Positions 1-64,000 of a stretch of DNA of 64,000 bases are shown piece after piece. The stretch comes from Gammaproteobacteria bacterium (GTDB taxonomy: Bacteria; Pseudomonadota; Gammaproteobacteria; GCA-001735895). The stretch spans positions 1 through 64,000 of the forward strand of contig JAAEMR010000177.1 in assembly GCA_024225395.1 (NCBI GenBank), read 5' to 3'. Positions within the stretch are counted from its first letter, which is position 1; every line of letters starts with the position of its first letter. Position numbers and translations under genes: made by a program. Under the pieces are notes generated by a model. The model worked only from the letters and a program-made list of their open reading frames with translations, ran no database searches and had not been told where the DNA came from.

Positions 1-1
1 A

Positions 2-1192
<1,191 letters not shown>

Positions 1193-1222
1193 AGTTAACA
1201 ACCAGAAGTAATAATTGGTTCA

Positions 1223-1260
1223 GGTTGTGTGACGGGTCAGTATCTGGCCCTAACACAGCC
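1223..1260 (+). other. Strong intercistronic stem-loop
   Basis: Two stacked stems: an outer 8-bp stem (GGTTGTGT with ACACAGCC) and an inner 7-bp stem (GGGTCAG with CTGGCCC), each with one G-T wobble, around a TAT loop. No T-run follows, so it is not a standard intrinsic terminator. It lies between hpsN and the universal stress gene and could stabilise the upstream mRNA or reduce read-through. Confidence 0.55.
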
Positions 1261-1298
1261 ATCTATCAACGCTATGAATTTCACGGCTAAGGATCGAT

Positions 1299-1724
1299 AT
1301 GTACAATAAAATAGTAATACCACTAGCGCTGGATCAGGGGCATGGCTTTAGGGCAATGGCACTTGCCAGAAGGCTGAAAACAGAAAACGGTAAAATCATT
1401 GTGGCGCATGTCATTGACCAGATACCTGGCTACGCCAAATATTATATGACACCTGAGAATAAACAGAAAATCATGCAATCAGCCAGGGATTCGATTGCTG
1501 AACGAATTGGTAGCGAGAAGGATGCTGATGCTGTGGTGCTGACTGGCCAACCCGGGCGAACGATTACCGATTATGCGAATAAAATGGGTGCCGACTGTAT
1601 TATTGTGGGATCACACAAACCGGGTTTGAAAGATTTTTTCCTCGGATCGACGGCAGCTCGTATCGTGCGTTATGCAAAATGCTCAGTTCACGTGTTGCGT
1701 GAAGACAGTCATTCGGTAAGTTAG
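1299..1724 (+). CDS. Universal stress protein (UspA superfamily)
   Basis: A 141-residue single-domain Usp. The C-terminal nucleotide-binding stretch reads VGSHKPGLKDFFLGS and is followed by the usual CSVHVLR strand, closest to UspF/UspG-type sequences. Such proteins bind ATP or AMP and modulate partner proteins. It ends 2 bp before the SDR gene and so is co-transcribed with it. Usp proteins such as TeaD accompany TRAP transporters, and TRAP systems commonly sit in DHPS operons, so a TRAP transporter upstream of the window is a reasonable guess. That link is inference. Confidence 0.85.
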   Translation: MYNKIVIPLALDQGHGFRAMALARRLKTENGKIIVAHVIDQIPGYAKYYMTPENKQKIMQSARDSIAERIGSEKDADAVVLTGQPGRTITDYANKMGADCIIVGSHKPGLKDFFLGSTAARIVRYAKCSVHVLREDSHSVS

Positions 1725-1726
1725 AT

Positions 1727-2503
1727 ATGAAGACTCCAAAAATAGTAAACATGTTTGACCTGAACGGAAAAGTAGCGCTTGTCACAGGTGCCAGCTCTGG
1801 CATTGGTCGTCAGCAGTCGCTGGCACTTGCACAGGCAGGTGCTGCTGTCGTGTTGCTGGGTAGGCGTAAGGAACAATTAGCTTCGGCTGTTGCAGATATT
1901 GAGGCTTTCGGTGGCAAAGCGGTATCCTTGTCGGTTGACCTGTCTGATCGTGAGCAACTTGCTAAAATCGCGAAACTGGCTGTGGATCAATTTGGTTCGA
2001 TTGATATATTAATCAACGCTGCCGGTGTGAATTTTCGTGAGCCAGTCGATGAGATCTCTCTGGATAGTTGGGATAAAACCCTCAATCTTAATCTGGCCGT
2101 TCCTTTTTTTCTTGCACGAGAATTCATTGCTGGTATGAAATCCAGGAGTTGGGGGCGCATCATTAATATCGCTTCCCTGCAATCCAGTCGGGCATTTGCC
2201 AATGGGTTGCCCTATGGTGCATCTAAGGGTGGTATAGCTCAACTGACACGTGCTATGGCCGAAGCCTGGTCTGTTAGCGGTATCAATTGTAATGCCATTG
2301 CGCCCGGTTTTTTCCCCACGGGATTAACAGCACCGGTGTATCAAAATCCTGAAATGCTTGATAACTTTGCCAGGCAAACGGCAATTGGTCGAAACGGTGA
2401 ACTGGAAGACCTCGATGGAGTGACCGTGTTTCTCGCGTCTCCGGCATCGAATTATTTAACCGGTCAGGTGATTCACCTGGACGGCGGATTTACAGCTAAG
2501 TAG
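1727..2503 (+). CDS. SDR-family dehydrogenase, HpsO-like
   Basis: Classical short-chain dehydrogenase of 258 residues. TGASSGIG (residues 20-27) is the Rossmann dinucleotide motif, NAAG (97-100) the structural motif, S150/S153 with Y163 and K167 (YGASK) the catalytic set, and GQVIHLDGGF the conserved C-terminus. It resembles gluconate 5-dehydrogenase-type SDRs. Between an hpsN-like and a Zn-dehydrogenase gene, the likely role is oxidation at C2 of DHPS, interconverting its enantiomers via 3-hydroxy-2-oxopropanesulfonate as proposed for HpsO/HpsP. It starts 2 bp after the Usp stop and ends 8 bp before the next gene. The sugar-acid SDR alternative cannot be excluded from sequence. Confidence 0.7.
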   Translation: MKTPKIVNMFDLNGKVALVTGASSGIGRQQSLALAQAGAAVVLLGRRKEQLASAVADIEAFGGKAVSLSVDLSDREQLAKIAKLAVDQFGSIDILINAAGVNFREPVDEISLDSWDKTLNLNLAVPFFLAREFIAGMKSRSWGRIINIASLQSSRAFANGLPYGASKGGIAQLTRAMAEAWSVSGINCNAIAPGFFPTGLTAPVYQNPEMLDNFARQTAIGRNGELEDLDGVTVFLASPASNYLTGQVIHLDGGFTAK

Positions 2504-2511
2504 GAAAACTC

Positions 2512-3504
2512 ATGAAAGCACTTGTTTACACCGACACCCTGGAATTGCAGTATCGCGATGAACCTAAACCAGAACCGGACCCGGGTGAAGCTTTGATTAA
2601 AATAGAAGCTGTTGGTATTTGTGGATCTGATATGCATGCTTACCACGGTCATGACGCTCGTAGAGTGCCTCCATTGATACTTGGTCATGAAGCGGTAGGT
2701 ATTGTACAAACAGGGCAATACAAAGGTAAACGAGTCGTTTTGAATCCATTAATCACCTGTGGAATCTGTGAACACTGTCAAGGTGGTCGATCCAATTTAT
2801 GTGTGGATAGAGAGTTGATCGGTATGCGCCGAGCAGGAGCATTTGCCGAGTATATCGATATACCTGAACGTAACTTACTGGAAATGCCACAGGACATGGA
2901 TCCTGTTATCGCCAGTCTTGCCGAACCTGTAGCAACTTCATTGCATGCGATCTATCTGGTAGAAAAAATATCACACAGGCCGCTGTCTGAATGCCGGGCC
3001 GTGATATTGGGCGGCGGTTCAATCGGTGTCTTTGCCGCATTGATATTAAAGCATAAAGGCTGTAGAAATATTTACCTGGGAGATACAAATTCACTTAGAA
3101 GAGATACCGCTGAAAAATTAGACTTTGGCACCGTTTATGACCCGCTAGATCAAGACCAGCCTGAACCAGGCAGCTTTGATCTGGTTATTGATGCGGTAGG
3201 AAGTGGTCGTACACGTGCATCTTCCTGTGAACTGGTGAAGGCGGGAGGCATTATTTCCCATGTCGGTCTGCAGGATAACGAGGCAGGTCTGGATACACGC
3301 AAAATTACGCTTGAGGAGATAACTTTTCTGGGAAATTACACCTATAGCGTACTTGATCTACGAGCGGCTATTGATTTGTTATACCGGGGAGCCCTGGGTT
3401 CACTTGAATGGATAGATACTCGTTCATTATCTGATGGGGCTGAAGCATTTCGAGAAATACACGAAGGAATGGTGGCTTCTCCTAAAATTGTTTTAAGACC
3501 ATAA
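2512..3504 (+). CDS. Zinc-dependent medium-chain dehydrogenase, HpsP-like
   Basis: A 330-residue MDR alcohol dehydrogenase. Catalytic-zinc ligands are C37, H59 and E60 (GICGSD, LGHE). Structural-zinc cysteines are C83, C86, C89 and C97. The nucleotide fold begins near VILGGGSIGV. The overall layout matches sorbitol/threonine dehydrogenase-type enzymes. It is the last gene of the hpsN-usp-SDR-MDR set, and with the SDR it could racemise DHPS through the 2-keto intermediate. Immediately downstream the sequence becomes transposon debris, so the operon may have been truncated on this side. Confidence 0.7.
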   Translation: MKALVYTDTLELQYRDEPKPEPDPGEALIKIEAVGICGSDMHAYHGHDARRVPPLILGHEAVGIVQTGQYKGKRVVLNPLITCGICEHCQGGRSNLCVDRELIGMRRAGAFAEYIDIPERNLLEMPQDMDPVIASLAEPVATSLHAIYLVEKISHRPLSECRAVILGGGSIGVFAALILKHKGCRNIYLGDTNSLRRDTAEKLDFGTVYDPLDQDQPEPGSFDLVIDAVGSGRTRASSCELVKAGGIISHVGLQDNEAGLDTRKITLEEITFLGNYTYSVLDLRAAIDLLYRGALGSLEWIDTRSLSDGAEAFREIHEGMVASPKIVLRP

Positions 3505-3586
3505 GCATTACAGCATCTAAACATAAATTAGCCTTTAGCCATACCTGAAAAAGGGGGGCTCGGATAATGGAAAGCTAGTCCCTGAC

Positions 3587-3806
3587 ATGGACATAGCAAC
3601 CATTCATACATCAGCATTATCTGATGAATACCTCTTATGTGGTCGACTGTCGCATGGTTTTTTACGCATACAATGCGGTACCTGCCACCATCAACGATTG
3701 GTCGTATTCAGCTGTAAACGGCGTGGGTTTTGCTCTGATTGCGGTGTCAGGTGCATGACTAAAAGCGCGGCCCTGTTGGTTGACGAAGTTTTGCTGCCGG
3801 GATCTT
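3587..3806 (+). pseudogene. IS91-family transposase N-terminal fragment
   Basis: About 70 residues match the zinc-binding N-terminus of IS91-type Y2 transposases: LCGRLSHGFLRIQC, CHHQRLVVFSC, KRRGFCSDCGVR and SAALLVDEV are the recognisable blocks. The reading then stops, and neither the catalytic HUH domain nor the tyrosines follow. This is a dead remnant. A C-terminal transposase scrap lies near 52.4 kb. Confidence 0.7.
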
Positions 3807-3905
3807 GAGATTGCATGTAAGGAGCAATCAGGTGATGTGGATGCCTTGTTGCTGAATGTACTCAGCAAACTGGACAGTGTATTTAACGGCTTAAGAAAGT
3901 TTTAA
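3801..3905 (+). pseudogene. Truncated Hpt-domain tail of a lost histidine kinase
   Basis: The open frame to the TAA at 3903-3905 reads DLEIACKEQSGDVDALLLNV then LSKLDSVFNGLRKF, preceded by FCCR. This matches the last helix of Hpt phosphotransfer domains (compare VELLCRDGAVNQAMQL in the kinase at 5014-8058). It abuts the transposase fragment, suggesting that insertion or deletion removed the rest of a hybrid kinase gene. No start or upstream domains remain. Confidence 0.45.
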
Positions 3906-3990
3906 CTTTAAAAAATTCCATACCGCTTGTTTTTTCAGGAATACCTATCAGGAATACATATATTGATTGCATCTGAAGTTCCCTGCATCA

Positions 3991-4050
3991 TAAGCGTTTT
4001 GCAAAATTCAACCGGAATTATAAGCGTTTTGCAAAATTCAACCGAAATTG
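3991..4050 (+). repeat. Two-copy 30-bp tandem repeat
   Basis: TAAGCGTTTTGCAAAATTCA at 3991 recurs at 4021. The 30-bp units agree except in the last few bases (ACCGGAATTA versus ACCGAAATTG). It lies in non-coding debris upstream of the PhnD-like gene. Confidence 0.9.
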
Positions 4051-4174
4051 CAAAATCTTCCAGCTTTGTAATTCGATTAGAGTGCAGTAATCCCTGTATA
4101 GAAGGAGTTATACTGGCTATGGCACACTTTGTGCTATCATTTTGTCAATTAAACTATTCAGCAGAGCATTAATA

Positions 4175-5005
4175 ATGAAATTAGGACTGAATCTTCTCTT
4201 AATACTTCTTGTCAACTTCTTGTTCCTTGGCACACAGAGCGCTAATGCGGAGCAATTGACCTATTCCTTCGGCATAGTTCCTCAGCAATCTGCTAGCAAA
4301 CTGGCACGATTGTGGGGGCCGATTCTTAAGCAAATAGGTGAAAAAACTGGTTATAAACTTCGCTTTACCACCGCTCCCGACATTCCGACGTTTGAGAAAC
4401 GCCTGTCCGAGGGCGAGTATGACTTTGCCTATATGAATCCCTATCACTACACCACCTTTCACGACAGAAGCGGCTACCAGGCGCTGGCCAAGGCACGCAA
4501 CAAACGAATTAAAGGCATCATCGTGGTTCGCAAGGATAGTGGTATCGAAGAGTTAGGTGATCTTGATTCTTCAACTCTTGCATTCCCTGCACCCGCAGCC
4601 TTCGCTGCCAGTATCCTCACCCGTGCAAATCTCAGCTCATCAGGGGTCAGTTTCAAGCCGAAATATGTATCTTCCCATGACTCGGTCTACCGAACAGTAG
4701 CTAAGGGACTTTATCCAGCAGGCGGTGGTGTAATACGTACCCTCAACAATGTATCACCCGAAATTCGGCAACAACTTCGAGTATTATGGACCAGCCAGGG
4801 CTATACCCCACATGCGATCGCGGTTCATCCAAGGGTTGCTGACGAGGATGCTAAGCACTTACAGCAGGAACTTGTACAACTGGATCAACACACTGAACAG
4901 GCCGCATTGCTAAAGAACATCAAGATAAAGGGCTTCGAAATCGCCGAAGACAGTGACTGGGATGACGTCCGTGGTCTCGAATTAAAAGAATTATCACACA
5001 TGTAG
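4175..5005 (+). CDS. PhnD-like periplasmic binding protein
   Basis: 276 residues with a clear signal peptide ending at ANA-EQ. It has the phosphate/phosphonate-type fold: TYSFGIVPQQSASKLARLW at the mature N-terminus, then YDFAYMNPYHY, the SSHDSVYRTVAKG region and the AIAVHP segment. An earlier in-frame ATG at 4142 was rejected because the signal peptide begins at 4175. No ABC permease or ATPase is adjacent. The next gene, 8 bp downstream, encodes a hybrid histidine kinase with a periplasmic loop, so this protein probably serves as the ligand-binding partner of that sensor rather than as a transporter subunit. The ligand is unknown. Confidence 0.8.
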   Translation: MKLGLNLLLILLVNFLFLGTQSANAEQLTYSFGIVPQQSASKLARLWGPILKQIGEKTGYKLRFTTAPDIPTFEKRLSEGEYDFAYMNPYHYTTFHDRSGYQALAKARNKRIKGIIVVRKDSGIEELGDLDSSTLAFPAPAAFAASILTRANLSSSGVSFKPKYVSSHDSVYRTVAKGLYPAGGGVIRTLNNVSPEIRQQLRVLWTSQGYTPHAIAVHPRVADEDAKHLQQELVQLDQHTEQAALLKNIKIKGFEIAEDSDWDDVRGLELKELSHM

Positions 5006-5013
5006 GGATATAG

Positions 5014-8000
5014 TTGAGCTTTCGCCTTAAAACCATACTGGGCATTGCCCTGATTGAATCGGTACTGCTGCTGATACTGGTACTCAGCAGTCTGGATTTT
5101 CTGCGCACCTCAAATGAAGATCAGATCATACAGCGTGCATCCACTACTTCTAAACTGTTCGCGAGCGCCACCAAAGATGCCGTTCTAGCCACAGATCTGG
5201 CTACATTGGAGAGCTTTGTTGATGAAATACTGACAAATCCTGAAATTATCTATGTACGCATTCACAACAACGATATCGTGTTGGCACAGGGCGGCCAGCC
5301 CGAGCTTCTGAATTCACAACGAAGCTTTGATAACGCGCTGGATAGTGTTTCTGACGGTGTGTTTGATGTACAGGCTCAGGTTAAAGAAGCGGGCATCGTC
5401 TACGGAGCCATTGAGCTGGGCCTGTCCACACAGTCCATACAAGGTATGCTATCCAGTGCCAGGCAATGGGTCACCAGCATTGCTGTGCTTGAGGTACTGC
5501 TGGTGGCGGTCTTTTCTTTCTTATTCGGCACTTACTTAACCAGTTATTTACGAAAGTTACAGGTGGCTTCCAAAGTTATCGAAAAATCCGGTCCGGGCCA
5601 TCAGCTACAAATCACTGGCCATGATGAAATTGCAGATGTAGCCAATGCCTTTAATACCATGTCACTCAGCCTGCAACGTACATACCATGAACTAGAGGAG
5701 AGTCTTGAAGATCGCGAGCAGATGCTGGAAAAACTTGAACGCAATCGTCTTAAAAACCAGGCCATACTTTCAGCCTCTCTGGATGCCATCATCACCATCG
5801 ACGAACATGGCACTGTGATTGATTACAACGTGGCCGCTGAAAATATTTTTGGCTGGAAGCTGGACGAAATTGCCGGACAAAACATAGCGGATTTCATGAT
5901 TCCACATGAATTGCGTGAAACTCACAAGCAGGGAATGAAGGATTATCTTAATACCGGTGAAGGTCCTGTACTGGGAAACCGGATTCAGATAGAGGCCTTG
6001 CGCAAAGACGGGTTACGCTTTCCAGTTGAGGCTGCTGTCTGTCCTATCAATAGTCCGGAAGGTCCACTATTTACTGCCTTTCTTCGGGATTTAAGTCAAC
6101 ACATTGCTGACCAGACAGAGATGCGTCTAGCGTCCAGGGCATTCGAAACCAGCGAGGCCATGTTTATAACTGATGCGAATGCCCATATTATCCGTATCAA
6201 CCAGGCTTTTACGACGATTACTGGCTACCAGGAAGATGAAGTTCTAGGCCAAAACCCGAATTTTTTATCTTCAGGGCAGCATGATGAGGACTTCTTCAAT
6301 AAAATGTGGTCCTCTCTTCTTCAGCATGGCGAATGGAAAGGCGAGATTTTAAACCGTCGTAAGAATGGAGATATATTCCCCGAATACGCAAACATTTCGG
6401 TTGTAACTGACGAAGAAGGAACGATAACGCATTACGTGGCACACCTGGTTGACATCAGCAACCAAAAGTTAAAGGAACAACAACTTCGCCAGGCAAGCCA
6501 GCAAGCCAGACAGGCCGCAGAAGCAAAAAGCCGTTTCCTGGCCGTGATGAGCCATGAAATCCGCACCCCGATGAATGCGGTACTGGGTATTCTCGGGTTA
6601 TTAAGAGATACACCTTTGAACCAGGAACAACTGGAACTGGTAAAGACTGGCCGCGAATCAGGTGAAATGCTGCTTTCCATCATCAACGATATTCTGGATT
6701 TTTCCAAAATGGAAGCCGACAAGCTTGAACTAGAGCTCAACAGCTTTGACCTGCATCAGTTGCTGACCCTGAGCATGGATTTATTAAGACCAAAAGCAAA
6801 AGATAAATGTCTGGCAATGAATCTAATTCTCTGTGATGACTTACCCCGTTACGTTCATGGAGATTCTTGCCGCCTGCAGCAAGTCCTGGTCAACCTCATC
6901 AACAACGCAGTCAAATTCACTGAAAGCGGAAACATCACGTTACGCACATCGGTCTCTTCTTTATCGGATCACAGTTTTAAACTTAATTGTGAGGTACAGG
7001 ACACCGGGATTGGTATCGAACAGACCCGACACAAAGAGCTGTTTGAAGAGTTCTCCATGGTAGACCAGAGCCATTCTCGAGCCTATGAGGGCACAGGTCT
7101 GGGACTGGCTATCTGCAAGCGCCTGGTGAAGTTGATGGGCGGGCACTTAGGTGTTAAAAGTCATCTCGGAGTAGGTAGCAATTTCTATTTCAATGTCATA
7201 CTGTCAAAGACCAATGCCAATGAAATTGAAAACAACCAGGAACTTGAATCCTTACAATTACCAAGTCCGGATACACGAATTCTGTTAGCCGAAGACAATA
7301 TTGCAAACCAACGTGTAATCCGGGCCATTCTACGCAGCTCTGGACTTCAGGTAGACCTCGCAAGTAACGGTCAAGAGGCAGTTAAAGCTCTCAGGAGTCT
7401 TCCCTACGACATTGTTTTAATGGATATTTCAATGCCACTTATGGACGGTATGGAGGCAACACGCATCATTCGTCAAATGGACGGGGCAAACAGTCAGATT
7501 CCAATCATCGCATTAACTGCACATGCATTAAAAGGTGACAGGGAACGGTTTATCGCCAGTGGTATGAATGACTACCTTACCAAACCGATCGACAAGAATG
7601 CCACCCTCAGTTGCATCCATCGCTGGACGGGAGGAGCAGAAAACACACGCATTCAAACCACCATGAATGAGAAAACAGAATCCACAGATTCAACACAGGA
7701 CTCTCTATCCGATTATGTTGATGAAGCCGTGCTACAACAATTGGTACGCGATATCTCGGCAGACATCGTGCCGGAATTGCTGATCGGTTATATTGAAGAT
7801 ACAAGAGAACGCATTCTGAAAATTAGAGAAGCTCTAAAATCTACTGATGCTGAACTCCTCGAACGTGAAACACACACGCTCGGCAGCAGTGCAGGTGCTC
7901 ATGGTAATACACGCTTACTGAAAGAAGCCCGCAAGGTAGAACTACTGTGTCGTGATGGTGCAGTCAATCAGGCGATGCAACTGACCCCTGACCTGATCCT

Positions 8001-8058
8001 GCTGGCTGAAAAATCGCTGGATTATCTGGCCACTCGGGCCGATACCGGATTTGAATAA
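5014..8058 (+). CDS. Hybrid sensor histidine kinase (HAMP-PAS-PAS-HisKA-HATPase-REC-Hpt)
   Basis: 1014 residues from a TTG start, with a GGGATA ribosome-binding site overlapping the previous stop. Order: TM1 (about 9-30), periplasmic loop, TM2 (about 153-177), HAMP, two PAS domains (about 245-360 and 370-485), HisKA with phospho-accepting H514 (MSHEIRTPMN), HATPase (NLINNAVKF, DTGIGI, GTGLGLAICK), receiver with D804 (LMDISMPLMDG), then Hpt with H954 (THTLGSSAG). This is a complete phosphorelay in one chain; the output regulator is not visible nearby. Coupling to the PhnD-like protein upstream suggests ligand sensing in the periplasm. Confidence 0.93.
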   Translation: MSFRLKTILGIALIESVLLLILVLSSLDFLRTSNEDQIIQRASTTSKLFASATKDAVLATDLATLESFVDEILTNPEIIYVRIHNNDIVLAQGGQPELLNSQRSFDNALDSVSDGVFDVQAQVKEAGIVYGAIELGLSTQSIQGMLSSARQWVTSIAVLEVLLVAVFSFLFGTYLTSYLRKLQVASKVIEKSGPGHQLQITGHDEIADVANAFNTMSLSLQRTYHELEESLEDREQMLEKLERNRLKNQAILSASLDAIITIDEHGTVIDYNVAAENIFGWKLDEIAGQNIADFMIPHELRETHKQGMKDYLNTGEGPVLGNRIQIEALRKDGLRFPVEAAVCPINSPEGPLFTAFLRDLSQHIADQTEMRLASRAFETSEAMFITDANAHIIRINQAFTTITGYQEDEVLGQNPNFLSSGQHDEDFFNKMWSSLLQHGEWKGEILNRRKNGDIFPEYANISVVTDEEGTITHYVAHLVDISNQKLKEQQLRQASQQARQAAEAKSRFLAVMSHEIRTPMNAVLGILGLLRDTPLNQEQLELVKTGRESGEMLLSIINDILDFSKMEADKLELELNSFDLHQLLTLSMDLLRPKAKDKCLAMNLILCDDLPRYVHGDSCRLQQVLVNLINNAVKFTESGNITLRTSVSSLSDHSFKLNCEVQDTGIGIEQTRHKELFEEFSMVDQSHSRAYEGTGLGLAICKRLVKLMGGHLGVKSHLGVGSNFYFNVILSKTNANEIENNQELESLQLPSPDTRILLAEDNIANQRVIRAILRSSGLQVDLASNGQEAVKALRSLPYDIVLMDISMPLMDGMEATRIIRQMDGANSQIPIIALTAHALKGDRERFIASGMNDYLTKPIDKNATLSCIHRWTGGAENTRIQTTMNEKTESTDSTQDSLSDYVDEAVLQQLVRDISADIVPELLIGYIEDTRERILKIREALKSTDAELLERETHTLGSSAGAHGNTRLLKEARKVELLCRDGAVNQAMQLTPDLILLAEKSLDYLATRADTGFE

Positions 8059-8277
8059 CAACCCCAGCCCGGGTCTCCAAACCTCCTCAATTATTTGAGC
8101 AAGCTAAAAACTTGCAAAAAAATCGTCAACGCAACGAGGCAAAAGGAAAAAATATAGGCTTGATAAATCAACGTAAGAGATTATTCAATGCGTCCAGGGT
8201 GATTGCCAGGAACCTGTTGTAATAAAAATATAGTCTTAAGAATGAGTTATTGATCTAACAGATTATTAATAAAATTT

Positions 8278-8312
8278 ACCAGGAAGTGTCAAATCGATAC
8301 TTTCTGGTTTTT
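8278..8312 (+). terminator. Candidate intrinsic terminator
   Basis: A 13-bp imperfect stem (ACCAGGAAGTGTC with GATACTTTCTGGT, two G-T pairs) with a 5-nt loop, running into TTTTT. It lies 220 bp after the kinase gene in the otherwise featureless 8059-8427 interval, where I see no other coding or RNA signal. Confidence 0.5.
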
Positions 8313-8427
8313 CCAAACCGGTCATAGGAGGTGGGAGGATCATAATTATTCAACTCTTTCTGTAAATCACCTGATTTTTCGCTTGGTCCCTGAAATGGAT
8401 AAAGGAGTCATCCAGGCAGTTGATTGA

Positions 8428-9588
8428 TCATTTAGCTGTCGATTGAATATGTTTTCGACGAACAAGTAAATAATAGCTTATAAAACCAAAAACAATTGTC
8501 TGTACCCAGAGTTGTTCAATTAAAGTTTGTATTTGGTAAATTTCAGCCCCCATCTGATTCAGGCGTAAAAATCCCTGTATGGCGGCAGTGCTGGGGAAGA
8601 GTTGTGCTAGATAATAGACGGGCATTGGTAACATGCTTGATGGCCATACAAAACCAGCCATAAATAATAAAGGAAGAGAGCTGAAAAGCACCAGCATCAT
8701 GGCCAGTTCTCGTCTTGGTATCAGTTGTCCGATGATAATACCCAGAAAAGTGGTTGCGAGTATGAAAGGAATTGCCAGTACTATTAGATCCTGGGGGGCT
8801 GCCAGTCTTGATATATCGTAAAAATTGAAGCTGAAGCCAAAATAAAACATCATCAATACTAAATAAATTAGAATAAAAATAAAACCTCTGGTGATTACCA
8901 GCTGCCATGCATCGGCATTTAACCAATATCCGGAAACTCCGGCCTGATTCTTTTCCGTCTGGCCAGCACCCAGCAATGCCAATGCAATTAAACATGTTTG
9001 ATGCAGTATTAATACAAACACCGCAGGTACAACGTAGTGAACATAGCCTGTAGTGGTATTAAATACCGGGCGCAGGTTAACTTTAAGCGGTGTATATTGT
9101 TCTTCGGCAAGCACCATCGCCTGACCTTCAATCAGTAAGCGTGAAATGCGGATGCCTGCCGCCAGGGTTCCCCCTGCAGACGACATACCTTCAACTATGG
9201 TGCTGTAGACAAGAAAATAGGAAGCATCTCCGGCATATGACAGGGTAGGTGATTTACCCAGCAATAAATCGCGGTAAAAATTTTTCGGGATCACCAGCAT
9301 ACCTGCCAGACCATCTTCTGTTATAAATTGCCCGGCCTGGTTGATGCTATTCGCGAATCGGTTGACCTGAATCTGGGGTGTCGCATCTACCATCCTGACA
9401 AGTTCCCGGCTCAGGTTACTGTTATCGAGATCGACCACAACGACGGACTGTTCCCTGGGCAATTGCTGAGCATAGGGTAGTGGATAAAGAAATGAATAAA
9501 ACAGAACACCGCCAAACACTGTCAGCAAAATTGCAGGGTCGGTAAAAATTGATCTTAATTCAAACTTGAATAACTGTAGCAGGTTCAT
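8428..9588 (-). CDS. ABC-2 type exporter permease
   Basis: 386 residues, YhhJ/YbhR-like. It has one N-terminal TM helix, a large extracytoplasmic loop (about 40-180, with VVVDLDNSNLSRELVRM and GLAGMLVIPKNFYRDL), then five C-terminal TM helices and a basic tail. It overlaps the next permease gene (start 9588, neighbour stop 9585) and so is translationally coupled. Permeases of this type normally need a separate ABC ATPase, which this operon does not encode. Substrate unknown; the HlyD/TolC/MarR context suggests drug or toxic-metabolite efflux. Confidence 0.85.
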   Translation of the reverse strand: MNLLQLFKFELRSIFTDPAILLTVFGGVLFYSFLYPLPYAQQLPREQSVVVVDLDNSNLSRELVRMVDATPQIQVNRFANSINQAGQFITEDGLAGMLVIPKNFYRDLLLGKSPTLSYAGDASYFLVYSTIVEGMSSAGGTLAAGIRISRLLIEGQAMVLAEEQYTPLKVNLRPVFNTTTGYVHYVVPAVFVLILHQTCLIALALLGAGQTEKNQAGVSGYWLNADAWQLVITRGFIFILIYLVLMMFYFGFSFNFYDISRLAAPQDLIVLAIPFILATTFLGIIIGQLIPRRELAMMLVLFSSLPLLFMAGFVWPSSMLPMPVYYLAQLFPSTAAIQGFLRLNQMGAEIYQIQTLIEQLWVQTIVFGFISYYLLVRRKHIQSTAK

Positions 9589-10751
9589 ATTTGAACCTTT
9601 AGCGGTTTATTGCTTTTGTTAACCAGTCGTTTTGCGATAAGAAAAGCAGGCAGAAATGCAACACAGAACAATAACAGGTTAAACATTTGTGGAAACGAGG
9701 AGGTCGCGGTTGCACCATGACTTGCCTGGGCAATCTGTACTTCAATATAGTGGCTCACCGGTAATAACTCACGCCATATCCGAGCTGGCAATGCCATATC
9801 TGTAGCCGGAAATGTAACGCCCATAAATGCAAAACTGGGAGCAGTGTATGCCGCGGCCAGACTCAATACCCGAACAGCGTCTTTTACCAGCACGAATAGT
9901 AGTATTGCCATCCCCTGACTGGCGATGACCATTAATAGCTGGGTCAATAGAATAATGAACCAGCTGCCATTCATCTGCCAACCGAGAACCACGTACATAC
10001 CGAGCAGAAATAGTAACCCGTGCAGCCAGAGTATCAGGGTGTAAGGCCATAATTTAGCGAGTATTGCCCGTGCGGGATTATTGCCTAGCCAGGATGTTAA
10101 TCCCTGGAGTCGAAGCTCTCTGCTTAACGCAAGCAAAGTAACAACTACAATAAGAATTTGCCACATGGCTGGGATAATTGCAGTCACCAGAAACTGGGCA
10201 TAATTACTGCTGATATTGAACAGGGCAGTAATCTGACTGTTAACAGGCACTGCAGCCCCCAGAGCATGAATACCAACTTTACCCTGACTGTATGCCTTCA
10301 TGGCACTGATTTTGGCATTGAAAGTACCTTGAGATTGCAGGAGGGCTGAAGCTGTTAATTTTCCAGTCAGCAAAAACTGTGCATTATAGAAAACAGTTAC
10401 CTGAGGAGGGCGACCTATACGTGTATCGGCTTCCAACTGGCTTGGTAGAATAATTAGTGCATTAACGTCTGCTGCCTTTAGTGCTGTCTGCCCTTCGTCA
10501 ATACTGGCAAATTGGCGTTCGACCCGTAACATCGGATTCGCATCATAATGCCTGATCAAACTGCGCGACATTTGGCTGTGATCCAGATCCACAACAGCAA
10601 TGCTTAGATCACGTGGCAATCCGGCAGAAAAAATATACCAAAGTAAAATAAAAAGACAGATAGGTACCCAGGTCACTAAGGACATAAGCCAATAGTCTTT
10701 TTTCAGGAAGTGCCATTCACGACCTTTTAATATGTTGGGGGCTGTGTTCAT
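9585..10751 (-). CDS. ABC-2 type exporter permease
   Basis: 388 residues, paralogous to the downstream permease, with the same arrangement: TM1, a periplasmic loop (AVVDLDHSQMSRSLIRHYD, VNALIILPSQLE), then a TM bundle. The two probably form a heterodimer. It follows the membrane-fusion gene without a gap (10751/10752). No Walker A motif is present in either permease. Confidence 0.85.
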   Translation of the reverse strand: MNTAPNILKGREWHFLKKDYWLMSLVTWVPICLFILLWYIFSAGLPRDLSIAVVDLDHSQMSRSLIRHYDANPMLRVERQFASIDEGQTALKAADVNALIILPSQLEADTRIGRPPQVTVFYNAQFLLTGKLTASALLQSQGTFNAKISAMKAYSQGKVGIHALGAAVPVNSQITALFNISSNYAQFLVTAIIPAMWQILIVVVTLLALSRELRLQGLTSWLGNNPARAILAKLWPYTLILWLHGLLFLLGMYVVLGWQMNGSWFIILLTQLLMVIASQGMAILLFVLVKDAVRVLSLAAAYTAPSFAFMGVTFPATDMALPARIWRELLPVSHYIEVQIAQASHGATATSSFPQMFNLLLFCVAFLPAFLIAKRLVNKSNKPLKVQI

Positions 10752-11726
10752 TTATTCTGTGCGTATCAGAATGCTCATACCAACACGAATATTATCAATA
10801 TCTTGTAATGGTCTGGCTTCCACTTCAAAAGTTCGCATATCAAACCCCTGAGATGCATCAGTTGCCCGCCAGGTCGCAAAATCGCCCATAACAGACACAT
10901 GACTGACTTTGAAACGATACAATTGCTGCCCAAGAGCTGGTATCACAACAGATATTTCGGTGCCTTGCAGGTAATCTTTTAAGAGATCTTCTGTGACATG
11001 AAAAATAGCCCAGGCATCCTGCATATCAATTATGCTCACTACAGGAAACCCTTTGGGTGCGATCTCGCCAGTTTGCAGAAGAACCTGTGAAACCTCACCG
11101 TCGTGCCAACTCTCTACCTTGCTTTCAGCTGTGTAAGCCTCTACTTCGGTAATTTTTTCCTTAGCGACTCTGGCTTTAGCACTGGCTGCTTTTTGTCTTT
11201 CTTCCCGTGTTCCTTCCTGAGTCATCTGGAACATTTCTTTCGCAGATTTTTCAGTGTATCTTGATGCCTGGAGTTTTGAATAGGCTTCATCCCGCTTCTG
11301 TTCAGAGAGAACATCATCTTTGTAAAGATTATCGATACGCTGAAAAGTTTTTTCTGCCAGTTTTACAGCAACGCCCGCTTTTAACCAATTATCTTTAGCG
11401 GTTTCAAGTTGTTGCTTGCGAGCACCTTTTTTAGCTTCTGATGCCAGTGCTTCTTCAGCTTCACTGACCGCTTTTGCCTGCTCAAGTTTAGCGTCCAGTT
11501 CAGGGCTCAGTAAGGTGTAGACTAATTGGCCTTGCTTAATCTGATCACCCTTGCGTACCAGCATTTTATCGATGCGCCCTGGTATTTTTGATGAAATATT
11601 ATACTGGCGGGCTTCTATCTGTCCCTGCAGGCGAACCGGTTGTGGTTGGTATGCTTTCCAAAATGAAAATATTAGAAAGCTAATCATGATAACTAGCAGG
11701 GTGGGTAATATTTTACGGTTACTCAT
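10752..11726 (-). CDS. HlyD-family membrane fusion protein
   Basis: 324 residues from the ATG at 11726, chosen because it overlaps the stop codon of the upstream outer-membrane gene (coupled start); an in-frame GTG at 11744 is the alternative. One N-terminal anchor helix, a lipoyl/barrel half (SSKIPGRIDKMLVRKGDQIK), a long coiled-coil hairpin (about 85-195, rich in Ala, Glu and Lys), then the second half-barrel (SWHDGEVSQVLLQTGEIAPKG). It links the inner-membrane exporter to the TolC-like channel. Confidence 0.9.
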   Translation of the reverse strand: MSNRKILPTLLVIMISFLIFSFWKAYQPQPVRLQGQIEARQYNISSKIPGRIDKMLVRKGDQIKQGQLVYTLLSPELDAKLEQAKAVSEAEEALASEAKKGARKQQLETAKDNWLKAGVAVKLAEKTFQRIDNLYKDDVLSEQKRDEAYSKLQASRYTEKSAKEMFQMTQEGTREERQKAASAKARVAKEKITEVEAYTAESKVESWHDGEVSQVLLQTGEIAPKGFPVVSIIDMQDAWAIFHVTEDLLKDYLQGTEISVVIPALGQQLYRFKVSHVSVMGDFATWRATDASQGFDMRTFEVEARPLQDIDNIRVGMSILIRTE

Positions 11727-13170
11727 AATGAATCTCGTTTTCACGCATTGATTGATATTCGGTAAAATTGTCCAGGTTATTACTCATAGTAAGTAGTTGA
11801 GCCAATGCAACAACATATTGATATGCAGCCACTGAACGTCGATTTTTTATACTGGTCAAAAACAATTCAGCATCAACAACTTCGAGCGAAGTAGACAGGC
11901 CTTGTGCAAATGCCTTCTCTCTCAAACGTACATTTTCTTTGGCCAGTACCAGGCTTGATTGAAGTCCGGTATATTCTTCCTGTGCCATTTGAGCACCACG
12001 CCAGGTTTTCTCTACCAGAAGACTTAAATCCTGAACAGCCTGAGCTTTAAGGTGTTTTATTTGCATTAATGTACTTCTGGCAGCTCTGATTTTTTTAGAA
12101 TGGCCATTTCGGTCAAGCAGTGGGATTTTAACGCCGATTCCAACAAGCCAGTCAGGATTTAATTCACTGGCCAATGTATCCTCTTCGTACAGTTGATAGT
12201 TTCCAAACAAAAAAACTTCAGGGTAAGATTTACCCTTCTCAACAGCGATTAGTCCAGATGCCTGAGTCGCTTTTGCATCCATTACCCCCAGCCCTGGATA
12301 ATGACTCAAAGTATCCTGAATAAAGCTTTCCATTAATGGTAATCGGGGAGAGATGAAAAGTTCATCACTTGGTTGTGGTAGTTGATCTTGTTTGAGCATT
12401 CTCTTAAGCGCTACTTGAGTCATTTCAAGATCACGCCTGGCTTTTTTTACTTCTACTATCGCCGTGTCATAACTTGCTGCTGCCTTAAGTGTTTCAACTT
12501 TGGCAATTTGTCCCTGTTCCTCAAGTTTGACTGCGTGATCGCGGTGCTTTTGAAGATTTTTTTGTGCTTCTACTCTGGTTTGTAATACTTGTTGTGCCAG
12601 TACAACGCCAAAATAAACTTTTGCCAGTTTTTCAAATTGAGATTGTCTTTCAAGTTCAAGTAATAAGCCAGCCTCAAGAGTTTGTGCTTTGGCTATGTCC
12701 TGTGCAGCAGTAATTCGTCCACCTGTATACAATGGCCATAATATATTTAAAGAACTGGTTACGACACTATCATCGGTAATTTGTGATGCAAAGGCCGTAT
12801 CAAGCTGATGGGATGAGATACCAAGACTGCTACCAGTGCTAGCTAATAATGACATTAACTGAGATCCTTCTGCCATGCTATCGAGTAATGAAGAGGGTGT
12901 TATGGATACTGCCTCATTTAACTGCACATAACTGGCAGAAATATTTATAGATGGCATATCTAGATGACGTGTTGCCTGCTGTATATATTTAGCCTTATCG
13001 ACATTCCTATGACTAGCAGCCAGAGCATCATTATTCACAACGAGTTGCTGAAAAGCCTGAGAAAAGCTGTACTCTTCTGCAACTAGTTCGTTGACCTGTA
13101 GCGTACAAACTAACAGCAGCATAAAAGAACGAACAGCTATAAATTTTCGTGTAATTGTTGTGGGGTACAT
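11719..13170 (-). CDS. TolC-family outer membrane efflux protein
   Basis: 483 residues with a signal peptide (MYPTTITRKF start, cleavage near VAEEYS). Two repeats of the outer-membrane-factor fold are visible, with long helical segments and the conserved AAxSYD-like and PEVFLFGNYQ regions. It lies between marR and the HlyD gene in the same minus-strand operon, which therefore supplies an outer-membrane exit for the exporter. Confidence 0.9.
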   Translation of the reverse strand: MYPTTITRKFIAVRSFMLLLVCTLQVNELVAEEYSFSQAFQQLVVNNDALAASHRNVDKAKYIQQATRHLDMPSINISASYVQLNEAVSITPSSLLDSMAEGSQLMSLLASTGSSLGISSHQLDTAFASQITDDSVVTSSLNILWPLYTGGRITAAQDIAKAQTLEAGLLLELERQSQFEKLAKVYFGVVLAQQVLQTRVEAQKNLQKHRDHAVKLEEQGQIAKVETLKAAASYDTAIVEVKKARRDLEMTQVALKRMLKQDQLPQPSDELFISPRLPLMESFIQDTLSHYPGLGVMDAKATQASGLIAVEKGKSYPEVFLFGNYQLYEEDTLASELNPDWLVGIGVKIPLLDRNGHSKKIRAARSTLMQIKHLKAQAVQDLSLLVEKTWRGAQMAQEEYTGLQSSLVLAKENVRLREKAFAQGLSTSLEVVDAELFLTSIKNRRSVAAYQYVVALAQLLTMSNNLDNFTEYQSMRENEIHYE

Positions 13171-13198
13171 GGTTAATTTTAGGCGATATTTTTGATCA

Positions 13199-13657
13199 TT
13201 ATTTTTCAGGAACTTCTCTGGATTGCTCGAGATTGTTAATCAGCTTTCGTAATAGAAACTTTAGATGGTTTTGTTCATCTTCATTCAAACCTGTTACAGC
13301 CTGATCATTGACTTCTCGACCTTTGGTCATCATAGAAACCATCAATGTGCTGGCATGTTCTGTAGGGTAAAAACGGAAGCGGCGTTTATCTTCAGGGTCT
13401 GACTCACGCTGTACCAGATTATCACGCTCCATCCGTTGTAAAGTATTTGCCATAGTCGCCTGTTCAACCAAAATGCGTTTGCACAGATCAACCTGGGAAA
13501 GCCCTTTTTCTTCGTGCAATACCAGTAATACAGGGAGCTGACCAATAGACACTCCTTCCGGTTTTATTTTTTGCTCCAGAGTGCGTGAGAACAATCGGGC
13601 CATATAATTCACCAGATACCCTATAGATTCTGTACGCTTAAATTGAATGTTCGGCAT
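13199..13657 (-). CDS. MarR-family transcriptional regulator
   Basis: 152 residues with a winged helix-turn-helix (LSQVDLCKRILVEQATMANT, then the wing DPEDKRRFRFYPT). It is the first gene of the marR-tolC-hlyD-permease-permease operon. A perfect dyad sits about 50 bp upstream of its start, so autorepression of the whole operon with release by an exported compound is the likely logic. Confidence 0.92.
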   Translation of the reverse strand: MPNIQFKRTESIGYLVNYMARLFSRTLEQKIKPEGVSIGQLPVLLVLHEEKGLSQVDLCKRILVEQATMANTLQRMERDNLVQRESDPEDKRRFRFYPTEHASTLMVSMMTKGREVNDQAVTGLNEDEQNHLKFLLRKLINNLEQSREVPEK

Positions 13658-13707
13658 GATAAATATCGAGTGGTTTAATTAGCAGAAATTATAGGTCATA
13701 ACAATAA

Positions 13708-13723
13708 ACATAGCAAGCTATGT
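13708..13723. promoter_or_regulatory. Probable MarR operator
   Basis: A perfect 7-2-7 inverted repeat, ACATAGC-AA-GCTATGT, 51-66 bp upstream of marR and within AT-rich promoter-like sequence. Length and position fit MarR-family operators. The rest of 13658-13923 shows no further structure. Confidence 0.65.
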
Positions 13724-13923
13724 AAAATATATAATATGTTATTTCCTGATAAGTAAAGCAATCGGAGAAAAACGAAATTTATCTCTTTGGAATGCTTGTT
13801 TTCTAATAAGATATTCCTGAAACTGTGAATTTAGTCACCTGCCAAACGGTATCTTGTCACAGTTTTTTTATAACTATGTTCTAAAATATAACCAGTGAAA
13901 ATAAATAGGTAAGGTTAAGTATT

Positions 13924-14157
13924 ATGTTTGGTTTTTTTAAAGATCGTCTGGAAAGGAAACGTAAAGAAGCTAATGAGTTAAAGCTAAAAAAAGCTCTGTC
14001 AGAGAAATTCTTTAAATACGATGAAACCAACTCTGAAAAGACTGCGATCAATTTAGATGATACTGATTACACTGAGGTCACTATTTTTGGAAAAAGGGAG
14101 AGAGTTAAAAAAGAGCATATCACTATTTTTGATGTTTCGGTCTATACATCAAGGTGA
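13924..14157 (+). CDS. Small charged hypothetical protein
   Basis: 77 residues, start MFGFFKDRLE, very rich in Lys and Glu, with a predicted helix in residues 8-35 and a beta-prone C-terminal half (TEVTIFGKRERVKKEHITIF). A GGTAAGG stretch lies upstream of the ATG and an AT-rich possible promoter precedes it. I do not recognise the family. It stands alone between divergent genes; no function is assigned. Confidence 0.5.
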   Translation: MFGFFKDRLERKRKEANELKLKKALSEKFFKYDETNSEKTAINLDDTDYTEVTIFGKRERVKKEHITIFDVSVYTSR

Positions 14158-14312
14158 AAATTGAAAGCTACCAGGGCCAACCGTAGCGGGTTGATAATAT
14201 GATTTACCTGTGTGATTCATAGACATCCTTCCGCTATTCTTAACTTTCAAATATGTCGCTGAAAGACGTTTCAGGGTCCAGATTCCATTACCTGAATAAA
14301 TGATAAAATCTT

Positions 14313-15929
14313 TTAACCAAAATTAAACCGTTTAAGTAATTTATCAAGGTCTGCTGCGAGCTGAACAATTTCATCACTTTGGATGGATGTCTGCTGTGCA
14401 TCGCCGGCGGTACTTTCCGAGAGCTGAGTAATGTTCATGATATTATTTTGAACCTGTTTGGTGATTTCAGTTTGCTGCTCAACAGTCTGGTTCATATCGC
14501 TATTCATGGAGTGAATTTTACTGATGGACTGTACGATTAATTTTAAGGTGCTATCGGCTGACTCAACTTCATTTTTGCGTTCTTCGGCTTCCAGCTTTGC
14601 CTGATCCATCACTTTTACAGCTTGCTTGGCACCAGATTGTAACTGTTCAATGATAAGCTCAATCTGTTGTGTTGATTCGTGTGACCGAGTCGCTAAAGTT
14701 CTGACTTCATCAGCAACAACAGCAAAGCCGCGTCCCTGTTCACCGGCACGAGCAGCTTCAATGGCGGCATTGAGCGCCAGCAGGTTGGTTTGTTCGGCAA
14801 TACCTTTGATGACATCCAGTACGCTACCAATATCTTCACTTTGCTGATCCAGAGATGTGATGACCTCGGAGGCATTTTCTATACGTGTAACCAGTTTTAA
14901 TATTCCCTCAATTGCCCTTTGAGTTGTTTCTGCACCACTGGTGGCATCACTATCTGCCTTTCTCGAAGCTTCTGCGACATCTGAAGCTGTTTCTCCTACA
15001 GCTTCTGCTGACTGTTCGAGCTGGAGGATTGAGTTTGCTACTGATTCTGTTTCGGTTCTTTGTTGATTTGCTGCAGAAGACGTTTTTATTGCGGATGAGG
15101 AGATGGAAGCAGAGCTGTTATTAAGTTGAGAGACTGCATCGTTGACCTGTCTCATGCTGTTTGAAAAATACTCAAGTAAGCGGTTAAAAGCACGTGCAAC
15201 CTGTCCTATTTCATCCTTAGAGTCGATGTTTATCGTATTGCTCAAATCCTGTGATTCAGAATTTCTGGTCATGATGTCACGTATTATATTAAGCGGATTC
15301 AAAACCACAAAACCCACGTACCATTGAATGATGAAAAGGCCTGCAATTAAAACAACAATATTTATCCAGGATAAGCTCCACAGATTATTATCGATGATTT
15401 TATCGAGACCTTCTAAGGAATAGTCAACCCTGACAGTTCCCAGCAGGGTTCCTTCTTCAGTCACATGACATATCAGGCAGTTGGTACCTTTGTAATTTTT
15501 TTCTGCAAACATGGGAATGATAACGCTTACCGAGCGACCTGAATCATCATCTGTTTTTAAAATTATGGGTTGTTTTGCCTGTAAACCCTGTTTATCCAGA
15601 TCATCTTCAATTATCTGTTCAGCATTGCCTGCTCCAAATAATTTTTTTACCGCTTCAGCCCGGATAACTTTAACACTGGTAATATCATCTGCATCCAATA
15701 ATTTTTCGCGTAATACTGATCGTTGGGATATGGTTCCTGATAGCATCATGGTATTGATATTATCAAAGTAAGTGCGTGCTATTTGTTCGGTTTTGTCGAC
15801 AGCCAAATCCATCACCAGGCTGCGTTCATTTTTAGCCGTTATGCTGGTGGTTAATATAATTAACAGGGAGAAAACAATGAGTAAAACTAGAAGAATTTTT
15901 AATTTAATACTCTTTGATAGATAAGACAT
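14313..15929 (-). CDS. Methyl-accepting chemotaxis protein with periplasmic c-type heme motif
   Basis: 538 residues: TM1 (about 11-30), a periplasmic sensor domain, TM2 (about 187-208), HAMP, and a cytoplasmic signalling domain with the conserved hairpin ([20 protein letters not shown]). The sensor domain holds C151-L-I-C154-H155, a CxxCH motif followed by a short strand ([11 protein letters not shown]). This arrangement is known from heme-containing periplasmic chemoreceptors such as DcrA and Geobacter sensors. It probably detects redox state, oxygen or NO. No che genes lie nearby. Confidence 0.93.
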
Positions 15930-16188
15930 AATGGATAAATTTAAGATATATATTCATTTATCGGTAAATTATAGTGTTTCTTTAGGAAAAGTATGAAAAA
16001 GATTAAATTTTATTTATATAATCGCTGAAGGAATAAATTACTCGCATTACTTCATGAAGCTCGTGTAAATTTAATCTTTATTTGGTAATTTAATGGTGAA
16101 ATACCACAGCATTGCTCGACGTAGTAGTTACAAATCCCTATAGTACGCACCTCTTTAAACCCCATTAGTACAGTTCAGGATCAATCCC

Positions 16189-17781
16189 GTGATTTCAACC
16201 GCAAATATCACCATGCAGTTTGCTGCTAAACCTCTGTTTGAAAATATTTCAGTCAAATTCAGTGAAGGAAACCGTTATGGTCTGATCGGTGCAAATGGAT
16301 GTGGTAAATCAACTTTTATGAAGATTTTAACGGGTGAACTTGAACCCTCTGTGGGTTCAGTTTCGGTCAGCCCGAATGAGCGTGTGGGGTCACTCTCTCA
16401 GGATCAGTTTGCGTTCGAAGAATATAGCGTTATCAATACCGTAATCATGGGGCATCCAGAATTATGGGAAGTGAAACGTGAACGTGATCGTATTTATGCG
16501 TTACCAGAAATGTCAGAAGCTGAAGGTATGAAAGTGGCTGATCTGGAAACTGAGTATGCAGAAATGGATGGCTATAGTGCTGAAAGTCGTGCGGGTGAAC
16601 TGTTAATGAGTGCCGGTATCGAACAGGCATTACATTATGGATTGATGAGTCAGGTTGCTCCGGGCTGGAAATTGCGGGTATTACTGGCCCAGGCTCTTTT
16701 TTCTGATCCTGATATTTTATTGCTTGATGAGCCGACAAACAATCTTGATATTAATACCATCCGTTGGCTCGAAACTGTGCTGAATGATCGCAATAGCACG
16801 ATGATTATTATTTCTCATGACAGACACTTTTTAAATGCAGTGTGCACACATATGGCTGATATTGATTATGGTGAGCTGCGTATTTATCCGGGCAATTATG
16901 ATGATTTTATGACAGCCTCAACTCAGGCCAGAGAACGTTTACAGGCCGATAATGCGAAGAAGAAAGTACAGATTGCTGAATTACAGCAATTTGTCAGTCG
17001 ATTTTCAGCGAATGCTTCAAAAGCCAAGCAGGCGACTTCACGCGCGAAACAGCTGGAAAAAATCAAACTGGATGATATCAAACCTTCCAGCCGTGTCAGT
17101 CCGTTCATTCGTTTTAATCAGCAGAAAAAATTACACCGCCAGGCATTGATTCTGGAAAATTTAGGTCATGCATTTGATGAAACCCTGTTTGAAAATGGCA
17201 ATATGATTCTGGAGGCGGGTAGTCGATTAGCCGTCATTGGAGAAAATGGAGCGGGTAAAACCACTTTTTTACGTTTATTAATGGATGAATTACCCGCTAA
17301 CAAGGGTGTTATAAAGTGGTCTGAAAATGCTACTCTGGGTTATTGTCCTCAAGACAGTTCAGCTGATTTTGACAGTGATCTGAATCTATTTGACTGGATG
17401 AGCCAGTGGCGAAAGGGCAATCAGGATGAACAGGTAGTGCGTTCAACTCTGGGGCGTTTATTATTTTCCAGGGATGATTTTAAGAAGAAAGTTAATGTTT
17501 GTTCGGGTGGAGAGAAAAACCGGTTACTGTTCGGTAAGTTAATGATGCAGGAAACCAATATTCTGTTGATGGATGAACCTACTAACCATCTGGACATGGA
17601 GTCAATTGAAGCCTTAAATATGGCATTAGAGCATTATGAAGGTACTCTAATCTTTGTCAGTCATGATCGAGAGTTTGTGTCGTCATTAGCGACCCGCATT
17701 ATTGAAATAAAAAATCATGCATTGGTGGATTATCAGGGTACTTATGAAGAGTATCTTACCAGTTTGCAATCTGTGGCTTAA
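16189..17781 (+). CDS. ybiT: ABC-F ATPase YbiT
   Basis: 530 residues, the same length as E. coli YbiT. Two ABC domains with Walker A GANGCGKS and GENGAGKT, Walker [12 protein letters not shown] and [11 protein letters not shown], and a linker rich in Lys and Gln between them (about 235-310). The second signature is [10 protein letters not shown]; in the first it is replaced by [10 protein letters not shown], as in YbiT. A GTG start is used. ABC-F proteins act on ribosomes as translation factors; the YbiT group has no assigned antibiotic-resistance role. It stands alone with its own upstream region. Confidence 0.95.
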
Positions 17782-17914
17782 ACCGGTTAACAGCTTCATG
17801 TATTATCGCAAGCTAAAGCTGACTTCTATGATTAATAGTCTTGAAACAGTGGTATCCAGTTCACGAGTTGTTGAATACAATGTCATTAACACCCCCTTGA
17901 ACAGGAGCTGAATT

Positions 17915-19114
17915 TTGTTTTATGAACTCGATGAAAACCTGAATCAGGCCATTACAGAAGCAGGGTTTGAAAAACCGACTCCGGTTCAACAGGAAACACT
18001 GGAACCCGCTCTGGATGGGAAAGATCTTTTTGTCAGTGCCGAAACAGGCAGTGGAAAAACCTGCGCCTACCTGTTACCAACCTTCGAAAGATTAATACCG
18101 CAAACACGACGTGAAATACTTGCTCTAGTTCTGGTTCCTACTCGTGAACTGGCCCAGCAGGTTTTAAAACAGGCCAAACAACTGGCTCGTTTTACTGATA
18201 TTAAACTGGGGCATATTGGTGGCGGAACGGATATTAAAAAACAGCAGCAATGGATTCAACAACCTCCTCAATTCCTGGTTGCTACTCCGGGACGTTTATC
18301 CGGATTAATTGCCAACGATGAACTGGATCTTAGCCAGGTAGAGGTGCTCATACTGGATGAAGCAGATCGCCTGTTAGACATGGGTTTTAGCGATGAAATC
18401 ATGGCTATAGCCGATAACTGTTTTAATCGTGAGCAAACTCAACTGTATTCGGCAAGTCTGGCTAACAAGAAGTTAAGGGGGTTAGCAAAAGAACTACTAA
18501 CCGAACCCAAAGTGATTGAGCTTAATAAAATATCGGATAAACATGAATCTATCCGTGAGCAAATTATTTTTGCGGATGATAAAGCTCATAAACTCAAACA
18601 ATTAGCATGGCTTTTGCAGAATGAAGATTATCAACATGCCCTGGTTTTCTGCAACTCAAGAGAGCAAACCGAGCAGCTTGATCGCCTAATGCGTCAAAAA
18701 GAAATTAGCTCAGGTATTTTGCATGGCGGGCGAGATCAAAAGCAACGGAATCTGGCCATGAGTAAACTCAGGCGAAATCAGATTAAGGTGATTATAGCGA
18801 CCGATATTGCTGCCCGTGGTCTGGATGTTGAAGGCATGGACCTGGTGATCAACTTCGAAATGCCACGCCGTGGTGAATTGTATGTGCATCGTATCGGTCG
18901 TACTGGCAGAGCAGGGGACTCAGGTCTGGCGATTTCTCTGGTCATAGCGCCTGAATTTAACTTGATGGCGGGTATAGAGCGTTATTTGAAACACAAGTTT
19001 GAACGTCGAAAAATTAAAGGGCTGGAAGGTTTTTATAAAGGCCCCAAAAAACAGAAGGCTTCGGGTAAAGCGGTTAAAAAGAAGAAAAAAAATAAGGCTA
19101 AACGAAGAAAGTAA
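17915..19114 (+). CDS. srmB: DEAD-box RNA helicase, SrmB-like
   Basis: 399 residues from a TTG start with AGGAG 7 bp upstream. Motifs: Q-motif (GFEKPTPVQQ), I (AETGSGKT), Ia (PTRELAQQ), II (DEAD), III read as SAS instead of the usual SAT, IV-VI (TDIAARGLD, HRIGRTGRAG). The tail is very basic (KKKKKNKAKRRK), as in SrmB, which acts early in 50S ribosome assembly. RhlE or another small DEAD-box helicase is the alternative, but the opening FYELDENL and the length fit SrmB. Confidence 0.8.
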   Translation: MFYELDENLNQAITEAGFEKPTPVQQETLEPALDGKDLFVSAETGSGKTCAYLLPTFERLIPQTRREILALVLVPTRELAQQVLKQAKQLARFTDIKLGHIGGGTDIKKQQQWIQQPPQFLVATPGRLSGLIANDELDLSQVEVLILDEADRLLDMGFSDEIMAIADNCFNREQTQLYSASLANKKLRGLAKELLTEPKVIELNKISDKHESIREQIIFADDKAHKLKQLAWLLQNEDYQHALVFCNSREQTEQLDRLMRQKEISSGILHGGRDQKQRNLAMSKLRRNQIKVIIATDIAARGLDVEGMDLVINFEMPRRGELYVHRIGRTGRAGDSGLAISLVIAPEFNLMAGIERYLKHKFERRKIKGLEGFYKGPKKQKASGKAVKKKKKNKAKRRK

Positions 19115-19289
19115 CGCTTGATACAATTTTGTGTTGAATACTGTTTTCATCCAACGGGTTTAATTCATTGCAATCATCCAGTATTGTTGGACCCTGTTTA
19201 TTGAATAATCCATAACACAGGTCATTGCCAGTTGATGACAAATGGTTGATTGTTAAATAAAAGTACACAGAAATACGCAGGTGATATCA

Positions 19290-19547
19290 ATGGCTCATGT
19301 AAAACGCTTAGTACTCGACGTACTCAAACCTCATCAACCCAATGCTCTGGATCTGGCTCGAGCAATAGCTTCTTTGGCAGATGGGTATAGAGTAGATATC
19401 AAGGTACTGGAAGTTGATGATAAGACTGAAACACTGATCGTAACGGTTGAAGGTGAAGAACTGGATTTTGAACTGATCAATACCACCATTTCTGAGAATG
19501 GAGCATCTCTTCATAGTGTTGATGAGGTTTCAGTCACTGGGCAGTAA
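19290..19547 (+). CDS. DUF211 family protein
   Basis: 85 residues from the ATG at 19290, chosen for the CAGGTG upstream; a GTG at 19281 is possible. KRLVLDVLKPHQPNALDLAR and SVDEVSVTG match DUF211/COG1888 proteins, common in archaea and scattered in bacteria, which fold as small ferredoxin-like oligomers of unknown function. It is followed 28 bp later by a VIT1/CCC1-like membrane protein, suggesting a shared job, possibly metal-related. Confidence 0.8.
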   Translation: MAHVKRLVLDVLKPHQPNALDLARAIASLADGYRVDIKVLEVDDKTETLIVTVEGEELDFELINTTISENGASLHSVDEVSVTGQ

Positions 19548-19575
19548 TTCAGCCTCAATGTAACCAGTTAAATGG

Positions 19576-20160
19576 ATGCTTTCGATGAATTTGAAACAGA
19601 TAAAAAAAATGCTGGAAGCTTCAGATTCATTGAGCATTATGCGCCGATATTTTGTAGTCAATGGGTTTGATGGTGCTTTAACAACACTCGGTTTAATTAT
19701 GGGTTTTTATGTCAGTGACCGGGTAGAGCTTGTGGTGGTCATTACTTCCTGTCTAGCCGCTGCCCTGGCTCTTGGTATGAGTGGAGTATCCAGCGCCTAT
19801 ATTAGTGAAACCGCGGAACGGCGTCGTAATCTGGCCCAACTGGAAGAAGCCATGCTAGCTTCTCTGAAACATAGCAATCACGGCAAAGCTGCTACCTGGA
19901 TTCCATGGCTTGTCGCCCTGGTTAATGGTTTTGGACCACTTGTTATTGCACTGATTATTATGCTTCCCTTATGGTTAGGTCAGCAGGGGGTATTGACAGG
20001 GATAAACCCATTAACGGTGGCTATGGTCGTGGCTTTGTTCATTATCTTCCTGCTCGGGGTTTTTCTAGGACGGGTTGGAGGTACATTCTGGTTATGGAGC
20101 GGGTTACAGAGTCTGGCGATAGCTTTACTGACTGTTGGGCTGATCTATGTTGTGGGATGA
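19576..20160 (+). CDS. VIT1/CCC1-family membrane transporter
   Basis: 194 residues with five hydrophobic segments (about 25-45, 48-70, 110-135, 145-165, 170-193). RRYFVVNGFDGALTTLGLIM at the first helix and GMSGVSSAYISETAERRR after the second match vacuolar iron/manganese transporter-type proteins. The family moves Fe(II) or Mn(II). It is co-directional with the DUF211 gene. Metal specificity cannot be read from sequence. Confidence 0.78.
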   Translation: MLSMNLKQIKKMLEASDSLSIMRRYFVVNGFDGALTTLGLIMGFYVSDRVELVVVITSCLAAALALGMSGVSSAYISETAERRRNLAQLEEAMLASLKHSNHGKAATWIPWLVALVNGFGPLVIALIIMLPLWLGQQGVLTGINPLTVAMVVALFIIFLLGVFLGRVGGTFWLWSGLQSLAIALLTVGLIYVVG

Positions 20161-20270
20161 CCGGCGTTTATTCTTTTATAACTACTCAGCGTAATTAAAA
20201 AGTCAACACAATATCACCTCGAACACCTGCACGCATGTAGGTGGAGCAACGCAGATGCAGTTGCCGGGAG

Positions 20271-20395
20271 TACGAAGTACACGAAGATCAAAATTATGTG
20301 GTATAAGTTTGTATAACTATGGCAATGACTGATTTATCTAATTACTCTTTTAACGTGTCTTTATTTTTGTTCGTGAACTTCGTGTTCTCCGAGGT
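20271..20395 (-). repeat. MITE-like interspersed repeat, copy 1
   Basis: About 125 bp whose reverse complement aligns along its length with 23690-23827: shared blocks include AAAATAAAGACACGTTAAAA, GATAAATCAGTCATT and CTTCGTGTACTTCGT. Its ends are related inverted repeats of the type GAAGTTCACGAA / CTTCGTGTACTTCGT. No coding capacity. The rest of 20161-20464 shows nothing else. Confidence 0.8.
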
Positions 20396-20464
20396 AAAAA
20401 AATCTTTTTGAGTAGTTACATTCTTTTTTACACTGAACAGATGGGGCATTAATAGTTAACAATA

Positions 20465-20689
20465 ATGGATCAGCAAAAACTATTAGAAGCGATAAACCAG
20501 ACCATGCCATTTGGTAAGTATGCGGGACGGAAATTACTGGAATTACCCGAACCTTATCTGGTGTGGTTCCATGCAAAAGGCTTTCCAGCGGGAAAACTGG
20601 GTCAGCAATTAGCGCTGATTTATGAAGTTAAATTAAATGGACTGGAAGATATGCTGAGGCCCTTATTATCACGTAATTATAACGGGTGA
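20465..20689 (+). CDS. DUF3820 family protein
   Basis: 74 residues. TMPFGKYAGRKLLELPEPYL and VWFHAKGFPAGKLG are the diagnostic stretches of DUF3820, a small family widespread in Gammaproteobacteria and sometimes annotated as a putative quorum-regulated virulence factor, on weak grounds. No function is assigned. It converges with the CBS gene across a hairpin. Confidence 0.85.
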   Translation: MDQQKLLEAINQTMPFGKYAGRKLLELPEPYLVWFHAKGFPAGKLGQQLALIYEVKLNGLEDMLRPLLSRNYNG

Positions 20690-20766
20690 TTAATAACCGC
20701 AAACAAGTGCTGGATAGAATTTTCAGGTTGTTTTTTGTGCGGCGGGTTTACAGTGGATCAAGTTCA

Positions 20767-20791
20767 TCGGGACAGTGAAGAACTGTCCCGA
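20767..20791. terminator. Hairpin between convergent genes
   Basis: A perfect 10-bp stem, TCGGGACAGT with ACTGTCCCGA, and a 5-nt loop, between the stop codons of two convergent genes (20689 and 20801). No clear T-run on either strand, so termination may be partial or factor-assisted. Confidence 0.6.
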
Positions 20792-20800
20792 TAATGGTAA

Positions 20801-21256
20801 TCAGGACATTTTTAGTTTGACGTGTTCAATGTAAATCGATTTATGAACATCTCCCAGGCTCAGCATGCCGATCAGACGGTCACCAACGGCGACTGGAATT
20901 CTTCTGAATCTATTGCCAACCATTTTTGCAGCGGCTTTTAAAATTTCTAAATCAGGTCCAACACTAATGACTGATGTTGTCATTAAATCGGATACGGTTA
21001 AACCGACAACATCCGAGTATTTATCCAGCGCTGCTGTCATGTCAATGGCAGCCAGGCCATCCATCATGTCTTCAAGTTTTGGAAACATAGGATCCAGAAC
21101 GTCACGCTCAGATATAAATCCGACTAATTTATTTTCATCTTCGACTACCGGTATTCCACTCAGGCGGTACAGGCACATCATACTGACGACCTCGGCCATA
21201 GATGTATCGGGGTTGACGGTTTTCAGCGATTTGCTCATGACGTCTTCTACAAGCAT
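20801..21256 (-). CDS. Two-CBS-domain protein
   Basis: 151 residues from the ATG at 21256, preceded by AGGA; an upstream in-frame ATG at 21292 lacks a ribosome site. Two CBS domains (VEDVMSKSLKTVNPDTSMAE and VSDLMTTSVISVGPDLEILK) with nothing attached. Such proteins bind adenosine nucleotides as energy-state sensors. Its partner is unknown. Confidence 0.85.
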   Translation of the reverse strand: MLVEDVMSKSLKTVNPDTSMAEVVSMMCLYRLSGIPVVEDENKLVGFISERDVLDPMFPKLEDMMDGLAAIDMTAALDKYSDVVGLTVSDLMTTSVISVGPDLEILKAAAKMVGNRFRRIPVAVGDRLIGMLSLGDVHKSIYIEHVKLKMS

Positions 21257-21380
21257 TGTAAATCCTATTTTATTGTTAATTAAATAAGCCAAATTATAGT
21301 GGCTTAGCTATAAAGTCAATAATGATATGGGTTAACTGAATTTATAAAAATCACAATAAATTCAAGAGTCCAGAGCAGGT

Positions 21381-21647
21381 TTAATCGAGAAATCCTTTTT
21401 TATCCAGTGCGGTATGAATTTTAACACCAGTTTTTGCCAGTTTGTTTAAATCTTTAAAGTTGGGTTTCTCGCCACTTTGTAGTCGATATTCCCAGTTATC
21501 CAGTTCCATACTTATATATTCAATCAATTTTTCAGGACAGACTTTGCATTGTCCGGTACAGGTTATGATCTCACTTTGATCTAGAGGTAAAGCAGATTTG
21601 ATCTGATTGATCAAATCTGACATAGCCTGGGTGGTATCGGGTTTCAT
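21381..21647 (-). CDS. Small Cys-containing hypothetical protein
   Basis: 88 residues, soluble, mostly helical. The central segment TCTGQCKVCPEKLIEYI holds three cysteines (C-x3-C-x2-C), suggesting metal or Fe-S binding, though the spacing also equals a radical-SAM triplet in a protein far too short for that fold. No family recognised. The ribosome site is weak, but the reading frame has coding-like codon use. Confidence 0.55.
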   Translation of the reverse strand: MKPDTTQAMSDLINQIKSALPLDQSEIITCTGQCKVCPEKLIEYISMELDNWEYRLQSGEKPNFKDLNKLAKTGVKIHTALDKKGFLD

Positions 21648-21738
21648 CTATTTTGTGGAATCAATATTTCAAATTTATCAGCTATTTTAAGAAAAAGTTA
21701 TCAGTTTGTACACGGGCAGACCGCATTTCTCAAAGGAT

Positions 21739-23046
21739 TCACAAGCCCTTAGCTGGAATTAAAATTCCCGCTTTGTTTTCAGTCTGGTTGCGCTTTTTAT
21801 ATCTTTGTATAGATAAATCATCACAGTGAATATCTGTTTTGTTACCGCTGATGATATCGGCCAGTAGGCGACCTGATCCAAAGCTCATTGTCCAGCCGAG
21901 GGTGCCGTGACCCGTGTTTAAATAAAGATTGGGAATATCGGTAGAGCCTATGACCGGTGTTCCATCTGGAGTCATGGGGCGTAAGCCTGCCCAAAATTCA
22001 TCCTGCTGCATATCAGCAGCATCGGGAAACAGGTCTGAAACAACATGCCTGATGGTCTTATGGCGTTTTTCATTCAGTTCCAGGTTATAGCCGTTGAGTT
22101 CAGCTGTTCCTGCGACTCGAATACGATCACCCAGCCTTGTAATGGCAACCTTATGTGTTTCATCCATGATGGTTGAGACCGGAGATGCGTCAGAATTGAT
22201 GACAGGAACGGTAATAGAATAGCCTTTAACAGGATATACAGGGCTGTTTATACCGATAGCTTTGAGTAACTTGCTGGAAAAACTACCCATCGCGACAACA
22301 TACTTATCTGCTTTATATTCCTGTTTATCGGTAACTACAGAGTGGATACGGTTATTTTCAAGGCGTAGAGATTTTATTTCAGTATTAAACTCAAACACTA
22401 CTCCAAGCTTTTTACAGCGTTCCACTAACTGGTCGGTAAATTTATAACAGTCACCTGTCTGATCCATCGGCAAGCGAAGCCCGGCAATAAACTTATGTTT
22501 TACCCTGGCTAACGCGGGTTCTGCATCAATACAGCCATTCACATGAAGTGACTCATAAGGCATGTTGAATTTATCCAGAATCGCCATGTCTTGTTGTGCA
22601 GCCAAAACCTGCTTCCGGGTTCTGAACAACTGCAAGGTTCCCTTGTTCTTATTGTCATAATCGAGATCGGTGTCGAGGTTCAGTTGTTTAAGAGATAGGC
22701 GACTGTACTCGGCAAGTCGTAACATTCTACTCTTGTTGGTTGAGTAACTCTTTTCATTACACTGCGATAACATTCGAGTAATGAATTTTAATTTTTCCCG
22801 GTCAGGTTTTGCATTAATGATGAGAGGGCTGTGTTTACTTAACATCCATTTAATGGCTTTAAAAGGTATTCCGGGCGCTGCCCAGGGTGCAGCATAACCC
22901 GGTGAAATTTGCCCGGCGTTGGCAAAACTGGTTTCCATTCCAGCAGAATCCTGTCTATCGATGACTCGTACCTGATGTCCCTGTAGTGCAAGGTAATAAG
23001 CCGTTGTCGTCCCGATAATTCCACTTCCCAAAACTAAAACTTGCAT
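21739..23046 (-). CDS. dadA: D-amino acid dehydrogenase small subunit
   Basis: 435 residues, close to E. coli DadA throughout: N-terminal FAD motif VLGSGIIGTTTAYYLALQGH, then ANAGQISPGYAAPWAAPG, GTLQLFRTRKQV, DQTGDCYKFTDQL and LNTGHGTLGWTMSFGSG. It oxidises D-amino acids (classically D-alanine) to 2-oxo acids with electrons to the quinone pool. An Lrp-type regulator is divergently transcribed 126 bp away, as in many dad loci. No alanine racemase is adjacent. Confidence 0.95.
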   Translation of the reverse strand: MQVLVLGSGIIGTTTAYYLALQGHQVRVIDRQDSAGMETSFANAGQISPGYAAPWAAPGIPFKAIKWMLSKHSPLIINAKPDREKLKFITRMLSQCNEKSYSTNKSRMLRLAEYSRLSLKQLNLDTDLDYDNKNKGTLQLFRTRKQVLAAQQDMAILDKFNMPYESLHVNGCIDAEPALARVKHKFIAGLRLPMDQTGDCYKFTDQLVERCKKLGVVFEFNTEIKSLRLENNRIHSVVTDKQEYKADKYVVAMGSFSSKLLKAIGINSPVYPVKGYSITVPVINSDASPVSTIMDETHKVAITRLGDRIRVAGTAELNGYNLELNEKRHKTIRHVVSDLFPDAADMQQDEFWAGLRPMTPDGTPVIGSTDIPNLYLNTGHGTLGWTMSFGSGRLLADIISGNKTDIHCDDLSIQRYKKRNQTENKAGILIPAKGL

Positions 23047-23172
23047 GCTGTTTTCTCATTAGTAGATGACTGTAAAGATTTGAATAATAGAGTAGTGGCG
23101 AAAATAAATGTTGCTGAAATTATGGTAATGCCAGAAAATAAACTTTTAAAAAGACTAATTACAGGAAATATT

Positions 23173-23661
23173 ATGGATGGCGATAAAGTAAAACCAAGAG
23201 TGCTGGATCGCATCGATAGAAAAATTTTGTTTTACCTGCAAACGAATGGTCGTCTGTCGTATGTCGAATTAGCCGACAAAGTGGGGTTAAGTACTTCTCC
23301 CTGCCTTGAGCGGGTAAAACGTCTCGAAAGAGATGGTTTTATTATTGGATACCAGACAAAACTTGCTGCTGATAAACTACAGGCTGGATTACTGGTATTT
23401 GTGGAAATTAGTCTGAGTTATAAATCGGACAATGTATTTGATGAATTTCGAAAAGCGGTGAAACAGTGGCCTGAAATACAGGAGTGTCACCTGGTCTCAG
23501 GTGATTTTGACTACCTGTTGAAAATTCGTATCGCAGATATGCAATCCTACCGAGAGTTATTAGGGGAGATAGTGCATACCCTGCCGGGCGTTAGAGATTC
23601 ACGCACGCTGGTGGCCATGGAAACGGTGAAAGACAGTAGCGAAATTGCGATCAGAATATAA
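23173..23661 (+). CDS. Lrp/AsnC-family regulator
   Basis: 162 residues from the ATG at 23173 (AGGA 6 bp upstream); upstream in-frame ATGs give a non-homologous N-terminus. An AsnC-type helix-turn-helix (DRIDRKILFYLQTNGRLSYV, LADKVGLSTSPCLERVKRL) followed by the RAM ligand-binding domain. Divergent from dadA, so it probably activates dadA in response to alanine or another amino acid. Confidence 0.93.
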   Translation: MDGDKVKPRVLDRIDRKILFYLQTNGRLSYVELADKVGLSTSPCLERVKRLERDGFIIGYQTKLAADKLQAGLLVFVEISLSYKSDNVFDEFRKAVKQWPEIQECHLVSGDFDYLLKIRIADMQSYRELLGEIVHTLPGVRDSRTLVAMETVKDSSEIAIRI

Positions 23662-23689
23662 TTCCTTCCCTGATAAATTAAAAATTTTT

Positions 23690-23827
23690 ACCATCAGGAG
23701 CATGAAGCTCACGAAGAAAAATAAAGACACGTTAAAAAGTTGCTGGATAAATCAGTCATTACCATAGTTTTGGAAATTTATGTATCAAAGTGATCTATCT
23801 TCGTGTACTTCGTGGTGATATTTTTTT
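23690..23827 (+). repeat. MITE-like interspersed repeat, copy 2
   Basis: Inverted copy of the 20271-20395 element. Terminal inverted repeats are recognisable (ATGAAGCTCACGAAGA near the left end; TATCTTCGTGTACTTCGTGG at the right). It sits in the gap between lrp and the aminotransferase gene, and the two copies bracket 3.3 kb. Confidence 0.8.
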
Positions 23828-23851
23828 GACCCTATAATTATGCTGAGTTAC

Positions 23852-25168
23852 CTAATTTCTAATTTTTCTCAGGCCATTCAGCATTTCATCGGCCAGTACA
23901 TCGACTTCTTTACTGGTCATTGCTGTTGATAGCGCAAAGGTGCAGGTATTGATCATCATAATGCCATGATCAAACAGGTAGTCCAGTAGTGTTTTAAGTT
24001 GCCCGGTTTCGCGTTCATTCCTGGTCAGCTCACGATAATTTCGCGGAGCTTGAGCTTTTAAATGAACCCGCAATAAAGAACCCGCACCGGTTACACATGC
24101 AGGAATATCTGCAATCTGTATTGACTGTGAAATCACTTCGAGAGCATAAGTGCTCAGCTTGTTAAGTCTATCTACAGCGGATCTGTCGAATAATTCCATC
24201 GCAGCTAAGCCCGCCGTCATGGTCATAGGGTTTGCTGAAAATGTTCCAGAGTGAGGGAATAAAACGTTATCAGCCAGTGGATCCATCACATCCATGACTT
24301 CATGTCGCCCGATAATAGCGCCAACTGGGAATCCACCACCAATCATCTTACCCATCGCTGTCAGGTCAGGAGAAACGGAGTAATTATCCTGTGCTCCTCC
24401 ATATTCCGTTCGCAGGGTGATGACTTCATCGAAGATTAATAATGCAGCATTGTCTGTTGTCCATTGACGTAAAGCCTGAATAAATTCATCGGTGGCTGGA
24501 ATCAAACCCACTCGATGTGGCAGTAAATCAACCAGAACACAGGCCAGGTCATGTTTATGTTGATCCAGGATATTAATAGCTTTTTCGGCATCGTTGAAGG
24601 GAATGACAATGACTTCCTGAAGGGCAGAAGCAGGGGTTCCAAAAGCTACAGGTACACTAGAGGGTTTATTTTCATTCCCCCAGTTTCCTGCTTTAGAGGT
24701 CTGGCTTACTTCAGCAAAGTCATACTGTCCGTGATATGCGCCTTCAACTTTAGCTATTTTAGGTCGCCCGGTAAAAGCTCTGGCTGCTTTTAAGCAACTC
24801 ATCACCGCTTCGGTACCGGAGTTAACGAAACGAATTTTTTCAAAACTTTGATTACGACTGAGTAGATGTTCGGCATACAGAATTTCAATTTCAGTTGCCA
24901 GCGTAAAAGCCGTGCCCTTGTGCAGTTGCTCGGTCACCTTACTGATGATTTTTGGATGAGAGTGCCCATGAATCAGTGACGCCATGTTGTTGGCAAAGTC
25001 TATTCGTTTATTGCCTTCAATATCGGTGACGTAACAGCCTTGTGCAAAATCTGCATAAAAGGGATAAGGTTTGCGCAATATCGTATTTCGGCTGCATCCA
25101 CCCGGCATGATTTTTTTAGCTCTTTGGTAAAGAGCCTCACTTTTGGATGAAGGTTTTGAAGCTGACAT
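23852..25168 (-). CDS. Class III aminotransferase, probably acting on beta-amino acids
   Basis: 438 residues of the glutamate-1-semialdehyde aminomutase-like group. PLP features: SGTEAVMSCLKAARA, the FDEVITLR aspartate, and the Schiff-base lysine in GKMIGGG. In GGCSRNT an Arg (R27) takes the place where GSA aminomutase has GVNSPV; beta-phenylalanine aminotransferases have a comparable Ser-Arg there that binds the substrate carboxylate. It is the last gene of the kamA operon, 10 bp after the CoA-transferase B subunit. Expected reaction: beta-amino acid to 3-oxo acid. That substrate is inference; hemL itself is unlikely given the motif and context. Confidence 0.72.
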   Translation of the reverse strand: MSASKPSSKSEALYQRAKKIMPGGCSRNTILRKPYPFYADFAQGCYVTDIEGNKRIDFANNMASLIHGHSHPKIISKVTEQLHKGTAFTLATEIEILYAEHLLSRNQSFEKIRFVNSGTEAVMSCLKAARAFTGRPKIAKVEGAYHGQYDFAEVSQTSKAGNWGNENKPSSVPVAFGTPASALQEVIVIPFNDAEKAINILDQHKHDLACVLVDLLPHRVGLIPATDEFIQALRQWTTDNAALLIFDEVITLRTEYGGAQDNYSVSPDLTAMGKMIGGGFPVGAIIGRHEVMDVMDPLADNVLFPHSGTFSANPMTMTAGLAAMELFDRSAVDRLNKLSTYALEVISQSIQIADIPACVTGAGSLLRVHLKAQAPRNYRELTRNERETGQLKTLLDYLFDHGIMMINTCTFALSTAMTSKEVDVLADEMLNGLRKIRN

Positions 25169-25178
25169 TTGATGAATC

Positions 25179-25832
25179 TCAGGTTTTATTGATTAACTTT
25201 GCATCCGTGCGTTGTTGCACATAGTCAAACTCTATATCCGGAGCCAGCTCGATAACTTCGAATCCCTGTCGGGTAATATTTATAACCGCTAGATCGGTAT
25301 ATACCCGGCTAACAACTGCCTGACCCGTTAAGGGGAAATCGCATTTCTTTAACAATTTAGCTGAACCATCCCGCGTGTTATGCTGGGTGATAACATAAAT
25401 GGTTTTAACACCGGCAACCAGGTCCATCGCACCGCCAACGGCGGGAATGGCATCAGCTGCACCGGTAGACCAGTTTGCAAGGTCCCCATTTTCTGCAACC
25501 TGCATGGCTCCTAAAACGCAAATATCAATGTGATGACCTCGAATCATTGCGAAGCTATCGGCATGATGAAAATAAGCTGCACCGGGAATGGCTGATACTG
25601 GTTTTTTTCCTGCATTGATTAACTCGGGATCCTGCTTGTCCGGTTCTGGCGTTGACCCCATGCCCAGTAATCCATTTTCAGTGTGATAAATAACTTCTCT
25701 TCCTTCAGGAACATACTTTGCTACCTTTTCAGGAATGCCTATGCCGAGGTTTACGTAACACCCATCAGGAATATCCACGGCGGCTCGTTGCGCCATTTGC
25801 TCACGATTCCAGCCTGTTATTATGTCATTCAT
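25179..25832 (-). CDS. 3-oxoacid CoA-transferase, subunit B
   Basis: 217 residues. The catalytic glutamate is in TENGLLGMG (ENGxxGxG motif of family I CoA-transferases); AVGGAMDLVAGVKTIYVI and FPLTGQAVVSRVYTDLAV are conserved. PcaJ/ScoB/AtoA-type. It overlaps the A subunit gene by 4 bp. It transfers CoA from succinyl-CoA or acetyl-CoA to a 3-oxo acid; the operon suggests that acid is made by the downstream aminotransferase. Confidence 0.9.
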   Translation of the reverse strand: MNDIITGWNREQMAQRAAVDIPDGCYVNLGIGIPEKVAKYVPEGREVIYHTENGLLGMGSTPEPDKQDPELINAGKKPVSAIPGAAYFHHADSFAMIRGHHIDICVLGAMQVAENGDLANWSTGAADAIPAVGGAMDLVAGVKTIYVITQHNTRDGSAKLLKKCDFPLTGQAVVSRVYTDLAVINITRQGFEVIELAPDIEFDYVQQRTDAKLINKT

Positions 25833-26542
25833 GATGGATACTTAACTCCTTCAGCAACCAGTTTAGATTCCAGGGCAGGGTCATGAACCGTAACAATCCG
25901 GTCCACAAAAATACCCGGAGTGATAACTATCTCAGGATCAATATCGCCGGCCTTTACTAAATTTGCTGTTTGAACAATGGTGGTTGTAGCAGCCATGGCC
26001 ATGACCGGCGCAAAATTACGTGCTGTTTTGTTAAATGTCAGGTTTCCATATCGATCTGCCTGATGGCTTTTTAGTAATGCAAAATCAGCTTTAAGACTGT
26101 ACTCCAATACATAATCCCGTCCATCAATTGTTCGTACCTCCTTTCCTTCGATTAATGGAGTACCGATGGTAGTCGCCGTGAAAAAAGCAGGTATTCCCGC
26201 TCCACCTGCTCGAATTCTTTCTGCCAGCGTTCCCTGCGGAACCAGTTCGAGTTCAATCAAACCTGCACGGTATAGATCAGGAAAAACTGTTGAGTTAGCG
26301 GTGCGCGGAAATGAGCATATCATTTTACTCACCTGCCTGTTTTCGATCAGTGCTGCCAGACCTACGTGACCACTACCGGTATTGTTATTGATCACCGTCA
26401 GGTTGCCCGGGCCTTTATCAATCAACGCATGCAAAAGTTCTATCGGGCTTCCTGCTTCACCAAATCCACCGACCATGACGGTAGAACCATCAACTATGTC
26501 AGCTACTGCGGCAGCTGGAGATTCAACCTGTTTATTTATCAT
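25829..26542 (-). CDS. 3-oxoacid CoA-transferase, subunit A
   Basis: 237 residues. GGFGEAGSPIELLHALIDKG and GAGIPAFFTATTIGTPL are typical of PcaI/ScoA/AtoD-type subunits, and the protein ends just as subunit B begins. Second gene of the four-gene operon, 27 bp after kamA. Together A and B form the usual heteromer. Confidence 0.9.
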   Translation of the reverse strand: MINKQVESPAAAVADIVDGSTVMVGGFGEAGSPIELLHALIDKGPGNLTVINNNTGSGHVGLAALIENRQVSKMICSFPRTANSTVFPDLYRAGLIELELVPQGTLAERIRAGGAGIPAFFTATTIGTPLIEGKEVRTIDGRDYVLEYSLKADFALLKSHQADRYGNLTFNKTARNFAPVMAMAATTTIVQTANLVKAGDIDPEIVITPGIFVDRIVTVHDPALESKLVAEGVKYPS

Positions 26543-26569
26543 TTACTTCTCTTTAACAATTCCAGTTAT

Positions 26570-28177
26570 TTATGTGTGTTGTTTTAATGCCTGAGCAAGA
26601 TTGAGCTCAATTTCTTTCAGTTCATGTTCGTAGAAATACTGATCACCTTCAAAAGGCTGTAACAGGTTGATCTTATTTTGAGTTTCATCCCATTTAGCCA
26701 GAAATACCTGATCCATCCATTCCATATTTCTGGCTTCAGTGAACTGTAGTGCAAAATACTTTTTTCCACTGACATAAGAATAACCCAGAATAGCGAGCTT
26801 TCCCGCTGAAATGGTCATGGATAAATGACGAGAAGGCCTGTTGATTGAAGCCAGTGAGCGGTAAATTTTATTAAAAATTCGCTGGATATCAGCCAGTGGT
26901 GCCGCGTAATAATGGTGCTCACCGGTAGGGCGAGCTGCATACATAGAATGAAAGCCAATGCTCATCATGCCCAGCAAGGTAGCGAGATCAATCCAGTTCT
27001 GGGCTGACTTGTCTACATCTACTTTTCCTGATTGATCGGTAAACAGACTGATGTGATTCATGATGGGGCTTTGACTGCGTATGTTTACACCGTGATCCTG
27101 TAAACGGCGAATAGCCGCAATTGTACTCGGGTTAAGTAATTCTCTGGGTGTTGAGAAATGAGCCATCCAGGCGAGCTGGATGCCGTTATCACGGATAGTA
27201 TCGAATAGTTCCAGCATTTTGTCGTACTTAGGGCTCAGGATCATTTCCGGCTGGAAAGTTAATGATCGAGATGCTAGTCGCACGTTTTTGACATGCAGTA
27301 ATTCAGGATCCTCAATGAGTGGCATAACATATTCTGCCAGTCTGTTGACTGGCATATATCCACCGTCACCACCGGTAATTAATAAATCGGTGACTTCATG
27401 ATGCTTTTTTAAGTATCTATGCAATTGATCGATGTCTTTCTGGATGAACATATCTTTATCGCCACGAACCTGTGCATGACGAAAACAATAGGTACAAAAA
27501 GAAAAACAGTTCTGGGTTGTTTTATCGAATATTAACTGGCATTGAGGGTATTTATGCTGACTTCCATCGAGAAATTCGACTTCATCTTGATCGTTAACAA
27601 ACCAGGCTTTATTCAGCTGCTGATTGCCATCATGTGGATTTGTCTGCTCCATATAAACGGATGCAATTTCTGCGCGTTCTTCGGCTGATTGAGCTTCACT
27701 GTATTTTTGAACAGTGTCATTTTCGATCATATCGGGCTGGGCAAAACAAAGTTGAAATACCGAATCGTTTTTGAAGTCATCCCAGTTAATACTGTTCAGG
27801 GTATGCCGTGTAGCTAGAAAACTATATACCTCGACAAAAAGTTCCCGATCGTTCATGTGATCGAGTTCTATGCCATTTTGTTTCAGGTTTTCAATGACAC
27901 GATGAAAACCTTTTAACCCGGTATAATTATCCCGCTCATTAAAAATAAATGGTTTAGTTTCAAGCAATCCTGAATGTTGTGGAAATGATGCATGTAAACG
28001 GCTCAGTAACCCGATCGGCAGTAAATTTTCCTGCTGTATAACTTGTCGAGTTACTGCTGAATATTGATAACGATTAAACATCATCTCAACGTCAGACGGC
28101 TGAATAACAAGGTGGTTCTTTTTTGTAGGTGCAGAGGGGTTTAGTGTTAACAGATCGTTTGTTTCTGCATTAAGCAT
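26570..28177 (-). CDS. KamA-family radical SAM amino acid 2,3-aminomutase-like protein
   Basis: 535 residues. Radical-SAM cluster C224-x3-C228-x2-C231 (NCFSFCTYCFRHAQ) followed by LLITGGDGG. Near the C-terminus, ISAGKLAILGYS may hold the PLP lysine, corresponding to the GGGGK stretch of lysine 2,3-aminomutase. It has a long N-terminal region (about 210 residues before the cluster) and lacks the classic GGGGK loop, so it is a divergent subgroup. Known KamA members move the amino group from C2 to C3 of lysine, glutamate or arginine. First gene of an operon with CoA-transferase and class III aminotransferase. Substrate unknown. Confidence 0.82.
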   Translation of the reverse strand: MLNAETNDLLTLNPSAPTKKNHLVIQPSDVEMMFNRYQYSAVTRQVIQQENLLPIGLLSRLHASFPQHSGLLETKPFIFNERDNYTGLKGFHRVIENLKQNGIELDHMNDRELFVEVYSFLATRHTLNSINWDDFKNDSVFQLCFAQPDMIENDTVQKYSEAQSAEERAEIASVYMEQTNPHDGNQQLNKAWFVNDQDEVEFLDGSQHKYPQCQLIFDKTTQNCFSFCTYCFRHAQVRGDKDMFIQKDIDQLHRYLKKHHEVTDLLITGGDGGYMPVNRLAEYVMPLIEDPELLHVKNVRLASRSLTFQPEMILSPKYDKMLELFDTIRDNGIQLAWMAHFSTPRELLNPSTIAAIRRLQDHGVNIRSQSPIMNHISLFTDQSGKVDVDKSAQNWIDLATLLGMMSIGFHSMYAARPTGEHHYYAAPLADIQRIFNKIYRSLASINRPSRHLSMTISAGKLAILGYSYVSGKKYFALQFTEARNMEWMDQVFLAKWDETQNKINLLQPFEGDQYFYEHELKEIELNLAQALKQHT

Positions 28178-28228
28178 TTAAAGCTCCTGATATTTGATTA
28201 ACAACTTGTCTGGCTGATTATAATCAAT

Positions 28229-28259
28229 AAAACAGGGTCTCAGATAGAGCCTGTTTTTT
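28229..28259. terminator. Bidirectional terminator-like hairpin in the kamA leader
   Basis: An 11-position stem, AAACAGGgTCT with AGAgCCTGTTT (one G-G mismatch) and a 5-nt loop, flanked by TTTTTT on the plus side and by TTTT on the minus side. It lies 50 bp upstream of kamA, inside its probable 5' leader, so it may act as an attenuator rather than end a gene. Confidence 0.6.
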
Positions 28260-28360
28260 ATGAAAACTTCTTTTCCAGGCCGGTTTCATTGTTTTACTGA
28301 TCACTATGCATAATAAATAATATTCATAGGCTTATAAGGACTAGCATTCAGGCTTCATTT

Positions 28361-28378
28361 TGTCGAATATATTTGACA
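28361..28378. promoter_or_regulatory. Dyad in the kamA-hoxF intergenic region
   Basis: TGTCGAATATATTTGACA is an 18-bp palindrome with one mismatched pair, 43-60 bp upstream of hoxF and 180 bp upstream of kamA. It looks like an operator for a dimeric regulator. The half-site TTGAC does not fit the FNR consensus well. The regulator is unknown. Confidence 0.4.
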
Positions 28379-28421
28379 ACTGGAGTATTCTAAGCCGTAG
28401 AAAGTTGTATGGAAAAAACTG

Positions 28422-30179
28422 ATGGATTATACCGATACGATAGATACCTGTGAATTTGTTGACAGTTGTGTAGAACCTGAAAAAGATACCTCTTTATTAC
28501 TTCAATATCTTATTCAGATTCAGTACAGGTACAACTTTGTGCCTGAAGATGCAATTTCTCAATTACAGCACTCGCTTGATCTGGATGTTGCACATATTAA
28601 ATCTGTCATTTCCTTTTATAGTTTTCTGAATTCCTCTTTTCAGGGGCATTATCGAATACTGTTCAGCGATAATATTACCGACCGCATGCTGGGCAACCAG
28701 TCGTTGTATGAACAGTTAAAAACCTCATTAAAAAATCATAAGGTTGATATTGGATTTACCTCCTGCACGGGTTTCTGTGATCAGGGCCCCGCCATGCTGG
28801 TGAATGGAATGGCAATCAATAAACTCGATTCAAAAAGAATAACTCAAATTGCTGATCTGATTCAAAATAATCAACCGCTGGAACTCTGGCCGGAAGGTTT
28901 GTTTGTAAAAGAAGAGAATATTCAAAGGTCTGATATTCAGTTCAATTCGAAAGCGGGTGATGGAAAAGGAATTGAAGCGGCACTTGAAAATGGAAGTGAT
29001 GCAATTTTAAAAATACTGAATGATTCTGGTTTAAGAGGTCGAGGTGGTGCAGGTTTTTATACGGCTAAAAAATGGCAATTCTGCAAACAGGCGATTTCAA
29101 ATCAACATTATGTGGTTTGTAATGCCGATGAAGGAGAGCCTGGCACCTTTAAAGATCGTGTTTTACTATCAACCGATGCTCACTCTGTCATCGAAGGTAT
29201 GACTATTTGTGCTGCCGTTATCGGTGCTACAAAGGGGCTTATCTATTTACGTGGTGAGTATCGCTTTTTGGTCGACAAAATCAATGAAGTTTTACAGAAG
29301 CGGCGAACGGAAGGTTTATTAGGTCAAAATATCCTGGGTCATCAAGGTTTTAATTTCGATATCGAAATACACCTGGGGGCAGGGGCTTATATTTGTGGTG
29401 AAGAATCGGCTTTAATTGAATCACTGGAAGGCAAACGTGGAATCCCCAGGGTTCGCCCACCTTTTCCGGTGGTTGACGGTTATAAAAACAAACCTACCGT
29501 GGTGAATAATGTCGAAACCTTCTGGTCAGTAAGTCGAATTATCGTAAATGGCAGTCACTGGTTTACCCGCAAAGGAACACCACAATCTACAGGTACACGG
29601 TTACTCAGTATCAGTGGTGACTGTGAACGTCCTGGCATTTATGAATATCCATTTGGAACTACATTGACGGAAATATTAAAAGACTGTGGAGGCTCTGATG
29701 CCCAGGCTGTTCAAATGGCGGGTGCTGCGGGTACCACTGTTGTTCCGTCTGGTTTTGATCGAGCCATGAGCAACGAAGACCTGTCGACGGGTGGCTCATT
29801 CATGGTGTTAGGCCCACAACGAAACCTGATGGATTTATTACAAAACTTTGCGCAATTTTTTAAACATGAAAGCTGTGGATTTTGCACACCCTGTCGGGTA
29901 GGAACATCCATCATTGCCGATGTAATTCAGCGTTTTAAAAATGCTCAGGGTTGTGAACACGATTTAAAACAGCTACGAGATGTTTGCGGGTTAATGAATA
30001 TCAGTTGCTTTTGTGGCCTTGGCTGTACAGTGCCCACTGTTTTTCTGGATGCACTGAATCAACATAGCCAAATGTTTAAAGATCTAATGAAAACGGATTC
30101 ATCAACCCCCTGTTTTAACCTGGAAGAATCTGTCAGTGAATTTAAACAAATCACAAATCCTTCTGGACGAGGGCTTTAG
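28422..30179 (+). CDS. hoxF: NAD-reducing hydrogenase diaphorase subunit HoxF
   Basis: 585 residues, one chain with a NuoE-like N-terminal part (1-150) and a NuoF-like part. FMN/NAD motifs GRGGAGFYTAKKW, NADEGEPGTFKDR and GAYICGEESALIES; [4Fe-4S] ligands in SCGFCTPCRVGT with a distal Cys (NISCFCGLG). In the N-terminal part only the second cysteine pair (SCTGFC) is obvious; the first pair of NuoE is replaced. It oxidises or reduces NAD(H) and passes electrons via HoxU to HoxYH. First gene of hoxFUYHW; no separate hoxE. Confidence 0.95.
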   Translation: MDYTDTIDTCEFVDSCVEPEKDTSLLLQYLIQIQYRYNFVPEDAISQLQHSLDLDVAHIKSVISFYSFLNSSFQGHYRILFSDNITDRMLGNQSLYEQLKTSLKNHKVDIGFTSCTGFCDQGPAMLVNGMAINKLDSKRITQIADLIQNNQPLELWPEGLFVKEENIQRSDIQFNSKAGDGKGIEAALENGSDAILKILNDSGLRGRGGAGFYTAKKWQFCKQAISNQHYVVCNADEGEPGTFKDRVLLSTDAHSVIEGMTICAAVIGATKGLIYLRGEYRFLVDKINEVLQKRRTEGLLGQNILGHQGFNFDIEIHLGAGAYICGEESALIESLEGKRGIPRVRPPFPVVDGYKNKPTVVNNVETFWSVSRIIVNGSHWFTRKGTPQSTGTRLLSISGDCERPGIYEYPFGTTLTEILKDCGGSDAQAVQMAGAAGTTVVPSGFDRAMSNEDLSTGGSFMVLGPQRNLMDLLQNFAQFFKHESCGFCTPCRVGTSIIADVIQRFKNAQGCEHDLKQLRDVCGLMNISCFCGLGCTVPTVFLDALNQHSQMFKDLMKTDSSTPCFNLEESVSEFKQITNPSGRGL

Positions 30180-30181
30180 TT

Positions 30182-30874
30182 ATGTCTTTTTTCAACATTG
30201 ATGGTCAGCAAATAGAATTCAAACAGGGCCAGACTATCATGCAGGCGGCTCAGGATGCCGGTGTATATATTCCGCATCTTTGTTTTCACCCGGATTTTAA
30301 GGCACATGGAAGTTGTCGTGTTTGTATTGTGCAGATTAAAGGTTTGTATAGAACGGCTTGTACCACACCGGTCGTTGAGTCGATGGAAGTTATTAACATC
30401 AATGAGGAAGTTCAGCAGCATCGCCTGCAGTTACTGGAAATGTTATTTATTGAAGGCAATCATGTTTGCCCATCCTGCGAGAAAAGTGGTAGCTGTACAT
30501 TACAGTCAGTTGCTGAATATTGCGGATTGTTATCGCCTTCTTTAACGTTCAGATATCCCGATAAAAAAGTGGATGCGAGTCATGCTGATTATCTGCTTGA
30601 TTTCAATCGATGTATCTTGTGTGAACTTTGTGTTCGTGCGAGTAAAGAAGTCGATAAGAAGTCGGTGTTTGCAATTACAGGTCGTGGTCTGGATGCCAGG
30701 CTGATGGTGAATTCAACCGATGGAAAGCTGGTGAACAGTACATTTGATAAACTGGATCGAGCGGCTTCAATTTGTCCGGTGGGTGTTATTCTGCCAAAGC
30801 ATCAGGGGTTTAAAACGCCGATTGGTCAAAGAAAATTTGATATTAAAGAAATCAATAAAAGGGAACAGGACTGA
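30182..30874 (+). CDS. hoxU: NAD-reducing hydrogenase diaphorase subunit HoxU
   Basis: 230 residues, like the N-terminus of complex I NuoG. A plant-type [2Fe-2S] domain (CFHPDFKAHGSCRVC then a distal Cys), a His-Cys3 cluster site (HVCPSCEKSGSC) and a [4Fe-4S] pair (CILCELC with SICPVG). It relays electrons between HoxF and HoxY. It starts 2 bp after hoxF and overlaps hoxY by one base. Confidence 0.95.
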   Translation: MSFFNIDGQQIEFKQGQTIMQAAQDAGVYIPHLCFHPDFKAHGSCRVCIVQIKGLYRTACTTPVVESMEVININEEVQQHRLQLLEMLFIEGNHVCPSCEKSGSCTLQSVAEYCGLLSPSLTFRYPDKKVDASHADYLLDFNRCILCELCVRASKEVDKKSVFAITGRGLDARLMVNSTDGKLVNSTFDKLDRAASICPVGVILPKHQGFKTPIGQRKFDIKEINKREQD

Positions 30875-31413
30875 TGGCTGACAAAATAAAAATTGCCACT
30901 GTTTCACTTGCAGGCTGTTTTGGTTGTCACATGTCAATTCTCGACATTGATGAAAAAATTATCGACCTGGTTGAGCTGGTTGAATTTGACCGCTCACCCT
31001 TAACGGATATCAAACAGGTTTCTGAATGTGATATCGGCATTATAGAAGGTGCCGTTGCCAATGCCGAAAATGTAGAGGTGTTGAAAGATTTTCGCAAGCA
31101 ATGCAAAACGTTGGTTGCAATGGGTGCCTGTGCATTGAGTGGAGGAATTCCAGCCATGCGCAACCACTTTACGCTGGAACAGTGTTTACGGGAATCTTAT
31201 GTTAATGGAACGGGTTTAGAAAATTCATGTATCCCCGATGATGTAGAACTACCGATGTTATTGAACAAGGTTTATCCGGTTCATCAGGTGGTTAAGGTGG
31301 ATTATGTTATGCCTGGCTGCCCACCTCCTGCTGATATGATCTGGAATTTATTAACGGCTTTACTGGAAGGGCGTAAACCTGAGTTTTCTGCTGAGGACAT
31401 TCGATATGACTAG
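30874..31413 (+). CDS. hoxY: [NiFe] hydrogenase small subunit HoxY
   Basis: 179 residues. Proximal [4Fe-4S] cysteines in AGCFGCHMS, MGACALSGG and MPGCPPPAD. Short, without Tat signal or additional clusters, as expected of the cytoplasmic group 3d enzyme. Overlaps hoxH by 8 bp. Confidence 0.95.
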   Translation: MADKIKIATVSLAGCFGCHMSILDIDEKIIDLVELVEFDRSPLTDIKQVSECDIGIIEGAVANAENVEVLKDFRKQCKTLVAMGACALSGGIPAMRNHFTLEQCLRESYVNGTGLENSCIPDDVELPMLLNKVYPVHQVVKVDYVMPGCPPPADMIWNLLTALLEGRKPEFSAEDIRYD

Positions 31414-32839
31414 AAGAATAAGCGTAGACCCCATTAGTCGTGTTGAAGGTCATGGCAAGATCACGCTACAACAAGATGAAAACAATGAAATTACTCAGGC
31501 ACGTTTAAATATCGTTGAGTTTCGAGGCTTTGAAAAGTTTATCCAGGGACGGCCATACTGGGAAGTTCCTGTGCTGGTGCAACGTCTGTGTGGTATTTGT
31601 CCGGTGAGCCATCATCTGGCAGCGGCTAAAGCAACTGATATGTTAATCGGAGTCAAACAGCTCAGTCCTACGGCTGAAAAAATGCGTCGCCTTATGCATT
31701 TCGGGCAGATTCTGCAATCTCATGCATTACATTTTTTCCACTTAAGTTCACCCGATTTGTTATTCGGTTATGACGATGAAGTGAGACATCGAAATATTGT
31801 AGGTCTCATCAAAGATTTTCCTGAGCTGGCCAAACAGGGTGTGTTATTACGCAAATACGGTCAGGAAGTTATACGACTAACATCAGGAAAAAGAATTCAT
31901 GGAACCGGTGCTATCCCGGGCGGTATCAATAAAGTACTGAGCACAGATGAAAGAGACTTTCTGTTAAAGGATATCGATCAAATGATTGAATGGGCATTAT
32001 CAGCGGTGGGCGTGTTTAAGACTATCTATTATGAGCATCCGTCCTATCATCAACAGTTTGCCATGATCACCAGTAAGATGATGAGCCTGGTCACAGCGGA
32101 TGGAGCACTTGAACTCTATGATGGTGGATTGAGGGTCAAAACGCCGGATAATAATGTAATCTTTGATCATCAGGATCCAGCGAATTATCTTGACCTAATC
32201 AATGAACATGTTGAACCCTGGAGTTATATGAAATTTCCATTCCTGAAATCATTGGGTGTGGAGCAGGGCTGGTATCGTGTCGGACCACTGGCGAGGGTGA
32301 ATAATTGTGATTTTATTAATACCGACCTGGCGGAACAGGAAAGAAAAGAGTTCAAGCTATTAAATGAAGGGCTGCCTGTTCAATCGACACTGGCTTACCA
32401 TTGGGCTCGACTGATTGAATTATTGCATTGCGTAGAATCTATTCAACAACTGTTACATGATCCAGACCTGACAGCGGGAGAGTTGACGCTTAAGGGGCAT
32501 ATGCAAAACACTGGTATCGGAGTCATAGAAGCGCCCAGGGGAACCTTAATTCATCACTATGAAATCAATGAGGAAGGGCTGATCACAAAGGCCAATTTAA
32601 TCGTATCCACCACGCATAATAATCAGGCGATGAACGAATCTATCCGCCATGTTGCCAGTCAATATCTCAGTGGAAATGAAATCACTGAGCCGCTGCTCAA
32701 TCAGCTTGAAGTCGCGGTCAGAGCCTATGATCCCTGTTTATCCTGTGCTACACATGCCCTCGGGAAAATGCCACTGGAAGTTACCCTGATAGATAAAGAA
32801 GGAAAATTATTAGATCGAAAATACAAGTCTACCCAGTAA
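31406..32839 (+). CDS. hoxH: [NiFe] hydrogenase large subunit HoxH
   Basis: 477 residues. Nickel ligands C62-x2-C65 ([11 protein letters not shown]) and C444-x2-C447 with H450 ([10 protein letters not shown]). A 27-residue C-terminal extension after H450 would be removed by the endopeptidase encoded next. Group 3d bidirectional, NAD-linked type by gene context. The hyp maturation genes are not in the window. Confidence 0.96.
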
Positions 32840-32840
32840 C

Positions 32841-33335
32841 ATGCCTGCACCCGTACTATTGTTTGCCTATGGTAATATTTCTCGCGGGGATGATGCTCTG
32901 GCTCCTTTACTGCTGGAAAGAATTCAATGTTCAGGAGCTACTTCGGTAGCCGACCATCCTATCAAGTTTTTATCCGACTATCTGATGCAGATTGAACATG
33001 TGACCGATATGCATGGCTGTGAACGAATCCTGCTTATTGATGCCGACCAATCTATTGATGAGCCGTTCAGGTTTTATAAGGTTAAAGAACGACAGGAAAC
33101 CAGCTATACCACGCATGGAATGACGCCATCAACTCTGTTACACACCTTCAAACATACCTATAAACAGTCCGCACCTGCAACATCTATGTTAGCGGTACGA
33201 GGGTATAATTTTGAATTAGGACAGGGGCTTTCTACAGAGGCTCAAAACAATTTACTGGTGGCTGAAGAATTTTTGAACCAGATACTATTCGCTAAAGAAT
33301 TTTCTTTATGGGATGAAAGGTTAGCTGTGATATAA
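32841..33335 (+). CDS. hoxW: Hydrogenase maturation endopeptidase HoxW
   Basis: 164 residues. LLFAYGNISRGDDALAPLL is the conserved N-terminal motif of the HycI/HoxW proteases, with the Ni-sensing acidic residues (D in RGDD, D-A-D at LLIDADQ) and a His in the middle region. It processes the C-terminus of HoxH after Ni insertion. Starts 1 bp after hoxH. Confidence 0.88.
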   Translation: MPAPVLLFAYGNISRGDDALAPLLLERIQCSGATSVADHPIKFLSDYLMQIEHVTDMHGCERILLIDADQSIDEPFRFYKVKERQETSYTTHGMTPSTLLHTFKHTYKQSAPATSMLAVRGYNFELGQGLSTEAQNNLLVAEEFLNQILFAKEFSLWDERLAVI

Positions 33336-33434
33336 ATGTAGGTTAAATAATTAGACCTATGATGTGCGAATGGCACAGCTTAGGGTGCTACTAATATAAT
33401 CGTCAAGAACCAACAAATGAAAGCAGGTACCGAC

Positions 33435-33902
33435 ATGAATGCTTCAGAAGTAATGGATCCGAATCCTACTACGTTAAAACCAGAAGATACTATTGAACGT
33501 GCAGCAAAATACATAATGCAGAAGCGGTATCGTAATTTACCGATTGTTGATGATGATGGTTGTTATATTGGCATGTTTGGCGTGAACTGCCTGTTGAAAC
33601 ATGTTATTCCCAAGGCTGTTTTTATTGACCATGGTCTGGAGAATGTCAGTTTTATTCATGAATCATTAGAGGAACTTTATCAGCGATTTTCAAATGTTAA
33701 GGACTTACCAATATCACTTTGTATGAATAAAGAAGTTGAGACGGTGAAACCCGATACTCCTTTAACAGAAACCCTGTTACTACTTTACAAGTCTAAAACC
33801 AGTATTCCTGTTCTAGAGGAGGGTAGCTGTAAATTGCTAGGCATGGTTTCCTATTGGGATATTGGAAAAAGTATCATGAATAGAGAACAAGTTGATGCAT
33901 AG
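33435..33902 (+). CDS. Two-CBS-domain protein
   Basis: 155 residues from the ATG at 33435 (AGG spaced 8-10 bp upstream); an ATG at 33417 lacks a site. Two CBS domains (SEVMDPNPTTLKPEDTIERA; CMNKEVETVKPDTPLTE). Its stop overlaps the start of the permease gene, so it likely regulates that transporter in response to nucleotides. Separated from hoxW by about 100 bp. Confidence 0.85.
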   Translation: MNASEVMDPNPTTLKPEDTIERAAKYIMQKRYRNLPIVDDDGCYIGMFGVNCLLKHVIPKAVFIDHGLENVSFIHESLEELYQRFSNVKDLPISLCMNKEVETVKPDTPLTETLLLLYKSKTSIPVLEEGSCKLLGMVSYWDIGKSIMNREQVDA

Positions 33903-35232
33903 TTTACATCAACCCGATGTTATTTTTGGTTTATCTTCACAATGGTTTGCAGGTACTCTTTTTGTTATTACCTATATCCTGATCGTTTCAGAACGATTAA
34001 ATAGAGCCATTATTTCTATGATGGCTGCTGCTCTGATGATTATCAGCGGGGTATTAACCCAACAGGCTGCTGTAGAAGGTGTCGACTTTAACACCATCGG
34101 GCTACTGACAGGCATGATGATTATTGTCGGTATAACCAAAGATTCAGGTGTCTTTCAATATCTGGCGATTCGTTCGGCCAAAGTCGTAAAAGCAGACCCC
34201 TGGGGAATCCTGGTGATGCTAATGCTGGTGACTGCTCTGCTATCGGCATTACTTGATAATGTGACCACTGTTTTATTAATTGCACCAATAACCATACTGA
34301 TAACAGATACTTTAAAGATAAGTGTTTACCCCTATTTGTTTGCTGAAATTTTTTCATCGAATATTGGGGGTACGGCAACATTGATTGGTGATCCACCCAA
34401 TATCATGATCGGTTCGGCAACCGGGCTTGGTTATAACGATTTCCTGTTTAACCTGGCACCTATTTCGATTTTTATTCTGCTTGTTTCTATTATTCCAATT
34501 TACTTAATTTGGGGCAGGCATTTAATAGCAGATCCCAAACTCATCAACAAGGTCATGTCATATCGTGAAATTGATGCGATTAAAGACTGGGTCTTACTTA
34601 AAAAATCTTTATTTGTACTGACGCTAGTCATGCTGGGTTTTATTGTCGGGCATGATTATGGTTTACAGCCGGCCACTGTAGCGATGTTTGGAGCAGCTTT
34701 ATTGCTGACCCTGAATTGCCTGCCACAAGGACAGGAAAAACAATCTAAGATGGTAGCAAGGGCATTAAATGAAGTGGAGTGGGTAACCATTTTCTTTTTT
34801 ATTGGTTTATTCATCCTTGTTTATGGAATTGAAAGTACCGGTCTGCTTGAATCGCTGGCGCATCAGGTTCTGGATTTAACCGAGGGAGATAAAACCATAA
34901 CGGCTATTTCGATTCTGTTTGTGTCGGCCGTTGCTTCTTCCGTGGTAGATAATATTCCATTTGTCGCCACCATGATCCCGTTGATTAAAAATATGGCAGT
35001 TACTTTTGGTGGTTCACAGGAGCTGGTACCAATCTGGTGGTCACTCGCTCTTGGCTCATGTCTCGGTGGTAATGGTAGCCTGGTAGGAGCAAGTGCGAAC
35101 CTGATTGTGGCGGGTTTTGCAGAGAGGTCAGGTCAGCCGATTCACTTTCTGCCATTTATGCTGATTGCTTTCCCAATGATGATGGTGTCGGTGCTGATCA
35201 GTAGTATTTATGTTTATTTACGTTATTTTTAA
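33895..35232 (+). CDS. ArsB/NhaD-superfamily (ion transporter) permease
   Basis: 445 residues from the ATG at 33895, with 11-12 hydrophobic segments. Two inverted-repeat signature regions are visible: ALLDNVTTVLLIAPITIL with GGTATLIGDPPNIMIG, and SSVVDNIPFVATMIPLI with GGNGSLVGASANLIVAG. This is the IT superfamily pattern (ArsB, NhaD, YbiR-type). It could exchange Na+/H+ or export an anion; there is no ars context. Coupled to the CBS gene. Confidence 0.82.
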   Translation: MHSLHQPDVIFGLSSQWFAGTLFVITYILIVSERLNRAIISMMAAALMIISGVLTQQAAVEGVDFNTIGLLTGMMIIVGITKDSGVFQYLAIRSAKVVKADPWGILVMLMLVTALLSALLDNVTTVLLIAPITILITDTLKISVYPYLFAEIFSSNIGGTATLIGDPPNIMIGSATGLGYNDFLFNLAPISIFILLVSIIPIYLIWGRHLIADPKLINKVMSYREIDAIKDWVLLKKSLFVLTLVMLGFIVGHDYGLQPATVAMFGAALLLTLNCLPQGQEKQSKMVARALNEVEWVTIFFFIGLFILVYGIESTGLLESLAHQVLDLTEGDKTITAISILFVSAVASSVVDNIPFVATMIPLIKNMAVTFGGSQELVPIWWSLALGSCLGGNGSLVGASANLIVAGFAERSGQPIHFLPFMLIAFPMMMVSVLISSIYVYLRYF

Positions 35233-35311
35233 GCCGATACCGGCTAACAGCATAGCGGTATAGGGTTTCGTCTTAAATAGCAGAGCTATCTGGCTAATCA
35301 AAAAAATACTT

Positions 35312-35839
35312 TTACCAGTATTCTGGTGAACTTAATGACAATGCACATCGAACCGTACCCTGTGTTTTTGATAGTATTCCGGCAACAAGTTCCTGAGCCA
35401 TCCAGGCCTCGTCAGGGTATTGCAATTTATATGGTGGCTTAAGACTGTGACCTGCTTTAAAACCCGTACGCATGTAATAATCTGGATCGCCATACACAAG
35501 CACTATTTCAGCACCTTGCTGTTTTAAAATTTCCAGGCCCTTATTAATGAGCTGTGTTCCTGTTCCATTTTTTTGCGATAATTTTGTAACGGCCAGGGGG
35601 GCTAGAATATAAGCCGATACTCCCTCAGCACCTTCAATGTCTACTGAGCTAAAAAGGATGTGGCCAATAATGTGGTTATTCTGTTCTGCGACAAGAGACA
35701 CTACTGGTAACGCCGTTTTATCCTCTAACAGATCAATAGCGAGTTGAGAAACAGCTTCTCCCTCAGGTTGATCAAACGCATTTAGATGAACCTTTCTGAT
35801 AGGATTTTTATCTTGTTCTACTGAGGCTCTGATTTTCAA
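35312..35839 (-). CDS. GNAT-family N-acetyltransferase
   Basis: 175 residues, YhbS-like. Acetyl-CoA-binding region around LAPLAVTKLSQKNGTGTQLINKG, then GDPDYYMRTGFK near the C-terminal half. Substrate unknown. Stop/start overlap of 4 bp with the msrA-like gene upstream. Confidence 0.85.
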   Translation of the reverse strand: MKIRASVEQDKNPIRKVHLNAFDQPEGEAVSQLAIDLLEDKTALPVVSLVAEQNNHIIGHILFSSVDIEGAEGVSAYILAPLAVTKLSQKNGTGTQLINKGLEILKQQGAEIVLVYGDPDYYMRTGFKAGHSLKPPYKLQYPDEAWMAQELVAGILSKTQGTVRCALSLSSPEYW

Positions 35840-36480
35840 TGTTTACCCCACAGCTTTGCAACACGGGCATCCCGGCCACAGGAGTAGCGATAGAACTTAT
35901 AGCGGTATGGATTCTTTTTGTAATAAATTTGGTGATAGTCTTGCGCTGGATAAAATTTCGATGCCTTGATCAGCTCTACTTCAAGTGGTGCAGAAAAAGG
36001 CTTGTTGTTATCTATTTGTTTTGTTGATTCAATAGCTAACTGTTGCTGCTGGTCATTTTGATAAAATATGGCAGGGTGATACTGAGGGCCAAAATCACAA
36101 AACTGTCTCTTATCATTGGTTGGATCGATGTGTTCCCAGAAGTAATCCAGAATCCGTGAGTAGCTTAACTTGTCACTGTCATAAGAAATGATGGCTGCTT
36201 CAATATGAGCCGAATTACCGGCTGATACCTGTTGATAAGTTGGGTTTAGAGTATGACCTTCAATGTATCCCAAAATAACGTTGATATCGCCATGCAGTTT
36301 TTCAAAGTCTGATTCGATGCACCTGAAACATCCTCCTGACAGTGTTGCTGTTTCAATATTTTTAACGATTTCAGCAGAGCTATTAACAGAGAAAAACAAC
36401 AGGAAAAACATAAAGAGTGACTTTTGAAGCATAATTTTAACGGTTTTAAAAAATCGATTCTTCTGAGGCAAGTTATTCAT
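35836..36480 (-). CDS. Exported MsrA-like peptide-methionine sulfoxide reductase
   Basis: 214 residues from the ATG at 36480, which overlaps the lipase stop; an internal ATG at 36432 would give a more compact signal peptide (MLQKSLFMFFLLFFSVNSSA). The family motif reads GGCFRCIESDFE, with the catalytic Cys, but the usual Trp after Phe is Arg. Conserved downstream segments include GYIEGHTLNPTYQQVSAGNS, FWEHIDPTNDKRQFCDFGPQY and AEDYHQ-like AQDYHQIYY. Probably repairs oxidised periplasmic proteins. Confidence 0.85.
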   Translation of the reverse strand: MNNLPQKNRFFKTVKIMLQKSLFMFFLLFFSVNSSAEIVKNIETATLSGGCFRCIESDFEKLHGDINVILGYIEGHTLNPTYQQVSAGNSAHIEAAIISYDSDKLSYSRILDYFWEHIDPTNDKRQFCDFGPQYHPAIFYQNDQQQQLAIESTKQIDNNKPFSAPLEVELIKASKFYPAQDYHQIYYKKNPYRYKFYRYSCGRDARVAKLWGKH

Positions 36481-37249
36481 TTTCTGGTTCACTTTTATGA
36501 TCAAATAATCCATGTTTCAGGAAATACATAGTCTGGTGAATAGATTCAGAATTCCACATCATAAAGGTATGGGTGGTTGGCAGGATAATAAAGTCTTTCA
36601 TACCTTGAGTTTTTGTACTTTCTACACTGACCTTTCCATCATCCTGTCCCGGGATCATAGAAGATAAAAAGGGATTAATGCTTAGCTTTCCAGCTATGAT
36701 GCCCAGTTCAAAATTTACCGGGCCTAATTGTTTTGGAATATCCTCTTCAGCTGTTCCAAGCTCAAGACCCGCGGGGCCATTTAGTTGATAATATCCCGGT
36801 AAATTCTTTAAGCGGTCAACAACTTCGCTGCCGTTATTTGGTGGTCCTAACATAACGACTCTGTGTAGGTCCGGGATCGGTTTCTTTTGGGTGTATTGAC
36901 GTACTAAAATTCCCCCCAGGGAATGAGTGACAAAATGAATTTTTTTACACTGCAGTTGCTGACTCTTTAAAATGCCTTCTTCAATAGCCACATTTGCCAG
37001 TTCACTAATGGGTAATTGTCTGGAAGGATAGTCAATATTAATAACACTGTAGCCCTTCTTCGACAGAGATTTTTGCAGAATATGCATGGATGAACTGGTC
37101 CGTGCAAGCCCGTGCAAAAGTATGACGCACTCTGATGCAAGTTCCGCTTCTGTCATCTCAGTGGTTACTGCTTTGAAGCCAGTGAACAATAGAATTAGCG
37201 TAATAATCCAGCATAATTTTGGACTGATGATCAGCTTTGTATAATCCAT
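36473..37249 (-). CDS. Exported alpha/beta hydrolase (lipase-like)
   Basis: 258 residues with an N-terminal hydrophobic segment (about 10-27) and the sequence VILLHGLART (oxyanion region), THSLGG (nucleophile elbow GxSxG), and a late His in LPTTHTFMM. Its first 31 codons overlap the 3' end of the plsB-like gene in another frame; the next ATG (37156) would remove the signal segment, so the longer form is preferred. Substrate unknown; lies with acyltransferase and msrA genes. Confidence 0.78.
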   Translation of the reverse strand: MDYTKLIISPKLCWIITLILLFTGFKAVTTEMTEAELASECVILLHGLARTSSSMHILQKSLSKKGYSVINIDYPSRQLPISELANVAIEEGILKSQQLQCKKIHFVTHSLGGILVRQYTQKKPIPDLHRVVMLGPPNNGSEVVDRLKNLPGYYQLNGPAGLELGTAEEDIPKQLGPVNFELGIIAGKLSINPFLSSMIPGQDDGKVSVESTKTQGMKDFIILPTTHTFMMWNSESIHQTMYFLKHGLFDHKSEPENE

Positions 37250-38579
37250 CTTTAAATTTCACAAAACCTCTACCTGTTAACATGTCGATCGCAGAGGTTA
37301 GCACATGCTCGCAGGCTGAAGCTGAAATATCGATAGGTGCACCCTGTATCCGTAATTGCTTTATGCGAGCTACTGCTGCTGTTTTAAGTTCAAGTTCACT
37401 TTTCCATTCCTGACGGTTTTGTAAAATGATCTCTGCCATCAATGCAACCGGTAAAATAGGAATGACCTGGGTTATTTCCTGCATCAAATTTCTAGAAAGA
37501 TTCCCAATGCATTTGAACCGGGAATCCTGGTCAAGCTGACTGAAGTCGATATTTTCCTGGTTACAATATTGGTGAGCAGAAATGGGCTTACCAAAATTGA
37601 CACTGGCATAGCCAAAGCGACGCCAGCGTGCCTTTCTTTTCATCATCATGGTTTTAAAGAAAAATTTAAGCGTGGTTTTTATTACAAACCAGCCACTTCG
37701 TTTAACAGCATCAGGGTCCAGTCGTCGAATCAGGCTTTTATCTTCTATAACCCTGTCATAGTTTATACCAACAGGTATAAACACGATGTCCCGGTCTATT
37801 TCAGGGTGATAATCTCTTAACATATAATCCATAAACCCGAGACGGGGTTCACGTATTTTTCCGTCCCTGGTTAAGCCGCCTTCCAGAAACACAGCCTGAC
37901 AGACACCGGCTCGTGTCGCCAGTTTAACGTATCGTTCTAACACGCGTCGGTACAAGGCATTTCGAGAATTGCGTCTGACGAAAAAGGCACCCATGGATTT
38001 TATTAATGTCTGTAGAGGCCAGATCCTGGCCCATTCGCCTACCGCATAGGACAGCGCAGTTTTTTCAGCTGCTAGGAAAGAAACCAGAATATAATCCATG
38101 TTGCTGCGATGATTCATCACAAATACGACACTGGATTTTGTCTTGATATCCTTTAACTGATTATCATCGTAAAAACCGACTCTGACACGATAGATTAAAC
38201 GACCAATTTTTTTGGCTATCCAGTAGCCAAAACGAAAGTAGATGTAGGCATTAAATGTCGGTGCAATTTCTGTAGCGTATTTAAGCGCTTTAGCCTGAGC
38301 GACCTCAGAAGGCATTTTATGCTCTTTGGCATATTCTTTAATGGCTTCGATGACTTTATCATCAAAGATTAATTGATCGATTAAAGCTTGTTTACGGGTT
38401 AACTGGAAGGGGCGGATTTCAATGTCGAGACGCGTATTAACTTCTTTGATAACTCTATTTACCCGACGACGTAAATACCATCGCATTCCCGGTAACAATA
38501 TTCTGTCTAAAATCAGAAATACTGCAAAAACCAGCAGAAGAGTAAATAGCCAATATGGTAAAGTTATTGTATGTTCCAT
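37158..38579 (-). CDS. PlsB-like glycerol-3-phosphate acyltransferase
   Basis: 473 residues, shorter than E. coli PlsB (about 800) but with the acyltransferase core: NHRSNMDYIL (HxxxxD), VRRNSRNALYRRVLERYV, FLEGGLTRDGKIREPRLG (phosphate-binding block) and IFVPVGI-like FIPVGINYDRV. One N-terminal TM helix (about 8-28). It would acylate glycerol-3-phosphate or a related acceptor at the inner membrane. Confidence 0.85.
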   Translation of the reverse strand: MEHTITLPYWLFTLLLVFAVFLILDRILLPGMRWYLRRRVNRVIKEVNTRLDIEIRPFQLTRKQALIDQLIFDDKVIEAIKEYAKEHKMPSEVAQAKALKYATEIAPTFNAYIYFRFGYWIAKKIGRLIYRVRVGFYDDNQLKDIKTKSSVVFVMNHRSNMDYILVSFLAAEKTALSYAVGEWARIWPLQTLIKSMGAFFVRRNSRNALYRRVLERYVKLATRAGVCQAVFLEGGLTRDGKIREPRLGFMDYMLRDYHPEIDRDIVFIPVGINYDRVIEDKSLIRRLDPDAVKRSGWFVIKTTLKFFFKTMMMKRKARWRRFGYASVNFGKPISAHQYCNQENIDFSQLDQDSRFKCIGNLSRNLMQEITQVIPILPVALMAEIILQNRQEWKSELELKTAAVARIKQLRIQGAPIDISASACEHVLTSAIDMLTGRGFVKFKDGLYKADHQSKIMLDYYANSIVHWLQSSNH

Positions 38580-38643
38580 CTAACTGCATTATGACTGCAT
38601 TGAATTAAATCGCAAAATTAAAATCCTGAAATCATCATAGATA

Positions 38644-39345
38644 ATGAAACCTGTCCGAATATTTACTCATGCCACCAGTGAACCCCCCGGTCATATTGGC
38701 GTACTGATAAATCGTCTCGATATTCCATTTGAACAGGTCTGCCTGGAAGATGGTAAACAGGTTCCTATGGACCTGGATAATGTTAGTGCGCTGATTTTTA
38801 TGGGTGGACCGGGTGATGTGAATAAAGCACCTGACTGGATGTCTCAGGAAATGGCTTTGATTAAACTGGCGACAGCAAGGGAAATTCCAATTTTAGGTGT
38901 ATGCCTGGGTGCGCAACTAGTCAGTAAAGCGTTGGGAGGCGAAGTGTGGGAAGCTGATCATGTTGAAGTTGGCTGGCATGATGTGAAGCTTTTACCAGCA
39001 TCTTCGGGTCATCAATGGTTTGATGGCTTACCCGAAAAATTCAACGTATTCCAGTGGCATGCCCATGTTTTCTCAGCGCCTTCCGGAGCTGTATCAATGG
39101 CAACCAGTGAATGTACCGAGTGTCAGGCATTTACATTTGGAAATAACCTGGCAATACAATTTCATCTGGAAATGAATTCAGAGATGATTGAGTTTTTGAC
39201 AGAAAAATACAGCAGTGACCTGGTCGGGGAGTCTGATTGTGTTCAAAATCGAGAGCAAGTTTTGCGAAATATTTCAAACAGCTGTCAGCAGACTTTTGCT
39301 ATTGCGGATATTTTGATTAGAAACTGGCTTTTATCAGTGAAGTAA
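38644..39345 (+). CDS. Class I glutamine amidotransferase-like protein
   Basis: 233 residues of the GMP-synthase-like GATase1 group. Nucleophile GVCLGAQ, and the catalytic His-Glu in IQFHLEM. No synthetase domain is attached and no synthetase gene is adjacent. Such stand-alone proteins are common; some hydrolyse gamma-glutamyl compounds. Substrate unknown. Confidence 0.88.
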   Translation: MKPVRIFTHATSEPPGHIGVLINRLDIPFEQVCLEDGKQVPMDLDNVSALIFMGGPGDVNKAPDWMSQEMALIKLATAREIPILGVCLGAQLVSKALGGEVWEADHVEVGWHDVKLLPASSGHQWFDGLPEKFNVFQWHAHVFSAPSGAVSMATSECTECQAFTFGNNLAIQFHLEMNSEMIEFLTEKYSSDLVGESDCVQNREQVLRNISNSCQQTFAIADILIRNWLLSVK

Positions 39346-39351
39346 AAATCG

Positions 39352-41061
39352 TTATACTTTATATAACATAACCTGGTTTCTACCCTGGTCTTTAGCCTGA
39401 TATAGCGCTTTATCCGCAATATCTAATACTTCATGAAGTGTCTGACTGTCTTCACCGTATTGACCAATACCAATGCTGATAGTGAGAGTGACCTGTTCAT
39501 GGTCTTCAACGGGAATAGTAATCTTCTTTACAGCTTTGCGTAATCGTTCGGCTATTTCCAGGGTTTTTTGCATAGTGGTTTGTGGCAATATGATGGCAAA
39601 TTCCTCACCACCAATCCGACCTGAAATATCTGGGGCTCTGATACCTTCCTTTATTACTTTGGCGACATCTTTCAACGCTTCATCACCGATTAAATGTCCA
39701 TAACTATCATTGACCTTTTTAAACCAGTCTATATCCAGCATCATGACAGTATATTGTAATCCGTATCTGATAGCCTGTTCACTGATAATACGGCCCTGTT
39801 TGAAAAATGAACGCCTGTTATTCATACCGGTAAGTTCATCGATATCTGCTAAATCTTCAGCCTGTTTTTTTGCCAGTAAAAGCTGTTTTGTTCTGTCTTC
39901 GACAGTACTTTCCAGCTTTGAATTGAGTTGAATGAGATTCTTTTCCGAATTTTTTTCTTTTATCCAGGCGCGTGCCAAGAAGAAACAACCGATGTAACTT
40001 ATGATAAGTAGAATCACTGTTACTATGATGACAGGAAGTGCAACCTGACTGTAAGTAACTTGATAATATTTTTGTGGTAAAAACAAAATAGCCTTCCAGA
40101 AGTACTTTTGACTTTCAAGCATGGATCTACTGGGTAAAAAGGCCTCATTGCTTCCAGTACTGGTTTTCTGACCTTCAACTAATGGGTAAATTGTTGAAAA
40201 TGTCCACAGACCATTATCATCAATAAATTGCCCCTTCGTAGATGCCGATATTTTCTCCCAGGCCTGTGGATATATATGAGGCATTGTTGCCTGAGAATTC
40301 TGATACATGAATCCCCATTCAAGCTCAGTTGATGATCCTCTTAGCCAGTAGCCATCATTGTTGACTAACCAGGGTTGGGAATTAGCGTTATGGATTTGGA
40401 TTGGAGTGGCGTATTCATTTAATATAATTTCTGCAAAATAATTCAATAAGATGATGCCCATTTTTTCCCCCGACTTTGAAAAAATGGGTGTGCCGACTCT
40501 AATGGTAGGTTTTAGAGGTTTTTCAATATGACCCTTTTCAATATTAAGATCCATGGGAGAAATAAAAAACTCACCTCTATTCAATTTGTAAGTATCGGTA
40601 AAGTAATAACGTTTTGCTTTATTTTGTAATTTTTCATCCGGAACCCGGATAGATTTTTTATCATTATAATTAATTCTTTCCCTTTCCTGGCCTGACTTAT
40701 CCAGCCAACGAATTTGATCGTATGTTTTTTTTATTTGCGAGAAAGTTAACCAGTTAGATGAGTTATTTTCTTTTTTCTGAGTGTATTCAGGTTTTCCCAG
40801 GTGAGAAATCACGTCAATTAAATCTCGCTGGGAAGCTAAATAAGCAAGATCATTGGTGATCAACTGAACAACTTTTGCGGTAGAACTTGTTGTCAGGGTT
40901 AACATATTATTTTCATCAGAGTGGATCTTGTTAACAATGGTTTCTAGTTCCGATTGATACAAAATACTGGCACCTGTAATACATAATGCGGCCACCGGTA
41001 AAAATAGCAGAAAAGACCTTACTATTGTCTGATGGAAAAATTGCCGTTGTGTAGATGTCAC
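39352..41061 (-). CDS. Membrane diguanylate cyclase with periplasmic dCACHE-like domain
   Basis: 569 residues: TM1 (about 13-32), a periplasmic region of about 300 residues resembling a double Cache sensor (YFTDTYKLNRGEFFISPM, PTIRVGTPIFSKSGEKMGI), TM2 (about 333-357), a short coiled coil, then GGDEF. The active-site motif is GGEEF (SGRIGGEEFAIIL), competent for c-di-GMP synthesis; an RxxD inhibitory site is not clear. Stand-alone gene. Confidence 0.9.
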   Translation of the reverse strand: MTSTQRQFFHQTIVRSFLLFLPVAALCITGASILYQSELETIVNKIHSDENNMLTLTTSSTAKVVQLITNDLAYLASQRDLIDVISHLGKPEYTQKKENNSSNWLTFSQIKKTYDQIRWLDKSGQERERINYNDKKSIRVPDEKLQNKAKRYYFTDTYKLNRGEFFISPMDLNIEKGHIEKPLKPTIRVGTPIFSKSGEKMGIILLNYFAEIILNEYATPIQIHNANSQPWLVNNDGYWLRGSSTELEWGFMYQNSQATMPHIYPQAWEKISASTKGQFIDDNGLWTFSTIYPLVEGQKTSTGSNEAFLPSRSMLESQKYFWKAILFLPQKYYQVTYSQVALPVIIVTVILLIISYIGCFFLARAWIKEKNSEKNLIQLNSKLESTVEDRTKQLLLAKKQAEDLADIDELTGMNNRRSFFKQGRIISEQAIRYGLQYTVMMLDIDWFKKVNDSYGHLIGDEALKDVAKVIKEGIRAPDISGRIGGEEFAIILPQTTMQKTLEIAERLRKAVKKITIPVEDHEQVTLTISIGIGQYGEDSQTLHEVLDIADKALYQAKDQGRNQVMLYKV

Positions 41062-41226
41062 AAAATCTTTACCAAAGTTAGTTATTGAACAACTAATTAG
41101 ATAATAGCAAAACCCTGTTAAAAACGGATGGTGAAGCTTGATTTAAGTCAAGAGCGCTGATAATTGAAGGCAGAACCAAAGGATTTTGAGTTAAGTTGTG
41201 CCTTAAAACTTGCAGTTTCCTGGACT

Positions 41227-41991
41227 TTATTTAAGCAGGCTACTGAATCCCAGTACACAGATGGCGATTAATACAGCACCGATAATGCGTTTGAATAATT
41301 CATCGTTTTGTAACATGAAATCATGTGCTTTCAAACCAATAATATGGCCAATTAAAGCAACTGGAACAAGCATCAAAGCACTTGTGGTATGCAGATCTAT
41401 GCTAAAAGCTACAAATGTACTCATTTTAACCGAAACCAGGATAAACCAGAGTACAAATAGTGTGTCTCTCAGCATATTTTTCCTGACCTGGTGCATGAAA
41501 ACGGCGACCATGAGTGGGGCTCCGGTAAGTGAAGTTCCTGACACGTACCCCCCGATTACCAGCAATAATTTATCGGTCCATCCTTTTTCACTTTGAATAC
41601 GCAGGTTAAGTAACCATAGAAATGCGTAAATAAGTGTAATACTGTAAATAATGATGATTAACCAGTTATTTGGCAGGTTCAATAAACCGAATACGCCTGC
41701 AAGCTTGGCCGGTAAAATGTACACACTGGTTTTCTTCAGATAGCCCCAATCTACATTTTTCAAACGTTTGCGCAGGGTCCAACCGGTGAATATCAATAAA
41801 TGCGTACCAATGACCGGTAGCCAGAAAAGGGGCTGATCATAAATAAACAGCATCAATGGTAAACCCAGTGCCGCACCACCAAAACCCAGTCCACTTCGTA
41901 CAAAACCTGACCAGATGAAGACCAGGCAGGTTAATAGTAATTGTGATGAAGTAAATTCAAGTAATTGAATGTTGTTTAAAAATGAGCCCAT
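41227..41991 (-). CDS. TauE/SafE-family permease (possible sulfite/sulfoacetate exporter)
   Basis: 254 residues with 7-8 hydrophobic segments and the family motif near the N-terminus (GFVRSGLGFGGAALGLPLML) and again in GGYVSGTSLTGAPLMVAVFM. TauE/SafE members are implicated in export of sulfite or sulfoacetate in sulfonate degraders, though the family is broad. Stand-alone gene; with a desulfinase elsewhere in the window a sulfite-export role is plausible but unproven. Confidence 0.78.
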   Translation of the reverse strand: MGSFLNNIQLLEFTSSQLLLTCLVFIWSGFVRSGLGFGGAALGLPLMLFIYDQPLFWLPVIGTHLLIFTGWTLRKRLKNVDWGYLKKTSVYILPAKLAGVFGLLNLPNNWLIIIIYSITLIYAFLWLLNLRIQSEKGWTDKLLLVIGGYVSGTSLTGAPLMVAVFMHQVRKNMLRDTLFVLWFILVSVKMSTFVAFSIDLHTTSALMLVPVALIGHIIGLKAHDFMLQNDELFKRIIGAVLIAICVLGFSSLLK

Positions 41992-42137
41992 AACAGATCC
42001 ATTTCCGATTCGGGAGGCGGATTATAGTGATAGAAAGTTTATGCTGCTAATGATTAATGACTCTTAAGATATAAATATCATGAAAAACAAGAGATTAATA
42101 GCTTGCTTGTTGATGCGTGAAACTATATCTTCTGCGA

Positions 42138-42318
42138 CGCTAAAGGTGACCACGAAAGTGGTTTAAACGGGAAGTCGGTGAATTGTTATCAATAATTCCG
42201 GCACTGCCCCCGCAACGGTAATCAGGTTTCAATCAAAATTAAGCCACTGTGACTAGTCATGGGAAGGTGTTGATTGACGTTCATTTTGGACAACCTGTTA
42301 GTCCGGAGACCGGCCTTT
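42138..42318 (+). ncRNA. Cobalamin (AdoCbl) riboswitch
   Basis: Matches the cobalamin riboswitch core in order: GGGAAGTCGGTGAA, GCACTGCCCCCGCAACGGTA, GCCACTGTGACTAGTCATGG followed by GAAGGTG, and AGTCCGGAGACCGGCC. It precedes btuB by 75 bp and should repress the uptake genes when B12 is plentiful. Confidence 0.96.
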
Positions 42319-42392
42319 GTACTCGTGGGTATTGCTTATCTTATATACCTTATTTTTACCTTAAATGCACGGCGGGTGCATCAGGATATATC

Positions 42393-44210
42393 ATGAATAA
42401 ACTTATATTTAACCGACTCACTCTGCTGGGCTTTCTCGGATTATCTACTTTTTCACTATCATCAGTATCTGTAGCCGAAAACCTTCCTGTTATGGTGGTA
42501 ACACCCAGTAGAATCGCCATTGCAGTTGAAAATTCTTCAGTGCCTGTCGAAGTAATTACCCGGCAGCAAATAGAAAACAGCATGTCACAGGATGTGGCTG
42601 ATATTATTAAATTCCACGCGGGTCTGGAAATTGCTCGAAATGGTGATTATGGAAAGGTTACCTCTTTATTCGTTCGCGGAACGGATAGCAATCATACGGT
42701 CATTCTGGTTGACGGAGTTAAAATAAATCCGGCAACCATTGGCTCTGCGGCAATCCAGAATATATCACCTTCCATAATCGATCATATCGAAATAGTGAAA
42801 GGTCCTCGCTCCAGCGTGTATGGTTCTGAGGCTATAGGTGGTGTGGTGAATATCATCACCAAAAAGGAATTTTCCGCAGCACAGGGTAATGTCACTGTCG
42901 GAGCTGGGGGCAATTCCACAAAATCTGCGAATATTGATTTATCCTCTGGCAAAGATAATTTTTCTGCGGGTATAGTATTCAATACATTTTCCACCGATGG
43001 CTTTTCGGTAACTGATGCGTCAACTCAGGATCATGGTTATGAAAATGATACGATCAATGCTTTTTTGAATTACACAACGGATAGACATCAGCTAAATTTA
43101 AGTCAATGGCAAACAACCGGTAACGTAGAATATTATAGTTTTGGCGAGCTTAATCAGGATTATACAAACAGTGCATCAATACTCAGCTGGAATGCAGAGA
43201 TAAGTGATAGTTTAAGCAGTTCATTTAGGGTCAGCCAGATTCAGGATGAAGTTGAACAGCAGGTAGAAAATTACCTGTCGCAGCTTGATTATGCAGAAAC
43301 CAACAGAGATGAGCTGGATTTTAAGCTCGACTTCCACATTAATTCAGAAGCTACATTTTCTGCCGGCGTTCTCTCAGCAGTGGAGCAGGTAGATGCCTTG
43401 TCATTCGGCACGGTCATTGTTGAAGATAACGATATCAATGAGATTTATGCTGTATATCAGGCGATTCAGGGTGATCATGATTATGCCATTTCATTTAGAT
43501 ATACCGATCATGAAGGTTTTGGTAACCACGATACCTGGAATATGAATTATCAGTATCATGTTGAGACTGGCACTCGATTGTATGCGGGGTTAGGATCGGC
43601 CTTTAGAGCACCCGATAATACTGATCGTTTTGGTTATGGTGGTAACCCTGAGCTGTTGTCTGAAATGTCAGAAAATATTGAATTAGGTTTGATATTTGAT
43701 TTGCGTGAAAACAGCCAGTTAAAGTTGTCCATCTTTAAAACTTCTATAGATGATTTGATTGTTTTAACCGGCACCTGGCCAAACTATAAAATGGATAATG
43801 TAGAGGAAGCCGAAATTACCGGTTTTGAAATCAGTTTTGATCGTCAGGTGAACCAGTGGCAATATCATGTCAATGCACTGTTACAGGATCCCGTTAACAA
43901 AACACTGGATGAAGCATTATCCAGGCGAGCTCAGTCGCGGGTGAATCTGCAGGTTACTTATCAACAGGCATTGTGGCAGCTGTCGGCCTATGCGAGTGTT
44001 GTTTCAGCCAGAGATGATTCTTCCTTCAGTGATGTGACTTTACCACCCTATGAACTTGTTGACCTAAGTGCCTTTTATCACCTGTCAAGAAATACCCGCT
44101 TATCTGCAAAAATCGATAACCTGTTCAATGAGAGCTATGAAACAGCATCGGGTTTCAACAGTAAAGATAGAACGCTCATGCTTGAGCTAAAATACAGTTT
44201 CCTGGATTAA
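42393..44210 (+). CDS. btuB: TonB-dependent vitamin B12 receptor
   Basis: 605 residues from the ATG at 42393. An upstream in-frame ATG falls inside the riboswitch and is rejected. Signal peptide ending at SVSVAEN, TonB-box-like LPVMVVTPSR, plug domain (ILVDGVKINPATIGSAAIQN, GPRSSVYGSEAIGGVVNII), 22-strand barrel and a C-terminal aromatic motif (YSFLD). Takes up cobalamin or cobinamides across the outer membrane with TonB energy. First gene of the btuB-btuF-btuC-btuD unit. Confidence 0.94.
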   Translation: MNKLIFNRLTLLGFLGLSTFSLSSVSVAENLPVMVVTPSRIAIAVENSSVPVEVITRQQIENSMSQDVADIIKFHAGLEIARNGDYGKVTSLFVRGTDSNHTVILVDGVKINPATIGSAAIQNISPSIIDHIEIVKGPRSSVYGSEAIGGVVNIITKKEFSAAQGNVTVGAGGNSTKSANIDLSSGKDNFSAGIVFNTFSTDGFSVTDASTQDHGYENDTINAFLNYTTDRHQLNLSQWQTTGNVEYYSFGELNQDYTNSASILSWNAEISDSLSSSFRVSQIQDEVEQQVENYLSQLDYAETNRDELDFKLDFHINSEATFSAGVLSAVEQVDALSFGTVIVEDNDINEIYAVYQAIQGDHDYAISFRYTDHEGFGNHDTWNMNYQYHVETGTRLYAGLGSAFRAPDNTDRFGYGGNPELLSEMSENIELGLIFDLRENSQLKLSIFKTSIDDLIVLTGTWPNYKMDNVEEAEITGFEISFDRQVNQWQYHVNALLQDPVNKTLDEALSRRAQSRVNLQVTYQQALWQLSAYASVVSARDDSSFSDVTLPPYELVDLSAFYHLSRNTRLSAKIDNLFNESYETASGFNSKDRTLMLELKYSFLD

Positions 44211-44219
44211 GGTCAAAGT

Positions 44220-45011
44220 ATGAAACGACAGACAGCCATCAGTATGATTAAAATTCTGATTGCTGTTTTGTTACTGACGTTTTCAATTCAGTGCAGGGCG
44301 AAGGGCAACACTAAAATAGTTTCACTGGATTTATGCACTGACTGGATGTTATTAAAATATGCCAGTCACTCTCATAATATAACTTACTCGCCTTTGCTTT
44401 ATCGTTATAAGGTTGACTGGGTCACTGACAACTTGCCCGTTCATGACGGTAGCCTGGAACAGATTCTGGAATTACAACCGGATCTGATTTTGACGGGGGA
44501 ATATAATGCGACTCTTCTTACAAAGCGATTGCGGCAATTGGGGTTAAACACTGAGGTGATGCCTTTACCTTTCAGCTTACAATCCATTATTGACTACACC
44601 AAACAATTTAAATCCCTGGTTTCAACCAGCCAGTCGCTGAATCTTCAACTGCTCATACCTGAGTTTGAACCATCAGAAGATAAGTTATTATTACTCGGTG
44701 CGAATGGCATTGGAACGGGTACGGGTACGCTTGAACACGATATCATCGTTAAGTCAGGTTGGAGTAATTACATTGATGTTGCGGGATTTGTCAGCCTCAA
44801 TCTGGAAAAAATGGTGACTGATCCACCGGATGCCGTATTATGGACGAAACCCGTTTCTAACTCACTGGCTAATAATTTTGCAAGCCATAGAGTATTGAAA
44901 GATTTAATCGCTCATCGAAATCTTAACATGGCTGATAGTTGGCGCTGGCAGTGCCCTGGTCCCTGGACGTTTGAATTAATTACAGAGTTAGCGGCATGGA
45001 AAAATCACTAA
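44220..45011 (+). CDS. btuF: BtuF-like periplasmic B12-binding protein
   Basis: 263 residues with a signal peptide (ending CRAKG). TKIVSLDLCTDWMLLKYA and LELQPDLILTGEY are features of the helical-backbone metal/cofactor-binding family to which BtuF belongs. It overlaps the permease gene by 16 bp. Delivers cobalamin to BtuCD. Shorter conservation than BtuB makes the symbol context-dependent. Confidence 0.82.
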   Translation: MKRQTAISMIKILIAVLLLTFSIQCRAKGNTKIVSLDLCTDWMLLKYASHSHNITYSPLLYRYKVDWVTDNLPVHDGSLEQILELQPDLILTGEYNATLLTKRLRQLGLNTEVMPLPFSLQSIIDYTKQFKSLVSTSQSLNLQLLIPEFEPSEDKLLLLGANGIGTGTGTLEHDIIVKSGWSNYIDVAGFVSLNLEKMVTDPPDAVLWTKPVSNSLANNFASHRVLKDLIAHRNLNMADSWRWQCPGPWTFELITELAAWKNH

Positions 45012-45985
45012 ACCCACTGTTATTTCTGTTACTGATTATTATCAGCTGGATATCTTTAGGTTCAGGTTCAATTGATGTGAATGTCTTCAGCGGATTATTG
45101 GACTGGTTGCAATCAGCGGATAACAAAGATGCTTTAATAGTCGGTGAAATTCGTTTGCCGAGAACCCTGCTGGCATTGGTCGTCGGGGCAGCGATGGGTC
45201 TGTCCGGTGCGGCTTTACAGGGTTTATTACGTAATCCACTGGTTGATCCGGGTTTAATTGGTGCCAGCCAGGGGGCGGCTCTCGGAGCGGCCAGCGTGTT
45301 CTACTTTAATCTTTTTTCCGGCCTGGGAGCGCTGGCTACACCTTTAGCAGGTTTACTGGGTGCCGCTATTACCCTGTTCATTTTGCTGGGCTTATCTGGC
45401 TCTATCGCCCGGCCCAGTATTATCATTATGGCTGGACTGGCTTTATCGATGTTGACGGGGGCACTGCTTGCTATGGTGTTAAATTTTGCACCTAATCCTT
45501 ACGCGATGCAGGAACTGGTGTTCTGGTTGCTGGGTTCTGTTTCTAACAGGGGGCTGGATAATTTGATGGTTCTGTTACCTGCTTTTTTAATCGGCAGTTT
45601 AATTATCTGGGGTCAACGTCGACTATTGATGGGATTGAGCCTGGGTGATCAGGTAGCAGAAAGCATGGGCCTGCAGCTCGCCAGAGGCAGCCGATTTATC
45701 ATTCTAGGTACAGCCATGTTAGTGGGATCGGCAGTGGCAGTTGCAGGAAACATTGGTTTTGTCGGATTACTGGTTCCTCATATTTTACGACCTCTGGTTA
45801 AATATCGACCCGATAGACTTTTATTGCCCTCTGCATTAGCGGGTGCTGCTGTGGTCTGTACTGCGGATATTCTGGTTCGTTTATTACCGCCGGACAGGGA
45901 ATTAAAACTGGGTGTATTAACGGCATTGGTTGGCGCTCCATTTTTCATCTGGTTAGTGTGGAAGGAGCGTCAACGATGGCTATAA
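44996..45985 (+). CDS. btuC: B12 ABC transporter permease
   Basis: 329 residues of the FecCD family with about ten TM helices. RLPRTLLALVVGAAMGLSGA, QGLLRNPLVDPGLIGASQGA and GNIGFVGLLVPHILRPLVKY are diagnostic stretches. Inner-membrane component of cobalamin import. The btuD gene follows after a 160-bp spacer holding a hairpin. Confidence 0.93.
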   Translation: MEKSLNPLLFLLLIIISWISLGSGSIDVNVFSGLLDWLQSADNKDALIVGEIRLPRTLLALVVGAAMGLSGAALQGLLRNPLVDPGLIGASQGAALGAASVFYFNLFSGLGALATPLAGLLGAAITLFILLGLSGSIARPSIIIMAGLALSMLTGALLAMVLNFAPNPYAMQELVFWLLGSVSNRGLDNLMVLLPAFLIGSLIIWGQRRLLMGLSLGDQVAESMGLQLARGSRFIILGTAMLVGSAVAVAGNIGFVGLLVPHILRPLVKYRPDRLLLPSALAGAAVVCTADILVRLLPPDRELKLGVLTALVGAPFFIWLVWKERQRWL

Positions 45986-46036
45986 CAGCCCAGAGAATTT
46001 ATCTTTTACCACATAAGCGTCGTAATTTTCGTACTC

Positions 46037-46069
46037 GAAAGGTTACATATGCGATATATGCACCCTTTC
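46037..46069 (+). other. Hairpin in the btuC-btuD spacer
   Basis: A symmetric structure: GAAAGG with CCTTTC (6 bp), a 3x3 internal loop, then CATAT with ATATG (5 bp) and a 5-nt loop. No T-run. It may tune btuD expression relative to btuC. Confidence 0.5.
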
Positions 46070-46147
46070 TGTGTGCGAAAATGCCTTGTTCTGGGACAAT
46101 ATATAAACTCTCTGTACTGTTATAGTTTTGAAGAGATAGGAATTATT

Positions 46148-46876
46148 ATGACTCTAATGTCGATTAAAAATCTGACTGTTGAAAACCGCTTACAATCAGT
46201 AGATTTTGATTTGCAGCAGGGTGAAGTACTGGGGTTGATAGGTCCAAACGGTGCAGGAAAATCTACTTTACTGAGTGCTCTTGCTGGTCTAGTAAGTCAT
46301 AGCGGTGAGGTTGAATTAAACGATAATAATCTCAACTCAATCTCGGCTAATAAGAGGGCACGTTCTATTGCTCTGCAACCACAATTCGTTGAATCTGCCT
46401 GGGCTTTATCGGTGCATGACGTAGTTTCGCTAGGACGTTTACCCTGGGGCGACTGTGATCAGACCATTATTTCAGCGGCCATGCAACAGGCCAATGTTAT
46501 GGAATTGGCCAGCAGGCACGTTGATGAATTATCCGGTGGTGAAAAAGCCAGAGTATGGCTTGCCAGGGTTATGGCAAATCAACCCGAAGTTTTACTGGCC
46601 GATGAACCTGTGGCCAATCTGGATATCCATTATCAACAGGATGTCATGTCTTTACTCAAAAATTATGCACAGTCGGGTCATGCTGTCATCATCGCGATTC
46701 ACGATCTCAGTCTGGCGGCTAAATATTGTGATCGCCTGTGCCTGCTTGATCAGGGTAAAATGATTAAAACGGGTAAAGTTGGTGATGTACTCACAGAAGA
46801 CATTTTATCTTCAGTCTTTAGCACCGATGTTTTTATAAACCTGCAATCAGAACCCCCCATTGTTTTAGCCAGATAA
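46148..46876 (+). CDS. btuD: B12 ABC transporter ATPase
   Basis: 242 residues from the ATG at 46148, with TAGGA 7 bp upstream; an upstream in-frame ATG at 46049 gives an unrelated N-terminus. Walker A GPNGAGKST, signature LSGGEKARV, Walker B LLADEPVANLD and a late His (IAIHDLS). Energises BtuCF. Last gene of the riboswitch-controlled unit. Confidence 0.92.
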   Translation: MTLMSIKNLTVENRLQSVDFDLQQGEVLGLIGPNGAGKSTLLSALAGLVSHSGEVELNDNNLNSISANKRARSIALQPQFVESAWALSVHDVVSLGRLPWGDCDQTIISAAMQQANVMELASRHVDELSGGEKARVWLARVMANQPEVLLADEPVANLDIHYQQDVMSLLKNYAQSGHAVIIAIHDLSLAAKYCDRLCLLDQGKMIKTGKVGDVLTEDILSSVFSTDVFINLQSEPPIVLAR

Positions 46877-46948
46877 AATAACATGGAAGATTTATCACTT
46901 TCAGTTGCTGATAATTTATCCGGTTCAATCTAATTTAGATAGGGTTTT

Positions 46949-47221
46949 CTAGCGGGTATAAAATCCGGATGGAATGTCAATTTCAATGGGGTGGGTTTTT
47001 ACATCAGTAACTCGCGCATATTCTGGTCCTTGATGTAACCACTGAATTAACTGATTTATTGTATCTTCCGTTCCACAGGCTAGAACTTCCACACATCCAT
47101 CAGATAAATTGATGGCATGTCCTCTTATGCCGAGTTGAACTGCCTGTTTCCTGGTTGACTCTCGAAAGAATACACCCTGTACCCTTCCACTGATTATTGC
47201 CTTTATACACTGGGCAGACAT
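46949..47221 (-). CDS. Acylphosphatase
   Basis: 90 residues, the full length of the family. Catalytic motif GRVQGVFFRES (Arg and, further on, the conserved Asn in GHAINLSDGCVEV). Hydrolyses acyl phosphates; physiological role unclear. Stand-alone. Confidence 0.93.
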   Translation of the reverse strand: MSAQCIKAIISGRVQGVFFRESTRKQAVQLGIRGHAINLSDGCVEVLACGTEDTINQLIQWLHQGPEYARVTDVKTHPIEIDIPSGFYTR

Positions 47222-47402
47222 ATTGAATCTCCAGATTCTAGTGAGTGAAAACCTGAGCTATTGCTTCCATAAATTCCAGAACTTATTATTGTGGATAGCA
47301 CAACAACAAGTGTTAACCATTGCTGAAACAGGAACTCTATAAGACTACATGAATGAGATATTACATGTAGTTTTAATCACTGACCAGGCCTGCAGGAATA
47401 AG

Positions 47403-47483
47403 ATGAAACTATTAATAACGAAGGCCATGTTGATAATTGTATCTGCTGCTGCCCAATCGAATGAAACAGACTATGTTGAATAA
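47403..47483 (+). pseudogene. Truncated exported small protein
   Basis: An AGGA site is followed by a 26-codon frame, MKLLITKAMLIIVSAAAQSN..., which looks like a signal peptide with a few mature residues, then TAA. Reading on in the same frame gives about 34 more coding-looking codons (LVIKNGNVDQSINGSSNTGK...) before TGA. It is probably a small secreted-protein gene interrupted by a nonsense mutation, or a very short leader peptide. Family unknown. Confidence 0.35.
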
Positions 47484-47610
47484 CTGGTCATCAAAAATGG
47501 TAACGTCGATCAATCAATAAATGGCTCATCAAATACAGGTAAAAATGCTGAAAATTTCTGTCCAGGCCGAGGAAACTCGTTTACTTGATACGCAAACTCG
47601 TCAATTTGCT

Positions 47611-47640
47611 GATAAAAACCGGGTTGGCAGCCAACCCCGG
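47611..47640 (-). terminator. Minus-strand intrinsic terminator
   Basis: On the minus strand: CCGGGGTTGG-CTG-CCAACCCGG followed by TTTTTATC, a GC-rich stem with a T-run. No annotated minus-strand gene ends here; the next genes to the right are on the plus strand. A perfect 12-bp palindrome (CTGAATATTCAG, 47673-47684) lies just upstream in that direction. Confidence 0.65.
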
Positions 47641-47778
47641 TGGGTCATTCTGTTCAGGCATTCAGTATCGTGCTGAATATTCAGTAGAAAGTTAAACTAA
47701 ATAAATCCTTAAACCCAATCAACTAGCTGTTTCAGGTACAATTACCGATTATAAAAATTGAAAGTAATTGAAGACTGT

Positions 47779-49062
47779 ATGCACACTCTAACCTTAAACC
47801 CTCTCACACAAATCAATGGCGAAGTTGTAATTCCCGGATCAAAAAGCCTTTCTAACAGGATTTTATTGCTGTCGGCAATGGCAGAAGGTTCTACGAGGAT
47901 TACCAATTTACTGGATAGTGATGATGTCAGGCACATGCTGACGGCATTAGCCAGCCTGGGTATTAAGTACTCGCTTTCAGAAGATAAAACAATTTGTGAA
48001 ATGACCGGTTTAGGCGGGGCTTTTAATACCGGAGGTGAAATTGAGTTATTCATGGGTAACTCCGGCACTACCATGAGATCGCTAACCGCTGCTCTTTGCA
48101 CGGGTAAGGGGGTCTATACGCTAACCGGTGACCCTCGGATGTATGAACGACCAATTGATGACCTGGTGAATACTTTAAAACAGGCAGATGCAGAAATTGA
48201 TTACCTGGAGGAAGCTGGTTTTCCACCGATACGAATCAATGCACACGGCATTAAAGGTGGAGAAGTCACCATAAAGGGTAATATCTCCAGCCAATATCTA
48301 ACCGGCATGTTAATGGCGGCGCCTTTTTGTGATCAGGATTTGTTGATTAAAGTTGATGGTGAGCTGGTTTCAAAACCCTATATCAACATTACCCTGGACG
48401 TGATGAAACGCTTTGGCGTCTCTGTAGAAAATCATAATAATCAGGCTTTTTTGATTAAAGCAGGGCAATCCTATAAATCCCCCGGAAACATAATGGTGGA
48501 AGGCGATGCATCTTCGGCTTCCTATTTTTTAGCTGCAGCGGCAATCGCCGGTGGAACGGTTAAGGTTCACGGGACTGGAATGGCCAGTGTTCAGGGTGAT
48601 GCCCGCTTTGCTGAAGTACTTGAATTGATGGGTGCCAAAGTGACCTGGTCTGATGAATGGATAGAAGTAACTAGAAGCGGTGAATTAAATGGGGTCGATG
48701 TCGACCTTAATCACATTCCCGATGCAGCCATGACTATTGCCACCACGGCACTTTTTGCGCAGGGGAAAACGGCAATTCGTAATATTTACAACTGGCGCGT
48801 GAAAGAAACTGACAGGCTGGCAGCAATGTCTACAGAATTACGAAAGCTGGGTGCGGTTGTGGAGGAGGGTAGGGATTATATTGTGATCGATCCACCTGAA
48901 GTGATAAAAAGTGCCGCCATCGATACCTATGATGATCATCGAATGGCCATGTGTTTTTCACTGGCAGCTTTTGGCGATTCTGCCATTACAATAAATGACC
49001 CCGGGTGTACTTCAAAAACTTTCCCCGGGTATTTTGATGTATTTATGTCAATGACTAAATAA
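47779..49062 (+). CDS. aroA: 5-enolpyruvylshikimate-3-phosphate synthase
   Basis: 427 residues from the ATG at 47779, aligning with the start of E. coli AroA (HTLTLNP); the TTG at 47758 is rejected. Motifs: [66 protein letters not shown] and [11 protein letters not shown]. Sixth step of the shikimate pathway. The stretch [10 protein letters not shown] is of class I type. Stand-alone here. Confidence 0.97.
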
Positions 49063-49253
49063 CTCCTGTTACAACTGTCTTTATGAGTTTAATGATAACT
49101 CGTATGTATTTGCTGTCCGACTTAACAGTGACCATGACAGATGAAGTAGCTGGCTTTGCTAATCATGAATTTTCTGCCTCACTTCGTGAGATGAAAAAGT
49201 TGCTCAGTGCCTATTGACTAGCTGGGGGCTCATATGTGTTATGTGAATGTTTC

Positions 49254-50303
49254 TTAATTAGGTGATTTCACAAAATATGTTGAAAAAGCATAAAAGCCTT
49301 TTTCCTTTTTCTTTATTTTATACATAGCTGAATCTGCACTAGTTAGTAATTCATCAAAATTGCTACCGTTTTCTGGGTAGATGGCAATGCCTACCGATGC
49401 ATTAATACTAACTTTTTTACCTGGCACATTTATAGGCTCATTACTTTCTTTAATAATTCGTTTGGCAATGACTTCTAATTCATCTATCTCATTAAAATCA
49501 TAAATGGCCATGCAAAACTCGTCTCCGCCGATGCGAGCAACAAAATCATTAATTCTTAAAACTGACTTATATCTATTTGAGATAATTGCAAGCACCTTAT
49601 CTCCTGCAGAATGACTTATATTGTCGTTAATTAATTTAAAATCATCAAGATCAATAAAGATAAGAGCGATTTTTTTGTTTTCTCGTTTCGCTTGATTGAA
49701 TATATATTCAAAATGATCTTTAAAGTAGTATCTATTAGGGAGGCTTGTTAGTTGGTCGTAAAAAGCTATATTTGAAAGTTTTTCATTTGCAATTTTAAGC
49801 TCTATAGTTTTGTCTTCTACCTCTTTTTTTATCCTTATTTCTTCTTCCTTCCTATAATTTATGTCTTTCCAATTGACCAGAAGAATGTCTCTACTATTTA
49901 ATGATATTTTAACTAAAGTAACCTCAATCCAAAGTTCACAGCCATCAGTTTGTATAATCATCCAATCAAAAACATTCCAGCCTTTCTCCAGGGCCATTTT
50001 AATCATTTTATGTTGTTTTTCCTCACTTGTTTTACCATCTGGTTGGTATTTCGGTGATATTTGAGAAGGCAACATATTAATTATATGTGTTTTTGATTTG
50101 GCCTTTAAAATCTCTATAGCCTTATCGTTGCAATCAATAAATGTATTCCTGTTAGTATCTATAAATAATACAGCGTATGCTTTGTTTTCAAACATTACAT
50201 CGTATAATTGCTTATTCACCCCTATTTTTTCCTTAATCAGCTGTCTATCATCTACTTCCAGCTTATCAAGAATAGAATCATATTTATCTATGTCTTCCCA
50301 CAT
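49254..50303 (-). CDS. PAS-GGDEF diguanylate cyclase
   Basis: 349 residues, soluble. A PAS domain (about 50-165), a charged coiled coil (about 150-180), then GGDEF (RIGGDEFCMAIY). Codons are strikingly AT-rich compared with neighbours (Lys/Asn/Ile heavy), and its ends lie at short complementary sequences (ATTAGGT at 49257, ACCTAAT at 50331), so it may be a reversed integron cassette. Makes c-di-GMP if active. Confidence 0.88.
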   Translation of the reverse strand: MWEDIDKYDSILDKLEVDDRQLIKEKIGVNKQLYDVMFENKAYAVLFIDTNRNTFIDCNDKAIEILKAKSKTHIINMLPSQISPKYQPDGKTSEEKQHKMIKMALEKGWNVFDWMIIQTDGCELWIEVTLVKISLNSRDILLVNWKDINYRKEEEIRIKKEVEDKTIELKIANEKLSNIAFYDQLTSLPNRYYFKDHFEYIFNQAKRENKKIALIFIDLDDFKLINDNISHSAGDKVLAIISNRYKSVLRINDFVARIGGDEFCMAIYDFNEIDELEVIAKRIIKESNEPINVPGKKVSINASVGIAIYPENGSNFDELLTSADSAMYKIKKKEKGFYAFSTYFVKSPN

Positions 50304-50330
50304 ATTATTAAACTTTAAGCCTCATTAGAC

Positions 50331-50391
50331 ACCTAATCACATAAGGCCGTGCTCACCGGAAAATATGTCTGTTTGAAGCAAATTGTTAAAT
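50331..50391 (+). repeat. attC-like integron recombination site 1
   Basis: About 61 bp from R''-like ACCTAAT to R' GTTAAAT, with an inner imperfect stem (ACATA...TATGT) and the segment ATGTCTGTTTGAAG, which recurs in site 3 as ATGTCTGTTGAAG. Precedes ccdA. Confidence 0.5.
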
Positions 50392-50449
50392 GCTATATAT
50401 ATGCGTATACTGATGCGCATTAATAAAACTCCATTTTGAGGATATAAGT

Positions 50450-50695
50450 ATGCATCCCTTATATGATTATAAGGCTCCTAAAAAAGCCACCAACTTAAGC
50501 TTGAACAGTGACTTATTAAAACGCTCAAGGGCTTTAAACATTAACTTATCAGCTACCTTAGAACAAGCATTAAAAGCTAAATTAGCTGAAACCGAAGCAG
50601 AACAGTGGAAGCGTAAAAATAAAAATGCGATTCAGGCATATAATGAATTCGTTGAGGAACACGGATGTTTTAGTGATGAGTTTCGGGAATTTTAA
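50450..50695 (+). CDS. ccdA: CcdA-type antitoxin
   Basis: 81 residues. N-terminal ribbon-helix-helix segment (KKATNLSLNSDLLKRSRALN) and a C-terminal disordered toxin-binding tail (NAIQAYNEFVEEHGCFSDEF), as in CcdA. GAGGA precedes the ATG. The stop overlaps the toxin start. It neutralises CcdB and autoregulates the operon. Confidence 0.9.
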   Translation: MHPLYDYKAPKKATNLSLNSDLLKRSRALNINLSATLEQALKAKLAETEAEQWKRKNKNAIQAYNEFVEEHGCFSDEFREF

Positions 50696-51012
50696 TGGAA
50701 CAGTTTGATGTTTATATTAATCCGAGCTTATCAAGTCGTGATGCTTTCCCTTACATTATTGACATTCAAAACTCCATCATTTCTGACATTGCTACTCGAA
50801 TTGTTATACCTCTAGGTAAAACTAGTTTTTTTAAAAACGAGCAGATAAAGGGGCTGACACCAGTAATAAAATATGAGAACGAAAAATTACTACTTCTCAC
50901 TGCACAAATTGCATCAATACCAACTAAGAAACTAAAAAAACCAGTAGGCTCGTTGTCTCATTTCAGAGATGAAATTATTGCTTCTCTGGATTTCGCTATT
51001 ACCGGCATTTAA
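50695..51012 (+). CDS. ccdB: CcdB-type gyrase toxin
   Basis: 105 residues of the CcdB fold (MEQFDVYINPSLSSRDAFPY at the start, SHFRDEIIASLDFAITGI at the end). F-plasmid CcdB ends in Trp-Gly-Ile and needs that Trp to poison gyrase; here the last three are Thr-Gly-Ile. Toxicity may be reduced or use a different contact. Chromosomal ccd copies are typical integron cassettes. Confidence 0.88.
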   Translation: MEQFDVYINPSLSSRDAFPYIIDIQNSIISDIATRIVIPLGKTSFFKNEQIKGLTPVIKYENEKLLLLTAQIASIPTKKLKKPVGSLSHFRDEIIASLDFAITGI

Positions 51013-51104
51013 CGCCCAAATAATAAGCTATGTCAGTTGATTAAAGTAAGGACTCAGGAGCAAAAACCAACTGTTATTTGTCCTGATTTATTTGCTTGTT
51101 AGCT
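51007..51104 (+). repeat. attC-like integron recombination site 2
   Basis: Opens with ATTTAAC (R'' consensus RYYYAAC), the exact complement of GTTAAAT that begins the ccdAB segment (9 bp match if extended), and ends at GTTAGCT. Inner complementary CAAATAA/TTATTTG. The site begins inside the ccdB stop and ends inside the 3' end of the hydrolase gene. Confidence 0.5.
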
Positions 51105-52033
51105 TTTGATATCAGCCATTCTTGAATATGTAAATTCTCTTTATTTCCAATTATATTCATCCCTGGATGACTACGGTTATCAATTTTAAATACAGATACA
51201 TTTTCAGTTGATAAAGATTTAAAATAATCAAAAGGGGCAACCTGATCGCTAGTTGACGCAAGAATCATAACCGGGGTGTCTAGGGATGATAATATAGGTT
51301 TAATATCTGTTTGCTCAACAAATACATCAGCCTTGTCTAAAGCTTTTATGGCACCTTGGCGTATTGCCTTTTCGGAAAATAGCCTTGTTATTATTGAAGA
51401 ATGATTTAAGGAATAATTAACGGTAGCGTTGTCAAATATAGTCATTGGAGCTTGAAGGATTATGCCTGAAACATAATCATTTTCTTTCGCCAAATATGTC
51501 GCTGCAACTGCTCCCATAGAGTTACCTAGTACATATAGGGGGTATGCCAAATCAACACTACTATTTAGTAGCTCATTAATTATTTTAGCATCCTTTATAC
51601 CAAAACTAATTTCCCCACTTGAATCGCCATGACCAGGTAAATCTGGAACTATTACATTAAAACCAAGAAATCGAAAGTAGGCAGCTGTATTAGCCATAAA
51701 TTCTTTCGATGCTTTAAAACCATGAATTACAACTATAGTGCCATTAAAGTCATTCTGGACTTCTGCTCTTGTTAACTTTAAATAGGTTTTTTCAGTTTTT
51801 TGGTTCACATCTATAGCTACATCATATCGCAATAAATGCTTGTCATTAAGAGGCTTTGCTATAAGGTAACTAATACAATTTTTATATGTCTTTGAACAAT
51901 ATTCTGATTTTATATACCCCTGCTTAGATAATTCTGCATCACTTGCTATATTTTCATACCCATAACTTTGTTGGCTTGAAATATATTTGGTAACCAGGTT
52001 AGAGCAACCACTTGCAAACAAAATCAAGGTCAA
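51074..52033 (-). CDS. Alpha/beta-hydrolase lipoprotein
   Basis: 319 residues from the TTG at 52033. TIVVIHGFKASKEF (oxyanion region), PDLPGHGDSSG, GNSMGAVAAT (nucleophile elbow) and a late His (NRSHPGMN). A lipobox (LFASGC) gives the lipid-anchor cysteine, but the TTG start truncates the signal peptide; reading upstream, an ATT at 52069 would restore a standard one (start, then KTLISPFKYLIL). Start uncertain. AT-rich like its neighbours; looks like a cassette gene in reverse orientation. Confidence 0.8.
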   Translation of the reverse strand: MTLILFASGCSNLVTKYISSQQSYGYENIASDAELSKQGYIKSEYCSKTYKNCISYLIAKPLNDKHLLRYDVAIDVNQKTEKTYLKLTRAEVQNDFNGTIVVIHGFKASKEFMANTAAYFRFLGFNVIVPDLPGHGDSSGEISFGIKDAKIINELLNSSVDLAYPLYVLGNSMGAVAATYLAKENDYVSGIILQAPMTIFDNATVNYSLNHSSIITRLFSEKAIRQGAIKALDKADVFVEQTDIKPILSSLDTPVMILASTSDQVAPFDYFKSLSTENVSVFKIDNRSHPGMNIIGNKENLHIQEWLISKANKQINQDK

Positions 52034-52087
52034 GATTAAATACTTAAAAGGGCTTATAAGAGTTTTAATTGCAAGGTTCTCAAAAAA

Positions 52088-52161
52088 AGCTAACGGCTAA
52101 GCATTTATACGAAGTGCGCAGCACGTTGTATAAATGTCTGTTGAAGTATGCCTCGTTGGGC
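52088..52161 (+). repeat. attC-like integron recombination site 3
   Basis: 74 bp: R'' AGCTAAC, L'' GGC, a long stem (CATTTATAC with GTATAAATG; inner GTGC with GCAC), L' GCC, R' GTTGGGC (consensus GTTRRRY). AAAAGCTAAC (52085-52094) is the exact complement of GTTAGCTTTT at 51098, as expected for the two ends of one cassette. The best of the three sites. Confidence 0.65.
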
Positions 52162-52407
52162 ACACTCTTTATTAATAGGGTATTGTATTGCGATGGTAAG
52201 CTGTTGGCTCAACCATAGGTGGCTCTGATCGCTGCTTGCCTTGCAGTATTGATGACTTTTATCCAGTTTACTCACCCGTTCCCTGTTTATTTTTGCTTAT
52301 TTCAGCATGAGTTTACGGGGTTTTCTGTGCTTTGAACATAGCTATCCATCAAACCGGGTCAGGCCTGTATTTTCATTCTGTTTTTTCGTCTCTGTCAGTC
52401 CATGTCG

Positions 52408-52581
52408 TCAGTCCGGTAACGGATAACCCCAGGTTTGTAGCGGGGCAATCCCGTGTTTTAAGATCAGCGATCCTTTTTTACATTCAGGACAGGGATAGAT
52501 TGTCTGTTCATTACTCAACTCTGTCGTTTTCTGTGGTGCTGGTTTTGCCAGACCCTTGCGAATCACTTTCAACGATTGCTT
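52408..52581 (-). pseudogene. Transposase C-terminal fragment, probably IS91-like
   Basis: About 57 codons ending KGSLILKHGIAPLQTWGYPL, with the zinc-ribbon-like YPCPECKKG, as at the C-terminus of IS91/IS801-type transposases. Stops upstream and frame disruption (a second frame, VTADFARKYADYLKAIVE, just before) show it is dead. The 52162-52407 interval to its left holds nothing else I can name. Confidence 0.45.
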
Positions 52582-52625
52582 TCAGGTAGTCCGCATACTT
52601 TCTTGCAAAATCTGCGGTTACAGGT

Positions 52626-53018
52626 TTATCGCTTTACCGTTTCGACAATAAATTCAGGGTTGTTCATTATAGTTTTTTTCACGGCGCACTGAGATGCTAC
52701 TTTTTTGAGCACTGAATGTAGTTTTTCCGGGATTTCTTCGGGTACAAAAATCGTTGTGACGAAGCCAGTTATTACATTTTTATTATCACGTTTGGTAGTC
52801 AAAGTGATCTCAATGCCAGAAGAGTCAATATTTTTATTGTTACAATATGACTGTACATAAAAGCCAGCACAGGTGGCTATCGAGGCTAAAAATAAATCAT
52901 AAGGAGCGGGTGCGGAGTTACTGCCACCACTCTTTTCAGGCTGATCAGTCATGATCAGGTGATCACCAATGTGCGTTGAAACTTTTTTATTGCCTTCAAG
53001 TGTTACTTTTAATTCCAT
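52626..53018 (-). CDS. OsmC-family protein
   Basis: 130 residues. SNSAPAPYDLFLASIATCAG and KKVASQCAVKKTI contain the two redox cysteines of OsmC/Ohr-type thiol peroxidases. It may reduce organic peroxides or belong to the YhfA-like subgroup with other substrates. Stand-alone between transposase debris and a non-coding gap. Confidence 0.88.
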   Translation of the reverse strand: MELKVTLEGNKKVSTHIGDHLIMTDQPEKSGGSNSAPAPYDLFLASIATCAGFYVQSYCNNKNIDSSGIEITLTTKRDNKNVITGFVTTIFVPEEIPEKLHSVLKKVASQCAVKKTIMNNPEFIVETVKR

Positions 53019-53325
53019 ACAAAATTTCCTCTAAAAATTGAAAGATTATACAAGTGGAATTTCTGGTTGGAAGTAGATAGTTGAAATTTTTTATTAATTT
53101 TGCGGGTGTCTGTTGATGGCGTACCTTGAACGCATTCATTATGGTCGGTGGTAACGGTCGAAAATGTCACGAACCAGTCTTGCAGGGTTGAGTTAAAGAA
53201 GTTCACAGCTGTAATTAACTATAGAAAAAACAATGTAGGTGATATTTGAACTTCTCTAACTTATTTATACAGTTTGTAATTATCCTCTGACATTGATTTT
53301 ACAATTTTATGCAGGAGTTCGGGGA
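53019..53325. other. Non-coding interval
   Basis: 307 bp between the OsmC and PDZ genes. I see AT-rich sequence suitable for promoters but no convincing gene, repeat or RNA structure. Confidence 0.6.
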
Positions 53326-54324
53326 TTAAGGCTTTTTAATAGAGAGGGTAATTTCTTTCTGATCTCTCATTAACGTCAGGCTGATATCTTCACCGCTGTC
53401 ATAGGATTCCAGAATTCTCCAGGTCTTGGATGTTGAGTTAGGAGAGCGGTCTCCTATCTTTAAAATAACATCGCCCTGATTAAGACTGAACTGGTTATCA
53501 TCGGGTATTTTTAAAACCAGCATTCCCTTGTCCGACCCGAAGTAGCGACCGAGTTTTTTGTTGATGGGGTAAAGTTCTATTTCAGCAAATGCATCATTGT
53601 CTACTTCAATGTGTATCTTTTTGTTAATCCGCTTTTCCAGGTCATCGGCGAGAAAGTTAATGCCATGTTGCAGATGATCTCCTCGTTTTCCGGCAGAAAA
53701 AGTGATTTTCATCTGTTGCCCTTTGCGATCTATCAAGAGCGTTAACTGCTGACCCGGTTTAACCTTTTTCATGGTGCGGTAAAGTTGACTGGCAGGAGAC
53801 TTATCCTTTGTACGGGCCATACTCTCAGAGTTTATACTGGTGATGACATCATCAGCTTGTAAACCGGCATTTTGAGCGGGGCCATCGGGTGTGACACCCA
53901 GTAACAAAATTCCGTCATCTACACTTGCTTCTTCATCCAGCAATATGCCCAGAAATGCGCCATTACTCGTTTTTTTGTCCCCCATCTTACGAAGCATTTT
54001 GACAAGGCCTTTAAGTTCTTTGCCCATTTCGCTCATGTCTTCATTGAACTCTTTACCCATTTCGCTCATTTCCTTATTGATCTCAACAATTTCCTTGTTG
54101 ATTTCCATGGCTTCCTGGTCATGAGTATTTGCAGCAATGACTATGTGCATTTTCTCTACTTCGTTGTCGATTTGATCTGTGATGTTAATAACGATGTCGT
54201 TAATGTCATGTGTTACATGAACTTGATCTGGGCTAGAGTCACTGTTATTGGCCGGTGCAGCAAAGCTATTCAAACTTACAGTTAAACACAGGCTTAAAAG
54301 AGCGAAGGTCAGGATTTTATTCAT
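53326..54324 (-). CDS. Exported two-PDZ-domain protein
   Basis: 332 residues with a signal peptide (cleavage at SFAAPA). A charged helical repeat (EINKEIVEINKEMSEMGKEF, about 75-110) precedes one PDZ domain (AFLGILLDEEASVDDGILLL, ADDVITSINSESM) and a second degenerate one (GMLVLKIPDDNQFSLNQGD). No protease domain. Third gene of the sigma/anti-sigma operon, so probably an envelope-stress sensor or scaffold that modulates the anti-sigma factor. That role is inference. Confidence 0.82.
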   Translation of the reverse strand: MNKILTFALLSLCLTVSLNSFAAPANNSDSSPDQVHVTHDINDIVINITDQIDNEVEKMHIVIAANTHDQEAMEINKEIVEINKEMSEMGKEFNEDMSEMGKELKGLVKMLRKMGDKKTSNGAFLGILLDEEASVDDGILLLGVTPDGPAQNAGLQADDVITSINSESMARTKDKSPASQLYRTMKKVKPGQQLTLLIDRKGQQMKITFSAGKRGDHLQHGINFLADDLEKRINKKIHIEVDNDAFAEIELYPINKKLGRYFGSDKGMLVLKIPDDNQFSLNQGDVILKIGDRSPNSTSKTWRILESYDSGEDISLTLMRDQKEITLSIKKP

Positions 54325-54344
54325 TGGATTATCCCCGTGTTGTG

Positions 54345-54977
54345 TTAAAAAGTTCTATAGGTTGTCATCAAAGGTTTGGCTTTTTGTTTAACAAGCTGGC
54401 GCATCAGGTGAACACGTTCTTTCATCAAGGTGATTTTGAAAGTTTGATCTTCACCTGTCTTATCATAGTCATTCAACGCCACGTCTATAGTGGCAATACT
54501 GTCACGATATTGTGAAATTTTACCGACCGTACTTAGGTTGATAATGGTGGGCTGTCGGTCCAGGTAAGCCAGTGTTGATTCAAGTTGCTGGCTTTCCTGC
54601 AACAGGCTTAAATATTCAGGATTAGTTTCTGGTTGCAGTAGTGTTTCTGATTTCTGTACAGGGTTGAGTATGAACAGGGTGGCGACTATAACGATAGAGG
54701 CAGCGGTAGCAAACCATTGATATGGCCAGTTTTGTGTTTTTTTAACAGCAGCTTGTGGTGGTTGAATTTCATGTTGAATGTTTGACCACAAATGGGCAGG
54801 GGCCTGTACCTGAGGCAACTGCTGTAGTTGCGATCGGCTTTCGCTGATTTGAACTACTTCGTTTAAGCAAAGCACACACTGCTGAATATGAGAACTGTCT
54901 TCGTCAGAACAACAGTTATCGAGATAATCTAGCAGTGTTGCTGTTGCTGGATGTTGGTCGTCGCTGTATTTTGCCAT
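54345..54977 (-). CDS. Anti-sigma factor with zinc-finger motif
   Basis: 210 residues. HIQQCVLCLNE near residue 35 is the HxxxCxxC of ZAS-type anti-sigma domains, followed by one TM helix (about 86-107) and a periplasmic helical tail. It overlaps the sigma gene by 49 bp. Binds and inhibits the ECF factor until an envelope signal releases it. Confidence 0.85.
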   Translation of the reverse strand: MAKYSDDQHPATATLLDYLDNCCSDEDSSHIQQCVLCLNEVVQISESRSQLQQLPQVQAPAHLWSNIQHEIQPPQAAVKKTQNWPYQWFATAASIVIVATLFILNPVQKSETLLQPETNPEYLSLLQESQQLESTLAYLDRQPTIINLSTVGKISQYRDSIATIDVALNDYDKTGEDQTFKITLMKERVHLMRQLVKQKAKPLMTTYRTF

Positions 54978-55510
54978 TTTAAAATTGTTCTCAGTTTGTC
55001 GTATGCCCGTGATAATTGAGACTTGGAAAAACTGGATGTTTTATCCATCATGTTTCCAATCTCTTCATGGGTATATCCTTCAATATCATGCAACCAGACT
55101 ATTGCACGAGCCGTTGTAGAGAGTTTATTTAGCACTTTCTCCAGGTCATGCAGGTTAGCTGCCCGATCTGTCTGTATTAAAACTTCAGGTTGATCTTCTA
55201 TTTCATCAAGTGATAAAGGTGCATTTTTATCACGTCTTAATTTCATCAATGTTGTATTTACTGCAATGCGTCTGAGCCAGGCCCAGAATGGGGCACTTCC
55301 CTTGTACTGATCTAATTTCTTGAACACATCTATAAACGTATCCTGAGTAATATCTTCTGCATCTGCATTCGACGACGTTATTCTCAGGGCCAGGGAATAC
55401 ACCGCAGTTGAATAGGTTCTATACAGGTACTCCATCGCTTCCATATCACCTTTTCGGGCTTTGGCCAGTGCGAAGTCATCTATCTGTATAGCAAAATTAG
55501 ATCTGTTCAT
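54929..55510 (-). CDS. ECF-family RNA polymerase sigma factor
   Basis: 193 residues with sigma2 (AMEYLYRTYSTAVYSLALRI, DAEDITQDTFIDVFKKL) and sigma4 (STTARAIVWLHDIEGYTHEE, IGNMMDKTSSFSKSQLSRA). First gene of sigma-antisigma-PDZ. RpoE-like in layout but with neither RseA nor RseB. The target regulon is unknown; the small secreted protein divergently encoded upstream is a candidate. Confidence 0.92.
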   Translation of the reverse strand: MNRSNFAIQIDDFALAKARKGDMEAMEYLYRTYSTAVYSLALRITSSNADAEDITQDTFIDVFKKLDQYKGSAPFWAWLRRIAVNTTLMKLRRDKNAPLSLDEIEDQPEVLIQTDRAANLHDLEKVLNKLSTTARAIVWLHDIEGYTHEEIGNMMDKTSSFSKSQLSRAYDKLRTILKWQNTATTNIQQQQHC

Positions 55511-55655
55511 TATGAATAAGATGAACCCAGGACGAAAAGGGTCGCAATTATTTTTATTTATTTTTTTTAAAAATTTTTGCGACTATTTACTGCCCCCAAT
55601 CATCTAGATAAATAACATAGAAGTAAATGTTTAAAATAATATGAAGGAGCGAATT

Positions 55656-55955
55656 ATGTTACAGATTAAAAAATTATTGACTGGAAAGAGTTTACTGTTA
55701 GTGAGTATGTTGTTGAGTGTATCTGTACCTGCTTATGCTGAGAATAGCCCGGAAGCAAATTTAGCCAACTGGTCTAAGCAGATGTCACAAGCTATGAACT
55801 TGAAAATGGAGAATAAAATTGAGCAAATCGTAATGAAAGCTCAACATATGCATCAACTGGCGATGGATAGCAGAAATTTACTGACTGCTGTGGATAAGAA
55901 AATTGATTGTGAAACTGAAAATAAGATAAGTAAAATTAAGGGGAGTAGCGGGTAA
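55656..55955 (+). CDS. Small exported helical protein
   Basis: 99 residues from the ATG at 55656 with AAGGAG 7 bp upstream. Signal peptide ends AYAENS; the mature part (about 70 residues) is helical and rich in Met, Lys and Gln (WSKQMSQAMNLKMENKIEQI), with one cysteine. No family recognised. Divergent from the ECF sigma gene across 145 bp, so it may be part of that regulon. Confidence 0.7.
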   Translation: MLQIKKLLTGKSLLLVSMLLSVSVPAYAENSPEANLANWSKQMSQAMNLKMENKIEQIVMKAQHMHQLAMDSRNLLTAVDKKIDCETENKISKIKGSSG

Positions 55956-56014
55956 CATAAATTGATACATGGATGAATACTTTGTTAATGCTACTCCCCG
56001 TCGTTTTGGGGTAG
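55940..56014. terminator. Alternative hairpins between convergent genes
   Basis: GGGGAGTAGC (55940) pairs perfectly with GCTACTCCCC (55990); the same right arm can pair instead with GGGGTAG (56008). The two folds are mutually exclusive. Located where the small exported protein and DoxX genes converge, so termination on both strands is the simplest role. Confidence 0.5.
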
Positions 56015-56016
56015 AC

Positions 56017-56496
56017 TTAACTGTTAGACGCAGATGAGCAGTATTTGTTTTTAAACCATTGATCGATTGAAAAATACCCGGAACCAAAGATGATAGTGGT
56101 TAGTAACATGGCTCCCCAGAAAATGTGTGGAGTTACCTGCCCAACTTTTGCAAGCGTTGCATAATAGGAGACGACAGCGACTACATTGAGGATAGAAAGC
56201 GCAATAGCGATATACCGGGTTCCAAACCCGATAACTAGAAAAATGGGTAGTATTAACTCACCCGCAGTGGCCAGAAAGGCGGCGACTTCATAATTTAAAA
56301 ATGGAACGTTATATTCTTCTCTGAAAAGATATAACACCCCATATTCATCTCCCCAGGTATTAAGCTTCTGTAATCCTGACATGAAAAAAACTTTGGCGAC
56401 CCATAATCTGAACAGTAACAGGAGTGGTGATTGAAGTTTTTCCAGTAAGGAATTGATCCCCAGAACCGGTGCAGTCAGTGTATTGATTAGTGGCAT
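56017..56496 (-). CDS. DoxX-family membrane protein
   Basis: 159 residues from the ATG at 56496 (AGGGGG upstream); the longer frame to 56619 is rejected. Four TM helices with the family pattern LLLFRLWVAKVFFMSGLQKL and LATAGELILPIFLVIGFGTR. The name comes from a thiosulfate:quinone oxidoreductase subunit, but most bacterial members are of unknown, often oxidative-stress-linked, function. Confidence 0.85.
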   Translation of the reverse strand: MPLINTLTAPVLGINSLLEKLQSPLLLLFRLWVAKVFFMSGLQKLNTWGDEYGVLYLFREEYNVPFLNYEVAAFLATAGELILPIFLVIGFGTRYIAIALSILNVVAVVSYYATLAKVGQVTPHIFWGAMLLTTIIFGSGYFSIDQWFKNKYCSSASNS

Positions 56497-56773
56497 TATT
56501 GTTTCCCCCTGGTAAGAATTGTTGTGCCTGTTTGATGATTTTGCACAAACATAGTTCATTTTTGTCATAAATGATCCTGAAGTGATGTCTGTAGTGCAGG
56601 GCACTATTATTGACGACACAAATGAATTAATTTTCAGAGTTAGCAGTTGTATTAAACACTCAGCGTACCTTTGTGTCCTTTGCGGTTAAAATTTTTTGTA
56701 TAGATAGCTGAAGCTCAGTAATAATCAGGTTGTTTTAATTTGTCAGGCTGTAAAAATCAGCGGTTTAAGAACT

Positions 56774-57715
56774 TTACCCTATCTCCAGTCCCAGATATTT
56801 TGTCGCCATATAAATGGTGAAGGGTAAGGTGAAAAAAGAGATAAGCGTTTGATTGGTAATCAATGATGCCATCAGTTTGTAGTCGCCACCCATTTGACGC
56901 GCCAGAGCAAAACCAGATGCTGCAGTCGGGGTTGCAGCATAAATAATCAGAATGATGGCTGTTTCAGGCGGGGTAGGGATCATCAAAAGTCCCCCTAAAA
57001 CGATGACCGGGTATAGTAAAAATTTCCCCAGGCTTGATAAAACAAAAGCAGGATGAGTTTGTTTTAATCCCTGAAATCTCATACTGGCACCAATGCACAA
57101 AAGTACTACAGGTAAGGTCGCGCTGCCTAACAGGGCTGTTACATCGTGAACAATAAGAATGTGTGTCCACCCAAGGTAATTGCACATAAAACCTGAGAAA
57201 ATGGCGATCAACAAAGGGTTTCTTATTAAATCATTGACTATTTTTGTAATAAGATTCTGCTGCCCTTTATGTAAAATAATTACCAGTACAATGACGATAC
57301 TGATGTTGGTGACCGGTATCAGCACAGCGGTGGCCAGTGTGGCGATTATTAATCCACTCTCACCGAACAGCCTTTCTGAAATAGCCAGTGCGATAAATGT
57401 ATTGTGTCGTCCCGCTGCCTGCACAATGGAGCTGCCGGCTTTGTTGTCAAACTTTAACCGGTTACTTGCTAGCCAGATAATTAAAATAGTTAACAACAGG
57501 CCAGAAAGCAGAGGTGCTGATATTTGAGGTAAAAGCTCCGAACTAATAGAAATAGTGGATGTTTTGTAAAATAAAAACGCTGGAAAGAGTATCCAGTAAA
57601 CCAGTTTGTCGGCATACAGCCAGTATTCATCACTGGGCACGCTTTTTAAGCGCAAATAACTGCCCAGTAAAATAAGTGCGAAGATAGTGCCGATGGCTGA
57701 AATGATATCAATCAT
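56774..57715 (-). CDS. AEC-family transporter
   Basis: 313 residues with ten hydrophobic segments. LGSYLRLKSVPSDEYWLYAD, SIVQAAGRHNTFIALAISER and ATPTAASGFALARQMGGD are family features. AEC permeases carry organic acids such as malonate or malate. Overlaps lysR by 8 bp and so is co-expressed with it; as the only transporter of this cluster it may import the sulfinate or other acid used by the divergent enzymes. Confidence 0.85.
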   Translation of the reverse strand: MIDIISAIGTIFALILLGSYLRLKSVPSDEYWLYADKLVYWILFPAFLFYKTSTISISSELLPQISAPLLSGLLLTILIIWLASNRLKFDNKAGSSIVQAAGRHNTFIALAISERLFGESGLIIATLATAVLIPVTNISIVIVLVIILHKGQQNLITKIVNDLIRNPLLIAIFSGFMCNYLGWTHILIVHDVTALLGSATLPVVLLCIGASMRFQGLKQTHPAFVLSSLGKFLLYPVIVLGGLLMIPTPPETAIILIIYAATPTAASGFALARQMGGDYKLMASLITNQTLISFFTLPFTIYMATKYLGLEIG

Positions 57716-58601
57716 TTTTATTGCTCACGGCGAGAGCTGTTTTTGAAAGTAGTATTTCATGTAATACTTTTATCAAATCTGCATTGGGATTGGCCTCTCT
57801 CTGGATTAACCCCACTATTCTTTTAACAGGCTTTTTACCAAATGGAGAGATTACAACTTTACTGTTTAAATTTTGACAATGACTTCTTAATGGAACAATT
57901 GATACACCCAACCCTTCTGCAACCATCATCGATATGGATTCTAGAGAATCAACTGCCATATTGATTTCTACCTGAATATTTCTATTTTTTAAATGGGTAT
58001 CGATTAAATTCTCTACCCAGGAATGCTTCTTAAACTGTAAAAATGGATAACGTGATAATAACTCTGTATCCAGCAAGCCTTCAGTTCCGGGTGGAGAAAT
58101 AACAACAAGCGGTTCAGCTGCAAATGGTTGCCAGTTGAGTTCTGCTGATATGTGTTGAGGTTCGGTGACAATAGCAGCGTCTATTTCACCTTTTTGAACC
58201 TTGATCGTTAACTCCCTGGACAATCCTGTAATCAGGTTCACCAGTAAGCGAGGGTGTTTTTTTCGCATCGCTGATAAGGCACAGGGCAGGATGCCGGTGA
58301 GAACCGAGGGCACTGTACCAATATGTAATGTTCCACTGTAGTTATGTTCTATAAATGATTGTTTTAATTCATTAAATTGATTGATCAGTTGACGTGATTT
58401 TTGTGCGAGCAAGACCCCTTCGGCATTTAGAATGGGTGGGCGTTTACTGCGATCAAAAAGCAGGGTTTCAAAATCCTGTTCAAGAGCTTTTATTTGTAAA
58501 CTGATTGCTGACTGAGTAAGACCGATAGTTTCACCAGCCGCGGCAAAGCTACCCTGATCCACAACGGCTAAAAACACTTCCAGGGCGCGTAAATTCGACA
58601 T
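57708..58601 (-). CDS. LysR-family regulator of the desulfinase cluster
   Basis: 297 residues: N-terminal helix-turn-helix (VDQGSFAAAGETIGLTQSAI) and a substrate-binding domain. Divergent from the CoA-transferase gene with a dyad between them. Described 3-sulfinopropionate loci likewise place a lysR beside the CoA-transferase and desulfinase genes. Probably activates them with a pathway intermediate as inducer. Confidence 0.92.
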   Translation of the reverse strand: MSNLRALEVFLAVVDQGSFAAAGETIGLTQSAISLQIKALEQDFETLLFDRSKRPPILNAEGVLLAQKSRQLINQFNELKQSFIEHNYSGTLHIGTVPSVLTGILPCALSAMRKKHPRLLVNLITGLSRELTIKVQKGEIDAAIVTEPQHISAELNWQPFAAEPLVVISPPGTEGLLDTELLSRYPFLQFKKHSWVENLIDTHLKNRNIQVEINMAVDSLESISMMVAEGLGVSIVPLRSHCQNLNSKVVISPFGKKPVKRIVGLIQREANPNADLIKVLHEILLSKTALAVSNKND

Positions 58602-58638
58602 TATTTAGATGAGAAAAAATCAAGTAAATTATAAATTA

Positions 58639-58678
58639 AATTAGTTTGAATTAAGTATTGCTTAAAATTAAACTAATT
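58639..58678. promoter_or_regulatory. Probable LysR operator
   Basis: A near-perfect dyad, AATTAGTTTGAATTAAG (58639) against CTTAAAATTAAACTAATT (to 58678), 5-nt centre. It lies between the divergent lysR and CoA-transferase starts, the usual place for a LysR recognition site. Confidence 0.65.
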
Positions 58679-58703
58679 GGAATCAGTTTCCGGTATTAAT
58701 TAA

Positions 58704-59930
58704 ATGTTTGATAATAATTCTCCATTGAAAGGTATCTCTGTTGTTGATATTTCAAGAATTTTAGCGGGGCCCAGTTGCACACAATTATTAGGTGATTATG
58801 GTGCTGACATTATTAAGGTCGAACGTCCACTAAAAGGTGATGATACGCGATACTGGGGACCTCCTTTTTTAAAGAATAAAGAAGGTAATGACAGCCCTGA
58901 GTCATCCTACTATTTAAGTGCTAATCGTAATAAGCGATCAATAACAATAAATATGGCAAAACCGGAAGGTCAGCAGCTGGTTCGTGATTTAGCCAGTAAC
59001 AGTGATATTTTTATTGAAAATTTTAAGGTGGGCGGTAGTCATAAATTTGGCCTCGATTACGATAGTTTAAAAAAGATAAATCCAAAGTTGATTTATTGCT
59101 CTATCTCCGGGTTTGGACAAACAGGACCCTATGCAAATTTACCGGGTTATGATTTTATGATTCAGGCCATGGGCGGGATCATGAGCCTGACCGGGCCGGA
59201 AGAGGGTGAGCCCTGTAAAGTGGGTGTAGGTATTGCAGATGTAATGTGTGGAATGTATGCCTGCACAGCTATTCTGGCTGCGTTACAACATCGGGAAAAG
59301 ACAGGAGAAGGTCAATATATAGACATTTCATTGCTTGATACTCAAGTTGCCTGGTTAGTGAACTCTGCTCAAAACTATCTTACCTCCGGCCAGCCAGCCG
59401 AACGATATGGTAATGGACACCCAAATATCGTGCCCTATGAAGTTTTCCCGACCAGTGATGGATATTTTGCTCTGGCAGTTGGCAATGATGCCCAGTTCAA
59501 GGAATTATGTAATGCTATAAAACAGCCTCAATTAGCAACTAACGAAGACTATCAAAAAAATAGTTCACGCATAGTCAACAGGAAGAAATTAATTCCAATC
59601 CTCAGAAAAAGTTTTATTGGTGACATAACGGACCATTGGTTGACGTTACTTAAGCAGCATGGCGTGCCCTGTGGACCGGTAAATAATGTAGCACAGGTTT
59701 TTAATGATCCTCAGGTTATTGCAAGAGGTATGAAACTCAATATGCCTCATCCTCATATTTCCGATGATCAAATAGATTTAATTGGTAACCCGGTGAAGTT
59801 TTCAACAACACCGGTGAGCTATCGCTATCCGCCTCCTGCTTTAGGTCAGCATACTGAACAAATATTATCTGAACGATTGCATAAAACTGACAGGGAAATT
59901 TCAAATTATCGCCAGCATGGCATTATTTAA
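58704..59930 (+). CDS. act: Class III (CaiB/BaiF) CoA-transferase
   Basis: 408 residues. LAGPSCTQLLGDYGADIIKV at the start and VGIADVMCGMYA with the catalytic Asp. The N-terminal half has RSITINMAKPEGQQLVRDL, typical of family III. It moves CoA from succinyl-CoA or another donor to a carboxylic acid. Placement 14 bp before the desulfinase gene makes 3-sulfinopropionate the likely acceptor, as for Act of Variovorax. Symbol given by analogy. Confidence 0.8.
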   Translation: MFDNNSPLKGISVVDISRILAGPSCTQLLGDYGADIIKVERPLKGDDTRYWGPPFLKNKEGNDSPESSYYLSANRNKRSITINMAKPEGQQLVRDLASNSDIFIENFKVGGSHKFGLDYDSLKKINPKLIYCSISGFGQTGPYANLPGYDFMIQAMGGIMSLTGPEEGEPCKVGVGIADVMCGMYACTAILAALQHREKTGEGQYIDISLLDTQVAWLVNSAQNYLTSGQPAERYGNGHPNIVPYEVFPTSDGYFALAVGNDAQFKELCNAIKQPQLATNEDYQKNSSRIVNRKKLIPILRKSFIGDITDHWLTLLKQHGVPCGPVNNVAQVFNDPQVIARGMKLNMPHPHISDDQIDLIGNPVKFSTTPVSYRYPPPALGQHTEQILSERLHKTDREISNYRQHGII

Positions 59931-59944
59931 CATGGGAAATATGT

Positions 59945-61123
59945 ATGAACGTATTAACTGAAAAACAGGTAGAGATTCAACAAAATGCAAGAACCTTTGC
60001 ACAAAGATTTATTGCCCCGCATGCGGCAGAAATAGACAGGACAGAAAGTTACCCCTGGAACAATGTAAAGGCATTGACCGACGCAGGTTATATGGGAATG
60101 ACCATTCCTGAAAACTACGGAGGGTTAGGACTGAGTTACATGGATACAGTCCTGGTAGTGGAAGAAATGGCCAAGGTATGTGGTGTAACTGCACGCATAG
60201 TTGTTGAAGGGAATATGGGGGCATTAAGTGCCATCATGAAATACGGTAATGATGAACAAAAGAAAATGTCTGCGGCGCTGGTTCTGGCAGGGGATAAACC
60301 CGCAATTTGTATTACTGAACCCGGCGCAGGAAGTGCAGCAACCGAGATGACAACTCGTGCCGATAAAAAAGGAGATCATTATATTTTGAATGGCACTAAA
60401 CACTGGATCACCGGTGGAGGTGTGTCAAAACTTCATCTTATTTTTGCACGTGTTTTCGAAGATGGTGTTGAGCAGGGCATCGGTGGTTTTATTGCGATCA
60501 GGGGAGAGTCAGAGGGTTTAATCGTTGGAACCAGGGAACCTGCTATGGGCTTGCGTGGAATACCGGAAACAGAAATTATGTTTGATAATCTTGAGTTGTC
60601 AGTAGATCGACTGATACAGCCACCGAAAGGATTAGCCAGAGGTTTTGCCGGTTTAATGAATGCCTATAACAGTCAAAGAGTCGGAGCTGGAACAGTTGCT
60701 CTGGGTGTGGCGCAGGGTGCTTATGAACTGGCTCTCGAATATATTCAACAACGAGAGCAGTTTGGTCGCCCGGTTTGCGAATTTCAGGGGTTGCAATGGA
60801 TGCTGGTGGATATGAATATTCAGCTGGAAGCTGCTCGAGCGTTAATATATAAAGCAGCAGTCAGTGGTAATGAAGGATTTCCAGATATGGCTGATGCTGC
60901 GAGAGCAAAAGTTCTGGCGTCAGAGTCAGCAATTAAAGTGACCAATGATGCATTACAATTATTTGGTGCTGCTGGATACTCCAGAAACTTACCGCTTGAA
61001 CGCATGGTTCGAGATGCACGTATGTTTACCATTGGTGGTGGAACGGCACAAATTCTACGAACCGTAATCGCTTCGCGTTTACTCGAAAGAAAACTACCGC
61101 AAACAAGAAATGGATTTGTATGA
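59945..61123 (+). CDS. acd: 3-sulfinopropionyl-CoA desulfinase (acyl-CoA dehydrogenase fold)
   Basis: 392 residues. Acyl-CoA dehydrogenase fold with FAD. Three departures mark it: Arg84 (VTAR) in the substrate pocket; Gln244 (AYNSQRVGAG) where isovaleryl-CoA dehydrogenase carries its base; and Gly in FTIGGGTAQILR where most family members have the catalytic Glu. The characterised desulfinase of Advenella mimigardefordensis, as I recall it, shares all three (Arg84, Gln246). It should release sulfite from 3-sulfinopropionyl-CoA and leave propionyl-CoA, without net dehydrogenation. Confidence 0.82.
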   Translation: MNVLTEKQVEIQQNARTFAQRFIAPHAAEIDRTESYPWNNVKALTDAGYMGMTIPENYGGLGLSYMDTVLVVEEMAKVCGVTARIVVEGNMGALSAIMKYGNDEQKKMSAALVLAGDKPAICITEPGAGSAATEMTTRADKKGDHYILNGTKHWITGGGVSKLHLIFARVFEDGVEQGIGGFIAIRGESEGLIVGTREPAMGLRGIPETEIMFDNLELSVDRLIQPPKGLARGFAGLMNAYNSQRVGAGTVALGVAQGAYELALEYIQQREQFGRPVCEFQGLQWMLVDMNIQLEAARALIYKAAVSGNEGFPDMADAARAKVLASESAIKVTNDALQLFGAAGYSRNLPLERMVRDARMFTIGGGTAQILRTVIASRLLERKLPQTRNGFV

Positions 61124-61224
61124 GGTAGACAGTCGACGGAAATTTTGTTGACATGAAATCTTGCAGTCAAGAATAATTTTGACTTTTGACTTAAAAAACT
61201 TGTAACTATTTTTCAGGTAAAAAA

Positions 61225-62835
61225 ATGGCTAATGCAGCAGAATTAATCGCTCAAAGACTTTATCAGGCAGGTGTTAGAAAAGCTTTCGGTATTCCCGGTG
61301 GTGAAGTGTTAACGCTGGTCAAGGCGCTTGATGAACAGGGTATAGAGTTCGTCATGAGCAAACATGAGAATGCCGGTGGCTTCATGGCTGAGGGCGTTTA
61401 TCATGCGACGGGATCACCGGCTGTACTTGTTGCAACCGTTGGCCCCGGTGTTGCAAATGCTATTAATTTTATTGCTAATGCTGAGCAGGATAGAGTGCCC
61501 GTCATTTACCTGACAGGACGAGTTGATGCCAAAGAAGCGGTGACTTATACGCACCAGGTATTTGACCATGCCGCATTACTAAGACCGATAACTAAAGCTT
61601 CGCTGGAAGTTACAGATGGGGCGGTAGAAGAAATTATCGATAAGGCCGTGGCGATTGCGATGGATGAACCACCCGGGCCGGTTCATGTTGACCTGCCGAT
61701 AACAGTCGCGGTAACTCAACAGTTAGAAAGGTCAGTACAAAACCGTGCAACTGTATCAAAAGGAGTCGCTTCAGGATCTCAATTTGAACTAGCTAAACAG
61801 TGGTTGAGTAAAGCGAACAGTCCACTGGTTATTGCAGGTGTAGAAGTTCTGTATCAACAAGCTGAAAATGATGTGGCAGAATTTTGCTCGACACATGAAA
61901 TCCCGTTAATAACTTCTTATAAAGCTAAGGGAGTTTTATCTGAAGATCATGAAATGAGCCTTGGAGGGGCTGGGTTATCGCCAAAGGCTAACAAGTTACT
62001 GATTCCGCTGGTGACAAAAGCCGATGTTATTATCCTGGCGGGTTATGACCCCATAGAAATGCGCAGTGACTGGCGAAATATCTGGCCTGAAAATAGTAAA
62101 GTGATTGAGTTAACTGCCCGGCCCAATATCCATTATATGCATCAGGCGGATGTTAGTTTTGTTTGTGATATTGGTAATAGCCTGAAACAGTTAGCAAGTG
62201 CTGTTCAGGCTGACAAGCAGTACTGGAATGATGCTGCAAATGAATACACCCGGGAAGCCCTAAATCTGGCCTTTCAGCCCGAAGCTGACTGGGGTCCGGC
62301 AAGGCTTATCAGCACTGCACGTGAAATTTTACCTGTAGACACAGTCGCTTCGGTTGATACCGGTGCTCACCGTATCTTGTTGAGCCAGATGTGGACTTGC
62401 TTTAAACCTCGAACACTTATCCAGTCTACAGGTTTATGTACCATGGGCTGTGCACTGCCTTTAGCCGTTGGTTATAAAATGATGAAACCCGAAGTGCCCG
62501 TTGTGGCATTTACCGGTGATGCGGGTCTGGAAATGGTGTTAGGAGATCTGGCTACCTGTCGAGATAGCAGACAGCCTGTTATTATCATTGTTTTTGTTGA
62601 TACCTCTTTAGCCTTAATAGAGTTTAAGCAACGTGAAATGGGTTATAAAAATGTCGGTGTTGATTCTGTTGGTGATACGGATTTTGTAAAAGTTGCTGAA
62701 GGTTTTAATCTTGAAGCTAGCTGGGTTAATGATGCAGAAAGTTTTACTGTTGCACTTAAATCAGCGTTAACAAGTTCAAAATCAACCTTGCTGGCCTGCC
62801 GAATTGGAATGAAAAGTTATGATGGTAAAATTTAA
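61225..62835 (+). CDS. ThDP-dependent enzyme, acetolactate-synthase-like
   Basis: 536 residues in the three-domain POX/ALS layout. Catalytic Glu48 (KHENAGGFMAEG) is present. The ThDP motif is GDAG (431-434) with DT at 459-460 where GDG and NN are standard, so cofactor binding is atypical. Too short for Xsc (about 590) and unlike the small two-subunit sulfopyruvate decarboxylase. It lies between the desulfinase and an aminotransferase gene. A 2-oxo acid decarboxylase or a carboligase are the two options. Substrate unknown. Confidence 0.8.
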   Translation: MANAAELIAQRLYQAGVRKAFGIPGGEVLTLVKALDEQGIEFVMSKHENAGGFMAEGVYHATGSPAVLVATVGPGVANAINFIANAEQDRVPVIYLTGRVDAKEAVTYTHQVFDHAALLRPITKASLEVTDGAVEEIIDKAVAIAMDEPPGPVHVDLPITVAVTQQLERSVQNRATVSKGVASGSQFELAKQWLSKANSPLVIAGVEVLYQQAENDVAEFCSTHEIPLITSYKAKGVLSEDHEMSLGGAGLSPKANKLLIPLVTKADVIILAGYDPIEMRSDWRNIWPENSKVIELTARPNIHYMHQADVSFVCDIGNSLKQLASAVQADKQYWNDAANEYTREALNLAFQPEADWGPARLISTAREILPVDTVASVDTGAHRILLSQMWTCFKPRTLIQSTGLCTMGCALPLAVGYKMMKPEVPVVAFTGDAGLEMVLGDLATCRDSRQPVIIIVFVDTSLALIEFKQREMGYKNVGVDSVGDTDFVKVAEGFNLEASWVNDAESFTVALKSALTSSKSTLLACRIGMKSYDGKI

Positions 62836-62924
62836 TCGACCCGGAGATGGTTTGACCACTTCCTAAGCAGGGAAAATATTGATACATTCTCCGTCATCAA
62901 AAAGAACAGCTCACTTGAGAAAAT

Positions 62925-64000
62925 ATGAAACTATCTAAATCCGCAGAAAGTATTACAACTTCACCCATCTTAATCATTGCAGCAGAAATAAATAAAAAAA
63001 TACAGCAGGGTGAAAAAGTATTTAATCTGACTGTTGGCGACTTTAATTCGCAAATTTATCCCATTCCTGATCGTCTAACCGAGTTAACGATAGACGCTTA
63101 TAAACAGCATGAAACAAATTACCCGGGAGCTTTTGGTATCGATCAGCTTCGTCAGGCTATTATCGATTTGTTAAAAGATTACTGTGATATTGATGTAGCC
63201 ATGAGTGAAGTACAGGTCGCAAGCGGTTCACGTCCTTTGATCTATTCATTTTACAAAACTATTGTCGATCCGGGTGATAAAGTTATTTTCCCGGTTCCAT
63301 CGTGGAATAATGATTACTATACTGAAATGCATAGTGCTGAAGCGGTCATAGTCGAAACATCCCCCGAGACTAATTTTTTTCCGACTGCAGAAAGTTTACG
63401 ACCTGTTATTCAAGATGCCGTTCTGCTTTCTTTATGTTCACCGCAAAATCCTACCGGCACCATTCTTGATAAACAACAGTTAATCGATATTTGTGATCTG
63501 GTTGTTGAAGAGAATAAACGCCGGTCTGTAGATGAAAAGCCTTTGTATGTCATGTTCGATCAGGTTTACTGGTTGCTGACATTTGGAAATTCTAATTTCC
63601 ATCATCCCTTAGCCGTTTGTCCAGACATTAAACCATATGCAGTTTTCATAGATGGTATATCCAAATCTTTGGCGGGTACCGGTGTCAGGGTAGGCTGGGC
63701 AACAGGACCAGCGTCTATCATGGCTCCAATGCGTGCTTTTATCGCACATATTGGAGCATGGGCACCTAAACCTGAACAGATTGCTACAGGACTTTTCCTT
63801 GCTGAGAAAGCACCCGTTAATCAATTCCTCACAGATTTTCGGGCGCAGTTACAAGGTAGACTTGACGGGTTTTACCAGGGCTTTATGGCTTTAAAAGAAA
63901 AAGGGTATGATGTGGATGCTATAGCTCCGCAGGCCGCTATATATCTTTCTATAAGATTAAACCTTAAAGGTAAAAAAACTGTCGATGGCAAACTTTTGAA
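62925..64000 (+). CDS. Class I aminotransferase, 3' end cut by window edge
   Basis: 358 codons to the right edge, no stop reached, start MKLSKSAESI with GAGAAAAT upstream. Fold type I: GDFNSQIYPI at the start, YPGAFGIDQLRQAI, SLCSPQNPTGTIL (PLP Asn), FDQVYW, and the Schiff-base lysine in SKSLAGTGVRVGW. AspB-like. Follows the ThDP gene by 89 bp in the same direction, so it may provide the 2-oxo acid used by that enzyme. Amino-acid specificity not readable. Confidence 0.88.
   Translation, partial: MKLSKSAESITTSPILIIAAEINKKIQQGEKVFNLTVGDFNSQIYPIPDRLTELTIDAYKQHETNYPGAFGIDQLRQAIIDLLKDYCDIDVAMSEVQVASGSRPLIYSFYKTIVDPGDKVIFPVPSWNNDYYTEMHSAEAVIVETSPETNFFPTAESLRPVIQDAVLLSLCSPQNPTGTILDKQQLIDICDLVVEENKRRSVDEKPLYVMFDQVYWLLTFGNSNFHHPLAVCPDIKPYAVFIDGISKSLAGTGVRVGWATGPASIMAPMRAFIAHIGAWAPKPEQIATGLFLAEKAPVNQFLTDFRAQLQGRLDGFYQGFMALKEKGYDVDAIAPQAAIYLSIRLNLKGKKTVDGKLL

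Follow-up and report, generated by a model that had tools for sequence, protein, structure and literature searches.

Lysine breakdown commonly proceeds by way of 2-aminoadipate, whose fates, to our knowledge, all pass through 2-oxoadipate; the set of known 2,3-aminomutases is small. According to PMC7286885, 2-oxoadipate leads to glutaryl-CoA in mammals, or to D-2-hydroxyglutarate through HglS/DUF1338 in Pseudomonas and plants. Lysine 2,3-aminomutase (KamA/AblA of Clostridium subterminale, 2a5h) binds lysine through two aspartates, and in glutamate 2,3-aminomutase these are replaced by Lys and Asn (PMC3965090). Searches of one open-access library, which leaves most subscription journals outside, yielded no description of an aminomutase route from 2-aminoadipate to 3-oxoadipate; an earlier note on this DNA knew of no described pathway with exactly the gene set given below. 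The single match to 'beta-aminoadipic', in PMC9854754, occurs within a cited title on lysine 6-aminotransferase, the paper otherwise treating alpha-aminoadipate.

An operon in the window (the whole 64,000-nucleotide stretch analysed) combines a relative of these aminomutases, here called KAM, with a pair of 3-oxoacid CoA-transferase subunits and a class III aminotransferase, and we propose, with a probability of about 0.7, that its products form the lower half of a pathway for lysine catabolism by way of 2-aminoadipate. The four open reading frames lie on the minus strand, all start with ATG and have no internal stop, and they are as tightly packed as the earlier note described, with matching coordinates (Table 1): KAM and subunit A are separated by 27 bp, subunits A and B overlap by 4 bp, and 10 bp separate subunit B from the aminotransferase. 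No thiolase gene is among these four genes or adjoins them in the window. The operon is flanked by divergent hydrogenase-like genes, plus Lrp and DadA genes, and the latter two adjoin the operon again only in its nearest relative (L029/L035).

Table 1. Coordinates of the operon genes and of selected residues in the window.
Feature	Position	Strand	Remark
KAM, KamA-family-like radical-SAM/PLP enzyme, 535 aa	26570..28177	-	proposed L-2-aminoadipate 2,3-aminomutase
3-oxoacid CoA-transferase subunit A, 237 aa	25829..26542	-	PcaI/CatI-type; proposed succinyl-CoA:3-oxoadipate CoA-transferase
3-oxoacid CoA-transferase subunit B, 217 aa	25179..25832	-	PcaJ/CatJ-type by its partner; TIGR02428 score
Class III PLP aminotransferase, beta-transaminase group, 438 aa	23852..25168	-	proposed 3-aminoadipate aminotransferase
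CxxxCxxC motif CFSFCTYC, KAM residues 224-231	27485..27508	-	radical-SAM [4Fe-4S] ligands
KAM Arg416	26930..26932	-	aligns with Asp293 of lysine 2,3-aminomutase (2a5h)
KAM Ser453	26819..26821	-	aligns with Asp330 of lysine 2,3-aminomutase
KAM Lys460	26798..26800	-	aligns with PLP lysine Lys337 of lysine 2,3-aminomutase (2a5h)
Aminotransferase Arg27	25088..25090	-	aligns gap-free with Arg36 of 6K8H; proposed carboxylate-binding residue

KAM shares with lysine 2,3-aminomutase the fold, the CxxxCxxC motif and the PLP lysine, and has an Arg equivalent to its Arg134; it differs in being ~120 residues longer and in the replacement of both lysine-binding aspartates. Profile searches give 42-67 bits against six KamA-family models, each far under its cut-off, including those for the KamA family (TIGR00238; 64.1 bits, cut-off 199.2), lysine 2,3-aminomutase (60.7 bits, cut-off 525.4), glutamate 2,3-aminomutase (TIGR04368; 47.6 bits, cut-off 650) and EpmB (TIGR03821; 42.3 bits, cut-off 369.3). 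Since the TIGR00238 cut-off is missed, KAM is named KamA-like by its fold and active-site columns and not as a scored member of the family. Its AlphaFold model (pLDDT 88.2, pTM 0.89) has the lysine 2,3-aminomutase fold, with 2a5h as the top PDB match (Z 27.6, rmsd 3.0, 322 residues, 18% identity) and the second row of the structure search at Z 11.4.

The three Cys of the CxxxCxxC motif are invariant in the alignment of 81 KAM sequences, and the PLP lysine is present in all 81, as it is in each of the 22 further KamA-family sequences used for the tree. Both lysine-holding aspartates are replaced throughout (81/81): the Asp293 column is always Arg, compared with 11 Asp and two Arg in 13 rows of EpmB and other KamA proteins, and the Asp330 column holds Ser (51) or Thr (30), with Glu or Asp in 11 of those 13 rows. 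Glutamate 2,3-aminomutase, as PMC3965090 describes it, is a member of the same family that has likewise lost the aspartates and carries a basic residue in place of one, which makes an acidic substrate for KAM plausible; it differs in having Lys and Asn where KAM has Arg and Ser/Thr, and in its gene partners. We propose that Arg416 contacts the substrate's distal carboxylate. Arg at this column is shared by a sister KamA group and by two further KamA-like proteins, and is thus not alone diagnostic of 2-aminoadipate. The earlier note named a grouping of KAM with EpmB or with proven lysine 2,3-aminomutases of unrelated pathways as a refuting outcome; in the tree it lies apart from EpmB, the EpmB-like protein of the window's own genome (L025) falls in another group, and the lysine-binding aspartates are not kept.

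Both CoA-transferase subunits exceed family cut-offs, subunit A with 346.9 bits on pcaI_scoA_fam (TIGR02429, cut-off 128.5) and subunit B with 295.7 bits on pcaJ_scoB_fam (TIGR02428, cut-off 243.55). In a tree of subunit A only, with two other CoA-transferases as the sole outgroup rows, its 100/100 branch also holds six rows from plasmids, of which four come from pca/cat clusters, and excludes a sampled CoA-transferase that adjoins acetyl-CoA C-acetyltransferase. Through subunit A the CoA-transferase groups with the PcaIJ/CatIJ type of the beta-ketoadipate pathway. The aminotransferase matches the Pfam class III family and finds its best model in HemL (TIGR00713) at 334.6 bits, below the cut-off of 527.3, and the genome encodes a separate HemL at 625.9 bits; it is accordingly unlikely to be a GSA aminomutase, the identity that the earlier note named as refuting its reading. 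The nearest solved structure by sequence is the Sphaerobacter thermophilus omega-transaminase 6K8H (385.6 bits). The Ser-Arg pair noted earlier at residues 26-27 is present, and the equivalent of its Arg27 in 6K8H, R36, 'might be' carboxylate-binding according to PMC10589169. All 61 aligned aminotransferases from the operons, a set in which some genomes occur twice, have Arg in this column, and the HemL of the window's genome has a gap there. By its N-terminal, putatively carboxylate-binding Arg the enzyme is proposed to belong to the beta-transaminase group; 6K8H is a beta-amino acid enzyme, and for the operon's aminotransferase we propose a beta-amino acid that is dicarboxylic.

Among 80 related loci, counted by profile search with models built from these same loci and score thresholds of our choosing, all four genes lie on one strand within 6 kb in 62, with the order of the window in 61, and all five genes, thiolase included, are found in 52. 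In this neighbourhood comparison, which the earlier note had suggested, the arrangement exceeds what chance would give. Loci L083 and L087 contain KAM and the aminotransferase, with no CoA-transferase genes in the examined stretch. In L088, L096 and L106 the open frame holding ctA starts inside KAM, in a different frame, and in the GC-rich loci (clusters 7 and 8) ctA and ctB are overlapped by longer antisense open reading frames. A KAM/CoA-transferase fusion in the actinobacterial locus L091 is not claimed because the frame there crosses a run of N. Among 345 evenly drawn Bacteroidia genomes the sole KAM-clade carrier is the genome at the centre of the draw.

The earlier note's sequence of aminomutation, transamination, CoA transfer and thiolysis holds up in its logic, in that relatives carry a thiolase in the operon; the window itself supplies no gene for the last step. 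On pcaF (TIGR02430, cut-off 597) the operon thiolases reach 663.1 bits in L030 and 682.1 bits in L031, and a match above this cut-off is present in 46 of 50 carrier genomes versus 0/14 control genomes, a contrast that is not independent because the thiolase usually sits in the operon. The four carrier genomes with no thiolase over the pcaF cut-off are those of L053, L083, L084 and L091. In L036, whose KAM is 80% identical, the four genes are situated between paaX/E/D/C/A-like and paaJ/I/G/Y/Z-like genes (PaaA 505.8 bits, cut-off 280; thiolase 692.0, cut-off 597; PaaX 261.2, just below 264.55), so that operon and phenylacetate genes share one cluster. The PaaJ thiolase of the phenylacetate pathway acts on 3-oxoadipyl-CoA, and the best candidate in the window's genome is a paaJ gene that belongs to a phenylacetate cluster outside this contig. 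This paaJ is split at contig ends into pieces of 362.5 and 379.4 bits, neither alone over 597.

Genes for piperideine-6-carboxylate dehydrogenase, saccharopine dehydrogenase, a short saccharopine-dehydrogenase-like protein or LKR lie within 10 kb in 11 of the 80 loci. All nine linked piperideine-6-carboxylate dehydrogenase genes (eight loci, with ~0.18 expected by chance) are on the strand of KAM and within 7 kb, and the five scored directly reach 800.4-818.4 bits (cut-off 730). On another contig of the window's genome such a gene (804.9 bits) directly follows a short saccharopine-dehydrogenase-like gene. A piperideine-6-carboxylate dehydrogenase over the cut-off is present in only 22 of 50 carrier genomes versus 46 of 321 in the comparison set, the two sets being unmatched by lineage; none was found in the four Shewanella and three Colwelliaceae tested, in Photobacterium obscurum, in Pseudoalteromonas denitrificans or in one of two Motiliproteus. 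About 20 of the 50 carriers, including every Shewanella and Colwelliaceae tested, have none of the lysine-to-2-aminoadipate genes searched for, one of these falling narrowly under the piperideine-6-carboxylate dehydrogenase cut-off (723.3 vs 730); these carriers are the main gap in the 2-aminoadipate reading. The genome of L093 contains LKR and SDH and gives zero match to the piperideine-6-carboxylate dehydrogenase model, and would thus need another oxidising enzyme.

In the scheme that we infer from the genes present, their order and conservation, their family scores and active-site columns, and their co-location, lysine would be converted to 2-aminoadipate via saccharopine (LKR/SDH) or a lysine-6-dehydrogenase-like protein, followed by piperideine-6-carboxylate dehydrogenase; in the window's genome the candidates for these two last-named enzymes are the gene pair on another contig. 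These upstream steps are the same as in known 2-aminoadipate routes. KAM would then shift the amino group of L-2-aminoadipate from the alpha carbon to carbon 3, and the aminotransferase would convert the resulting 3-aminoadipate (beta-aminoadipate) to 3-oxoadipate (beta-ketoadipate). The CoA-transferase pair would place CoA, most simply from succinyl-CoA, onto 3-oxoadipate, and a PcaF/PaaJ-type thiolase, from the operon in most relatives and from other contigs in the window's genome, would cleave the resulting 3-oxoadipyl-CoA to succinyl-CoA and acetyl-CoA, thereby regenerating the CoA donor. The CoA-transferase and thiolase families are those of the lower half of the beta-ketoadipate pathway (PcaIJ/CatIJ, PcaF) and of the PaaJ step, but 3-oxoadipate would arise here by aminomutation and transamination, without ring-cleaving oxygenases; in contrast to the known fates of 2-aminoadipate, the amino group would first shift to carbon 3, with neither CO2 loss nor O2.

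The earlier note had offered glutamate as its example, by way of 3-oxoglutarate and its decarboxylation to acetoacetate. KAM would then be a glutamate 2,3-aminomutase, beta-glutamate would be transaminated to 3-oxoglutarate, and the acetoacetate left after CO2 loss would be charged to acetoacetyl-CoA. The Arg at the Asp293 column suits glutamate as well as 2-aminoadipate, and such a route would account for the carriers without lysine-side genes, but we consider it unlikely: KAM is far from the glutamate 2,3-aminomutase cut-off, the relatives' thiolase is of the 3-oxoadipyl-CoA and not the acetoacetyl-CoA type, subunit A sides with PcaI/CatI-type sequences rather than with the CoA-transferase sampled next to an acetyl-CoA C-acetyltransferase, and linkage to piperideine-6-carboxylate and saccharopine dehydrogenases would be left unexplained. 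The 3-oxoadipyl-CoA thiolase, the beta-ketoadipate-type CoA-transferase, the paa cluster and piperideine-6-carboxylate dehydrogenase point instead to a C6 dicarboxylate. Lysine itself, which would pass through beta-lysine and 6-amino-3-oxohexanoate to 4-aminobutyryl-CoA and acetyl-CoA, is a highly improbable substrate even though no solved structure is closer to KAM than lysine 2,3-aminomutase and many plasmid-borne KAM relatives are annotated with that name, since the two binding aspartates are gone, the score on its model is far below the cut-off, and the linked genes, where present, consume lysine at the epsilon-nitrogen.

Kinship of the aminotransferase with ForI and with beta-phenylalanine and other beta-transaminases would fit another alpha-amino acid (aromatic, branched-chain or arginine), or a biosynthetic role such as beta-amino acid supply, and a sister-group KamA-like gene in Mycetohabitans adjoins a non-ribosomal peptide synthetase; a CoA-transferase and a thiolase are, however, a catabolic pair, and the partners recurring across lineages are these two, the aminotransferase, LysR regulators and lysine-side genes, making such roles quite doubtful. 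The suggested substrates lysine, glutamate, arginine and leucine are thus not supported, and 2-aminoadipate fits better. That the genes are chance neighbours, or that KAM is no aminomutase, could be argued from its radical-SAM Pfam score (20.0, under the cut-off of 29.5) and from the ten loci, all Colwellia or Litorilituus, in which KAM is set apart from the remaining genes, yet it seems very unlikely given the order kept across many phyla, the fold match, and the invariant Cys, Arg and PLP-Lys columns.

With 2-aminoadipate as the substrate, the operon probably represents an undescribed, oxygen-independent lysine degradation in which a new radical-SAM L-2-aminoadipate 2,3-aminomutase joins the saccharopine/lysine-6-dehydrogenase route to the beta-ketoadipate pathway, ending in succinyl-CoA and acetyl-CoA with the CoA donor regenerated, and which has spread, partly horizontally, over more than 10 bacterial phyla, both aerobic and anaerobic. 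If this is true, 2-aminoadipate would have a third fate, its entry into the beta-ketoadipate pathway joining two large catabolic networks; 2,3-aminomutases would gain one more substrate, and annotations as 'lysine 2,3-aminomutase' would merit a second look. The carriers among Bacteroidales, Cloacimonadota and Desulfocapsaceae would gain a use of lysine that is free of O2.

In the window, the four tightly packed genes described in the earlier note are borne out, with exact coordinates, ATG starts and no internal stops; the first and last junctions are gaps of 27 and 10 bp, and the middle one is a 4-bp overlap. They encode a KamA-like radical-SAM/PLP protein of 535 aa (KAM), CoA-transferase subunits A and B (237 and 217 aa), and a class III aminotransferase (438 aa). 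KAM scores 42–67 bits against six KamA-family models, missing every cut-off by far, and its sole solved relative by sequence search is the lysine 2,3-aminomutase 2a5h. Both CoA-transferase subunits exceed their cut-offs (pcaI_scoA and pcaJ_scoB), and the aminotransferase falls under the HemL cut-off, its nearest solved structures being the omega-transaminase 6K8H and ForI. Of the route first suggested (aminomutation, beta-transamination, CoA transfer and thiolysis), the four genes stand, but thiolysis lacks its gene at this site, where a thiolase is absent, and finds it in the relatives, with a thiolase in 54 of 80 loci. Neighboring features are listed in the table; among the loci surveyed, the DadA and Lrp pair adjoins the operon elsewhere only in the nearest relative.

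Coordinates of the operon and of features in the window and in loci from other genomes or plasmids
Sequence	Coordinates	Strand	Feature	Score or basis
Window	21739-23661		DadA-type D-amino acid dehydrogenase, adjoining the operon	645.2 bits (cut-off 383)
Window	21739-23661		Divergent Lrp, adjoining the operon (coordinates span DadA and Lrp together)	222.4 bits, slightly below cut-off 233
Window	23852-28177	minus	Four-gene operon	
Window	28422-33335		Divergent genes resembling bidirectional Hox-type [NiFe] hydrogenase and maturation protease	Sequence reading only
L030	7760-8722		GcvA-like LysR regulator	265.7 bits (cut-off 288)
L031 (genome G009)	6482-7810		Divergent aminotransferase after the thiolase; none between CoA-transferase B and thiolase	
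L144 (Tistrella mobilis plasmid pTM2)	1-6391		CoA-transferase pair; in its vicinity, genes for a piperideine-6-carboxylate dehydrogenase-like protein, a DUF1338 (HglS-type) protein and a GcvA-type regulator	Pair 69% identical to the operon's; dehydrogenase-like gene 62% to the window genome's

Relatives were sought in one genome per species, and the best 80 of the 176 loci found were retained, three of which (L035, L052, L109) are taken as contigs of genomes already examined. Among these best 80, CoA-transferase A is present in 68, and CoA-transferase B and the aminotransferase in 66 each. Neighborhood conservation was proposed earlier as a check: the four-gene core is complete in 62 of the 80 loci, always on a single strand inside 6 kb and in 61 in the window's order, and 52 have all five genes including the thiolase. 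Across the 80 loci, a thiolase lies near the aminotransferase on the same strand in 51. The 18 incomplete loci comprise six that stop at a contig end (L051, L059, L076, L081, L084, L098), ten from Colwellia or Litorilituus, where KAM's companion is a LysR gene, the other genes being missing from the stretch or 8–11 kb off (L061, L066), and two (L083, L087) with KAM and the aminotransferase, in whose stretches CoA-transferase genes were not found. A GcvA-like LysR regulator is present in 23 of the 80 stretches, mostly adjoining KAM and divergent from it, and the Shewanella, Photobacterium and Pseudoalteromonas carriers have another LysR in its place. In L037, L038, L051 and L065 a gene of ~130–145 aa whose sequence resembles a hotdog-fold thioesterase adjoins the operon.

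By record titles and tree labels, many of the records being metagenome bins, the carriers span Pseudomonadota, Myxococcota, Thermodesulfobacteriota, Krumholzibacteriota, Sumerlaeota, Verrucomicrobiota, Bacteroidota, Balneolales, Acidobacteria, Cloacimonadota, Planctomycetota and others. The KAM clade is rare (E <= 1e-60): an even draw of 321 genomes from the window's class yields just the window's own and G009, and one of 345 Bacteroidia only the genome at its center. The KAM (L031) of G009, a genome of the window's own family, clusters with Alphaproteobacteria in the tree, which suggests either transfer or a contig wrongly placed in the bin.

Two outcomes named earlier as refuting, that KAM would group with EpmB or that the aminotransferase would prove to be a GSA aminomutase, did not occur. 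A tree of 40 KamA-family rows, its long branches flagged and its deep joins therefore unsure, gathers 18 KAM sequences into a single group (100/100) separate from EpmB. The window genome encodes its own EpmB-like protein (L025) and, besides the aminotransferase below the HemL cut-off, a separate HemL (625.9 bits, cut-off 527.3). The predicted KAM structure (pLDDT 88.2, pTM 0.89) matches 2a5h at Z 27.6 across 322 residues, with the next row at Z 11.4. 

Profile alignment of KAM to 2a5h pairs Lys460 with the PLP lysine, Lys337, Arg233 with Arg134, and Arg416 and Ser453 with Asp293 and Asp330, the aspartates that hold lysine in that enzyme. All 81 KAM sequences (the window's and those of the 80 loci) keep the three cysteines, Arg233, Arg416 and Lys460, and at column 453 have Ser in 51 cases and Thr in 30. 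Among 13 EpmB and other KamA rows, 11 have Asp and two have Arg at column 416, and 11 have Glu or Asp at column 453. In glutamate 2,3-aminomutase the lysine-binding aspartates are reported, with no residue numbers given, to be replaced by lysine and asparagine (PMC3965090); in KAM the replacements are Arg and Ser/Thr. These changed columns and that precedent make a lysine 2,3-aminomutase activity of KAM unlikely, and the simple reading is that its substrate would carry a distal carboxylate; the active-site columns by themselves would fit glutamate, the example given earlier, and 2-aminoadipate alike. A sister KamA-like group from other genomes and plasmids (L005-L007, L130, L132, L134, L136, L142, L143), of ~450 aa and motif type CHSYCTFCFRWAQ, also has Arg at the Asp293 column in the nine of nine examined. 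By identity alone (33–39%) it occurs in 30 of 321 window-class genomes and 19 of 345 Bacteroidia; its plasmid members are frequently annotated as lysine 2,3-aminomutase, and its neighbors differ (asparagine synthase-like, threonine synthase-like, a non-ribosomal peptide synthetase).

The thiolases point to 3-oxoadipate as the oxo acid. Operon thiolases of L030 and L031 (663.1 and 682.1 bits) exceed the NCBI 3-oxoadipyl-CoA thiolase cut-off of 597, and a match above this (pcaF) cut-off is present in 46 of 50 carrier genomes (50 of the 80, near-duplicates and short contigs left out) versus 0 of 14 controls; the other four carriers (L053, L083, L084, L091) have no thiolase above it. In L036, whose KAM is 80% identical, the four genes are flanked on one side by PaaX-, PaaE-, PaaD-, PaaC- and PaaA-like genes and on the other by a PaaJ-type thiolase followed by PaaI-, PaaG-, PaaY- and PaaZ-like genes (PaaA, thiolase and PaaX scored with models, the rest by sequence reading). 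PaaJ acts on 3-oxoadipyl-CoA. The window genome's best thiolase candidate, its gene split by two contig ends, also adjoins paa-like genes by reading. In the tree, the operon CoA-transferase A groups with plasmid rows beside pcaF, catBC, catC or pcaD, together with two rows from other settings, and two further CoA-transferases fall outside. KAM was not found in the 10.7 kb stretch of L144.

If 3-oxoadipate arises by transamination its precursor would be 3-aminoadipate, and if that arises by 2,3-aminomutation the starting amino acid would be 2-aminoadipate. Genes for making 2-aminoadipate from lysine lie within 10 kb in 11 of the 80 loci (L047, L053, L067, L070, L079, L083, L093, L099, L103, L105, L113). 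Nine encode piperideine-6-carboxylate dehydrogenase (P6CDH) at eight loci, all within 7 kb on KAM's strand; five scored directly reach 800.4–818.4 (cut-off 730), the genes of L067 and L105 and the second L053 copy exceed the cut-off in the genome search, and the L070 call rests on an own-built profile. Eight loci with P6CDH within 10 kb, from at least five separate lineages, compare with 0.18 expected by a rough Poisson estimate (23 over-cut-off genes in 50 genomes of ~4.2 Mb each). An own-built profile identifies saccharopine dehydrogenase at L093, L099, L103, L105 and L113, with PF16653 and PF03435 matched in L099 and L105 and 287.8 bits between L099 and saccharopine reductase 1e5l; L093 has an LKR (266.4 bits versus alpha-aminoadipic semialdehyde synthase 8dda), and L047, L079 and L083 have short saccharopine dehydrogenase-like proteins. 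On contig C122 of the window genome, P6CDH (804.9 bits) lies directly behind a 357-aa saccharopine dehydrogenase-like gene; a divergent Lrp/AsnC-type regulator accompanies them, and an apparent branched-chain-type ABC transporter (by reading) stands behind. The best solved relative of the 357-aa protein is 3abi (63.3 bits), the Pyrococcus lysine dehydrogenase, and calling the protein a lysine-6-dehydrogenase is a guess.

Several results count against the proposal, among them the four carriers with no thiolase over the pcaF cut-off, of which L083 also lacks CoA-transferase genes in its stretch. P6CDH over the cut-off occurs in only 22 of 50 carriers, versus 46 of 321 window-class genomes and one of 14 controls, in lineages that are unmatched. 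None was found in the four Shewanella and three Colwelliaceae tested, Photobacterium obscurum, Pseudoalteromonas denitrificans or Motiliproteus sp. SC1-56, and the L093 genome has zero matches to the model though LKR and SDH are present. PF16653, a domain that covers other enzymes too, is in 38 of 50 carriers versus two of 14 controls. Counting by eye P6CDH over the cut-off, PF16653 at >=200 bits, or the short 65–79-bit type, 20 of the 50 carriers have none of the lysine-side genes sought, one by a narrow miss; in those 20, 2-aminoadipate must come from another source or the substrate is a different one.

Known families account for the aminotransferase, CoA-transferase and thiolase, and KamA-type aminomutases are a known kind of enzyme as well. 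No description of the gene combination or of the proposed substrate was found in the one open-access library searched. With 2-aminoadipate as substrate, the [4Fe-4S] cluster would cleave SAM to a 5'-deoxyadenosyl radical, and 2-aminoadipate would form an external aldimine with the PLP of Lys460, its alpha-carboxylate held by Arg233 and its distal carboxylate by Arg416. Hydrogen abstraction at C3 would then let the amino group shift to C3 via an azacyclopropylcarbinyl radical, the route reported for known radical aminomutases (PMC9105233). Transamination, CoA transfer and thiolysis would follow, and the succinyl-CoA released would be the donor for the following CoA transfer, so that the net reaction would be 3-oxoadipate and CoA to succinate and acetyl-CoA.

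Follow-up and report, generated by a model that had tools for sequence, protein, structure and literature searches.

The bacterium studied here carries a gene for a ThDP (vitamin B1)-dependent enzyme directly behind the gene for 3-sulfinopropanoyl-CoA desulfinase, and it has no recognizable gene for the thiol dioxygenase Mdo (3-mercaptopropionate dioxygenase). We propose for this enzyme the role of an accessory entry point into the 3-sulfinopropionate (3SP) pathway, by a decarboxylase route that would be independent of Mdo; we put the probability of the whole proposal at about 0.48. The locus can be filed as a variant of the known 3SP pathway, with the ThDP enzyme in place of Mdo. The recurrence of the ThDP gene beside the desulfinase gene in many unrelated bacteria suggests that organic sulfur can enter the pathway in a way not described before.

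Catabolism of 3SP is known from bacteria that use synthetic thioethers and disulfides for growth, in which Mdo supplies the 3SP. The linkage of a ThDP gene to the desulfinase in Mdo-free marine and soil lineages would mean that 3SP probably occurs as an intermediate in nature, where it arises by another route. If the proposal is true, organic-sulfur cycling gains a step that releases sulfite, and a function can be given to genes whose present annotation is acetolactate synthase or thiamine pyrophosphate-binding protein.

Layout of the locus

The window, by which we mean the whole 64-kb stretch of DNA analyzed, comes from a contig of 88,099 bases (C177), and the locus lies at its right edge. 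The host genome measures 4.45 Mb, with an estimated completeness of 98.85%. Its closest named relatives are Gammaproteobacteria MAGs. The genes for a class III CoA-transferase, the desulfinase, the ThDP enzyme, a class I aminotransferase (AT), a TAXI receptor, a fused TRAP permease, and Usp form one co-directional row on the plus strand. On the left side of the row are a LysR regulator gene and an AEC carrier gene, which are divergent from it (Table 1). The intergenic gaps are 14 bp between CoA-transferase and desulfinase, 101 bp between desulfinase and ThDP enzyme, and 89 bp between ThDP enzyme and AT. Further right, they are 222 bp (AT to TAXI), 182 bp (TAXI to TRAP), and 40 bp (TRAP to Usp). 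The window edge cuts the AT at residue 358, and the full protein of 418 residues can be read on the contig, where it ends at C177:64181. The ThDP and AT genes that the earlier note had placed beside the desulfinase gene are both intact and lie at the positions it gave.

Table 1. Features of the locus at the right edge of the window
Feature	Position	Strand	Basis or remark
AEC-family carrier (PF03547 Mem_trans)	56774..57715	-	Pfam
LysR-type regulator, divergent from operon	57708..58601	-	Pfam HTH_1 + LysR_substrate
Class III CoA-transferase, Act-like	58704..59930	+	PF02515
3-Sulfinopropanoyl-CoA desulfinase (Acd)	59945..61123	+	NF042439 above cut-off; 5af7 best PDB match
Sigma-70-like promoter match TTGACA-18-AATAAT, 11/12	61148..61177	+	Between desulfinase and ThDP genes
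ThDP-dependent enzyme, ALS-like subfamily, 536 aa	61225..62835	+	Three Pfam TPP_enzyme domains
Class I PLP aminotransferase, 418 aa	62925..64000, on to contig position 64181	+	PF00155

The promoter match at 61148 to 61177 is only a hint at a separate promoter for the ThDP gene; sigma-70-like matches over the whole region were fewer than in shuffles. LysR genes occur beside many desulfinase/ThDP loci. The pair of carrier and LysR regulator recurs in loci L038 and L040, and also on plasmid pBB1 of Cupriavidus necator N-1 at 28%/35% identity. Right of the locus, reading of the translations indicated a DUF6866 protein and formate-dehydrogenase-like genes.

The ThDP gene occupies the position of Mdo

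We found no CDO/Mdo homologue (PF05995, CDO_I) in the 98.85% complete host genome. Therefore, if 3SP is made intracellularly, another route to it is needed. Mdo was also found in none of the 84 ThDP loci that we compared (0/84), and among 44 genomes with the ThDP gene, PF05995 was present in 12 and absent from 32.

In Advenella mimigardefordensis DPN7 (MIM_c31370-31430), the class III CoA-transferase gene is followed by the desulfinase gene, with LysR genes around them, as in the window. The order of the Advenella 3SP locus is CoA-transferase, desulfinase, Mdo (PMC5373536). The locus of Diaphorobacter sp. HDW4B reads CoA-transferase-desulfinase-CDO, and the first two genes again are as in the window. 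However, the third gene, which encodes Mdo/cysteine dioxygenase in Advenella and Diaphorobacter, is replaced in the window by the gene for the ThDP enzyme, followed by the AT and TAXI-TRAP genes. Because the ThDP gene sits in the Mdo slot of a genome without Mdo, it probably takes the Mdo role as the source of 3SP.

The ThDP gene is linked to the desulfinase gene in unrelated lineages

The 84 loci comprise 80 named loci gathered by similarity of the ThDP protein alone, the window, and three plasmid loci. They span Alpha-, Beta-, and Gammaproteobacteria and SAR324. A desulfinase gene was within 400 bp of the ThDP gene in 43 of the 84 and anywhere in the fetched stretch in 48, and a CoA-transferase gene was present in 37; some of the loci are near-duplicates, and these counts are not independent. 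In the ThDP tree, the desulfinase-bearing loci are scattered. Among the 44 genomes, which were picked only for their ThDP gene, 29 have the desulfinase, against a background of 6 in a class sample of 323 gammaproteobacterial genomes that includes the host genome. In the Burkholderiales family around Achromobacter (268 genomes), all six ThDP genomes fall within the 22 that have a desulfinase (hypergeometric 1.5e-7, with relatedness ignored). Among 95 relatives of the host, all four ThDP genomes fall within the five with a desulfinase. These gene neighborhoods lend good support to a tie between the ThDP gene and the desulfinase module in phylogenetically diverse bacteria.

The association is not strict in either direction. 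We rejected the idea that the desulfinase always occurs with the ThDP enzyme, because many desulfinase genomes lack the latter. The other neighbors of the desulfinase gene include CDO, TauD-like, sarcosine-oxidase-like, and CuyA-like genes. We also rejected the idea that the ThDP enzyme always occurs with the desulfinase. Fifteen ThDP loci, mostly from a clade of Roseibium and its kin, have a CoA-transferase gene directly beside the ThDP gene and no desulfinase gene; in this clade, the order is CoA-transferase-ThDP, and then apparent panC and panB. A desulfinase was not found anywhere in those Roseibium-type genomes that were searched. Therefore, the ThDP reaction does not have to involve a sulfinate. 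A ThDP gene that usually implies a desulfinase, together with a desulfinase that often occurs without the ThDP gene, is what an optional route of entry would produce.

The aminotransferase and TAXI-TRAP genes are separable from the ThDP gene

The nearest solved structures to the window AT are aspartate aminotransferases A/B. Its nearest model is the aspartate aminotransferase model PRK06107, against which the window AT fragment scored 136 bits and the Burkholderiales AT proteins 443 to 452 bits, all below the cut-off of 617. Orthologues of the window AT with 67 to 82% identity occur in three relatives (G007, G008, and G010), where they accompany a TAXI gene, with no ThDP, CoA-transferase, or desulfinase gene; in two of the three, the AT-TAXI cassette also comes with TRAP and Usp. 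We therefore rejected the window AT as an obligate partner of the ThDP enzyme. The AT and TAXI proteins may serve plain glutamate metabolism. Characterized TAXI receptors bind glutamate or 2-oxoglutarate (PMC11574862).

It is quite possible, although we consider it less probable than our proposal, that the row consists of two abutting units. In this scenario, the ThDP enzyme of the CoA-transferase-desulfinase-ThDP trio works with the desulfinase and the AT does not, and the AT-TAXI-TRAP-Usp genes form an independent cassette for a glutamate-like amino acid. In addition to the three relatives above, several arrangements agree with such a division. In G007, precisely the trio is absent from the space between the LysR and AT genes, and the LysR and AEC carrier genes, kept although the trio is gone, face the AT directly. 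G008 has an NAD-glutamate dehydrogenase gene near the cassette, and in G032 no AT directly follows the trio. However, the AT lies within 100 bp downstream of the ThDP gene in three genomes of the family. A SAR324 locus (L048) joins a TAXI-TRAP pair of 62 to 64% identity to the CoA-transferase, desulfinase, and ThDP genes, with no AT. The Burkholderiales have independently paired the ThDP gene with another AT. In Pandoraea, Achromobacter, and Cupriavidus, a gene for this second AT subfamily, which is nearest to aspartate transaminase, precedes the ThDP gene, and two MAG loci (L065 and L066) also have it close by. Judged by gene order, the AT-TAXI cassette is separable, and a role for it in the 3SP route in this bacterium is plausible.

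The earlier note had suggested that the two genes provide an amino-acid entry route and had called for a survey of desulfinase neighborhoods. The wide linkage of ThDP and desulfinase genes, with 43 close pairs, speaks for such a route, as do the Burkholderiales AT pairing and an AT-ThDP-aldehyde dehydrogenase array in C. necator. Conservation did not extend to the window AT, which the three relatives have without the ThDP enzyme or desulfinase.

Identity of the desulfinase and the CoA-transferase

The identification of the gene at 59945 to 61123 as a 3-sulfinopropanoyl-CoA desulfinase gene is sound as judged from its predicted protein. The protein scored 667 bits against the NCBI equivalog NF042439 (3-sulfinopropanoyl-CoA desulfinase; cut-off, 600 bits). 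Its best PDB match is 5af7 (E 6e-161), which is the structure of the Advenella desulfinase. It matches the pattern of 5af7, with Arg84, a Gln near position 246, and no catalytic Glu. Arg84 and Gln244 are kept in 42 of 42 aligned relatives, and in all 42, GGT replaces EGT at the position of the catalytic Glu of acyl-CoA dehydrogenases. These residues have functional roles. The nearest NCBIfam model to the CoA-transferase is succinate--glutarate CoA-transferase (488 bits, below the cut-off of 750), and we presume that the enzyme is a succinyl-CoA:3-sulfinopropionate CoA-transferase.

These features bear on the possibility that the same decarboxylase route handles another sulfur substrate, which would convert the sulfonate homocysteate to 3-sulfopropionate, or methionine or methionine sulfoxide to methylthio- or methylsulfinyl-propionate. 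An MsrB (SelR) gene at or just after the ThDP gene in nine Rhodospirillales-type loci agrees with this, and so do desulfinase relatives beside a cysteate-lyase-like enzyme (L208) or beside TauD-like and FMN monooxygenases (L125 and L126). We nevertheless consider another substrate unlikely, because the desulfinase scores above the equivalog cut-off and has the invariant Arg84 and Gln244 seen in 5af7. Furthermore, beta-elimination by the acyl-CoA dehydrogenase mechanism would want a Glu base, and the desulfinase has none.

The ThDP enzyme is a distinct member of the ALS-like group

The ThDP protein contains all three Pfam domains, PF02776, PF00205, and PF02775. The catalytic Glu (E48) and the Mg-binding Asp pair (D432 and D459) are present in 81 of 81 aligned sequences. 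These sequence features place the protein in the POX/ALS group of the ThDP superfamily. Its best NCBIfam match is the acetolactate synthase (ALS) model PRK08322, at 349 bits against a cut-off of 509; the AlsS model gave 306 bits (cut-off, 510), and the protein is below every curated ALS cut-off. In the tree, the subfamily forms its own clade on a long branch. An AF2 model had a pLDDT of 91.6 and matched solved acetolactate synthases at a Z of 42 and about 27% identity.

The catabolic acetolactate synthase AlsS of Bacillus (4rji; Z 42, 27% identity) is among the closest proteins by both fold and sequence and shares the motif THQ..D.AAL. In AlsS, Q424 and Q487 position the second pyruvate (PMC9469723). 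However, the equivalent residues in the ThDP family are Cys405 and Lys468, which are invariant in the aligned sequences, and the protein is far below the AlsS family cut-off. The replacement speaks against acetolactate synthesis by this enzyme. A natural reading of this active site, although not a proof, is that the enzyme decarboxylates a 2-oxo acid whose tail is anionic.

Two other assignments of the enzyme can be weighed against these data. It could be a carboligase or use a CoA thioester instead of a free 2-oxo acid, with the CoA-transferase activating its substrate, like formyl-CoA transferase and oxalyl-CoA decarboxylase in oxalate breakdown. The 15 loci with a CoA-transferase gene beside the ThDP gene and no desulfinase gene would suit this. 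The structure comparison did not separate decarboxylase from carboligase for the ThDP model: ALS, HKA synthase, and 2-hydroxyacyl-CoA lyases match the fold at similar Z values, with oxalyl-CoA decarboxylase and 2-hydroxyacyl-CoA lyase structures at 38.6 to 39.6 compared with 42 for ALS. By sequence, however, ALS scored about 212 bits, versus about 124 bits or less for oxalyl-CoA decarboxylase and 2-hydroxyacyl-CoA lyase. Moreover, 18 ThDP loci with enough sequence have neither a CoA-transferase nor a desulfinase gene beside the ThDP gene, and the aldehyde dehydrogenase gene after the ThDP gene in C. necator suits a free aldehyde product. We therefore regard this assignment as distinctly improbable. 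It is far less credible still that the protein is an ordinary ALS-like housekeeping enzyme in an accidental position, for although PRK08322 is its best match, the score falls short, the clade is separate and long-branched, desulfinase linkage recurs in unrelated lineages, both AlsS glutamines are replaced, and the host genome has other ThDP paralogues at 22 to 27% identity.

A possible route from a glutamate-like amino acid to sulfite

In the route that we infer, the TAXI-TRAP system is a candidate importer of a glutamate-like compound. This amino acid would be transaminated to a 2-oxo acid, for which the adjacent AT is the candidate here. Going by its family, linkage, and active site, the ThDP enzyme would most likely decarboxylate a 2-oxo acid with a terminal sulfur oxyanion, yielding 3-sulfinopropanal; the simplest candidate substrate is 2-oxo-4-sulfinobutyrate, perhaps derived from homocysteine sulfinate. 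A succinate-semialdehyde-type aldehyde dehydrogenase (ALDH) would oxidize 3-sulfinopropanal to 3SP, the CoA-transferase would convert 3SP to 3SP-CoA, and the desulfinase would release sulfite and propionyl-CoA. The enzymes around the ThDP enzyme are of types that usually handle carboxylate analogues (Asp/Glu, succinate semialdehyde, and succinate), as would be required if a sulfinate group replaced a carboxylate. These enzyme types are compatible with sulfinate analogues of glutamate, 2-oxoglutarate, succinate semialdehyde, and succinate.

The earlier note had reasoned that an ALDH is needed and may lie beyond the window. Reading the remaining 24 kb to the contig end at 88099 revealed none, and PF00171 had no match on the whole of C177. 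The host genome has an SSADH-like gene on another contig, whose product is 52% identical to the Cupriavidus ALDH. In C. necator N-1, pBB1 carries AT-ThDP-ALDH-M20 deacylase genes beside the CoA-transferase and desulfinase genes, and this one locus has the full gene set, which is the chain that the note had suggested. Its ALDH is nearest to the SSADH model (606 bits, just below the cut-off of 646), and its AT is nearest to aspartate transaminase. An ALDH gene directly beside the ThDP gene was found in this locus only (1/84).

The order of enzymes resembles that of the arginine transaminase pathway (AruH/AruI), in which an AT and a ThDP-dependent 2-oxo-acid decarboxylase are followed by an aldehyde dehydrogenase. 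However, a different substrate is expected, as the ThDP protein scored 235 bits against the model for 5-guanidino-2-oxopentanoate decarboxylase (cut-off, 500).

The most specific form of the route appears rather unlikely to hold in full. It would be a new way to break down an amino-acid sulfinate, starting with uptake and transamination of homocysteine sulfinate as a glutamate-like compound. A new ThDP family would then carry out the decarboxylation and an SSADH-type enzyme the oxidation to 3SP, after which CoA activation and desulfination would yield propionyl-CoA and sulfite, and the pathway would have spread by horizontal transfer in marine and soil bacteria. To our knowledge, homocysteine sulfinate is not an abundant environmental compound. 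The papers found on it deal with mammals, biomarkers, and glutamate decarboxylase.

An ALS-named gene in a known 3SP cluster

According to the earlier note, genes of this kind were not familiar from described 3SP loci. Our literature search came across no paper that gives this ThDP family a function. However, the act/acdA cluster of Variovorax paradoxus TBEA6 (acdA 05440, act 05450, ilvX 05550, fox 05580, and mdo 05600) includes a "putative acetolactate synthase IlvX" (VPARA_05550), whose protein level was raised on TDP and 3SP (PMC6370202). The presence of an ALS-named gene in such a cluster is shared with the window. Unlike in the window, ilvX is not adjacent to the desulfinase gene, and mdo and a 2-hydroxy-acid dehydrogenase gene (fox) are present. 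IlvX may be an orthologue of the window ThDP enzyme; if so, the association of ThDP enzyme and desulfinase has already been seen, although not interpreted. Deletion of ilvX in TBEA6 caused no phenotype on TDP (PMC6370202), as would be expected if IlvX serves another entry route.

Other neighbors of desulfinase genes

TauD-like dioxygenases lie close to the desulfinases of loci L125 and L126 (genomes G234 and G123), and L126 also has an NtaA/DmoA-type FMN monooxygenase nearby. These oxygenases are possible additional entry routes to 3-sulfinopropionate. At L124 (G125:C175), the desulfinase is followed by two FAD proteins matching the ThiO/SoxB and SoxA types, possibly an amine-oxidizing entry. 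The desulfinase of L208 adjoins a cysteate-sulfo-lyase-like PLP enzyme that scored 357 bits against the CuyA model, below the cut-off of 450. Both the ThDP enzyme and the CoA-transferase are missing at L208, as far as its short contig (G022:C291) extends.

ThDP and aminotransferase genes at other loci

In L093 and other Roseibium/Labrenzia loci, panC-like and panB-like genes directly follow the CoA-transferase-ThDP pair. The desulfinase was absent from the genomes of this type that were searched. Possibly, these loci encode the same ThDP family with a different substrate. In Rhodospirillales-type loci, an MsrB (SelR) gene lies at the ThDP gene or one gene after it (L046, L047, L050, L054, L062, L064, L073, L084, and L088). 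The ThDP proteins of L056 and L049 (JANQQD010000076.1, labeled Anaerolineae) are nearly identical, and their neighbor genes are identical in kind. The L049 contig may be mis-binned alphaproteobacterial DNA.

Neither desulfinase nor ThDP gene accompanies the aminotransferase-TAXI(-TRAP-Usp) cassette at the three loci examined, L200 (G007:C529), L201 (G010:C398), and L202 (G008:C88). A second class I aminotransferase gene lies upstream of the cassette at L201 and L202, and beyond it L202 has an NAD-glutamate dehydrogenase gene.

Other features of the window

The exporter gene listed below lies 17 kb left of the operon, and its product could export sulfite.

Features elsewhere in the window
Feature	Position	Strand	Basis
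Likely soluble NAD-linked [NiFe] hydrogenase	28422-32839		Nuo51/2Fe-2S fusion subunit and NiFe large subunit
TauE/SafE-family exporter	41227-41991	minus	PF01925
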